Shown: positions 1-36,905 of the stretch, piece after piece
Position numbering within the stretch: the stretch's first letter is position 1
Layout of the letters: the number at the start of each line of letters is the position of its first letter
Assembly (NCBI RefSeq): GCF_000520495.1
Contig: NZ_KI914643.1
Span: 28,276-65,180 of the forward strand
DNA length: 36,905 nt
Direction: 5' to 3'
Source: Arthrobacter sp. H14
GTDB lineage: Bacteria > Actinomycetota > Actinomycetes > Actinomycetales > Micrococcaceae
Made by a program: the position numbers and the translations under genes
The notes under the pieces: generated by a model
Seen by the model: only the letters and a program-made list of their open reading frames with translations
Databases searched by the model: none
What the model was told of the DNA's origin: nothing

Positions 1-432
1 CGCTGCCACATTGGTGACCTGGCCCTGGAACAAGAGCGGCGTACCCGGCTCATCCTCACGCATCGGCAAGGTGGTTTCCGCGGGAAGCTCCGGAGCGTCG
101 GCCACGTAGTACGGACCCTCGATGGTCCCCTTGGAACCTTCGCGGTCCGAGGTTGCCACCTCTTCCACAACATGTTCGATCCAGACGTCCATGAACAGCG
201 GCCATTCGCCGTCGAGCCCCACCTGGATCAACCATCCCTTGACGGCCTGATACTCGTCATAGGTCACGTCGTGCTTGCGGATGGTGTCATAGATCGCCGA
301 GAGCACTTCACCGGCCAGCAGGCTGACCCGTTCCTTGGGCGTCTCTACATTTACTTTGTGGTTTTCAAAGTAGCGTTCAGTGGCGTTCTGGCCGGACTCG
401 CTGGCCTTGGCCTCGTCAGTCGATGTAGTCAT
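1..432 (-). CDS. catA: Catechol 1,2-dioxygenase, N-terminal 144 residues (cut by window edge)
   Basis: The gene reads leftwards from an ATG at 432-430 and is still open at base 1, so the C-terminal half lies outside the window. The product is an intradiol dioxygenase that opens catechol to cis,cis-muconate with a non-haem Fe(III). Residues 103-112 (TIEGPYYVAD) match the family segment carrying the first tyrosine iron ligand, here Tyr109; the second Tyr and the two His ligands would lie beyond the edge. The preceding helical part (KERVSLLAGEVLSAIYDTIR) fits the dimerisation domain. A purine-rich GGAACGGAG lies about 10 bases before the ATG. The gene diverges from benA across a 331-base gap, which fits benzoate being funnelled to catechol and cleaved here. 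Chlorocatechol dioxygenase is a less likely alternative given the ben neighbours. Confidence 0.93.
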   Translation of the reverse strand, partial: MTTSTDEAKASESGQNATERYFENHKVNVETPKERVSLLAGEVLSAIYDTIRKHDVTYDEYQAVKGWLIQVGLDGEWPLFMDVWIEHVVEEVATSDREGSKGTIEGPYYVADAPELPAETTLPMREDEPGTPLLFQGQVTNVAA

Positions 433-763
433 GACTCTTACTCCGTTCCTTCCCCACAGGTCATTCACCGTCAGGGTTGTTGTCTGTTTTGCGGCCTTTC
501 CCCGATCGGGGTGTACTGGGCCGCTCGTTCGCGGCATCACGGTCTACTGGATGCCTGTGACGTGCGTCGCTAATGGATTCAGCCTAACCCCACACATTAA
601 GTATCAACAAATAGCTTTTAACATCTGATTGATATGGAAAACATACTAAAAAATGCCTAGGGCAGTCCTAGGGTCATGCCTAGTGTGACGAGGCGCACTT
701 ACTGGAAAGGTGTCCTCCAGACCTCAGCGACGCTGTGACTGCAAACACACGAAGGAGAGACGG
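433..763. promoter_or_regulatory. catA-benA divergent control region with three phased CCTAG repeats
   Basis: This gap separates the divergent catA and benA starts and is more AT-rich than the genes. Three copies of CCTAG lie at 656-660, 667-671 and 679-683, spaced 11 and 12 bases, about one helical turn. A further AGTG/CACT dyad spans 682-699. A possible promoter for benA is TTAACA (618-623) and CATACT (642-647) with an 18-base spacer. The repeats are the natural candidate for the operator of the LAL regulator encoded after benD or of another pathway regulator. The assignment is inference. Confidence 0.45.
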
Positions 764-2173
764 ATGACTGAGACACTTGATGACGTCCGAAGCACTGTTG
801 ACGAAGCCGTAGTCGAAGAGCCCGACAACGGCATCTACCGCGTCAACCGCAAGATTTTCACCGACGAGGAAATCTTCGAGCTGGAGATGAAGCACATCTT
901 CGAAGGCAACTGGATCTACCTGGCGCACGAAAGCCAAATACCCAACGTGGGTGATTACTTCACCACCAATATTGGCCGTTCGCCAATCGTCATCACCCGC
1001 AACAAGGACAACGAGCTCAACGCCATCATCAACGCATGCAGCCACCGCGGCGCGATGCTCTGCCGGCGCAAGACGGACAACCGCACGAACTTCACCTGCC
1101 CCTTCCACGGCTGGACCTTCAACAACAGCGGGAAACTCCTCAAGGCGAAGAACGCACGCGGCGGCGGATACCCGGAGCAGTTCAATAAAGAAGGTTCCCA
1201 TGACCTGACCAAGGTCGCCCGCTTCGAGAGCTACCGCGGCTTCCTCTTTGGCTCGTTGAACCCGGACGTCAAACCGCTTGACGAGCACCTGGGCGACACC
1301 ACCAAGATCATCGACTCCATGGTCAACCAGTCCCCCGAGGGCCTGGAGGTGCTGCGAGGCGCCTCCACCTACACCTATGACGGCAACTGGAAGGTGCAGG
1401 CCGAAAACGGAGCTGACGGCTATCACGTCTCTTCCGTGCACTGGAACTATGCCGCCACCCAGGGCCGCCGTGATTCCGGTGAGTCCACCAACGACACCAA
1501 GACGATGGACGCAGGCAAATGGGGCCAGCAAAAGGGCGGGTTCTACTCCTTTGAGCACGGTCACCTGTTGCTCTGGCAGGAATGGTCCAACCCGGCGAAC
1601 CGCCCGTTGTTCGACCGCCGCGAAGAGCTGGTCGAGAAGTATGGCGAAGTCATGGCCAACTTTATGATCAATGTGTCCCGCAACCTGTGCCTGTATCCGA
1701 ACGTGTACCTGATGGACCAGTTCAGCTCGCAGATCCGCCACCTGAACCCCATCTCCGTGGACCAGACCGAAGTCACGATCTACTGCATCGCACCAAAGGG
1801 CGAAAGCGACGAATCCCGGGCCAACCGGATCCGCCAATACGAAGACTTCTTCAACGCCACCGGCATGGCCACCCCGGACGACCTCGAGGAGTTCCGCTCC
1901 TGCCAGAAGACCTTCCTGGCTGAATCCGCCTCCTGGAACGACATGTCCCGCGGGGCCACGCACCAGATCACCGGGCCCGACGAGCAGGCCGAGGCACTTG
2001 GCATGAACCCGATCGCCTCCGGCGTCAAGACTGAAGATGAAGGCCTTTACCCCATCCAGCACAGCTACTGGCAACAGACCATGCAGGCGGCCATTGCGCA
2101 GGAGGAAGCCGAGGAAGCAGCTGTTCGGGCCGGTGCGGGCAAGGAAAAAGCCCCAGCCACCCCCTGCAGCTGA
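764..2173 (+). CDS. benA: Benzoate 1,2-dioxygenase, large (alpha) subunit
   Basis: This is the catalytic subunit of a Rieske ring-hydroxylating oxygenase that, with BenB and the reductase BenC, converts benzoate to the cis-1,2-dihydrodiol carboxylate. The Rieske [2Fe-2S] ligands are Cys92, His94, Cys112 and His115 in the C-x-H ... C-x2-H pattern (CSHRGAMLC and CPFHGW). The mononuclear iron site is recognisable in [15 protein letters not shown]. The frame is open upstream to an ATG at 710, but the ATG at 764 is preceded by GAAGGAGAG at 751-759 and gives the family-typical MTETLDD start and 469 residues. It is first in a tight benABCD run. Toluate 1,2-dioxygenase (xylX) is a close homologue that cannot be excluded by eye. 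Confidence 0.95.
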
Positions 2174-2208
2174 ACAACCGGTCCGAAAAGCAGAAAGAAG
2201 GTACAGCC

Positions 2209-2727
2209 ATGACAGCAGAAACCCTGACTGAACCCCGCACCGTGACCCTCGAGGGCATCCGCGAGTTCCTCTACCGTGAGGCCCGGTTCCTCGATGACCG
2301 GCAGTTCGACCAGTGGATCGACTGCTACCACCCCGAAGCCGAATTCTGGATGCCGGCCTGGGACGACAACGATGAGTTGACCGAAGACCCCCAGCGCGAG
2401 ATCTCGTTGATCTACTACTCCAACCGGGGCGGGCTCGAAGACCGCGTCTTCCGGATCAAGACCGACCGTTCGGCCGCGACCAGCATTCCGGAACCGCGCA
2501 CCGGCCATAACATCACCAATGTCGAAATCCTCGAGCAACGCGGCGATGTGGTGGATATCCGGTTCAACTGGTTCACGCTCTACTACCGCTACAAAACTGT
2601 CGACACCTACTTCGGCACATCCTTCTACACCGTCGACTGCTCAGGCACGCAGCCGTTGATCACCAGCAAGAAGGTTGTACTCAAGAACGACTACATCCAC
2701 CACGTCGTGGACATCTACCACATCTAA
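2209..2727 (+). CDS. benB: Benzoate 1,2-dioxygenase, small (beta) subunit
   Basis: This 172-residue protein is the beta subunit that builds the hexameric oxygenase with BenA; it has a cone-like SnoaL/NTF2 fold and no metal. Family features are the N-terminal REFLYREARFLDDRQFDQWI, the WMPAWDD segment and the C-terminal LKNDYIHHVVDIYHI. It begins 35 bases after benA with AGAAAGAAGG ahead of the ATG, so it is cotranscribed. Length is normal for the family (about 160-175). The identification rests on these motifs and on its place between alpha subunit and reductase. Confidence 0.94.
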   Translation: MTAETLTEPRTVTLEGIREFLYREARFLDDRQFDQWIDCYHPEAEFWMPAWDDNDELTEDPQREISLIYYSNRGGLEDRVFRIKTDRSAATSIPEPRTGHNITNVEILEQRGDVVDIRFNWFTLYYRYKTVDTYFGTSFYTVDCSGTQPLITSKKVVLKNDYIHHVVDIYHI

Positions 2728-2759
2728 TCCGGCACGTCAGAAGAGAAAGGAGAAGTCTT

Positions 2760-3788
2760 ATGAGCCACAACGTAGCCCTGGGCTTCGAAGACGGGATTAC
2801 CCGATTCATCAAGGTCGACCCGATGCAAAGCGTGGTCGAGGCAGCGTACAAGGCACGCATCAACATTCCCTTTGACTGCGCTGACGGTGCCTGCGGAACC
2901 TGCAAGGCCTTCTGCGAGTCCGGCACGTACGACGGCGGCGAGTACATCGACGACGCCCTGACCGAAGAAGAAGCGGAAGCAGGTTACTGCCTGCCATGCC
3001 AGGTGGTGCCCGAAAGCGACCTGGTCCTGCAGATCCCGACGACGTCTCAGGCGGCCAAGACGGCGGCGGGCAAGTTCGCCGCCACGGTCAGCGACGTCCA
3101 GCATTACTCGGACACCACGATCGGCTTTACGCTCGAAGTGGAGGACCGCGAGACGCTGTCATTCCTCTCCGGCCAGTACGTCAACATCGGCGTGCCCGGT
3201 GCCCACGTCGAACGCAGCTATTCCTTCAGCACCGGTCCGGATGAGAAGCACATCTCGTTCCTGGTCCGCATCACCGACGGCGGCGCCATGTCCGGTTATC
3301 TGCGGGACCGCGCGCAGGTGGGCGATCAGCTTGAACTCACCGGTCCGATGGGGAGCTTCTTCCTGAGGGACATCAAGCGCCCGGCCCTGCTGCTGGCCGG
3401 CGGCACCGGATTGGCGCCTCTGTTATCCATGCTGGAAAAAATGACGACGACGGCACCCGCCCACCCGATCCACCTCATCTACGGGGTGACCACCGATGTG
3501 GACCTGGTCGGGATGGAGAAGCTGGAGCACTACGCCGGCGGGATCGACAATCTCACCTTCGATTACTGCGTTGCCGATCCGGAGAGCAGCGCCCCGAACA
3601 AGGGCTACGTCACCTCGCTGATCAAGCCCGAGCACGTGAACGACGGCGACTACGACGTCTATCTGTGCGGTCCGCCTCCCATGGTCGAGGCGGTCAAGGG
3701 CTACCTCAAGTCCGAGGGTATCGAACCGGCAAACTTCTACTCTGAGAAGTTCGCCCTCGCCGTCGTGGAAGAGCCCGCAGCCGCATGA
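2760..3788 (+). CDS. benC: Benzoate 1,2-dioxygenase electron-transfer reductase
   Basis: This 342-residue reductase passes electrons from NADH to the Rieske centre of BenA. An N-terminal plant-type ferredoxin domain carries the [2Fe-2S] ligands Cys40, Cys45, Cys48 and Cys80 (C-x4-C-x2-C-x31-C). The FAD-binding region contains RSYSFST, the NAD-binding fold begins with LLAGGTGLAPLLSML, and the C-terminal part contains YLCGPPPMV, all typical of ferredoxin-NADP reductase-like modules. The order ferredoxin-FAD-NAD is that of BenC/XylZ. AGAAAGGAGAAG directly precedes the ATG. Its stop overlaps the benD start (ATGA), implying translational coupling. Confidence 0.95.
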   Translation: MSHNVALGFEDGITRFIKVDPMQSVVEAAYKARINIPFDCADGACGTCKAFCESGTYDGGEYIDDALTEEEAEAGYCLPCQVVPESDLVLQIPTTSQAAKTAAGKFAATVSDVQHYSDTTIGFTLEVEDRETLSFLSGQYVNIGVPGAHVERSYSFSTGPDEKHISFLVRITDGGAMSGYLRDRAQVGDQLELTGPMGSFFLRDIKRPALLLAGGTGLAPLLSMLEKMTTTAPAHPIHLIYGVTTDVDLVGMEKLEHYAGGIDNLTFDYCVADPESSAPNKGYVTSLIKPEHVNDGDYDVYLCGPPPMVEAVKGYLKSEGIEPANFYSEKFALAVVEEPAAA

Positions 3789-4576
3789 GCGTCCTCACCG
3801 CGGAACGCTTCGCCGGAAAGGTATTTGTTGTCACTGGAGCCGTCCAGGGTATCGGCCTGACCGTTGCCCGCCGGTTGTCCGCGGAGCAAGCCACGGTGAT
3901 GCTGGTGGACCGGTCTGAGCTGGTCCACCAGGTCGCCGCGGACCTGCGTGATGCGGGCGGTGAAGCCGATTCCGTCATCGCCGATCTGGAACAGTACGAG
4001 GGCGCCGCTGCTGCGATGGCGGCGGCACGGGAGCGGTTCGGCCGGATCGACGGCGTTATCAATAACGTCGGCGGGACCATTTGGGCCCGTCCGTACGCCG
4101 AATACGAGCCCGAGCAGATCCAGGCCGAAATCCAGCGGTCGCTCTTTCCGACCTTGTGGTGCTGCCGTGCGGCGCTGCCGCATCTGCTGGAAGCGGACAG
4201 CGCCGTCATCGTCAATGTTTCATCCGTGGCGACGCGCGGGATCAACCGTGTTCCGTACTCGGCCGCTAAGGGCGGGGTCAATGCCTTGACTGCATCCTTG
4301 GCCCTGGAGTACGCCGGACACGGCATCCGGGTTGTTGCCACGGCACCGGGCGGAACCGAAGCACCGCAACGGAAGGTCGCACGCGGCCCTTCGGCGGAAG
4401 ACGCCCAGGAAAAAGAGTGGTACCAGCAGGTTGTCGACCAGACTGTCGATTCGTCCCTGCTGAAACGGTACGGGACGCTCGAGGAGCAGGCCGGGGCGAT
4501 CCTCTTCCTCGCTTCCGACGAGGCGTCCTACATCACCGGTACCGTGCTGCCCGTAGCCGGAGGTGACCTCGGATAA
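3785..4576 (+). CDS. benD: 1,6-dihydroxycyclohexa-2,4-diene-1-carboxylate dehydrogenase (SDR)
   Basis: This short-chain dehydrogenase oxidises and decarboxylates the benzoate dihydrodiol to catechol, with NAD+. The nucleotide-binding TGAVQGIG lies at residues 17-24, the NNVGG motif near 93-97, the catalytic Ser near 146-147 and the Y-x3-K pair at Tyr158/Lys162. Length (263 residues) is normal. The ATG overlaps the benC stop by four bases. The start of the next gene lies inside the benD 3' end, so the regulator is coupled to the operon. The SDR call is certain; the exact substrate rests on position behind benABC. Confidence 0.93.
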   Translation: MSVLTAERFAGKVFVVTGAVQGIGLTVARRLSAEQATVMLVDRSELVHQVAADLRDAGGEADSVIADLEQYEGAAAAMAAARERFGRIDGVINNVGGTIWARPYAEYEPEQIQAEIQRSLFPTLWCCRAALPHLLEADSAVIVNVSSVATRGINRVPYSAAKGGVNALTASLALEYAGHGIRVVATAPGGTEAPQRKVARGPSAEDAQEKEWYQQVVDQTVDSSLLKRYGTLEEQAGAILFLASDEASYITGTVLPVAGGDLG

Positions 4577-7442
4577 CGACGGCGGTTACAGTAAGGCGAT
4601 GAGCGGCGATTCCAATTTCCAGGGGTTCAACGGCCGCGGGCGAGAGCTCGCTGAGTTGGACCTCCGGTTGGCGCTGGCTGCTCAAGGGCAGTCAGCGATG
4701 GTCATCGTTGAAGGACCGTCCGGAATTGGAAAGTCCGCCCTGCTGGAGAACTTCTTCGCGCAACACGACTCATTGCAGATCCTGAGCGGCTTCGGGGTCG
4801 AGTGGGAATCGGTTGAGCCGTTCGCGGTTGTCGAGCAGTTGGTCCGAGGCAGGGCGGATGCCCCGTTGTCCGGACCCGACGGCGTTGGACCGGGCGGCGC
4901 AGGCTTTAACAGCGTCGTCCCGACCGTGGACCGGCCGGACGACGGCCCCAACGGCGGCGAAGCAGATTCCGCACGCAACGCCATGAAGGTTGGCCGGCGG
5001 TTGCTGGAACTAGTGCAGCAGCTGCAGCAGAGCGCTCCGGTCGCCGTCGTCGTCGACGATTTGCAGTGGGCAGACCCAGCCTCCATCCGCGCCCTGTCCT
5101 ACATGGTCCGCCGGCTGCACAAGGAGCGGGTGATGACGGTCGTCACCGTGAGCGACGAACACAGGGTCAACATCAGTGCGGCTGCTCAGCGTTTCCTGGC
5201 CGGACACCAAAACACAGTCATCAGGGTCAATCCGCTGACCGGCGCACAGATCCGCGATCTCGCCATGGCTGCCGCCGGGATTGAGCTGACCATTCCCGGT
5301 GCGCACCATTTGGCCGCCCATACATTGGGAAATCCCTTGTACACGCGGCAGCTGCTGACCGAACTGCCGCCGGAGATCTGGCAGCAGTGGCAGCCGGACC
5401 TGCCCGCACCACGGGTATTCGCTGCGGAGGTGAGGACCCGTCTGGCCCACTGCGGCGCCGCCGGACGGGCGCTGGCGGAAGCTGCCTCGGTGCTGGGCAA
5501 AACCATTCCCTTCGCCGATGTGGCCGCCCTTGCCGGGACGCCGGATTCCCTCGCGGCCCTGGACGAGGCGCAGCAGGCAGGAATACTGGCCAGTTTTGGC
5601 GGCGGCGAACGGCAAATGTTGACCTTCAATGAGCCGCTGGTCAGGGCCGCTGTCTACACTCAGTTGAGCCACACCCGCCGGGCTGAGCTGCACCGGCATG
5701 CTGCACAGCTGGCTCTTTCCACCGAACAACGGCTCAACCACCGTGCCGCGGCTTCGCCATTGCAGAACGCGCAGTTGGCGGCGGAGTTCGAAGCACTGGC
5801 CAACGCCAAGGCCGCCACCGGTCAGTGGTCCCAGACGGCACGGGCGCTGATTACCTCCGCACGGCTCAGTACCGAAAAGTCCCTCCAGCAGAACCGGTTG
5901 CTGCACGCGGTGGACGCCCTGATCGGCGCCGGCCAACTGCCGGAGGCCATGACCTTCCTGCCGGAAGTCGAAAGCCTTGCCCCCAGCGCGGCCCGCGATA
6001 CTGTGCTTGGTTATGCGGCAATAATGCGTGGCCGGCGGGCGGCCGCGGAGACATTCCTGTCCAACGCCTGGGACAGCTGCGACCGTTCGGCCGATCCAGC
6101 CACCGCCGCCGTGGTGGCGCAGCGTTATGTGCTGCACGCCTTGGCCCAATGGAACGGGCCGGAACTCGTTGAATGGTCGCGCACCACCGTGGCTTTGGCA
6201 GAACCAGGCAGCCCTCCCGGCGTGGAGGCAGAGGCGATTGCCGGACTGGGGCTGGTGGCAATGGGCAAGCGGGCGGAGGCATTCGAACACTACGCGCGGG
6301 TAGCCGCCCGGGTCCCGGAAGGCGCGCAGACACAACGCGTCCAGTTGGGGTACGGCTGGGCGCACCTTGCTTTCGATGATCCGCAGGCCGCGCGCAATGA
6401 GCTCGAGGCCGCCGTTCCCACCGAATACGCCGCCGGCTCCATGCGGATCTCGCTGTGGGCGCAGGCCTGGCTCGCCCGTACACAGTTTGTGCTCGGCGAC
6501 TGGGACGCGGCAATCCGCACTGTCGAGGAGGCCGAGCGGCAGCTGGAAACGGCCGACATGGACCTGATCCGCCCGCTGGTTCACTGGACGGCGACCCAGG
6601 TCCATGCCCTGCGGGGAAATTGGGAGCTGGCCAAGATGCATATGGAGAAGGCCCGCGCGAGCGACCAGAGCTACGTCACCATGCTGATTCCCGCGCGGCT
6701 GGCGCAAGCCCAGTACGCCGAAGCGCAAGGCGACTATCCCGCCGTCGTACGCGCTTTGGAACCACTGGTAAAGCTGTCCCCGGGAGCGGACGAGTCAGCT
6801 TTCTGGCCGTGGCACGATACCTACGCCAATGCGCTCGTGATGACCGAGCGGGTTGCTGAAGCCAGCGATTTCATCAGCCCTTACGAGCAGCATGCCTCAG
6901 AGCGCGGACATCGTTCCGCGGCCGCTCGGATGGCCTACGTCAGGGGCCGGATCCTCGGGGCCCAGGGTCTTCTCGAGGACGCCAGGCAGAGTTTCGACCA
7001 TGCGCTGGCCCAACTGGAGCCCGTGTCGCTGCCGTACCTGCGGGCACGTGTACAGTTCGCCTACGGCATGACCTTGCGGCGGGCGGGCAAACGGGCCGAA
7101 GCCGCCGGACTGCTGCACGCCGCGGGGGACGCCTTCGGTTTTCTGGGCGCACAGGCCTACGTGGACCGCTGCAACCGGGAGCTCAAAGCCAGCGGAGTCG
7201 ATATTGCCCGCAGGGATGATTCCGATCCGGTGTCGCTGACCGCCCAGGAGCAAGCCGTGGCCAACCTGGTGGCACAAGGCAAAAGCAACAAAGAGGTGGT
7301 CCGGGACCTTTACGTCACGGTCAAGACGATCCAGTACCACCTGACCAGGATCTACGGGAAATTCGGCATCCGGTCACGCGGTGAACTGGCCGCCCGCTAC
7401 CGCCCGGACGCCGATACCGACGCCGACGCCGAGAAGACCTGA
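4563..7442 (+). CDS. LAL-type LuxR-family regulator, probable activator or repressor of ben/cat genes
   Basis: This 959-residue protein has the layout of large ATP-binding LuxR (LAL/MalT-like) regulators. A P-loop GPSGIGKS lies at residues 51-58, a Walker B-like AVVVDDLQWAD near 161-171, a long alpha-helical TPR-like middle, and a C-terminal LuxR helix-turn-helix (SLTAQEQAVANLVAQGKSNK ... VKTIQYHLTRIY) in about the last 75 residues. The furthest-upstream start is a GTG at 4563 inside benD; an ATG at 4599 (MSGDSNFQGF) is a likely alternative and begins closer to the conserved GRGREL segment. A LuxR-type BenR is known from Corynebacterium glutamicum; by position this is its probable counterpart here, although the ligand is unknown. 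The gene is convergent with the downstream cycloisomerase gene. Confidence 0.88.
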   Translation: MTSDNDGGYSKAMSGDSNFQGFNGRGRELAELDLRLALAAQGQSAMVIVEGPSGIGKSALLENFFAQHDSLQILSGFGVEWESVEPFAVVEQLVRGRADAPLSGPDGVGPGGAGFNSVVPTVDRPDDGPNGGEADSARNAMKVGRRLLELVQQLQQSAPVAVVVDDLQWADPASIRALSYMVRRLHKERVMTVVTVSDEHRVNISAAAQRFLAGHQNTVIRVNPLTGAQIRDLAMAAAGIELTIPGAHHLAAHTLGNPLYTRQLLTELPPEIWQQWQPDLPAPRVFAAEVRTRLAHCGAAGRALAEAASVLGKTIPFADVAALAGTPDSLAALDEAQQAGILASFGGGERQMLTFNEPLVRAAVYTQLSHTRRAELHRHAAQLALSTEQRLNHRAAASPLQNAQLAAEFEALANAKAATGQWSQTARALITSARLSTEKSLQQNRLLHAVDALIGAGQLPEAMTFLPEVESLAPSAARDTVLGYAAIMRGRRAAAETFLSNAWDSCDRSADPATAAVVAQRYVLHALAQWNGPELVEWSRTTVALAEPGSPPGVEAEAIAGLGLVAMGKRAEAFEHYARVAARVPEGAQTQRVQLGYGWAHLAFDDPQAARNELEAAVPTEYAAGSMRISLWAQAWLARTQFVLGDWDAAIRTVEEAERQLETADMDLIRPLVHWTATQVHALRGNWELAKMHMEKARASDQSYVTMLIPARLAQAQYAEAQGDYPAVVRALEPLVKLSPGADESAFWPWHDTYANALVMTERVAEASDFISPYEQHASERGHRSAAARMAYVRGRILGAQGLLEDARQSFDHALAQLEPVSLPYLRARVQFAYGMTLRRAGKRAEAAGLLHAAGDAFGFLGAQAYVDRCNRELKASGVDIARRDDSDPVSLTAQEQAVANLVAQGKSNKEVVRDLYVTVKTIQYHLTRIYGKFGIRSRGELAARYRPDADTDADAEKT

Positions 7443-7498
7443 CCTTTGACCCTGCCTGGCCCCTGCTCTACCTGACCCGCGGCTCCGCCTGACCGGCT

Positions 7499-8602
7499 CT
7501 ACTGGTCCTGCCGGTACCTGGCCAGCTTCTCCTCGTCGATCGCGGCCCCGACGCCGGGAACCTCCCGGGCATTGATCCGCCCGTCCTGGATCAGCAGCGG
7601 ATCGGCCAGCAGGTCGTCACTCATATCCAGAAAGTTGGACAGCTCTCCAGCCCGGCGGGTCGTGGCTTCAAAGGCCGATCCGAAGGTTACCGACGCGAGT
7701 GTTCCGATCTGGGTGTCGATCTGGTTCCCAATTACGACGTCGACCCCCAGTCCCTCGCACAGTGACAGGATCCGCTGGGCTTCGGTAAAGCCGCTGCGTG
7801 CCGTCTTGATGCTGATGGCATTGCAGCCCCCGGCCAGAAGTTCACGCGAAACATCACCGGCGGTGGGCACGCTCTCGTCGCCGACGACCGGAATCGGAGA
7901 CTTCTCGACGAGGCGCTTGCGGCTCATCGCCTCCTTCGCATCGCACGGCTCTTCAAGCAGTGACAGGCCCAGCCCGTCGGTCTGCCGCAGTACCTCCATC
8001 GCCTCGTTGGCCGTCCAGCCGCGGTTGGCATCCAGGTAGATTTCGGTCTCCTGCCCCAACCCGTCCCGCAGCACGTGGCAAGCTTCGATGTCGAGGCCGA
8101 TCGGCCGGCGTCCAACCTTGAGCTTGAAGGTGTCGATACCGTACTGGTCGCGCATTCTCAGCGCCTCGTCCAGCAGCTTCTGCGACTCCGCAAAACCAAG
8201 CATGTGCGAGACCCGCATGCCGTCGGTGAATCCGCCCAACATCGAGGACACGGGCAGACCGGCAAGCTGGCCGATAATGTCCCATACCGCAATGTCGATT
8301 CCGCCCTTGGCCGTATTGTTGTGCACGGTCCGGTTCAGCTTGGCGTGGATTTTCTCCCGGTCCAGCGGGTCCAGGCCCAGAAGCGACGGGCCAAAAATTT
8401 GGTCGACGACGGCGACAATCGACGCCTGGGTCTCGCCATAGGTATACGGACGCGGGGGTGTATCGGCAATGCCGGTCACGCCGTCGTCGGTAGTCACCCG
8501 GATGAGCACATGCTCTGCTGCCTCGACCTCACCGCTGGCGAACTTCAGCGGCTTACGGTACGGAATCGAGTAGGGAATGGCTTCCAGTTTTGCGATCTTC
8601 AC
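7499..8602 (-). CDS. Muconate cycloisomerase-family enzyme (enolase superfamily), candidate CatB
   Basis: The product (367 residues) belongs to the mandelate racemase/muconate lactonising family. The K-x-K pair is in DTFKLKVG, the metal ligands lie in EIYLDANRGW, LLEEPCD and VVGDESVPT, and the second catalytic Lys is in ISIKTARSG. In this setting it would cyclise cis,cis-muconate to muconolactone, linking CatA to the rest of the pathway. The start is a GTG at 8602 sharing GTGA with the stop of the LysR gene, so the two are coupled. Caution is warranted: catB often sits next to catA, and here it is separated from catA by the ben genes. A cycloisomerase for a substituted muconate or another acid-sugar enzyme is possible. 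Confidence 0.72.
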   Translation of the reverse strand: MKIAKLEAIPYSIPYRKPLKFASGEVEAAEHVLIRVTTDDGVTGIADTPPRPYTYGETQASIVAVVDQIFGPSLLGLDPLDREKIHAKLNRTVHNNTAKGGIDIAVWDIIGQLAGLPVSSMLGGFTDGMRVSHMLGFAESQKLLDEALRMRDQYGIDTFKLKVGRRPIGLDIEACHVLRDGLGQETEIYLDANRGWTANEAMEVLRQTDGLGLSLLEEPCDAKEAMSRKRLVEKSPIPVVGDESVPTAGDVSRELLAGGCNAISIKTARSGFTEAQRILSLCEGLGVDVVIGNQIDTQIGTLASVTFGSAFEATTRRAGELSNFLDMSDDLLADPLLIQDGRINAREVPGVGAAIDEEKLARYRQDQ

Positions 8603-9489
8603 GAATCGGTGTCCTTCTTATTGATGTTCTCGATCAGGGAGACGAAGTTGCGCAGCAGGGCCGAATCGGACCCGCGGCGCCAGGCCACGGCCAACTCCAC
8701 CTCCGGCGCATCTGCCAGTTCACGGATGACGACGTTGTTGATGGCAAAAGTGGTCGCCGTCGCAGGCACCAGCGCGACTCCCGCACCGGCGGCCACGAAG
8801 GAAAGCAGCGCCGACGTCTCGCTGGCTTCCTGCACGATCCGGGGGTAGAAGCCCGCTTGCCGGCAGGCGTCAATGGCCGTTTCCGCCACGGCCGAATCGC
8901 TTGGATAGCTGACGAAGGATTCTTCCTCCAGCTGCTCAAGGCTGAGCACCTCGTATTCCGCCAGCCGCGAATCGGCCGGAAGCACCACGACCAGCGGGTC
9001 CTTGCCGATAACGCTGACTTCAAGCTCCGCCGTGCGCACCGGCGGGCGCAGGACCGCCACATCGAGACGGTACTCCAGCAGGCTGGAAACGAGTTGTGGC
9101 GTCAACTGCTCGCCCCGGATCTTCAGTGCGAGACCCGGCAGTTCTTCTTTGGCATGGCGCACCACCTGGGGCATCAACCCGTAAGTGGCTGAGCCGGTGA
9201 AGCCGACCCGCAGGATGCCCTGGACACCGCCGCCGACCTGTCGAACATCGTTTTCCAAGGTTTGAAGCTCTTCCACGATGCGCCTGCCGCGTTCCAGCAG
9301 TAGCTCCCCCGCCTCGGTCAGTGCGACCTTGCGGGTGGTGCGGTTGAACAACTTCGTCCCGAGCTCCTGCTCCAGCTGCCGGATCTGTTGCGACAACGGC
9401 GGCTGGGCAATATTCAGCATGGCCGCTGCCCGCCCGAAATGACGGTGTTCAGCCACCGCTATGAAGTAGCGCAGATGCCGGATGTCCAT
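8599..9489 (-). CDS. LysR-family transcriptional regulator (CatR/BenM-like)
   Basis: The 296-residue protein has an N-terminal LysR winged helix (MDIRHLRYFIAVAEHRHFGR ... PPLSQQIRQLEQELGTKLFNR) followed by a periplasmic-binding-like co-inducer domain. The phrase IAQPPLSQQI and the length are typical of CatR, BenM and CatM, which sense cis,cis-muconate. Unusually for LysR systems, it is cotranscribed with and directly upstream of the gene it probably controls instead of diverging from it. The AT-rich stretch at 9490-9570 upstream is the likely operator. The ligand is inferred from context only. Confidence 0.88.
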   Translation of the reverse strand: MDIRHLRYFIAVAEHRHFGRAAAMLNIAQPPLSQQIRQLEQELGTKLFNRTTRKVALTEAGELLLERGRRIVEELQTLENDVRQVGGGVQGILRVGFTGSATYGLMPQVVRHAKEELPGLALKIRGEQLTPQLVSSLLEYRLDVAVLRPPVRTAELEVSVIGKDPLVVVLPADSRLAEYEVLSLEQLEEESFVSYPSDSAVAETAIDACRQAGFYPRIVQEASETSALLSFVAAGAGVALVPATATTFAINNVVIRELADAPEVELAVAWRRGSDSALLRNFVSLIENINKKDTDS

Positions 9490-9579
9490 CTAAGCATCTT
9501 AGGGAGTTACATTATGAAAGGGAAATACTATTTACGGCCCTATTTATATTCAATGCCTATCCAATCGTTTTCTTGACCG

Positions 9580-9969
9580 TCACAGCATGTCCTCCATCAG
9601 CCGGGCCAGGATGTCATTCATGGCCAGCAGTCCGACCAGCTGGTTGCCCTCGACGACCACGAGCCGGTTGAGGTGGTATCGGCTCATCAGCGTCGCGGCT
9701 TGACGCAAGGACAACTCTGCGCCGACGGTGATCGCGGGGATCGTGGCCGCATCGTAGACATTGAGGAGATCCATATCTCCTTCTTCCGCGACTACGCTAT
9801 GCAAAAGTTCGCTGTAGGTCAGCAGCCCATAGGCATCATGTGGGTGCTGCCCTTCAACCACGAGGCTCTTAACCTGACGCTCCTTCATGGCGGATATCGC
9901 CTCGCGCAGGGTGCTGTAAGGGGAGATGGTGACGACCTTCGGAACCATGACATCTTTTACAGTGAGCAT
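9580..9969 (-). CDS. Twin CBS-domain protein
   Basis: This 129-residue protein consists of little more than two CBS domains: VKDVMVPKVVTISPYSTLRE ... VKSLVVE and IPAITVGAELSLRQAATLMS ... NRLVVVEGNQLVGLLAMNDI. CBS pairs usually bind adenosine nucleotides and gate a partner protein. GGAGGAAAGAG lies just before the ATG. It is the last gene of a three-gene operon behind the PII-like protein (33 bases) and the duplicated membrane protein, so its likely partner is that membrane protein. No enzymatic domain is attached. Confidence 0.88.
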   Translation of the reverse strand: MLTVKDVMVPKVVTISPYSTLREAISAMKERQVKSLVVEGQHPHDAYGLLTYSELLHSVVAEEGDMDLLNVYDAATIPAITVGAELSLRQAATLMSRYHLNRLVVVEGNQLVGLLAMNDILARLMEDML

Positions 9970-10002
9970 CTCTTTCCTCCTGGTAAGTGCTCCGGGCCAG
10001 CT

Positions 10003-10353
10003 TCAGTCGTCCTCGTGGCGCAGATAGTCTTCGAATTTGCCCACCTGGCGCAAGTCGATCCCGGTCAGATGTTCAATCGGAATAGCGAAGGCAAGACCCC
10101 GCGATTCGGTCCCCTTCACCAGCAGCGGGTGCAGCGCCTTGAGGATCGGAGCGGTTAGGTGCCGTCCGACCACCATCAGCAGCACGGACTGTGTTCCTTC
10201 AAAGGTCAGCCCGAGGAATGACTTTTTCGCTTCACCGCCGATGCCTTTGCCGACCAGAATGGTTACGCCAGTGGCGCCGGCCCGTTGGGCGTACTCAATC
10301 GCCTTGTCTTCATAGTCATCAGGGGCGATGACGACGATGGCGGTGAATTTCAC
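10003..10353 (-). CDS. PII-like signalling protein paired with DUF1538-like membrane protein
   Basis: The 116-residue product has the size and strand pattern of a ferredoxin-like PII-superfamily protein: it begins FTAIVVIAPDDYEDKAIEYA, has a central VGKGIGGEAKKSFLG where PII proteins carry the mobile T-loop, and then VLLMVVGRHLTAPILKAL. Canonical GlnB/GlnK signatures, including the uridylylated Tyr, are not evident, so it is not a classical nitrogen PII. The start is a GTG whose GTGA overlaps the stop of the upstream membrane-protein gene, giving tight coupling. Probable role: binds the membrane protein and changes its activity with metabolite or nucleotide state. That role is inference from known PII-transporter pairs such as GlnK-AmtB and SbtB-SbtA. 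Confidence 0.72.
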   Translation of the reverse strand: MKFTAIVVIAPDDYEDKAIEYAQRAGATGVTILVGKGIGGEAKKSFLGLTFEGTQSVLLMVVGRHLTAPILKALHPLLVKGTESRGLAFAIPIEHLTGIDLRQVGKFEDYLRHEDD

Positions 10354-11831
10354 GATGCTTCCTTCCGAAGCCGAGGAAATCTCTCCATCATGATGGCATA
10401 GATCAGAACGGAGATCACGGGAAAGATGGAGGCGAATGCGATCAATCCGAAACCGTCAATCAACGCATCGCGTCCGTCGATCGCAGTGGCCAGGCCGAGA
10501 CCGAGCGCGGTGACCAGCGGCACCGTGATTTCCGACGTCGTGACCCCGCCAAGATCGAAGGCCAGGGCGACGATGTACTTGGGCGCAAAGAACATCAGCA
10601 CGAGCGCTATCACGTAGGCGGCCATGATGAAGTAATGGAAGGGCCCACCAACAAGAATGCGGTACACGCCGAAGCCGATGCCGAGCGCCACCCCAACAGC
10701 GACAATGAGCCGGATGCCGACGGCACTGATCCTTCCGGGGGACGCCTCGTGAGCCTGTTCGCCGATCGCCAGCAGAGCAGGTTCGGCCATGGTGGTGGCA
10801 AAACCGATGAGCAGGGCGAAGAGCAGGATAAGGGCTGGCATGCCCTGCTCGATCAGCTGCTCCGCCATTACTCTTCCCAGCGGAAACAGCCCGAGCTTGA
10901 GCCCGACGACGAAGGCGTACAGTCCGACGACGACCATAATGAAACCGACGGCGACTCTCAACGGGTGGGACAATCGTCGTCGGAGAGCAACGTACTGGAA
11001 GAAGAGGACCACGGCCACCATGGGCAGAACCTCCCGGAGCGTCTCGGCCAAGCCAAGGATGGCACTGATCACCGAGAGCGGTGGATCTTCCCCGGCCTCC
11101 ACCCCCGGCACCGTGCCACCACCGCCAAAATTGTAAACCCAAATGCCGTACAGCTGGACGCCGATCATGGGAACCATGACGCAGAGCGCCACCAGACCAA
11201 AACCATCTGCCAGCTGGCTGCGGCCCCGGATGGAATTGGCCAGTCCAAGACCGATAGCGGCAATCAACGGAACACTGACGATGTTGGTTGTGACTCCGCC
11301 TGAATCGTAAGCAAGGCCAATGATCTCCTCGGGGGCGGCATAACTGAGCGCCAGCACCAGCCCATATCCGGCAATCAGCAGTTTGTGGACCGGCCAGCCC
11401 CGCAGCACCCGCATGATTCCCAGGACGAGGACCAGGCCGACCGATACGGCAATAACAAGGCGCAGGGTCATTGCGTTAATCCGCCCGTCGCTGACGAACT
11501 GCGCTTGCTGTGCGACGGCGATAACCGCGGGCTCCGCTATCGAGGCGGCGAAACCGATGGCGAACCCGAAGGGCAACAGCAATCCAAGTGCTCCGCGCCG
11601 GACGAACTGGTTGGCCAGGTTCTTGCCGACCGGAAAAACGCTCAGGTCCAGCCCCTGCAGAAACAGGGCAATGCCCAAGCCAACAATCAGCAGCCCCGCC
11701 ACAAGGTTCAGCGGATCGTCCGGCATCGAACGGAACACCAGCAGTTGGAAAATCACGACGACGGCCACGATGGGCAGGAGGTTCCTGAGCGCCTTGAGGA
11801 ATTCGCGTGCGAATTGGCTGAGGTGCTCCAT
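10350..11831 (-). CDS. Internally duplicated polytopic membrane protein (DUF1538-like), probable transporter
   Basis: This 493-residue protein is almost wholly hydrophobic and consists of two homologous halves offset by exactly 250 residues. AEP is at 99-101 and 349-351, GGVTT at 178-182 and 428-432, and DGFGL at 209-213 and 459-463. Each half has about six hydrophobic segments. I recognise it as DUF1538-like from memory; its substrate is not known to me. Conserved AEPA, D-x-GGVTT and VPL motifs embedded in the membrane would suit an ion or small-solute path. It leads an operon with a PII-like and a twin-CBS protein, an arrangement typical of regulated transporters. The ATG at 11831 follows GGGAGAGGACCC. 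Confidence 0.78.
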   Translation of the reverse strand: MEHLSQFAREFLKALRNLLPIVAVVVIFQLLVFRSMPDDPLNLVAGLLIVGLGIALFLQGLDLSVFPVGKNLANQFVRRGALGLLLPFGFAIGFAASIAEPAVIAVAQQAQFVSDGRINAMTLRLVIAVSVGLVLVLGIMRVLRGWPVHKLLIAGYGLVLALSYAAPEEIIGLAYDSGGVTTNIVSVPLIAAIGLGLANSIRGRSQLADGFGLVALCVMVPMIGVQLYGIWVYNFGGGGTVPGVEAGEDPPLSVISAILGLAETLREVLPMVAVVLFFQYVALRRRLSHPLRVAVGFIMVVVGLYAFVVGLKLGLFPLGRVMAEQLIEQGMPALILLFALLIGFATTMAEPALLAIGEQAHEASPGRISAVGIRLIVAVGVALGIGFGVYRILVGGPFHYFIMAAYVIALVLMFFAPKYIVALAFDLGGVTTSEITVPLVTALGLGLATAIDGRDALIDGFGLIAFASIFPVISVLIYAIMMERFPRLRKEAS

Positions 11832-11889
11832 TGGGTCCTCTCCCAGTGATGGCTGCGGGTACCTCGGTCTTCAATCTTCCCTTAAGCAG

Positions 11890-11922
11890 GCAATGCCCCT
11901 CCCATAATGGGAAGGGCACTGC
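11890..11922 (-). terminator. Hairpin downstream of pckG
   Basis: An imperfect stem of about 15 pairs (two mismatches) with a 3-4 base loop forms between GCAATGCCCCTCCCA and TGGGAAGGGCACTGC. It lies about 30 bases after the pckG stop on the minus strand. No clear T-run follows, so termination efficiency is uncertain. Confidence 0.5.
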
Positions 11923-11952
11923 ACACTTCAGGCGGTTTCGGCTGGGAAGGTC

Positions 11953-13833
11953 CTAGCTCGCGAACCGTTCCTTCAACTGCGCCAGCTGGTCGCGCAGACC
12001 ATCCGGCAGCGAGTCGCCAAAGCGCTCGTACCACTGCTCGATACCTTCAAGTTCGGGCCCCCACTCCTCCGGTTTGACCGCCACGGCTGCGTCGATCTGC
12101 TCCTGGCTGATCCCAAGCCCTTCGATGTCCAGCGAACCCGGTGCCGGCACGTAGCCGATCGGCGTCTCGGCCGCCTCTGCGGTTCCTTCGATCCGATCGA
12201 TCACCCACTTCAGCACCCGCGTGTTCTCGCTGAAGCCAGGCCACAGGAATCCGCCGTCGGCATCCCTGCGGAACCAGTTGACGAGGAAGATCTTCGGCAG
12301 CAGCTCCTGGTTGGCGGCTCCGCTGAGTTTGATCCAGTGCTTGAGGTAATCGCCGGCGTCATAACCGATGAAGGGCAGCATCGCCATCGGATCGCGGCGG
12401 ACGACACCGACCTGGCCGGAAGCTGCGGCGGTGGTTTCCGAGGACAATGTCGACCCCATGAAAATGCCGTTTGTCCAGTCACGCGCCTCGGTCACGAGCG
12501 GGACGGTGGTCTTGCGCCGGCCGCCGAACAGGATGGCCGAGATGGGAACACCATCGGGGTCGTTGTATTCCTCGGCGAGCATGTCGATCTGGTCGATCGG
12601 GGTGCAGAACCGGGAATTCGGGTGTGCTGCCGGGTGGTCCATTTCCGGCGTCCAGTCATCGCCCTGCCAGTCGATCAGGTGATCCGGGGTTTCCTTGGAC
12701 ATGCCCTCCCACCAGACACCGCCGTCGTCGGTCAATGCCACGTTGGTGAAGATGGAGTTGCCCTTCACGATGGCGCGCATCGCATTGGGATTGGTGCCCC
12801 AGCCGGTGCCCGGTGCGACACCAAAGAGGCCGGCCTCCGGGTTGATGGCACGGATTTCGCCGTTGTCGCCGAAACGCATCCAGGTGATGTCATCGCCAAG
12901 TGTTTCGACGTGCCATCCCTCAAGGGTCGGATCGAGCAGGGCCAGGTTGGTCTTGCCGCAGGCAGAGGGGAACGCCGCGGAGATGTAGTACGTCTTGTTC
13001 TCCGGGCTGGTTAACTTGAGGATCAGCATGTGCTCGGCGAGCCAGCCCTCATCGTGGGCCATTACGGAGGCGATGCGCAGCGCGTAGCATTTCTTGCCGA
13101 GCAGGGCATTACCGCCATAGCCGGAACCATAGGACCAGATGGAGCGCTCCTCGGGGAAGTGCACAATCCACTTGTCCTCATTGCACGGCCACTGGACGTC
13201 CTCCTCGCCGGGTTCAAGCGGAGCTCCGACCGAATGCAGGGCAGGAACGTAGAACGCGTCCAACTCCGTCATTCTGTTCAATACGTCAGTGCCGATACGG
13301 GCCATGATCCGCATTGACGCGACCACGTATGCACTGTCGGTGATTTCGACGCCGAATTTCGGATCCTTGGCATCGAGGTGGCCCATAACAAACGGGATCA
13401 CGTACATGGTCCGTCCGCGCATGGAACCATCGAACAAGCTGTTAAGCTTGATCTCCATCTCGGCAGGATCCATCCAGTTATTGGTGAAACCGGCGTCGTG
13501 CTTGTTCGCCGAGCAGATAAAGGTCTGCTCTTCGACCCTGGCAACGTCCTTGGGGTCGGAGAAGGCCGCAAACGAGTTGGGGAAGGTGTCCGGGTTCAGC
13601 CGGGTCAGTGTTCCGGCATCAACCAAATGGCCCGTAAGCCGCGCATACTCTTCTTCAGTACCGTTGACCCAGTAGATAGTCTCCGGCTTGGTCAATTGCG
13701 CAGTCTCGCGCACCCACTCAAGCAGCCCTGCATGAGTCGTAGGCGCATTATTGAGAGCATCTTGCACAGTCTGCGGTGTCGCAGTTGGCTCAGCGGAATC
13801 TTCCATCAGAAGTTGACGCGCAGCATCGCCCAT
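11953..13833 (-). CDS. pckG: Phosphoenolpyruvate carboxykinase (GTP)
   Basis: This 626-residue enzyme converts oxaloacetate plus GTP to PEP, the first step of gluconeogenesis and needed for growth on aromatic acids that enter at acetyl-CoA and succinyl-CoA. Clear GTP-type PEPCK signatures include the P-loop segment [23 protein letters not shown], and [12 protein letters not shown]. The chosen ATG has AAGGAAGGGAAGAG just upstream; an internal ATG nine codons later is an alternative. Length is normal for the family. The upstream gap carries a CRP/GlxR-like palindrome at 13982-13997, which suggests cAMP-responsive control. Confidence 0.97.
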
Positions 13834-14109
13834 GACTCTTCCCTTCCTTGGGTCTGTGGTGTGACTAAATGCTATTGGTCCGTAATGCGGGCGGAATGGG
13901 GATCTTCATGTAGCGGCGGTATACTGGACGCTGCCGTTCCGCGGATTGTCGCGGTTTTGGCTACCTGATGGCAGCAGTGGATGTGATAAAGGTCACCTAG
14001 ACCGGTATAGCAATAGCTCGGGTCAAGCTGCGCTCAAGCTTCAACCAAACGGGCGATTCGCAACGAATATCGAAACACGCTAAAGTGGTCTACGGCCCGC
14101 GAGGGTCAT
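13834..14109. promoter_or_regulatory. pckG upstream region with a CRP/GlxR-like palindrome
   Basis: The 276-base gap between pckG and the tRNA gene holds TGTGATAAAGGTCACC at 13982-13997, which matches the CRP/GlxR consensus TGTGA-N6-TCACA in nine of ten key positions. It lies about 150 bases before the pckG start. PEP carboxykinase control by GlxR is known in corynebacteria. No other gene is evident in the gap. Confidence 0.55.
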
Positions 14110-14182
14110 GCGCCCGTAGCTCAACGGATAGAGCATCTGACTACGGATCAGAAGGTTGTAGGTTCGAATCCTGTCGGGCGCA
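14110..14182 (+). tRNA. tRNA-Arg (anticodon ACG)
   Basis: The 73-base cloverleaf has acceptor arms GCGCCCG and CGGGCGC, a D-arm AGCTCAACGGATAGAGC, an anticodon stem TCTGA/TCAGA with loop CTACGGA (anticodon ACG) and a T-arm with GGTTCGAATCC. The discriminator is A and CCA is not encoded. A hairpin follows within 10 bases. Confidence 0.96.
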
Positions 14183-14190
14183 CATTCGAA

Positions 14191-14226
14191 GAACACCCTG
14201 GCAGCGAAAGCACCGCCGGGGTGTTC
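14191..14226. terminator. Terminator hairpin after tRNA-Arg, shared with the convergent regulator
   Basis: GAACACCC pairs with GGGTGTTC and the inner bases can extend the stem (TGGC/GCCG). It sits between the tRNA-Arg end and the stop of the minus-strand regulator, so it can serve both directions. Confidence 0.65.
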
Positions 14227-14230
14227 TGCT

Positions 14231-14965
14231 TTAAGTTTCGTCGGCCACGGCAAGAATCCCGTTGATCTTTTCCCGCAGTCCATCGAAATGCTGGCCGAGC
14301 CGGCCCACGGCGGCGGCCTTGTCGCCGTCGGCCACAGCTTGGAAAATCTCCCGGTGCAACGCCGCCGCAGCCGCCGGATCACCGCTGGAACCGCCGTCGT
14401 CCTGCTGGATCTTCAGGTCAATATGCCGGAAGACGCCCACCAGATGGGTCAGAAACTCATTTCCCAGCGGCTGGAATAGTCGGCGATGGAATTCCTCCTC
14501 AGCTTCTGCAGTATCTTCGCACTGTAAGGCGAGTTGCTCCATGCGGTCCACTGCCGCCTCGAGGGCTTCCAGATCCGCTGTATCCATTGAGTCCATGGCG
14601 GCGTCGATCAGGGCGGATTCAACAGTTTGCCGGGCATTGATCAGCTCCAGGGCTTCCACTCCTTGGTGCCGCAGTGACAACCGCCCGCGGAAGGTCAGCC
14701 CGTCAGTCAGCGCGGCGAAGTTTGACGGCGCCACGAACATGCCGAACCCGTGGCGGATTTCGATCACGCCAACCGCCTGCAGAACCTTCAACGATTCGCG
14801 GAGGGTATTACGGCCGACGCCGAGTGCCAGGCAAAGCTCGCTCTCGGTGGGCAATGAATCGCCCACGTCCAGCTCGCGGGCCAGGATCAGTTCCATGATG
14901 TCCGTCTGCAGGGCGCGCAACCGCGTCTGGGCGCTGAAGCGCGGCGGAGTGGCCGGTGAGATCAC
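14231..14965 (-). CDS. FadR/GntR-family transcriptional regulator
   Basis: The 244-residue protein has an N-terminal GntR winged helix (SLPTESELCLALGVGRNTLR ... VIEIRHGFGMFV, residues about 35-80) followed by an all-helical FCD effector domain with the expected acidic and His positions (EEEFHRRLFQPLGN, FRHIDLKI, ALHREIFQAVADGD). FadR-subfamily members usually sense organic acids and control nearby catabolic genes. The nearest candidate target is the divergent flavoprotein gene at 15103, across a 137-base gap. The start at 14965 gives a normal N-terminus (MISPATPPRF); the effector cannot be read from sequence. Confidence 0.88.
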   Translation of the reverse strand: MISPATPPRFSAQTRLRALQTDIMELILARELDVGDSLPTESELCLALGVGRNTLRESLKVLQAVGVIEIRHGFGMFVAPSNFAALTDGLTFRGRLSLRHQGVEALELINARQTVESALIDAAMDSMDTADLEALEAAVDRMEQLALQCEDTAEAEEEFHRRLFQPLGNEFLTHLVGVFRHIDLKIQQDDGGSSGDPAAAAALHREIFQAVADGDKAAAVGRLGQHFDGLREKINGILAVADET

Positions 14966-15102
14966 GTCCCTCTCTCCTGGACTCTGATTCCCCCATGGCC
15001 TCTAAACATATATCGGTTGACCCGGCTCCATCAATGGGCGTGCGGCGCTACGGATCCGGTGCGGCTCTTGCCACTCCTGCATCGCGGTGACAGTCTCGTT
15101 CT

Positions 15103-16533
15103 ATGGGCACAGACACTTCATCGCAGCTTTCCACCGACGTCGTCATCCTGGGCGCCGGAGCAGTCGGCGAAAATGCCGCGGACCGCGTCGTCAAAGGTGG
15201 GCTGAAAGCGGTTCTGGTCGAGTCCGAGCTGGTGGGCGGTGAGTGTTCCTATTGGGCCTGCATGCCCTCGAAGGCGCTGCTGCGTCCAGGCATCGCGCTG
15301 CACGGCGCACAGGCGGTGGCCGGTTCACGCGAAGCAGCGGACGGCCGGCTCGATGTGCAGGCGGTCCTGAAGCGCCGGGACTCGTTCACCTCGAATTGGG
15401 ACGACTCAGGCCAGGCCGAGTGGGTTGCCGGAGCGGGTATCGAGCTTGTCCGCGGTCGTGGTCGTCTCAGCGGCGAGCGGCAAGTGGAGGTCAACGACGA
15501 CGACGGCAACGTCACCAGCATTACCGCGCGCCACGCTGTCGTTATCGCCACCGGCTCCACTCCGACCGTACCGCCGATCGAGGGTCTGGACGCGGTGACG
15601 TACTGGGGCACCCGCGAGGCGACGTCGGCGCAGGAGATTCCGCCGCGGCTTGCCGTGATCGGCGGCGGAGTGGCCGGGACCGAGCTGGCGCAGGCCTTCT
15701 CCCGATTGGGCTCCGAAGTGACCATGATTGTCCGCGGATCCCTGCTGAACACCTTTCCGGAGCAGGCCGGCGCGTTGGTTTCGGCCGCGCTGAGCGAAGA
15801 GGGAATCGATATCCGCACCGGCATGGAGGCGACTTCCGTCAGCCAAAGTGATGACGGCGTCGTGCATCTAGAGTTGAAGGACGGTTCGACTCTGGACACC
15901 GACCAGTTGCTGGTATCGACAGGGCGCCATCCGGCGACGCAGGATCTCGGGCTCGATGTCGTCGGTATTGAACCGCAGGAACTCTCCGTGGATGTGTCCG
16001 GCCGGGTGAAAGGCGCCGGCTGGCTGTATGCCGTCGGCGACGCCGCGGGCAAAGTGATGCTGACGCATCAGGGCAAGTACGAGGCACGTGCCACCGGTGA
16101 CGCCATTGTCGCCCGCGCGGACTCGGAGTTGGCGGACGACGTGGACTCATGGAGCCGGTACGCGCACACCGCCGACGACTGTGCCGTTCCACAAGTCGTC
16201 TTTACCGATCCCGAGGTGGCTATGGTGGGGCTGACCCTCGAACAGGCCAGGCAGCGGGGGATGAATGCCTCGTCAACGGAGCTGGATATCGCCGTCGCCG
16301 GTTCCGCCCTGCAGGCCGACGGCTACAAGGGCTGGGCACAGATGGTGGTTGATGAGGACCGCAAGGTCGTCGCCGGTATGACGTTTGCCGGACAGGACGT
16401 GGCTGAACTGCTGCACGCAGCGACCATCGCCGTCGTCGGTCAGGTTCCGCTGAAGAGGCTATGGCATGCCGTACCGGCCTACCCGACGATCAGCGAAATC
16501 TGGTTGCGGCTCCTGGAGAAGTACGGGCTGTGA
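15103..16533 (+). CDS. FAD-dependent pyridine nucleotide-disulfide oxidoreductase (dihydrolipoamide dehydrogenase-like)
   Basis: This 476-residue enzyme belongs to the class I disulfide reductases. FAD binding is shown by GAGAVG (17-22), the redox-active pair by Cys48 and Cys53 in CSYWACMPSK (C-x4-C), NAD(P) binding by GGGVAG (187-192), the second FAD motif by YAVGDAAG, and the C-terminal His455/Glu465 dyad by HAVPAYPTISE. These fit dihydrolipoamide dehydrogenase, mercuric reductase and related enzymes. No lipoate-enzyme genes are nearby, so the physiological disulfide is unknown. It diverges from the FadR-type regulator. An ATG at 15103 was chosen; no strong ribosome-binding site is visible. 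Confidence 0.85.
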   Translation: MGTDTSSQLSTDVVILGAGAVGENAADRVVKGGLKAVLVESELVGGECSYWACMPSKALLRPGIALHGAQAVAGSREAADGRLDVQAVLKRRDSFTSNWDDSGQAEWVAGAGIELVRGRGRLSGERQVEVNDDDGNVTSITARHAVVIATGSTPTVPPIEGLDAVTYWGTREATSAQEIPPRLAVIGGGVAGTELAQAFSRLGSEVTMIVRGSLLNTFPEQAGALVSAALSEEGIDIRTGMEATSVSQSDDGVVHLELKDGSTLDTDQLLVSTGRHPATQDLGLDVVGIEPQELSVDVSGRVKGAGWLYAVGDAAGKVMLTHQGKYEARATGDAIVARADSELADDVDSWSRYAHTADDCAVPQVVFTDPEVAMVGLTLEQARQRGMNASSTELDIAVAGSALQADGYKGWAQMVVDEDRKVVAGMTFAGQDVAELLHAATIAVVGQVPLKRLWHAVPAYPTISEIWLRLLEKYGL

Positions 16534-16557
16534 CGAGCGCTTCCCCAAGCCAGAAGC

Positions 16558-17691
16558 TTAAGCTGCCTCCAGGTAACCTCTGACGCTGGCTCGCAGCTTG
16601 TCGGCATGCTCATAGATTTCATGAACGGCACTAACTGGGATGCGTGTTTCCGCCTTGCTTTCGTCGAACACACCCAGGTACTTCTGTCCACGATTGAAAT
16701 GAAGCCGTGCGATCGGTTTGCGGTTATTGTCATCGAGCAGTACTGCGAAATAAGACTTTGCGTCCCGCTTAACGACGCGTGTCGGACTCACATCGCTGCA
16801 AACTATTGCACGGACAATCTGATACCCCTCGAGCTCCTCCAAAGTCGTTTCGAGGCCAGTTTCGAACAGATCTTTCTCTACTGCCTCCTCACTGGTCACA
16901 GGAGCCGGCGTTTCAGCGTCGCTGGAAGTAGAAGCGTTTGGAGCGCTGAGGGCGGTTTTTAGCCGCTCATTTACTTGGTCGCTGAGAAACTGCTTGGTCG
17001 CTTTGGTTACAAGTCCGGTGAACTGCTCACGGACCTTCTGAGTGTAGGGACCGTCGTAAACCCGAGTGGTGAAGAACTTTATCCAGTCGTCCTCGGGTTC
17101 CTTGAACTGGGAACCAATAGTCCGCTTTATCTGGCCAATGTACTTGAGTTCACCAGCAGCACTAATGATCGAATCCAGATCGAAAACGTCCCTTGAGAGC
17201 TTCATCAGCTCCGGGATGAGAGACTCGTCGATGTCGTTCAGGTCAAGCACTAAGAATGGTTTAGCGTCCATGCGATTAGGAGCGTCCAAATCCGTGAAGA
17301 ATTCGTACACCTCACCATTCGTGAGTACCGCTATCCGAGCCTTTGTAACGGCGAAGTATCGGAAAAGCTGAGAAGCGTGCTCGATGCGCAGCGGCTCTTT
17401 GGACTTCTTGCACTCGATGAGGATCTGTACGACGCCATCGTGGATGACAGCGTAATCGATTTTCTCGCCTTTTTTCACGCCAACGTCGGCCGTGAACTCC
17501 GGCACGACTTCCAGAGGATTGAAAACGTCATAACCTAGGATCGTGGAGATGAACGGCATGACAAAAGCGTTCTTTGTCGCCTCTTCAGTTTCGATCTGTC
17601 CCCGCTGCTGCCGAACCTTTGCGGCCAATGCTGTTAAGCGCTCCGAAAATTCCACTACTTCCCCCTGAGTCGAAATTGGCCCACCACTCAT
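16558..17691 (-). CDS. Solitary restriction endonuclease-like protein (HsdR N-terminal / COG2810-type)
   Basis: This 377-residue protein resembles the nuclease domain of type I HsdR subunits and stand-alone predicted type IV restriction proteins. The PD-(D/E)xK core is read as KIDYAVIHDGVVQILIECKK (about residues 78-97), with the Asp and Glu-x-Lys in the expected order. The flanks (TEEATKNAFVMPFISTILGY, RIAVLTNGEVYEFFTDLD) are characteristic. The C-terminal part (NRKPIARLHFNRGQKYLGVF) resembles the small domain often found behind it. No helicase, methylase or specificity gene is next to it, so it is an orphan. Its target, modified DNA or otherwise, is unknown. Confidence 0.78.
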   Translation of the reverse strand: MSGGPISTQGEVVEFSERLTALAAKVRQQRGQIETEEATKNAFVMPFISTILGYDVFNPLEVVPEFTADVGVKKGEKIDYAVIHDGVVQILIECKKSKEPLRIEHASQLFRYFAVTKARIAVLTNGEVYEFFTDLDAPNRMDAKPFLVLDLNDIDESLIPELMKLSRDVFDLDSIISAAGELKYIGQIKRTIGSQFKEPEDDWIKFFTTRVYDGPYTQKVREQFTGLVTKATKQFLSDQVNERLKTALSAPNASTSSDAETPAPVTSEEAVEKDLFETGLETTLEELEGYQIVRAIVCSDVSPTRVVKRDAKSYFAVLLDDNNRKPIARLHFNRGQKYLGVFDESKAETRIPVSAVHEIYEHADKLRASVRGYLEAA

Positions 17692-17776
17692 CGGCGAGCA
17701 GCCGGTCGTTCCATCACCCTATAACGCGGTTTGTACATTCTCTCGGCAACTGCAGATCACGGCTGACACCAAGTCG

Positions 17777-18301
17777 TCATGCCCGTGGCGCGGCGAAGGC
17801 TGTGAGCCTGCAGTCCCGGTCGTCCAGTTCTGCCCATTTCAGGTCGTGCTCCAGGACGGCGATGCCGCCGGTCGGATAGCTCAGCGCAACGTCCGTGTAG
17901 GCTTCCTCGTCTGAGTTGTCGGCGGCCAGTCGCAGGGCCAGGGCCTGCACGGCCGGCAGATGCGTGATCACGAGCAGCGAGGTCACCGTCTCGGGCACAT
18001 GGTTAATCATGGTCAGGATCCGGGTTTCGGAGGCGTCGTAGAGCCCATCCTCAAGTTTCGCCGTCGGCGCCTTCTCCCCCAGTTCCTGGCAGATCCAGGT
18101 ACAGGTCTGGCGCGCCCGCAGCGCGGAGGAACAGAGGATGAAGTCCGGCACCGCGTTATGCTCCACCAGCCACTTGCCCGCCTCCGGGGCGTCCGCGTGG
18201 CCCTGATCCGACAGCGGACGGTCATGATCGGTCACATGGCCGGGCATGGAAGCTTTCGAGTGGCGCAGCAGGATCAGCTTCTTCAGGTGGTGTTGGCTCA
18301 T
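17777..18301 (-). CDS. SixA-like histidine phosphatase family protein
   Basis: The 174-residue protein belongs to the branch-2 histidine phosphatase superfamily. The catalytic RHSKA motif near residue 13 replaces RHG, as in SixA, and DHDRPLSDQGHADAPEAGKWL follows. The second conserved His is in VITHLPAVQALALRL. SixA removes phosphate from phosphohistidine proteins; here neither an HPt partner nor a phosphotransferase is close by. A general phosphatase role is possible. The ATG at 18301 gives MSQHHLKKLILLRHSK. Confidence 0.86.
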   Translation of the reverse strand: MSQHHLKKLILLRHSKASMPGHVTDHDRPLSDQGHADAPEAGKWLVEHNAVPDFILCSSALRARQTCTWICQELGEKAPTAKLEDGLYDASETRILTMINHVPETVTSLLVITHLPAVQALALRLAADNSDEEAYTDVALSYPTGGIAVLEHDLKWAELDDRDCRLTAFAAPRA

Positions 18302-18385
18302 GCCTACCAGTCTGTCACTGTCGCCTCGCAGACAAGAGTGGTGCGCCGGTTCACCACCGACGCACCGCCCAGATCCTGAAAGCTG

Positions 18386-19258
18386 CTAGATCGAGTACTC
18401 CGGAGCGGCCCAGACGACGACCTCGGGGTGCTCATAGAAGCGGTATCCCTGCCCACGGACCGTGCGGACCGTGTTGGCGAGCCGCCCCAGCTTCGAGCGC
18501 AGGCGGCGGATGTGCACGTCGATCGTCCGCTCATTCGGGATCTCGTCGGCATTCCGCCACAGGCCACTAAGCAGTTCCTCGCGGGCAACGGTGCGCTGTC
18601 CGTTTTCCACCAGGTAGTTCAGCAGCTCGAATTCCTTGAACGTCAGGTTGAGCGTGTCACCGTCGAGATGAACTTCGCGGCGGGACAGGTCGATCAGTAC
18701 ACCTGTGGGACGCGGTGCCTGCGGAAGCTGCGGAGCGCGTGCCGGTTCGACCCGGACATTGGCTGCAGTGGGATCGCCAAGGGCATTGCGGACGACGTCG
18801 ATGTCGCTGCCTGTGGCATCTGCCGGGGCAAGGGCGACGGCAGCATAGCTTTGCGCATTCGGCACCAGTGACTGGGCGTAGGCACGGATGTCCTGCACCA
18901 GTTTCGTCAGCGATGTGCCATTGGCCGCTGCCGCTTCTTCGTCAAGGCCGACATAGAGGACGAACCCGCGGGCGACGTTGTCATTGGCTACTGAACGGAC
19001 GGGCGTGGCCTGGTCCTCCCCTGCGGGAGCGACAACCTGGGTCGGCGCCGTCATGGGCGAGCTGTCGGGATTGCGCGTTGCTTCGGCGGCCTGCGGCGGC
19101 ACGGCACGGAGCGGGCGGTAACCGGGTTGCTGAGAGTAGGACTGGATTCCGTATCCTGCCCCATACCCGGAGCTGTTGCCTGGCTGCTGCCTTGCATTGG
19201 CCCCGGTGTTATTGCGATTGCGGAGGGAGATGTGGACGTATCCGGATGACACTGACAT
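18386..19258 (-). CDS. Winged-helix (OmpR/PhoB-type) DNA-binding protein without a receiver domain
   Basis: The last 100 or so residues of this 290-residue protein form a PhoB-type winged helix: LDGDTLNLTFKEFELLNYLV, NERTIDVHIRRLRSKLG and VRTVRGQGYRFYE. The N-terminal 90 residues are low-complexity (Gly, Gln, Pro, Ala rich). The middle (FVLYVGLDEEAAAANGTSLT ... YAAVALAPAD) has an alpha/beta pattern but no phospho-acceptor Asp in the normal context, so it is not an ordinary response regulator and no kinase gene is adjacent. A long upstream region with a CRP/GlxR-like site suggests its own regulation. The regulated genes are unknown. Confidence 0.85.
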   Translation of the reverse strand: MSVSSGYVHISLRNRNNTGANARQQPGNSSGYGAGYGIQSYSQQPGYRPLRAVPPQAAEATRNPDSSPMTAPTQVVAPAGEDQATPVRSVANDNVARGFVLYVGLDEEAAAANGTSLTKLVQDIRAYAQSLVPNAQSYAAVALAPADATGSDIDVVRNALGDPTAANVRVEPARAPQLPQAPRPTGVLIDLSRREVHLDGDTLNLTFKEFELLNYLVENGQRTVAREELLSGLWRNADEIPNERTIDVHIRRLRSKLGRLANTVRTVRGQGYRFYEHPEVVVWAAPEYSI

Positions 19259-19609
19259 GGTGCTACCTCATTGTGAATGGCCGTCGACGCGGCAAGAATG
19301 CATAATTTTTGCCCACGGAAAACGGGGTGGAAGCCCGCCATTGGGCGAAAAGGAAATTGCCTGGAACCTTTTGGGGTGGAAAGTTAGGCGTGCATTCGAC
19401 AACAACACATGTCCATGCCAGCGGATGAGCCGGTCCGGATAACTGCGTCAGCAGGTGCTGTTGGGTTGGTGTTCACCCCTCGATTCTGCACCGTAACAAA
19501 ACGAACGCGCAAGTAACATACGGTCCAAATGTCCACATACTGAGATATCCGGCGCCTAGGTGACCGTTATCACATAAGACGGTGGTCACGCCGTCGTACC
19601 GTTTCGCCG
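19259..19609. promoter_or_regulatory. 351-base upstream region of the winged-helix gene with a CRP/GlxR-like site
   Basis: This gap has no coding content that I can support. It holds GGTGACCGTTATCACA at 19559-19574, the reverse of TGTGATAACGGTCACC, which differs by one base from the site upstream of pckG. It is about 300 bases before the winged-helix start and 36 bases past the upp stop; which promoter it serves is not clear. Confidence 0.5.
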
Positions 19610-20245
19610 TCAGTTGGCAACACCATACAACCTGTCGCCGGCGTCGCCAAGTCCGGGAACGATGTAGGCGTTCTCGTTGAGGCGCTCGTCGATGGAAGCC
19701 AGCACAATGGTCACGTTCCTGCCCTCGAGTTCCGCCTTCAGTGCCTCAAGTCCCTCCGGTGCGGCCAGCAAGCAGATGCACGTAACATCCGCGGCGCCGC
19801 GGGCAAAGAGGAACTTGATTGCCTCCCGGAGTGTGCCGCCGGTGGCCAGCATCGGATCGAGGACAAAAATCTGCCGTCCGGTCAAATCCTCGGGCAGGCG
19901 CTCGGCATAAGTGATCGCTTCCAGCGTCTCTTCGTTGCGGGCCATTCCCAGAAAACCGACTTCGGCGGTCGGAACCAGCCGCGTCATGCCTTCAAGCATG
20001 CCGAGGCCGGCACGCAGAATCGGCACCACCAGCGGGGTCGGTTTTGTCAGCCCGGTCCCGACGGTCCTGGTCACCGGGGTTTCGATCTCCGTCGGTTCAA
20101 CGCGGACGTCGCGGGTGGCCTCGTACGCCAACAGCGTCACCAGTTCCTCGGTCAGCAACCGGAACACCGGTGATGAGGTTTCCTTCTGCCTCAGAACGGT
20201 CAATTTGTGGGCAACAAGGGGATGATCAACAACGAGTACGCGCAT
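19610..20245 (-). CDS. upp: Uracil phosphoribosyltransferase
   Basis: This 211-residue enzyme makes UMP from uracil and PRPP. The PRPP loop is recognisable in [20 protein letters not shown], the N-terminal [19 protein letters not shown] and [14 protein letters not shown] segments are typical, and the uracil-binding C-terminus reads [16 protein letters not shown]. Length is normal. The ATG at 20245 is clear. The gene is separated from the upstream cold-shock gene by a strong hairpin. Confidence 0.97.
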
Positions 20246-20277
20246 GGGTAAAAACCTACCAGCCGTTAAACACGAAC

Positions 20278-20310
20278 GGAGCCGGCCCTTCTTTCGAAGA
20301 GGCCGGCTCC
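20278..20310 (-). terminator. Terminator hairpin after the cold-shock gene
   Basis: A perfect 10-pair stem, GGAGCCGGCC with GGCCGGCTCC, encloses CTTCTTTCGAAGA, which can pair further (CTTC/GAAG). It lies 70 bases past the cold-shock stop and before upp, both on the minus strand. Confidence 0.75.
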
Positions 20311-20379
20311 GCCGGGTGCAACTAGTGCAAACTCAGTGTCCAGGATGCGGGCGACCCGCCCTGGCGGCTAAGAGGTTCT

Positions 20380-20583
20380 TTAGAGGAAGCGGATGTTCGC
20401 TGCCTGCAGACCCTTGGGGCCCTGCTGCGTTTCGAATTCAACCTTCTGGTCCTCACGCAGTTCCTTGTAACCCGAAGAATCGATTGCTGAGTAGTGGGCG
20501 AAGACATCGGCGCTGCCGTCTTCCGGGGCGATGAATCCGAAGCCCTTTTCGCTGTTAAACCATTTAACGGTGCCAGTAGCCAT
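20380..20583 (-). CDS. Cold-shock (CspA-type) nucleic-acid-binding protein
   Basis: This 67-residue single CSD protein begins [18 protein letters not shown] and carries RNP-1 (KGFGFI) and RNP-2-like (VFAHYSAI) motifs for binding single-stranded RNA or DNA. The frame is open further upstream, but the ATG at 20583 has GGAGGAG about 10 bases before it and gives the canonical N-terminus. The following 20640-20915 stretch holds only control DNA for this gene and the divergent desaturase gene, with nothing coding that I can support. Confidence 0.96.
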
Positions 20584-20915
20584 AATTTTGTACTCCTCCA
20601 GAGTGGTGATTGGAGATCCCTGATTTTCCGGGACCAACTGCAGCGGTGTTCTTTATCCGCCGTTCAGAGAAGCACAAGCCTCCAGATGGAGGAGCCTGCA
20701 GCTAAAAATAAAATGCGTAACACAACAACTACCCTTCAAGCCTACCCGACAATACTGGAAGCGTTTACCACTTCTCCGTCTGGAACTGTTATGCGCCGCA
20801 AATTGGTCCATGTCATCGGTTGTTCAGCCAAACAAGATAGACTAGCAGGTATCTACAGGGCACTCGCCCGTTTTCACGGCTGGGAAGTCGGCATTCAAAC
20901 TACCCCAGGATCCGT

Positions 20916-22013
20916 ATGAGTATTTCTGCACAATCCAAACTCCGTACGAGCCGCAGTTCGGCCACCAGTCCCGGTACGGCTGCCGCCAGCAGCTACGCCA
21001 ACCTAATGCGCACCGTCCGCGACGCAGGCCTGTTGCGCCGTCGTCGCTCCTTTTACATCTCACTCTTCATTGGTCTTGCCATCTCGCTTGGCGGCGCCAT
21101 CACCGGCTTCGTCCTGCTCGGTGACAGCTGGTTCCAGCTCCTGATCGCAGGCGCTCTCGGCGTCGTCTTCACCCAGCTGGCCTTCCTCGCGCACGAAGCC
21201 TCGCACCGTCAGGTTTTCGCGTCCGGACCGGCAAATGACCGCGCCGGACGCATCCTTGCCAATGCCGCCGTCGGCATCAGTTACCAGTGGTGGATGAACA
21301 AGCACACCAGGCACCACTCCAAGCCGAACCAGATCGGCAAGGACCCTGACATTGCGCAGGACACCATTTCTTTCCTTCCCGAAGACGCCGCCAAACAAAC
21401 CGGCTTCATGGCCTGGTTCACCCGGCGGCAGGGCTACCTCTTCTTCCCGTTGCTGATGCTTGAAGGCATCAATCTGCACATCACCTCCATCCGTTCGCTG
21501 TTCGCCAAGGGCAACGTCAAGGGCCGCAAACGCGAGATATCAGTGGTGTTCGCCCGGCTGGGTCTGTATGTAGGCGCGATCTTCGCCTTCCTTCCCGTGG
21601 GCATGGCGTTCGCTTTCATCGGCGTCCAGCTCGCAGTTTTCGGTGTCTACATGGGTGCATCCTTCGCGCCGAACCATAAGGGAATGCCGGTGCTGCCGCA
21701 TGACAGCAAAGCCGACTTCCTCAGCCGTCAGGTACTGACCAGCCGGAACATTACCGGCGGAAAGTTCATTGACACGCTGATGGGCGGCTTGAACTACCAA
21801 GTGGAGCATCACCTGTTCCCGAACATGCCGCGGCCGAACCTGGCCAAGGCCAGCGAGATTGTGCGTGAATACTGCGCCGATCACAAGATTCCCTACACGG
21901 AGACCTCGTTGCCCAAGTCCTACGGGATTGTGGTCCGTTACCTGAATGAGGTCGGCCTGTCAGCGCGTGATCCGTTCGATTGCCCGATGATCTCGCGGTT
22001 CCGCCGGGAGTAG
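20916..22013 (+). CDS. Membrane fatty-acid (acyl-CoA/acyl-lipid) desaturase
   Basis: The 365-residue protein carries the three His boxes of di-iron membrane desaturases: HEASHRQVF, HTRHH and QVEHHLFP. Two pairs of hydrophobic segments surround them. There is no cytochrome b5 domain, so electrons must come from a separate ferredoxin or reductase. It would introduce a double bond into fatty acyl chains and thereby alter membrane fluidity; its position divergent from a cold-shock gene fits a temperature link, although this is inference. The last His box resembles linoleoyl-CoA desaturase-like actinobacterial proteins. Confidence 0.9.
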   Translation: MSISAQSKLRTSRSSATSPGTAAASSYANLMRTVRDAGLLRRRRSFYISLFIGLAISLGGAITGFVLLGDSWFQLLIAGALGVVFTQLAFLAHEASHRQVFASGPANDRAGRILANAAVGISYQWWMNKHTRHHSKPNQIGKDPDIAQDTISFLPEDAAKQTGFMAWFTRRQGYLFFPLLMLEGINLHITSIRSLFAKGNVKGRKREISVVFARLGLYVGAIFAFLPVGMAFAFIGVQLAVFGVYMGASFAPNHKGMPVLPHDSKADFLSRQVLTSRNITGGKFIDTLMGGLNYQVEHHLFPNMPRPNLAKASEIVREYCADHKIPYTETSLPKSYGIVVRYLNEVGLSARDPFDCPMISRFRRE

Positions 22014-22055
22014 TCCGGCCCGGCCCCTCGAGCCACCGAAACTGAAGGATAAATC

Positions 22056-22085
22056 CGAAAGCGGCACAAATTTGTGCCGCTTTCG
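22056..22085 (+). terminator. Perfect palindromic terminator after the desaturase gene
   Basis: CGAAAGCGGCACAAA is followed directly by its exact complement TTTGTGCCGCTTTCG, a 15-pair stem with a few unpaired loop bases. The A/T flanks allow termination on either strand. Confidence 0.85.
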
Positions 22086-22186
22086 TCGTTAATGTTTGGT
22101 TTCGCGCCCTGTGGCTCAGGACTTGGTGGTGCTCACCGCCAATAATTCAGCGGTGGTCCTACCGACGATCCAATAGGGAACGGCTG

Positions 22187-22663
22187 GTGACATCCGGCAG
22201 ACTGGACTATATGGAACGCTACGCCGATTGGATGGGGCTTGCCCTGGACGAGGCCAAGCGCGCGCTGAAGACAGGTGATGTGCCCATCGGAGCAGTCGTC
22301 ATCGGCCCGGACGGCGAGATCCTGGGGACGGGGCGTAATGAGCGGGAAGCGGAGCTCGACCCTACCGCCCACGCCGAGATGCTGGCCATCCGTGAGGCCG
22401 CGCAAAAGCTCGCCAGCTGGCGGCTGGAGGATTGCACTCTCGTGGTGACGCTCGAACCCTGCACCATGTGCGCCGGCGCGGTCGTCCTCTCGAGAATTCC
22501 CCGCGTGGTCTTTGGCGCCTGGGACGAAAAGGCCGGGGCAGCAGGTTCCGTCTTCGACGTGCTGCGCGAACGTCGCCTGAACCACTGGGTTGAGGTCTAT
22601 GCCGGAGTCCGCGAGGACGAGTGTGCCGCCCTACTGAAGGAATTCTTCGCGGGCCACCGGTAG
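22187..22663 (+). CDS. tadA: tRNA-specific adenosine deaminase
   Basis: The 158-residue zinc deaminase converts A34 to inosine in tRNA-Arg(ACG), which is itself encoded in this window at 14110. The catalytic HAEMLAIREA (His ligand, Glu acid) and PCTMCAGA (two Cys ligands) are present. The frame starts at a GTG at 22187; an ATG at 22211 (MERYADWMG) is the more likely start because it begins at the conserved first helix. It lies immediately upstream of tRNA-Ser. Confidence 0.93.
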   Translation: MTSGRLDYMERYADWMGLALDEAKRALKTGDVPIGAVVIGPDGEILGTGRNEREAELDPTAHAEMLAIREAAQKLASWRLEDCTLVVTLEPCTMCAGAVVLSRIPRVVFGAWDEKAGAAGSVFDVLRERRLNHWVEVYAGVREDECAALLKEFFAGHR

Positions 22664-22760
22664 TGGCAGCACTGTTCCTTCACAGCCGCGCACATGCACT
22701 CGCTTGAGGGGCGGCTGCATTTTGGGCTCAGGGGCACCGACCGGGTAAAGTGGCGGAGTT

Positions 22761-22848
22761 GGTGACGTGTCCGAGCGGCCGAAGGTGCAACACTCGAAAT
22801 GTTGTTTGGTGAAAGCCAACGTGGGTTCAAATCCCACCGTCACCGCCA
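22761..22848 (+). tRNA. tRNA-Ser (anticodon CGA), CCA encoded
   Basis: The acceptor stem is GGTGACG/CGTCACC, the anticodon arm is CAACA-CTCGAAA-TGTTG (anticodon CGA), a long variable arm (TTTGGTGAAAGCCAA) marks a class II tRNA, and the T-arm is GTGGGTTCAAATCCCAC. CCA is encoded at 22846-22848. It is the last core gene before the accessory region. Confidence 0.96.
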
Positions 22849-22855
22849 ACGATGA

Positions 22856-22897
22856 AGGTCCTGTATTCCTTGTAAACAAAGGGATGCAGGGCCTTTT
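22856..22897 (+). terminator. Terminator after tRNA-Ser
   Basis: AAGGTCCTGTATTCCTTGT pairs, with G-U wobbles, with the downstream ACAAAGGGATGCAGGGCCTT and is followed by TTTTTCT. It begins eight bases after the tRNA CCA. Confidence 0.85.
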
Positions 22898-23235
22898 TCT
22901 ATGTCTGAAAAGCACCCGGTGACAACACCCTGACAAAAGTTTTTCCACACAGCACCGAACATTTGCTCGGGTTTCCCGACGTTCACGCACTAAACGCTTC
23001 GTAAGCCACTTCGCGGAACATCTACGGATCGACGCTTTGGTCACAGATTCTCTGCTGATCGCGCCAAAAGATTTTCGAGAAATATGAACGTAACAGTTCG
23101 TGCATCCCTTCGGTTGACGTACCAATCAAACAGCAGTGCGGTCACCGGTCACGATCCAAAAATGGCCATGGATCTGCCTGCAAGAAACGCATACTGTCGC
23201 ATTGACCACGATCAATCCGACCCCGAAAGGCAGCC
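22898..23235. other. Gene-free boundary of the accessory region
   Basis: I see no supportable gene here. An integrase next to the tRNA would be expected for a tRNA-borne island, but none is visible. GAAAGG ahead of 23236 is the ribosome-binding site for the next gene. Confidence 0.5.
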
Positions 23236-23811
23236 ATGCCTGAACACGCTGAAGATCAGCAGACCACCTCCACCGAAGGCGCCCACCACCGAGCAGAGGC
23301 TCTCGGCCTGCTGGGCGACATCCGGCCACCCGCCGGCACCGCCGAGGCCATCGCATCAGCGCACGTCCACGCCATGTTGGCGATGGCTGATGCCCAGAAC
23401 GACATCACGCGCCTGCTGAGCATGACCACCAGGGAGCTCAACGCCTCCAACATGTTCAAACTCGCCGAGACGCTGGAGGATGACCATCCCCTGCGCACCG
23501 TTATCCATAACGGCCTGCTCCAGCACATGACCCGCAACGGTGGCTTGCGCACAGATGTGATGCTTGCCGTGAGGATCAAAGACCTTGGCCTGGAGGTCAA
23601 AGCAGGCGACGACATCCTGCTCAGCACCAGCGACGGCTCCCTGAGCCACTCTGTGCTGGTCATCGACCCCGAGAATGACGAATGGCTGTTACTTACCCGG
23701 GACGAAGAGGGTGCAGACAACACCCATGTCGACAGTCCCCGCATTCATGCGCTGTTCGAGGAAGACATCAACACCTTGTCAGTGACAATCAAAGAAAACC
23801 CGGTGATCTAG
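23236..23811 (+). CDS. Hypothetical protein, first gene of the accessory region
   Basis: I do not recognise this 191-residue acidic protein. It looks soluble, with a helical N-terminal half (EAIASAHVHAMLAMADAQND ... LLSMTTRELNASNMFKLAE) and a beta-rich C-terminal half (ILLSTSDGSLSHSVLVIDPE, EWLLLTRDEEG). There are no Cys and no membrane segments. GAAAGGCAGCC precedes the ATG. It is followed in the same direction by two tiny membrane proteins. A role in a mobile element is plausible from position only. Confidence 0.7.
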   Translation: MPEHAEDQQTTSTEGAHHRAEALGLLGDIRPPAGTAEAIASAHVHAMLAMADAQNDITRLLSMTTRELNASNMFKLAETLEDDHPLRTVIHNGLLQHMTRNGGLRTDVMLAVRIKDLGLEVKAGDDILLSTSDGSLSHSVLVIDPENDEWLLLTRDEEGADNTHVDSPRIHALFEEDINTLSVTIKENPVI

Positions 23812-23892
23812 ACACAATTCCTTGGGTGATATGTGCACCTACCGATAAATTAGCAGTAGAACCAGCACATTTCCTTTCTCAGGAGTACGTCT

Positions 23893-24093
23893 ATGTTTCG
23901 CCGAAAAACCCAAGAACATGAAGATGAACGCTACGCCCGCTATCAAAGAGGTCTCGACTTCCGCCGTCTGATCGGTGTGACCATCATCCTGGCCGTGATC
24001 TGGGGCATTATCTGGCTATGTTTCCTCTCGGGCTTCGCCGACCCTCTCATCACCGCAGTTGAGCCGATCCTGGGCAGCGCTAATGATCAATGA
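23893..24093 (+). CDS. Small single-pass membrane protein (66 aa)
   Basis: The product begins with a charged, basic-acidic stretch (MFRRKTQEHEDERYARYQRG) followed by one hydrophobic helix (LIGVTIILAVIWGIIWLCFL) and a short tail. CTCAGGAG lies about 10 bases before the ATG. The last 11 bases overlap the next small ORF. I cannot assign a function; small membrane proteins of this type are common on plasmids and integrative elements. Confidence 0.6.
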   Translation: MFRRKTQEHEDERYARYQRGLDFRRLIGVTIILAVIWGIIWLCFLSGFADPLITAVEPILGSANDQ

Positions 24094-24196
24094 CCCCCTC
24101 GGCATCGACTGGGGCGGGTGGCTGGTCGGCATCGCAGTGATCGCCATCCCCCACATTGGGCTTCTCATGTTCATTCTCGATGAGAATATGCGCTGA
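24083..24196 (+). CDS. Overlapping 37-residue membrane mini-protein
   Basis: The ATG at 24083 lies inside the end of the 66-residue gene in another frame and the ORF ends TGA at 24194-24196. The peptide has a short polar start (MINDPLGIDWGG), one hydrophobic helix (WLVGIAVIAIPHIGLLMFIL) and the tail DENMR. Overlapping arrangement and a clean transmembrane helix support coupled translation with the preceding gene. Function unknown. Confidence 0.45.
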   Translation: MINDPLGIDWGGWLVGIAVIAIPHIGLLMFILDENMR

Positions 24197-24253
24197 CTTC
24201 CCGGTCTTACTTCGGGCCGGACAAGCACGATCCAGGCCGGAAACGGCCCAGCA

Positions 24254-24511
24254 GTGACCACAATCTGCGCTTCATAGGCCACCACAGCACTCAAGGTGCG
24301 GCTGGATACCCATCCGGTCGCACCTTTTGTCGTATGCGGACATTTTTCGGCCCGTGACTGGCTGTCCGAGCACGAAGAGATTTTCCCTGATTCCTGAGAG
24401 AACAGCCTCCAAGACCACACCATCCATTTCCGGGCAGCCTGCTACGCCATCAACGCCTCGGTCCAGGCGTACCTGTCCATCCCCGATACCACGAAAGAAG
24501 GTCAGCAATGA
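24254..24511 (+). pseudogene. Decayed small gene with two in-frame stops
   Basis: One frame reads convincingly through this stretch except for TAG at 24275-24277 and TGA at 24395-24397. The readable parts include KVRLDTHPVAPFVVCGHFSA and DHTIHFRAACYAINASVQAY. The natural end is TGA at 24509-24511, overlapping the ATG of the next remnant (ATGA), as expected of a once-functional operon. I do not recognise the family. Confidence 0.5.
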
Positions 24512-24931
24512 GACCACCACGAATCTCCAACGCAGCCGCGCTTGACCAAGCAAGCAGCTCTGTTGAGCACGTCACCACGATCATCGGACGCGTACTTGCA
24601 AAGTTCCCCTCGAACACGGTCGCGCTTTCCCTGCGACCGTTTATCTACCGAGGAACCGACCCTGACCGCGCCGATCAAGCCCGGTCGCAGCTTCGGATCA
24701 GCCGTCCTCGTCGATTACTCCGGCACTCCAGTGGACGCAGTGCGTGCCCTGCGGAAAGTCTGCGAGTCCCCCACGATTCCTGTGCGCTTCGTGGGTATGC
24801 CAGCCCCTGTGGTGAAGAACTACGGCTGCAAGGCCCTGTCCCGTTTGCCAGGCGGTGGTGCTGATCGCTTCGTCGAATTCACCGCAACCCCCTCCACCCC
24901 GAATCAAGAGAAGGAACTGTCCCATGTCTGA
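24508..24931 (+). pseudogene. Frameshifted hypothetical gene upstream of the recombinase remnant
   Basis: The ATG at 24508 opens a frame (MRPPRISNAAALDQASSSVE) that appears coding until about 24640. The downstream coding-like part (SFGSAVLVDYSGTPVDAVRA ... FVGMPAPVVKNYG) continues in a different frame to TGA at 24929-24931. The end overlaps the ATG at 24924. A single indel near 24630-24650 would join the parts. Family not recognised. Confidence 0.4.
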
Positions 24932-25349
24932 GACAACTGTCGAATCCAGCACCCGCACCAGCCATTGGTCTGAAGGAGACGCCCTGGAGGTCCTGCCAAA
25001 TGGCTGGTGCATGCTTCCACCCAAACAAGTGTGCAACCGTGGCAACGCGTGCCTCTCATGCGACAAGTTCGTCACCGACGCCAGCCACGAACCGGAACTG
25101 CGCCGCCAGCTCACCGACACCGAGCAGCTGGTCGAACAGCGCAAAGCAGCTTTCCTTGCCAAGTACGGAACTCTCATGAGCGCCGACAACGTCTGGTTCC
25201 AAGGCTGAGAAGCGGAAAGCGCCTCACTGCGACGAATCCTGCTCTCCGTCAAGGACGTCAGTGGCACCTCCGACGCTGTACGCGGCGCAGGCGCCAACGA
25301 CGCACCCACACGGCAACCCAAAGGCGGGAACGAGGAAGACCCAACATAA
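24924..25349 (+). pseudogene. C-terminal remnant of a Tn554-type tyrosine recombinase, with a nonsense codon
   Basis: The product segment LPNGWCMLPPKQVCNRGNAC followed by LSCDKFVTD and ELRRQLTDTEQLVEQRKAAF matches my memory of the Cys-rich tail of Tn554 TnpB-like tyrosine recombinases. The catalytic domain (R..H-x2-R..Y) is missing upstream. A TGA at 25206-25208 interrupts the frame, after which it stays open (EAESASLRRILLSVKD) to TAA at 25347-25349; CGA to TGA would explain it. An ATG at 24924 with GAAGGAA upstream could still yield a short protein of 94 residues. It is followed by a tnpC-like remnant, which is the Tn554 gene order. Confidence 0.62.
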
Positions 25350-25815
25350 ACGAACACCTCAGCCGCGCGGCGAAGGCCCGACATGAAGACACCCTGAAGC
25401 GTGCCACCGATGCCTGAGCGACTTATCGCGGGCCGGCGAGCCCATCACGTTCGTTGCCGTCGCCAGACGAGCCGGCATTTCAACCGATTTTCTCTACAAA
25501 ACCCCGGCTCTCCGGTCACGGATCGCCGAACTGCGCAAACCGCATGCTTCATCTGCCTCCAAGCCCTCGGAGCCCGATGCATCGACCAATACCGCAGCCA
25601 TCCGCGCGCTTTCGTCCCAGCTAAAAGAACAGCGGCGCAGCCACCGCTCCGAACTCGGCACCCTCCAGGACGCTCTGGCGGCCGCACACGGCGAGAACCT
25701 CGAACTTCGACGCCGATTGGGCACAAATCGAAGATTAACCTTCACAGCAGCGAAACAAAGACCGTGTCGAGGCTGGGCCATTATCAGCGTCAGGAGTGCG
25801 TTAGGCTGTCCCTGA
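25346..25815 (+). pseudogene. Tn554 TnpC-like (DUF6262-like) gene, frameshifted
   Basis: The first part (NEHLSRAAKARHEDTLKRAT) and the second (LSRAGEPITFVAVARRAGIS ... FLYKTPALRSRIAELR) together resemble the TnpC-type accessory protein of Tn554-like elements: a helical start, a small HTH-like segment, then a coiled coil (SSQLKEQRRSHRSELGTLQD). A TGA at 25415-25417 marks a one-base loss; the second part runs in another frame to 25815. ATA at 25346-25348 may be a mutated ATG that originally overlapped the recombinase stop. Non-functional as it stands. Confidence 0.6.
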
Positions 25816-25978
25816 TGTTCATCGTCTCCTTCGTATAGCGGTCCTGCGACCCGCCCCTCGCAGTTCTCGGCACCGGCCTGGGCGGGTTTGTGCGCGCCAT
25901 TTTCGGCGCGCAGACCCTGACGGTAAGAACTCTCCGCACACGCCGACCTGCGTCGAGGGGTTCATCGCATCGGAGACC
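25815..25978 (+). promoter_or_regulatory. Leader of the first MFS gene: mini-ORF and two hairpins
   Basis: A seven-codon ORF (MFIVSFV) at 25815-25838 ends in TAG and is followed by two GC-rich hairpins: ACCCGCCC (25849-25856) with GGGCGGGT (25880-25887), and GCGCGCC (25892-25898) with GGCGCGC (25905-25911). The layout resembles ribosome-mediated attenuators ahead of drug exporters. A TAGGCT at 25802-25807 could be a -10 that makes the mini-ORF leaderless. Functional interpretation is inference. Confidence 0.4.
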
Positions 25979-27193
25979 GTGATGTCCACTGAACAACCAT
26001 CCTATCGAGCCGTGCTGAGCACGCGACACGCTGCTCGTTCTTTCCTGCCAAGCGTCCTCGGGCGTCTGTCGCTGGCGACTTCTGGCCTTGCGTTGGTGCT
26101 GTTGCTCGAAGAGGCCACCGGCTCGTTCGCGATCGCCGGAGCGGTGACCGCGGCTCTCGGAATCGCTAACGTCGTGGCCACGCCGTGGCGTGCGCGACTA
26201 ATCGACCGGCTCGGACAGATCGTGCCGCTAACGGCGCTGGGCATTGGACACGCCGTCTCCCTCATCGTTCTCGGACTGACAGCAGAGGCGGGACTGCCAA
26301 TTTTGCTGTGCTTGGGTGTTCTCGCCGGGGTGTCCGCCCCGCCCTTTGGTGCAACCATGCGGGTACTGTGGTCGACTGCGTTGCCGGTCGGTGGGATGCG
26401 CACTCGTGGATTCAGCCTCGACGCGGTGGCAGAGGAAGTAACGTTTGCGGTCGGTCCGCTGCTGGCGGCGCTTCTGGCAGTGATCGTCGATCCTTTCGCG
26501 TCACTTCTGCTCGCAGCGAGCTGCGTGGCGGTGGGCGCGGCACTGTTTGTGACTAGCCCGCTTTCCCGTCAGCAGCGCGGTTCGCACAAGGCCGGGCACG
26601 CCGAGTCCCGTCCGATTACTTCCCCTCTGCGTTCCCGAGGTTTTCCGCCCATTGTGATAGCAATGATCGCTCCTGGAGTGATTCTCGGGTGCATCGAAAT
26701 CGCCGCACCAGCTGTGGCTGAATCGGCGTCCAACACGCTATTGTCGGGCGTGTTGCTCGCGCTCTTTGCGGGCGCGAGTGCTCTCGGTGGTCTGCTCTAC
26801 GGTCGAGTGCAGTTGCGGCCGGTTCTGGAACGGCAATTGCTTGTCCTGAGCCTCGCGCCGCTTTTCATCTTCGCCGCGACAGGACTCATAGGCGGGACCA
26901 TGGCAGCACTCATCGGTTTCGCCCTGAGCGGGCTCTGCCTCGCACCTCAGCTCATCGTCGGATACCTCGCGGCCGACGCACGCACCGACCCCCGGGCTGG
27001 CACCGAAGCAAGCAGTTGGATCAACACCGCGGTCAACCTCGGGGCAGCACTCGGTGCAGTAATCTTTGGAGCTGTCACAGACACCACCGGCCCAGGGCTA
27101 GGACTCGTAATCAGCGCCATGATCGCCGGGGCCATCATGGCGATCTGCGCACCGTTCTTGCTCCGTTCACGACCCGCGGAAGAGTCAGAATGA
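25979..27193 (+). CDS. MFS transporter, 12-segment, probable exporter
   Basis: The 404-residue protein has about 12 hydrophobic segments and the usual MFS loop between helices 2 and 3 (WRARLIDRLGQIVPL). The first two codons offer GTG at 25979 or ATG at 25982. The central loop is basic and polar (SRQQRGSHKAGHAESRPITS). The family is normally of drug/proton antiporter type, and the leader suggests induction by a translation inhibitor; the substrate is not readable. It lies inside the accessory region after the Tn554-like remnant. Confidence 0.85.
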   Translation: MMSTEQPSYRAVLSTRHAARSFLPSVLGRLSLATSGLALVLLLEEATGSFAIAGAVTAALGIANVVATPWRARLIDRLGQIVPLTALGIGHAVSLIVLGLTAEAGLPILLCLGVLAGVSAPPFGATMRVLWSTALPVGGMRTRGFSLDAVAEEVTFAVGPLLAALLAVIVDPFASLLLAASCVAVGAALFVTSPLSRQQRGSHKAGHAESRPITSPLRSRGFPPIVIAMIAPGVILGCIEIAAPAVAESASNTLLSGVLLALFAGASALGGLLYGRVQLRPVLERQLLVLSLAPLFIFAATGLIGGTMAALIGFALSGLCLAPQLIVGYLAADARTDPRAGTEASSWINTAVNLGAALGAVIFGAVTDTTGPGLGLVISAMIAGAIMAICAPFLLRSRPAEESE

Positions 27194-27432
27194 CATCAGC
27201 TAGAGGGCGTCGTAGGACTTCATCCGCAAGCCGATCTGCATCGGCACTCCCGATAGCGTCATCGGCATACCGTTGACATTTTGGACTTAAGCGCCTTGGC
27301 GCGTAGCCGCTACTGATACGAGATGACCGCAGGTTCATTCCCTTCTCCGACGATGCAGGTCATGCTGAGCGTGCTGAGAACGCCCGTCAAACTGCGTTGA
27401 ACTGATGAAAGGAACTGATAAGTCCATCGCCT

Positions 27433-27989
27433 ATGCCAACATCGGTACGCGAACACAGCTACGACGTCAGCGGATTGAACATGCTGCCCCGCTTCGGCGA
27501 GGACGCCACGATCACAGACGCCGTGCAGCACCCTCAGCTGATGCTGAGGGAATCAGCCATGCTCGCGGTTTCCCCACATTGGGAAGACCGCATTCGGCCC
27601 GAGACACTGCGTCAGGCTGCGTATCACTCGATCACGTTTCCGGATGGCTTTTCCTGCATCTATGAACCCAAGGGCTCCCCCAGGGCGACAGGCTCCAAGA
27701 ATTCACGATGTTCCATTGGGTCGTCTCACCAGATGAAGAGATGCTGCGTGAGCTGTTGCCGCTCTACCGCGAGCTGTGGGCTTCCTACGAGGCCCAGTGG
27801 CCACATTCACCTGACCGGGTCTTCGAGCTCGACAGGCTCGACGGTGTGCCGCCTCATCAGGTGTATCGGTCCGAGACCACCGTCGAGCAGGTGATCGGAG
27901 CAACCATGCTCACGCATTCAGAGATGTACCGCACTGCACCGCAGCACCTGCGCAGGATGCACCCCTCGCATACCCATTGGACCCAGTGA
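27433..27989 (+). pseudogene. Hypothetical gene split by a frameshift in a C-run
   Basis: From the ATG at 27433 the frame reads MPTSVREHSYDVSGLNMLPR ... SITFPDGFSCIYEPKGS and then loses coding character. In another frame the sequence continues DRLQEFTMFHWVVSPDEEML ... HLRRMHPSHTHWTQ to 27989. The shift coincides with CTCCCCCAGG at about 27674-27683; one extra C restores a single 185-residue protein. I do not recognise the family. The C-run means an assembly error is a real alternative to true decay. The gap from 27194 to 27432 holds no other gene that I can support. Confidence 0.5.
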
Positions 27990-27999
27990 AAGGATTAGC

Positions 28000-28275
28000 A
28001 TGAGCAACCACGCAGCAGTTCACCGCCCCGAAAAACCGTCCGAAGAATCAGTACCTGAAACCACACATCTCGTGGTGTCCGTCGTCCTGGATCTCAAGCC
28101 GGGAACCAGCCAGACCCAGGCGGAAGCCAGCATGGAATTCCTCACTTTGTTCCGTGAATATCTCACGGCAAAGGACGGTTCTTTTCAAACAGACTACGGT
28201 CCCGCTCCCTGGGGAGGTTACGAAGGGCCAACGGTCACTTCTGTGACTGTCCTTGGTTCCGAAGAATCAAGATAA
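28000..28275 (+). CDS. Hypothetical protein (91 aa)
   Basis: GAAAGGATTAGC precedes the ATG and the gene starts ten bases after the preceding stop, so the two were cotranscribed. The 91-residue product is soluble with one likely helix-strand unit (HLVVSVVLDLKPGTSQTQAE ... FREYLTAKDG) and has no Cys. The family is not recognised. Confidence 0.6.
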   Translation: MSNHAAVHRPEKPSEESVPETTHLVVSVVLDLKPGTSQTQAEASMEFLTLFREYLTAKDGSFQTDYGPAPWGGYEGPTVTSVTVLGSEESR

Positions 28276-28511
28276 ACGGAAATATCCGTGTCTGCATACT
28301 GCTGGCAACCCCCGGCAATGCAATGATGTAGCCACCAAGTAGGTGAACATTGATAATGGCTGGGATCATGGGATATATCGGTGGGTCTCGGTGCAGCAGC
28401 TTCCGTCCAGGAAACCTGTTGCTTGCGCCGTTCTCCAGTGCTGAACAGACACAGTTCCGTTCAGCACTGGAGGTTCACCTCATAACCCAATAACCAGGGA
28501 GGCATCACGAC
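28276..28511. repeat. Intergenic stretch with a 14-base perfect inverted repeat
   Basis: CTCCAGTGCTGAAC (28433-28446) and GTTCAGCACTGGAG (28459-28472) are exact complements separated by 12 bases. No T-run follows, so it is not a typical terminator; a protein-binding dyad or an RNA leader structure for the gene at 28512 is more likely. AACCAGGGAGG at 28491-28501 is the ribosome-binding site for that gene. Confidence 0.7.
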
Positions 28512-29006
28512 ATGGGTAAAAGACTTCATATGGCGGCTTCAGGGGAATACATTCTCTGGGCCACCATTCCAGAATCAGCCAACAGCACCTTCAACCGTGC
28601 GTACGGACCTTTTGTATCGCGCAGTGCTGCTTATTCGGTCAGACTCGCACTGATCAATAACAAGCGGTCTCAGATGCTCGAAGAAGGGTACACGCCCGAC
28701 GAAATCGAAGAGACCATCAAAGGCATTCAATGGACCACCACCGGACTCTGGCGGAAGGTCGAAGACGACCGGCTCATCGACCCGGTTATCGTCGCGGTCG
28801 ATACCCCTGAAGAACGTGCAGCTGAAGCTATCTGGAACAGGTCATCACCTGTCCGGAAAGGCGCGCGTCCGAAGTGGGACGAAGTCCGCAACAGCGCTGA
28901 ATGGCGTCGCGGAGTCAAAGCTGCCAGGGAAGACGCCAAGGTGGCTCTTGCTGTTTTGCAGGAGACATCCCCGACCAAAGAATCACCGGAAGATCCCAGC
29001 GTCTAG
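28512..29006 (+). CDS. Hypothetical protein (164 aa)
   Basis: A strong CAGGGAGGC lies before the ATG. The soluble, mixed-charge product contains SGEYILWATIPESANSTFNR, a helical VRLALINNKRSQMLEEGYTP and a C-terminal helix rich in Lys and Ala. No catalytic motif is visible. It follows an inverted repeat and precedes an 86-residue gene in the same direction. Function unknown; plasmid/ICE context is inferred. Confidence 0.7.
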   Translation: MGKRLHMAASGEYILWATIPESANSTFNRAYGPFVSRSAAYSVRLALINNKRSQMLEEGYTPDEIEETIKGIQWTTTGLWRKVEDDRLIDPVIVAVDTPEERAAEAIWNRSSPVRKGARPKWDEVRNSAEWRRGVKAAREDAKVALAVLQETSPTKESPEDPSV

Positions 29007-29080
29007 TGTCCCCACCCCGCTGGCCTCTTCCGTTTGTCCACACATACACGCACCAATGACAAAGAGGGAAGAGGCCAGCT

Positions 29081-29341
29081 ATGGCTCGCAGGACCAAAGC
29101 AGAGAAAAACCAGGAAGCCCTGGAAACAGAGACTGCACTCAACACCAACCGCGATGGAGTTCTGATTCGTCCAGGCCAGATGTGGAAGGACATGAACCCA
29201 CGCAGCGGCAACCGAATAATCTCGGTGTCCTCGGTCAGCGCAGGGATCGCCACCGTTTTTGACGGCAACCGAACACCCACTCTCGCTGTCTCACGGATGT
29301 ACCCGCACTCACGCGGTTACAAACTCTGGGGCGCCAAATAG
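29081..29341 (+). CDS. Small basic hypothetical protein (86 aa)
   Basis: The product is Lys/Arg-rich at its start (MARRTKAEKNQEALETETAL) and has a beta-strand-like second half (GVLIRPGQMWKDMNPRSGNR, IISVSSVSAGIATVF) resembling a small SH3-like or nucleic-acid-binding fold. GAAGAGG lies about 12 bases before the ATG. A strong terminator follows. No known family recognised. Confidence 0.65.
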   Translation: MARRTKAEKNQEALETETALNTNRDGVLIRPGQMWKDMNPRSGNRIISVSSVSAGIATVFDGNRTPTLAVSRMYPHSRGYKLWGAK

Positions 29342-29367
29342 AGAATCGTCCACAGTCCAGCAGATAC

Positions 29368-29409
29368 AAAGAAGCCCCATCCGGGTCATCCGGGTGGGGC
29401 TTCTTTTTT
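29368..29409 (+). terminator. Strong intrinsic terminator between convergent genes
   Basis: GAAGCCCCATCCGG pairs with CCGGGTGGGGCTTC (one G-T wobble), followed by TTTTTT. The stem's A-rich 5' flank allows it to act also for the minus-strand HU-like gene ending at 29417. Confidence 0.92.
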
Positions 29410-29416
29410 GTCGAAA

Positions 29417-29965
29417 CTAGATAGCTCGATTTGAACGGTTCGCCCGAGCACTCTTGGTAGCTGCGGCAGCCGCAGATACGGTTGACTTCGACCCAGCCGG
29501 CTTTTTCGGTGCAGCCGTCTTGCGAATCTTCGGCGCTTTCTCTTCCTCGAACTCCGATTCGTCGTAATCCTCGACGTCGCTGAAGAGGTTCGGATCTGAC
29601 TCGTCAAGAGGACCAGGTCGTTCACCCGAGGGCTTATTACCCAAAGACCTGTTCACGCCACGCGTGGCAGAGAATTTCAGCACCCGGTAATCGTCGATCT
29701 CCTCGGTACCGCTGTCAGCGAATTGAACCCGGTGACCCTTGTGTGCCTGGGGGTAGAACTTGCCGAACCCGGTGAGCATCAATTGATCGCCCCGCGTCAT
29801 GGTTTCCATGAGCTCTTCCATAGCTGTGTCGTAGACGCGGGTTACCGTCCGAAGCGGAATACGCGACCGCGCGGAGACCCTCGCCAAGTATTCACGTTTA
29901 CTGACACGTTGCTGTTCTTGCTGCTCTTGCTGCTCTTGCTGCTCTTGCTGCTCTTCTTGAGTCAC
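29417..29965 (-). CDS. HU/IHF-like DNA-binding protein with glutamine-rich head and basic tail
   Basis: Residues about 21-110 form an HU-type unit: KREYLARVSARSRIPLRTVT, EELMETMTRGDQLMLTGFGK, and a shortened arm with VQFADSGTEEIDDYRVLKFS. Flanks are unusual. The first 20 residues are EQQ repeats made by five copies of a nine-base unit, and the last 70 hold an acidic stretch (DPNLFSDVEDYDESEFEEE) then Lys/Ala/Arg-rich sequence like the tail of actinobacterial HupB. The start is a GTG with GGAGGATATAA before it. It lies downstream of a 107-residue and a 608-residue gene on the same strand. It probably binds and bends DNA of the mobile element. Confidence 0.72.
   Translation of the reverse strand: MTQEEQQEQQEQQEQQEQQRVSKREYLARVSARSRIPLRTVTRVYDTAMEELMETMTRGDQLMLTGFGKFYPQAHKGHRVQFADSGTEEIDDYRVLKFSATRGVNRSLGNKPSGERPGPLDESDPNLFSDVEDYDESEFEEEKAPKIRKTAAPKKPAGSKSTVSAAAAATKSARANRSNRAI
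29909..29953 (-). repeat. Five tandem copies of a nine-base unit inside the HU-like gene
   Basis: The unit TTGCTGCTC (one copy TTGCTGTTC) repeats five times and encodes (EQQ)n. Copy changes would keep the frame and alter only the length of the Gln-rich head. Confidence 0.9.
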
Positions 29966-30050
29966 TTATATCCTCCATATATTCTCGGATATGAGTATAT
30001 CCGGCATGTTCACACGCCGTCAAAGCTTATATTCGAGAGAAAATTGCGGG

Positions 30051-30374
30051 TTAGAATTCCGGTCCATACCCGGTGTCGGAGGCGTCGATGTTATGGCTTT
30101 GTTCAGTCACGGTTTCCCGGACCGCCCGCGTCTTCTGCTTCGGCTGGGCACCACGCTGAGCTTCAAACTGTGCACCGTGCATCTGCGCCTGCACACCCTG
30201 CTTAGCCATGTCCATCGCCGGAGCAACTGACTTACTTGCCATGTCCGCAGCAGTGCCGGGCTGCTTCTCTTTGTTCGCCTCCCGTTGCTGATCCCACTTC
30301 GCGCGATCCTCATCGGTGACATACCCGAACATCTCCGACATATCCTTGCCGCTGGGGAAACCCAAAACTCCCAT
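30051..30374 (-). CDS. Hypothetical 107-residue protein of the HU-like operon
   Basis: The frame is open to 30452, but the ATG at 30374 (MGVLGFPSGKDMSEMFGYVT) has GAGGAGG about seven bases upstream and is preferred. The product is hydrophilic, with a helical DEDRAKWDQQREANKEKQPG segment and a middle rich in Met, Ala and Gln (MASKSVAPAMDMAKQGVQAQ). No family is recognised. It lies between the 608-residue gene and the HU-like gene on the same strand. Confidence 0.62.
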   Translation of the reverse strand: MGVLGFPSGKDMSEMFGYVTDEDRAKWDQQREANKEKQPGTAADMASKSVAPAMDMAKQGVQAQMHGAQFEAQRGAQPKQKTRAVRETVTEQSHNIDASDTGYGPEF

Positions 30375-30444
30375 AACTGCCTCCTCGTTTGAATGAAGTT
30401 TTAACACCTCATTTGTACTGATGTATGTGTCGATTCTAATGCAG

Positions 30445-30482
30445 AAACACACGCCGGTCTGTAGCTCAACCGACGTGTGTTT
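30445..30482 (-). terminator. Hairpin after the 608-residue gene
   Basis: AAACACACG pairs with CGTGTGTTT, with GGT/ACC inside the loop region extending it. It follows the stop of the 608-residue gene on the minus strand, so the downstream 107-residue gene may have its own promoter. Confidence 0.65.
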
Positions 30483-30500
30483 ATTCCTGTGCGCTCTTAT

Positions 30501-32327
30501 CTAGCCGCCGAGCTCGAAGTCCTGGTCACGAAAATCCGAAGCATCCGAGCCCAGGCCATGAACGCCGGTCTTGGCGGTCTCGTTGTAGTTCTGGTTGATC
30601 CGCGCATTGCGGTGCTTCCGTGCAGCTTCAGCGGCAGGATTACCAGGCTGCTGCGGCTGAGCTTGTGACTGGCCTGTTGTGCTGTTCTCCTTGCCGTCAC
30701 CGGCGGGTCCAGCTTCCCAGGCAGAACCGGCCTCCCAGGTGTCCTCGCCCTCTGCTGCGCTCTCTCCACCAGGCCCGCCCATAAAGTGCTGGGGGTTGCT
30801 GACGAAGTCGCGCATGTTCTCGCGCCAGTTGGCACCGAACTTCACCGCCCATTCCTGTTCGATCTCCGGATAAAGCAAGCTGATGTTATCCAGGGCATCA
30901 ACGTAGGCGTTGGAGTAGATTCTCTGCTGTTCGGAGGACGAAATGTTGTCCGAGTTCATCGTGTTCAGCATGATCCGTGAGGTGCGCAGGCGCTCCCCCA
31001 GCGGGTTGTCCATCGCCAACATACCGTCGTAGTCCGGGCGCTCCTTCAGACCCCAGGCGGAGGCGTAGCCGACCACGCCCATATTCAACCCGTCCACACC
31101 ATGGTCGCTGGTCAGGGCAATCATGTCCCCGGTGATCGTTTCGGAGATTGCTTTCTGGTGCTGGCCTCCATCCATCGGCTGACGAACGCCGAACGACCCT
31201 GCCTCGATCGGCTGGCCGAGGCGTGACTCGAATTCTCCGGTCCACACCTGAACAGTCTCATCGGTGCCGCTGAGTCTGACTTCGCGAGGGTCACTTTTAG
31301 TGAACTGTCCGTGGGACAGCTCGTCGAAGACCGACGCCAGCTCCGGCTCTTCGCCCAGACGCTGTCCGACCACCATGCGGGCCGACGTGGCTACCTCGTG
31401 AGCCTCCACTCCATCGTCGTACGCGTGAGCGTAGAGATCCTTGAGCATTGAGAAGTGGTTATCAGCGATCGCACTGACATCGGCCCCTTCTACTCGCATC
31501 GCTGCGTAAGCGTTCTCGGTCAGGGCTACTTCGGTCATCCCTGCGGACTGAGCGGTGTAAGCATCACGGTCGCCACGTTCTGCCCGCTCGGCACGTTCGA
31601 GCTTGTTCTTCCACTTCTGTGAGAGTCGCTGGCCTGCCTCACCCTTGGCGCCGACGGTGATCATGACCTTGTCGATCTGACTCTGCCTGCGCTCGTCAAT
31701 CTTGGAAGTGATGGTTTCCTTCATCGACTCGGCAAAATCGCCGACCTGGTTTCGGAAGTTCGGCGACATCATCCACATCGCTGAACCCATACCCACCACG
31801 GACATCACCGACTGAGGGTTCACGCCCTGGCTCAGGGGCTGGATGCAGGAAAGCACCATCATCGACACGTACCCCTTGTGGATGCCGGTGAGCTGCAAAT
31901 TACGCTCCTTCGACGTCTTCTTCGCCGCAAGGATATCCGCTTTACGCACCTCCTCCATGAACCTCTTACCGGCATCATCGACCTCATGGCGCAACTTCGA
32001 TGTCGGAGTATCAGCAGTTTTCCGGGTACTGGTCGAACCCAGCGGATCAGCGGTCTGACTGCGCTGTTGCTTCCTCTGCTGATCAGACTGTTTGCGCTGC
32101 TGACGACGTCGATCACCTGGTGACGCTGTACGCTCCCCCGACTTCTTCGATCCCGCTGGTTTCTGTTTACCAGGCCCAGGCTCAGCTCGGGAAGACTGCA
32201 CAGGATCACCATCTTCGAGGATCTCGCCGTCGATCACTTCCCCGTCGAACTGCTCGTCCTGGGGAATTTCATAGGTCTGGAGCGGAAGAGTTTTCTTCTT
32301 GCGATCCTGATCCGTGATGGTAGCCAT
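30501..32327 (-). CDS. Large unknown protein (608 aa) of the accessory region
   Basis: I do not recognise this protein. Residues 1-140 are charged and probably disordered (GDRRRQQRKQSDQQRKQQRS); 152-189 form one or two hydrophobic helices (GYVSMMVLSCIQPLSQGVNP ... MGSAMWMMSP); 195-500 are helical and soluble, including KWKNKLERAERAERGDRDAY; the tail is Gly/Glu/Gln-rich with a short repeat (WEAGSAWEAGPAG). AGGAGAGC precedes the ATG. Size, membrane patch and company of an HU-like gene suggest a plasmid/ICE-specific structural or transfer protein, but no conjugation motif is present. Confidence 0.72.
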   Translation of the reverse strand: MATITDQDRKKKTLPLQTYEIPQDEQFDGEVIDGEILEDGDPVQSSRAEPGPGKQKPAGSKKSGERTASPGDRRRQQRKQSDQQRKQQRSQTADPLGSTSTRKTADTPTSKLRHEVDDAGKRFMEEVRKADILAAKKTSKERNLQLTGIHKGYVSMMVLSCIQPLSQGVNPQSVMSVVGMGSAMWMMSPNFRNQVGDFAESMKETITSKIDERRQSQIDKVMITVGAKGEAGQRLSQKWKNKLERAERAERGDRDAYTAQSAGMTEVALTENAYAAMRVEGADVSAIADNHFSMLKDLYAHAYDDGVEAHEVATSARMVVGQRLGEEPELASVFDELSHGQFTKSDPREVRLSGTDETVQVWTGEFESRLGQPIEAGSFGVRQPMDGGQHQKAISETITGDMIALTSDHGVDGLNMGVVGYASAWGLKERPDYDGMLAMDNPLGERLRTSRIMLNTMNSDNISSSEQQRIYSNAYVDALDNISLLYPEIEQEWAVKFGANWRENMRDFVSNPQHFMGGPGGESAAEGEDTWEAGSAWEAGPAGDGKENSTTGQSQAQPQQPGNPAAEAARKHRNARINQNYNETAKTGVHGLGSDASDFRDQDFELGG

Positions 32328-32467
32328 AGTGCTCTCCTGTACGTCGGATGATCGGTGCGTATGCGTGTATTTAGTCTAATCCGTTTATGCTCTTATACCA
32401 GCATGGGCGGAGACTTATAACAGAACCCGGCCACACCTTGAGTAAGCACACTCTTTGTTTTTCCCAC

Positions 32468-32732
32468 CTAACCCAGCTCAGGATCTGAGGTCTCGGCTTT
32501 GGTCATCTCGTGAGCGATCCGAGCAGTAGTCAACTTGTCCCGGTTGGCCTGTGACCAGGCGTCGGTGAGGCCCAGTGCGTCATAGATTGCACCCAGCCGC
32601 ATCGGCGAGCTGCGCTTCTCGCGCTCCTTGGTTACCGTGGCATCAGCCTGGGTGTCGAGCGTCGAGCTTCTTCGTCTTAGCGCTTGCGTCCACCTGGGCT
32701 GACTCAGCGACCAGATCAATTTCTGCCGGAGA
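32468..32732 (-). pseudogene. C-terminal fragment of an unknown gene cut by a transposon end
   Basis: The last 80 or so codons (KEREKRSSPMRLGAIYDALG, LTDAWSQANRDKLTTARIAH) run to TAA-type stop at 32468. Upstream the coding-like frame changes near 32660, where EIDLVAESAQVDASAKTKKL is read in another frame up to the transposon terminus at 32733. So the gene is both truncated and frameshifted. No family recognised. Confidence 0.5.
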
Positions 32733-32780
32733 TGTCGTTTTTCGAAGACGACTGCACGGAATGTTCGAAGTCGTCTGCAC
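32733..32780 (+). mobile_element. Terminal inverted repeat and subterminal repeat of a Tn402/Tn5053-type transposon
   Basis: The 25 bases 32733-32757 begin TGTCGTTTT and end GAAGACGACTGCAC; by memory they match the class 1 integron IRi / Tn402-family end at about 23 of 25 positions. After a six-base spacer comes a second copy of the inner part, CGAAGTCGTCTGCAC at 32766-32780, in the same orientation and at the same spacing as the TniA-binding repeats of IRi. A resolvase gene begins immediately inside, and the gene outside is cut exactly here. Confidence 0.8.
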
Positions 32781-32785
32781 AGGTA

Positions 32786-33384
32786 TCAGAGCTGGACAGC
32801 ACTGCTCGTTTTTCGCTGTGCCCGTTCGATCGCCCGGTAGACGGTGGAGCGGCTGACGGAGAACAATTCGGCCAGCTCATACATGGTGTGCCCGTCGGCG
32901 GCGTGTAGTGCAAAGAGGTGGGCTTCCTGCTTAACCGAGAGTTTTGGCTGTTTGCCGCGCAGCCGGCCCTTGGCTTTGGCGACTTTCATACCTTCGCGGG
33001 TACGGGACCGGATCAGGTCGGCTTCAAACTCGGCGACCATGGCCAGGACGTTGAACAGCAGTTTTCCGATGGGGTCGGTGGGGTCGTGGACCGAGCCACC
33101 GTTGTTGAGTTTTACTTCGCGGTCTGCGAGATTGGCGGCGATCTCGTGGGCGTCGCGGGCGGAGCGGGCCAACCGGTCCAGTTTCGTGACGGCCAGGGTG
33201 TCGCCTGCCCGGCAGGCGGCGAGTGCTTCGCGCAGCCCGGCCCGGTTTTTGTTGGTGCCGGTGAGGCCGTGATCGACGTAGATACGTTTGGGTTGATACC
33301 GAGCTTGGTTAGGGCGTCGCGCTGGGCGGTGAGGTCTTGCTGGTCGGTGGAGCATCTTGCGTAGCCGATAAGTAATTGGGACAT
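32786..33384 (-). pseudogene. Serine recombinase of resolvase type (TniR-like), frameshifted
   Basis: The start MSQLLIGYARCSTDQQDLTA carries the catalytic Ser12 in the expected context and reads from an ATG at 33384. Near 33285-33300 coding moves to another frame: PKRIYVDHGLTGTNKNRAGL, AVTKLDRLARSARDAHEI, FNVLAMVAEFEADLIRSRTR and a C-terminal HTH (HTMYELAELFSVSRSTVYRA). One extra base would restore a protein of about 199 residues. A resolvase beside a Tn402/Tn5053 end would be TniR; a Tn3-type TnpR is the alternative. The 3' end lies five bases from the subterminal repeat. Confidence 0.75.
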
Positions 33385-33570
33385 GCCAAGCAGTGTCCCA
33401 GATATGGCCCGCGTCACCGGACAAGTCACCGAACCGGGTATCTGACACACTGCCCGGCCCTACATTTCAACGGTGCAGGTCAGCGCAGGGTGTGTTCGGT
33501 GGGGGTTCCCCATACGGACACGCGGCCGCCGTGCGGAGGATTCCGAGAACCGGCAACCGGTTTGGCGAAC

Positions 33571-34014
33571 TTATCGTAACCAACGAGCGCCGTTGCCCTC
33601 GGCCGCCGCTGCGTCTTCTGGGTTGAGGATGGAGCAGGTCTTCATTGATAGGCATCCGCATCCGATGCAGTCATCGAGGGATCTACGCAGGTTCTGCAGG
33701 CCGGCGATGGCAGCGTCGACCCGCTCCTTCCATGGCGCGCTCAATCGATTCCAGTCCGACGGCGTCGGCGCATGGTCTAGGGGCATGGGCGCCAGTGCCT
33801 CGCTGATTTCCGGCAGGGAGAGGCCAACCCGTTGTGCCGCAGCGATGAAGGCCAGACGACGCAATATATGGCGGTGATAAACCCGCTTGCCACCAACGCG
33901 TCCAGCAGCCTCGATGAGTCCTTGTTCCTCATAGAACCGCAGGGTTGCCGTCGTCAACCCCGACCTGCGCGAGACCTGGGTGATGTGCAGCCTGTCAGTG
34001 GTGTGCGAGGTCAT
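33571..34014 (-). CDS. soxR: SoxR-type redox-sensing MerR-family regulator
   Basis: The 147-residue protein has a MerR winged helix (ITQVSRRSGLTTATLRFYEE) and the SoxR [2Fe-2S] ligands Cys116, Cys119, Cys121 and Cys127 (CIGCGCLSMKTC; C-x2-C-x-C-x5-C). In actinobacteria SoxR usually responds to redox-active small molecules and controls exporters and oxidoreductases. Here it diverges from an MFS exporter, with a matching dyad between them at 34045-34060. It lies just inside the transposon end, so it may have been carried as cargo. Confidence 0.93.
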   Translation of the reverse strand: MTSHTTDRLHITQVSRRSGLTTATLRFYEEQGLIEAAGRVGGKRVYHRHILRRLAFIAAAQRVGLSLPEISEALAPMPLDHAPTPSDWNRLSAPWKERVDAAIAGLQNLRRSLDDCIGCGCLSMKTCSILNPEDAAAAEGNGARWLR

Positions 34015-34044
34015 GAACCGAACCTATGGGCATTCCGACTGGTT

Positions 34045-34060
34045 CTCAAGTGCACTTGAG
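34045..34060. promoter_or_regulatory. SoxR box between soxR and the MFS gene
   Basis: CTCAAGTGCACTTGAG is a perfect 16-base palindrome matching the known SoxR box core (CCTCAAG-N4-CTTGAGG). On the plus strand it is followed by a -10-like TATAGG at 34063-34068, which directs transcription toward the exporter. Confidence 0.85.
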
Positions 34061-34076
34061 GATATAGGTTTCGACC

Positions 34077-34172
34077 ATGAGCTCATCAAGAACCGGATTC
34101 CACACCCAGGATGACCATCTAATCGTCCCCGAAGTGCCCTTCGTGAGCCGCTCCCGGCACCAAAATCCATGA
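34077..34172 (+). CDS. Upstream 31-codon ORF coupled to the MFS start
   Basis: ATG at 34077 opens MSSSRTGFHTQDDHLIVPEV and ends in TGA at 34170-34172, overlapping the MFS ATG (34169) as ATGA. The start is only about ten bases after the -10-like TATAGG. It may be a leader peptide that couples translation. No homologue recognised. Confidence 0.4.
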   Translation: MSSSRTGFHTQDDHLIVPEVPFVSRSRHQNP

Positions 34173-35404
34173 CGGGCCGATGGGAAGGCTCCAAACGACT
34201 GGCCCGGCCCTTCACGGACAAGCGAAGCCGCCGCCTCCTGGCGGCCTTTCTTGTTTCGGAACTCGGCGATGGGATCACCGCAGTCGTTGTCCCCTTGGGT
34301 GTCTATGCCCTCAGCGACAGCGTCATTGCCCTGGCCTCGACGTTCCTCGGGCGAATGCTCGCCGGGACCTTATTCGCGGCCGCCGGCGGAGCCATCGCGG
34401 ACTTCACGGATCGGCGACGTCTGCTTCTGGCCAGCTACGCAGTACGGGCCGTGCTCGTGGCAGTACTCATCCCCCTACCGGGGACAAACCCGGCCGCCTT
34501 CGCGGTGATCGGCGTGATCGTCGGCGCTGCGGGCTCCTTTGACAACCCGGCGGCCGAGTCCGCCCTGAGGACCTCATATAAGCACGACCTCCAATCGCTG
34601 GCAGCAGCACGCAAGAGCGGCAAAACTGTTTCGCAAATGGTCGGCCCAGCAGTCGGAGGGCTCCTGTTCGGACTCGGAGGTCTGACACTCGCGCTGGGCA
34701 TCAACGTGCTCACGTTCGTACTCGCCCTGACGCTGCTGGCCCCCAGACAATCCATGCCAGCAGCAGGGCGGAAAGCAGCGGGGGGCCGGAAGGCCAAGGT
34801 GAAGAGCAGCTCTGGAACCCCGGCTCCGAAGGGGCGGTTCTCGCCGGTCGTCACGATGTCGTTTTTCTCTGCCGCCAGCGCATCGTTCCTGGTTGCTGTC
34901 GGCACCGTACTTGCGGTGCCCTACCTGGCCGGGTTGCCCAACGCCCCCGATGGCGCCTACGGTTTCGCGCTGTCGGCCTACGGCATCGGGGCACTGGTCG
35001 GTTTGTGGGCCGCCGGGGTGACCTCCTGGTCGACTATCCGGCTGAAGAGCGTCCTAGTTTTCTCGGCCGTGGCATTCGGGATAATCACTGCCCTGAGCGT
35101 TTCGGTACCGCGGTGGGAAGTCTTCGCAGCAGCCTGGTTCATCTGGGGCATCGCCTTCGGCCCCGAAGACGTTCTCAGCGATGCCAGGGTCGCTTCGATT
35201 GTTTCCGATGGGTGGCTTGCCAGGGTCTACGCCCTGTGGTCGATCATGGGAAAACTCGGTGCGGCAGGCGGGTATGTTCTGGTCATCGCCATCAGCGGGC
35301 TGGCTGCGCAGTCCGCCCTTCAGGCCATCGGTCTGCTGTATGCGCTGTTCATTCCCATCGTTTTGATGTGCCTACGCCGGGAACCAAGGAACCCTGCAGG
35401 GTAA
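34169..35404 (+). CDS. MFS exporter under SoxR control
   Basis: The 411-residue protein has about 12 hydrophobic segments and the MFS motif between helices 2 and 3 (GAIADFTDRRRLLLASYAVR). The central cytoplasmic loop is strongly basic (RKAAGGRKAKVKSSSGTPAP). By association with SoxR and its box, it probably exports a redox-active or toxic compound. The start ATG overlaps the stop of a 31-codon ORF, so translation may be coupled. The N-terminus (MTGRWEGSKRLARPF) is a normal cytoplasmic lead. Confidence 0.87.
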   Translation: MTGRWEGSKRLARPFTDKRSRRLLAAFLVSELGDGITAVVVPLGVYALSDSVIALASTFLGRMLAGTLFAAAGGAIADFTDRRRLLLASYAVRAVLVAVLIPLPGTNPAAFAVIGVIVGAAGSFDNPAAESALRTSYKHDLQSLAAARKSGKTVSQMVGPAVGGLLFGLGGLTLALGINVLTFVLALTLLAPRQSMPAAGRKAAGGRKAKVKSSSGTPAPKGRFSPVVTMSFFSAASASFLVAVGTVLAVPYLAGLPNAPDGAYGFALSAYGIGALVGLWAAGVTSWSTIRLKSVLVFSAVAFGIITALSVSVPRWEVFAAAWFIWGIAFGPEDVLSDARVASIVSDGWLARVYALWSIMGKLGAAGGYVLVIAISGLAAQSALQAIGLLYALFIPIVLMCLRREPRNPAG

Positions 35405-36316
35405 GGGCACTGGCCAATAGCTGTTTCCGCCAGGGGAGAGCACTACGCGCAGAGCACCGCCCGTCCTATCGCTCTATCGCGCGAAACAGTATGGGCCGCG
35501 CGCAGCAAGTAGTTGCCGACCACCGCAGGCAGGCCTCAGCACGAGATCACCTTGAGGCCCTTGGCAGGTCGTACAGGCGGACACCGTCCCGCAGAGGGAT
35601 CGGCGAATTTAGGCGGTCGTTGCAACGATAGGTTTTTTTGGTTCAAATAGTAGCCGTTCCATGGCTTCAGCGGGGGTGATGCCGCCCAAAGTCGGGCGTT
35701 GAGTTCGGCGGCCTGCACCAGGTGCCGTGAGGTGTTCGGCGTCGGATGCCAGCATGTTCTCAGTAATCCAGGTGTTCGATGGTGAAGGAGTTTGAGTTCT
35801 TCTTTCGCTTCGACTTCCCCTGGGGGGCGCTTACTGGTAGCGGCCGTTATTCAAGTGGTCTGTATTCGTGCGGTGTCTGGGTCCCGGCTGCGGTTGGTTG
35901 GTCGTGGGCCCCTGGTGCGTGCCGGGCCGCTCGGCCCTGTCGTCGGCGCGCTGCTGCTGGCGCTCGACGCGTCGGCTATCGGCTGGGTCGTGGTTCGACG
36001 CCTGCGCCGGGCGGGTTGTGCCGCTCGCGGTGCCAGCTCGCCGCGGCCTTATCCGATGCGTCCAGCGGGGCCCGATCCTCGTGGTCCTTCCCGTTCTCGT
36101 TTGCCAACGCGCGTGGTACGAGCGCCGCGGATCTCGCTGCCCGCGATTTGCCGGGTTTGACAGAAGTTTGTCTCTGAAGGGCGACAGCGTGCAACGGCGA
36201 GCGGGGACACCGTCGTCGTGCGCTTATGGGTCGGCCGTAGCGGGCATCTTGGAGCACCGCTCTGATCCGTGCGGGAGCCATCTGTGCGGGCGCGGACATC
36301 TCCGCGCCATAACCAC
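35405..36316. other. About 0.9 kb with an IS transposase remnant and no intact gene
   Basis: Apart from the IS remnant at 35609-35760 I see nothing supportable. The GC-rich part (35800-36300) is open in several frames on both strands, which is expected by chance at this composition, and none shows recognisable motifs. Confidence 0.5.
35609..35760 (-). mobile_element. C-terminal remnant of an IS transposase (DDE integrase type)
   Basis: On the minus strand the frame reads RRTQRPTLGGITPAEAMERL followed by LFEPKKPIVATTA and a TAA at 35611-35609. The R-P-T-L-G-G-x-T-P-A-E-A pattern is the usual C-terminal end of IS3/IS30/IS481-type transposases. The catalytic part is missing. The exact family cannot be told from the tail. 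Confidence 0.6.
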
Positions 36317-36348
36317 TTGACCTGACACTTGGGTGTCAGGTCTATATT
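36317..36348 (+). promoter_or_regulatory. MerR-type promoter with perfect operator dyad
   Basis: A -35 TTGACC (36317-36322) and a -10 TATATT (36343-36348) are separated by 20 bases, the overlong spacing of MerR-controlled promoters. Between them ACCTGACAC (36320-36328) and GTGTCAGGT (36333-36341) form a perfect dyad. The coding ATG lies at 36355, seven bases past the -10, so the transcript is probably leaderless. Confidence 0.85.
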
Positions 36349-36354
36349 GGGTTT

Positions 36355-36905
36355 ATGGAACGAACGGTCAAGCAGGTCGCCGACGCTGTGGGGCTGCCCA
36401 GCCGTACCGTCCGCTACTACGACCGCATCGGTCTCGTCTCGCCGTCGGAGCGCACGGGGGCTGGTTACCGTCTTTACGACGCCGAGGACGAAGGCAAGCT
36501 GCGCTTTGTCCGGCAGGCCAAGGGTTTGGGCTTCAGCCTCCACGAGATCCGCCAGCTGATCGCCGCGGCCGAGAGCGGCTGCGGCGAGGTTGTGCCGGAG
36601 CTGCACCGTCTCCTCGAGGAGAAGGTGACCGAGATCGATCACCGCATCGGTGAGCTGCAGTCGTTTCGTCAGCGGCTCGTCGACTACGCCGACGGCAAGG
36701 GCGGCGGCTGCGGTTGTCAGGGCCACGGCGCCTTCTGTGGCTGTCTGCACGACGTACCGCTCGTGCAGATCAACAAAGAAAAGAAAGGAACCAACATGTG
36801 TGAGTACTGCGACCCCAAGAATATCGCCACCCATGAGGCGGAGGACAGCGTCCCGGCCGTCGCCGAGCAGAGCGGCTGCGGCTGTGGCTGCGACGGCGCC
36901 TGCGG
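36355..36905 (+). CDS. Metal-type MerR regulator running in frame into a Cys-rich segment (open at window edge)
   Basis: Residues 1-68 are a MerR HTH (VKQVADAVGLPSRTVRYYDR). The dimer helix carries Cys76 (AESGCGE), and residues 117-131 form a Cys-dense loop with C119, C121, C128 and C130 (GGGCGCQGHGAFCGCL), as in soft-metal sensors such as ZntR/CadR/MerR. No stop follows: the same frame continues through an ATG at 36796 (Met148), itself preceded by AAGAAAGGA, into MCEYCDPKNIATHEAE and then C175, C177, C179 and C183 at the right edge. So this is either a long fusion or a regulator followed by a Cys-rich protein with an internal start. The ligand is unknown; Cd, Pb, Zn, Cu or Hg are possible. 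Confidence 0.82.
   Translation, partial: MERTVKQVADAVGLPSRTVRYYDRIGLVSPSERTGAGYRLYDAEDEGKLRFVRQAKGLGFSLHEIRQLIAAAESGCGEVVPELHRLLEEKVTEIDHRIGELQSFRQRLVDYADGKGGGCGCQGHGAFCGCLHDVPLVQINKEKKGTNMCEYCDPKNIATHEAEDSVPAVAEQSGCGCGCDGAC

What the first reader, a model, noticed from the sequence alone, without database searches (positions are those of the whole stretch)
9580..11831. Three-gene operon: duplicated DUF1538-like membrane protein, PII-like protein, twin-CBS protein
Seen: the three genes are on one strand; the first two overlap by GTGA and the third follows after 33 bases. Known: PII proteins gate transporters by binding them, and CBS pairs sense adenine nucleotides. Inference: this is a transport system with two stacked energy/metabolite sensors for an unknown substrate. 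I know of no established function for the membrane family. It lies between benzoate genes and pckG, so organic acid or bicarbonate handling would make sense.
Basis: partly seen in the sequence, partly recalled or inferred. Interest (0 to 1): 0.65.

Follow-up and report, generated by a model that had tools for sequence, protein, structure and literature searches.

The report
PII-partnered cation/proton antiporter operon
A soil actinobacterium carries an operon for a salt- and pH-balancing cation/proton exchanger together with its own small PII-like and CBS sensor proteins; the exchanger gene is followed by such a PII-like gene in almost every bacterium checked, which suggests an unstudied switch for ion exchange.

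Summary
Three genes lie on the minus strand: a protein of two fused DUF1538 repeats (10350-11831), a PII-like protein (10003-10353, GTGA overlap) and a twin-CBS protein (9580-9969, 33-base gap).

The claim that the membrane family has no known function is outdated. A DUF1538 pair, UmpAB of Halomonas, is a measured Na+(Li+,K+)/H+ antiporter (PMC5484666); this protein is a UmpA-UmpB fusion that keeps the near-invariant acidic residues.

The small protein folds as PII but lacks the ATP-phosphate and uridylylation residues of nitrogen-type PII.

The linkage reaches far beyond close relatives: 126 of 128 testable DUF1538 loci in Actinomycetota, Pseudomonadota and Clostridia are followed by a PII-like gene, and in 296 Actinomycetota genomes both occur in exactly the same 18. 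The CBS gene is lineage-restricted; elsewhere a second PII gene or a fused double PII follows. In some Arthrobacter the operon lies between a KhtT-domain gene and nhaA.

Best reading: a cation/proton antiporter gated by a dedicated PII-like protein, with CBS as accessory adenylate sensor. Antiport rests on one tested homologue; gating, ligand and binding are inferred. The organic-acid/bicarbonate idea is not supported: pckG is a neighbour in only one related locus.

The parts
10350..11831 (-). Fused UmpA-UmpB-type DUF1538 membrane protein, 493 aa, two homologous repeats; candidate cation/proton antiporter
   Evidence: PF07556 x2, E 2.8e-129; NCBIfam UmpA 422 bits and UmpB 370 bits, below the curated cut-offs; AlphaFold2 all-helical model, pTM 0.80; E100/E350 99% and D176/D426 100% conserved over 246 distinct repeats
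10003..10353 (-). PII-like protein, 116 aa, GTG start overlapping the DUF1538 stop (GTGA)
   Evidence: PF00543 24.7 bits; AlphaFold2 model, all 50 listed Foldseek matches are PII or PII-like, Z about 10
9580..9969 (-). Stand-alone twin-CBS protein, 129 aa
   Evidence: PF00571 x2; closest solved chain CBS-CP12, E 4e-19; D119 of the second CBS motif invariant
11890..11922 (-). Strong hairpin between pckG and the operon, probably the pckG terminator
   Evidence: 15-bp stem in the predicted fold of 11832-11955; z -3.99, 0 of 200 shuffles as stable; function inferred

Best explanation
The operon encodes a cation/proton antiporter of the UmpAB (DUF1538) kind made as one fused chain, plus its dedicated regulator: a PII-like protein that docks on the cytoplasmic side and changes the exchange rate according to a bound small molecule, most likely an adenine nucleotide. 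The CBS-pair protein is an accessory adenylate sensor acting on the same complex. The two acidic residues per repeat (AEP and D-x-GGVTT motifs) are the likely cation/proton site. Shown here: gene structure, fold class of the PII-like protein, conserved residues, near-universal linkage. Resting on one published homologue: Na+(Li+,K+)/H+ antiport. Inferred: physical binding, gating, direction of the effect, ligand, and the role of the CBS protein.
For: UmpAB antiport measured in vesicles (PMC5484666). The window protein fits UmpA and UmpB models half by half and keeps the near-invariant E and D. PII-like gene within 700 bases downstream in 126/128 testable loci; presence/absence 18/18 against 0/278 in Actinomycetota and 119/123 against 5/226 in Pseudomonadota. 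PII fold. nhaA directly follows the operon in six Arthrobacter loci and a KhtT N-domain gene precedes it in eight. DUF1538 listed among pH-predictive families (PMC13255231). Translational overlap of DUF1538 and PII.
Against: Only one DUF1538 system has been assayed; the window protein is below NCBI's UmpA/UmpB cut-offs. UmpAB conferred tolerance in E. coli without a PII partner, so PII is at most a modulator. No complex was modelled. Linkage shows functional association, not binding. A few Pseudomonadota carry orphan PII-like genes of this subfamily without DUF1538. The canonical nucleotide clamp is lost, so the ligand is a guess.
Confidence: 0.6

Rival explanations
1. The membrane protein carries a different substrate (bicarbonate or an organic acid), the PII-like protein acting as SbtB does on SbtA, with pckG/benzoate metabolism as the context.
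For: SbtB is among the best fold matches of the PII-like protein; pckG and a LysR/catB-like pair are neighbours in the window.
Against: pckG is next to the operon only in L025 and the benzoate-side genes in none of 26 relatives; the one tested DUF1538 pair exchanges Na+, Li+ and K+ for H+; antiporter-related neighbours in Arthrobacter. SbtB ties with GlnK, TTHA0516 and CPII in the fold comparison.
Confidence: 0.1
2. c-di-AMP is the ligand: the PII-like (as PstA/DarA) or the CBS protein (as CbpB/DarB) switches the antiporter in the manner of other osmolyte and K+ transport systems.
For: All five Micrococcaceae hosts tested, the window genome included, have a diadenylate cyclase domain; c-di-AMP controls K+ transport in Gram-positives (established knowledge).
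Against: Seven gammaproteobacterial hosts of DUF1538-PII loci have no DAC domain while 11 of 14 control genomes ring, so it cannot be the common ligand.
Confidence: 0.12
3. The PII-like protein is an ordinary nitrogen/2-oxoglutarate sensor that happens to be encoded beside a transporter.
For: The window genome and its congener hold no other PF00543 gene. Orphan relatives in Gammaproteobacteria lie beside argB, whose product is a known PII target in phototrophs.
Against: Genomes of genus g20 (G020, G717) have both a canonical GlnK and this gene. Y51, K90, R101 and R103 are lost in 38/38 members and R38/Q39 replaced. The linkage to DUF1538 across phyla would be unexplained.
Confidence: 0.08

Closest known systems
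UmpAB, two-component Na+(Li+,K+)/H+ antiporter of Halomonas zhaodongensis (DUF1538, PF07556)
   Same: Same family, two homologous halves, same conserved acidic residues, same half order
   Different: Here both halves are one chain; the PII-like and CBS partners are not mentioned in the UmpAB paper sections read (the clone held only two other ORFs)
SbtB-SbtA (PII-like regulator of a Na+/bicarbonate transporter)
   Same: Small PII-like protein dedicated to one secondary transporter; SbtB among the best fold matches (Z 10.4, tied with others)
   Different: Unrelated transporter family by sequence; substrate; SbtB's C-terminal redox loop not seen in this sequence
GlnK-AmtB
   Same: PII protein encoded beside its transporter; PII fold
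   Different: Lacks Y51 and the K90/R101/R103 phosphate clamp, T-loop shorter; the partner is not Amt
TTHA0516 of Thermus thermophilus (PDB 2cz4), uncharacterised PII-like protein
   Same: Best sequence-profile match of the Micrococcaceae/Gamma subfamily in the PDB (E 0.0004) and a top fold match (Z 10.4)
   Different: Sequence match covers residues 6-76 only; its gene context was not examined here
CBS-CP12 (PDB 5nmu) CBS pair
   Same: Closest solved CBS pair by sequence (E 4e-19)
   Different: No CP12 tail here

Membership tests
DUF1538 / UmpAB antiporter | PF07556 domain in two homologous copies | tested here: met
   Two stretches, E 2.8e-129
DUF1538 / UmpAB antiporter | Score above the NCBIfam UmpA and UmpB equivalog cut-offs | tested here: not met
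   422 against 490 and 370 against 500 bits; the models describe separate subunits, so it is filed as DUF1538 family, not as UmpA/UmpB equivalog
DUF1538 / UmpAB antiporter | Conserved intramembrane acidic residues | tested here: met
   E100/E350 99%, D176/D426 100% over 246 repeats
DUF1538 / UmpAB antiporter | Na+(Li+,K+)/H+ exchange | not testable with these tools
   Measured only for Halomonas UmpAB (PMC5484666)
PII superfamily | Ferredoxin-like PII fold with T-loop between strands 2 and 3 | tested here: met
   AlphaFold2 model pLDDT 75, pTM 0.65 (T-loop low confidence); 175 Foldseek matches at E<=0.001, top 50 all PII
Canonical nitrogen PII (GlnB/GlnK) | Y51 uridylylation site and K90/R101/R103 ATP clamp | tested here: not met
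   Absent in 38/38 family members including the window protein
SbtB | Gene neighbour of sbtA and regulation of bicarbonate uptake | tested here: not met
   Neighbour is DUF1538, not SbtA; the fold match is tied with other PII types
c-di-AMP receptors (PstA/DarA, CbpB/DarB) | c-di-AMP made in the hosts | tested here: inconclusive
   DAC domain in 5/5 Micrococcaceae hosts, 0/7 gammaproteobacterial hosts
CBS-pair (Bateman) adenylate sensors | Two CBS domains with the Asp of the G-h-h-T/S-x-x-D motif in at least one | tested here: met
   PF00571 x2; D119 invariant in A3, while the first CBS has E54 or N and A116 replaces T in Micrococcaceae; ligand binding itself not testable

The most novel reading that the evidence does not exclude
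DUF1538 antiporters are a widespread further kind of PII-gated transporter, beside AmtB-GlnK and SbtA-SbtB: a dedicated PII-like subfamily with a shortened T-loop and no canonical ATP clamp ties cytoplasmic pH/Na+/K+ exchange to a metabolic signal, with an exchangeable second sensor (CBS pair, second PII, or fused double PII).
Probability: 0.5. Interest if true: 0.75.

Novelty: new variant of a known kind. Interest (0 to 1): 0.6.

Why it matters
Control of bacterial Na+/K+/H+ exchange by a dedicated PII-like protein was not found in the held literature: no paper contains both DUF1538 and 'P-II family nitrogen regulator'. DUF1538 occurs in about a third of the sampled Pseudomonadota genomes (123 of 349). 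If the PII-like protein gates it, a large set of genes now annotated as nitrogen regulators concerns ion and pH homeostasis instead. It also gives a ready partner gene for the published UmpAB system, so the idea can be tested directly.

Tried and rejected
Fold of the membrane protein: no PDB match at E<=0.001; best Foldseek row was VcINDY with TM about 0.2; VIA-align best Z 5.9, below its own noise level for helical models, so no fold family is claimed. Promoter and terminator scan: at chance level. Rfam: no riboswitch at the window operon or at 20 other loci, only tRNAs and an unrelated glmS. pckG/benzoate neighbourhood as functional clue: rejected, not conserved. c-di-AMP as universal ligand: rejected. 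Canonical nitrogen PII: rejected on residues. Mirror-tree correlation of DUF1538 and PII (r 0.69, 123 loci): not used, since it cannot be separated from shared ancestry, and the DUF1538 tree did not recover Micrococcaceae as one group (perhaps because of the frameshifted copy L031). K58 of PII could not be placed because the alignment has a gap in the T-loop. A complex of PII with the membrane protein could not be predicted with the tools.

Full report
OBSERVATION. The three ORFs are at the stated places on the minus strand: DUF1538 x2 10350-11831, PII-like 10003-10353 with the GTGA overlap, CBS pair 9580-9969 after 33 bases. Pfam gives PF07556 twice (E 2.8e-129), PF00543 (24.7 bits, just under the 25-bit cut-off) and PF00571 twice. 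Upstream, 121 bases separate the operon from pckG. They contain a 15-bp hairpin (11890-11922; z -3.99), probably the pckG terminator, so the operon is likely its own transcription unit (inference).

THE MEMBRANE PROTEIN. One exists: umpA and umpB of Halomonas zhaodongensis, a DUF1538 pair, restore salt and alkali tolerance to E. coli KNabc, co-precipitate, and show Na+(Li+,K+)/H+ antiport in everted vesicles, optimum pH 9 (PMC5484666). The window protein is both halves in one chain: its first half fits the UmpA model (422 bits) and its second the UmpB model (370 bits), each below the curated cut-off. Across 246 distinct repeats the AEP glutamate (E100/E350) is conserved in 99% and the D-x-GGVTT aspartate (D176/D426) in 100%. 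In the AlphaFold2 model (pTM 0.80) E100 and E350 lie in short breaks between helices, and D176/D426 near the end of a short helix before the GGVTT loop, as expected of an ion site (inference). No solved structure resembles it convincingly. Independent hints: DUF1538 is in a published list of Pfam families that help to predict growth pH, together with Mrp subunits and Trk/Kdp (PMC13255231), and cable-bacteria work treats UmpAB and NhaA as salinity adaptations (PMC12093952).

THE PII-LIKE PROTEIN. AlphaFold2 gives a PII fold (the T-loop is of low confidence). Every listed Foldseek match is PII or PII-like, and the structural aligner puts SbtB, TTHA0516, GlnK and CPII together at Z near 10, tied, so the fold does not say which is nearest. 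A profile of 38 diverse members matches solved PII proteins at E 1.8e-10, and all 38 match PF00543. It is therefore a PII superfamily member but not a GlnB/GlnK. In the window genome and its congener it is the only PF00543 protein; genomes of another Micrococcaceae genus (G020, G717) have it besides a canonical GlnK.

CO-OCCURRENCE. The related-loci scan returned 26 loci, nearly all from Micrococcaceae and Gammaproteobacteria, all with a PII-like gene downstream. Family searches found DUF1538 in 18 of 296 Actinomycetota (over cut-off) and 123 of 349 Pseudomonadota. The neighbourhoods fetched (top-scoring, mid, and deliberately the weakest-scoring genomes) plus seven plasmid loci give 126 of 128 testable loci with the PII-like gene within 700 bases on the same strand (a few genomes were fetched twice). 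Presence/absence agrees: in Actinomycetota the PII-like profile reaches 113 bits or more in exactly the 18 DUF1538 genomes, and nowhere else exceeds 42.5 (Fisher 4e-29); in Pseudomonadota 119/123 against 5/226 at E<1e-15 (counts made by hand from the two tables; Fisher 2e-81). Caveats: genomes are related, so the p-values overstate independence, and the profile includes sequences from some of these loci; the absence side does not suffer from that. The CBS gene is lineage-limited: 21 of 26 in the first set, 25 of 31 top-scoring Pseudomonadota, 2 of 18 Actinomycetota (both Micrococcaceae), 0 of 7 plasmids. Where it is missing, a second PII gene often follows (20 of 26 weak-scoring Pseudomonadota have two), or, in Clostridia, one protein of about 223 aa with two PII-like halves. 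Some Actinomycetota have a single DUF1538 unit plus PII, or A-B-PII-B-PII. So the PII partner is the constant feature and the CBS partner is optional.

NEIGHBOURS. In Arthrobacter relatives nhaA (TIGR00773, above cut-off) directly follows the CBS gene in six loci and lies inverted nearby in a seventh; a 90-aa gene matching the N-domain of KhtT (PDB 7agw, E 1.3e-7) directly precedes DUF1538 in eight. These are close relatives, so they count as one or two events, but both neighbours belong to cation/proton exchange. pckG is next to the operon only in L025.

LIGAND. Seven gammaproteobacterial host genomes have no diadenylate cyclase domain; the five Micrococcaceae hosts tested have one each. c-di-AMP thus cannot be the common ligand, though it stays possible in the window organism. 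The CBS protein is closest to CBS-CP12 among solved structures and keeps the second-motif Asp (D119), which fits adenine-nucleotide binding (inference).

MECHANISM. By analogy with AmtB-GlnK and SbtA-SbtB, the PII-like protein, presumably a trimer, is proposed to dock on the antiporter's cytoplasmic face and change its rate with a bound adenine nucleotide; the CBS pair would add a second input. That UmpAB worked in E. coli without its PII gene says that PII modulates rather than builds the exchanger. Binding, direction and ligand are untested. Confidence: about 0.7 for cation/H+ exchange, about 0.6 for PII gating.

ORIGIN. The nearest DUF1538 repeats outside Micrococcaceae are the fused gammaproteobacterial ones (tree distance 0.72-0.82, the rest 1.3 or more), and in the PII tree Micrococcaceae sit beside Arsukibacterium (without support for that joint node), while other Actinomycetota carry the distant, unfused type. 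This suggests horizontal transfer between the two groups; it was not tested formally.

VERDICT. New variant of a known kind (PII-partnered transporter), with a family-wide linkage that was not found described in the held literature (most subscription journals and all preprints are missing there).

Noticed in passing
L192:3766-4125, L199:3778-4107, L200:3847-4191: Orphan PII-like genes of the same subfamily, without DUF1538 beside them, lie next to a TIGR04211 SH3 gene and argB (acetylglutamate kinase, a classical PII target) in gammaproteobacterial genomes; L187-L189 look alike but argB was not confirmed there.
   Followed up: partly
L142:5487-6155, L144:5325-5993, L145:5185-5859: In Clostridia the partner is one chain of about 223 aa with two PII-like halves, the second a clear P-II match and the first more diverged.
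   Followed up: partly
window genome G000 and congener G001: No canonical GlnB/GlnK found; the operon's PII-like gene is the only PF00543 match. G000 is 95.7% complete, so absence is probable but not certain.
   Followed up: partly
L007, L009, L013, L014, L018, L028, L029, L030, upstream of DUF1538: A 90-aa stand-alone homologue of the KhtT N-domain without Pfam or NCBIfam match, next to a divergent two-component system.
   Followed up: partly
window 14110-14182 and 22761-22845, + strand: Two tRNA genes by Rfam.
   Followed up: no
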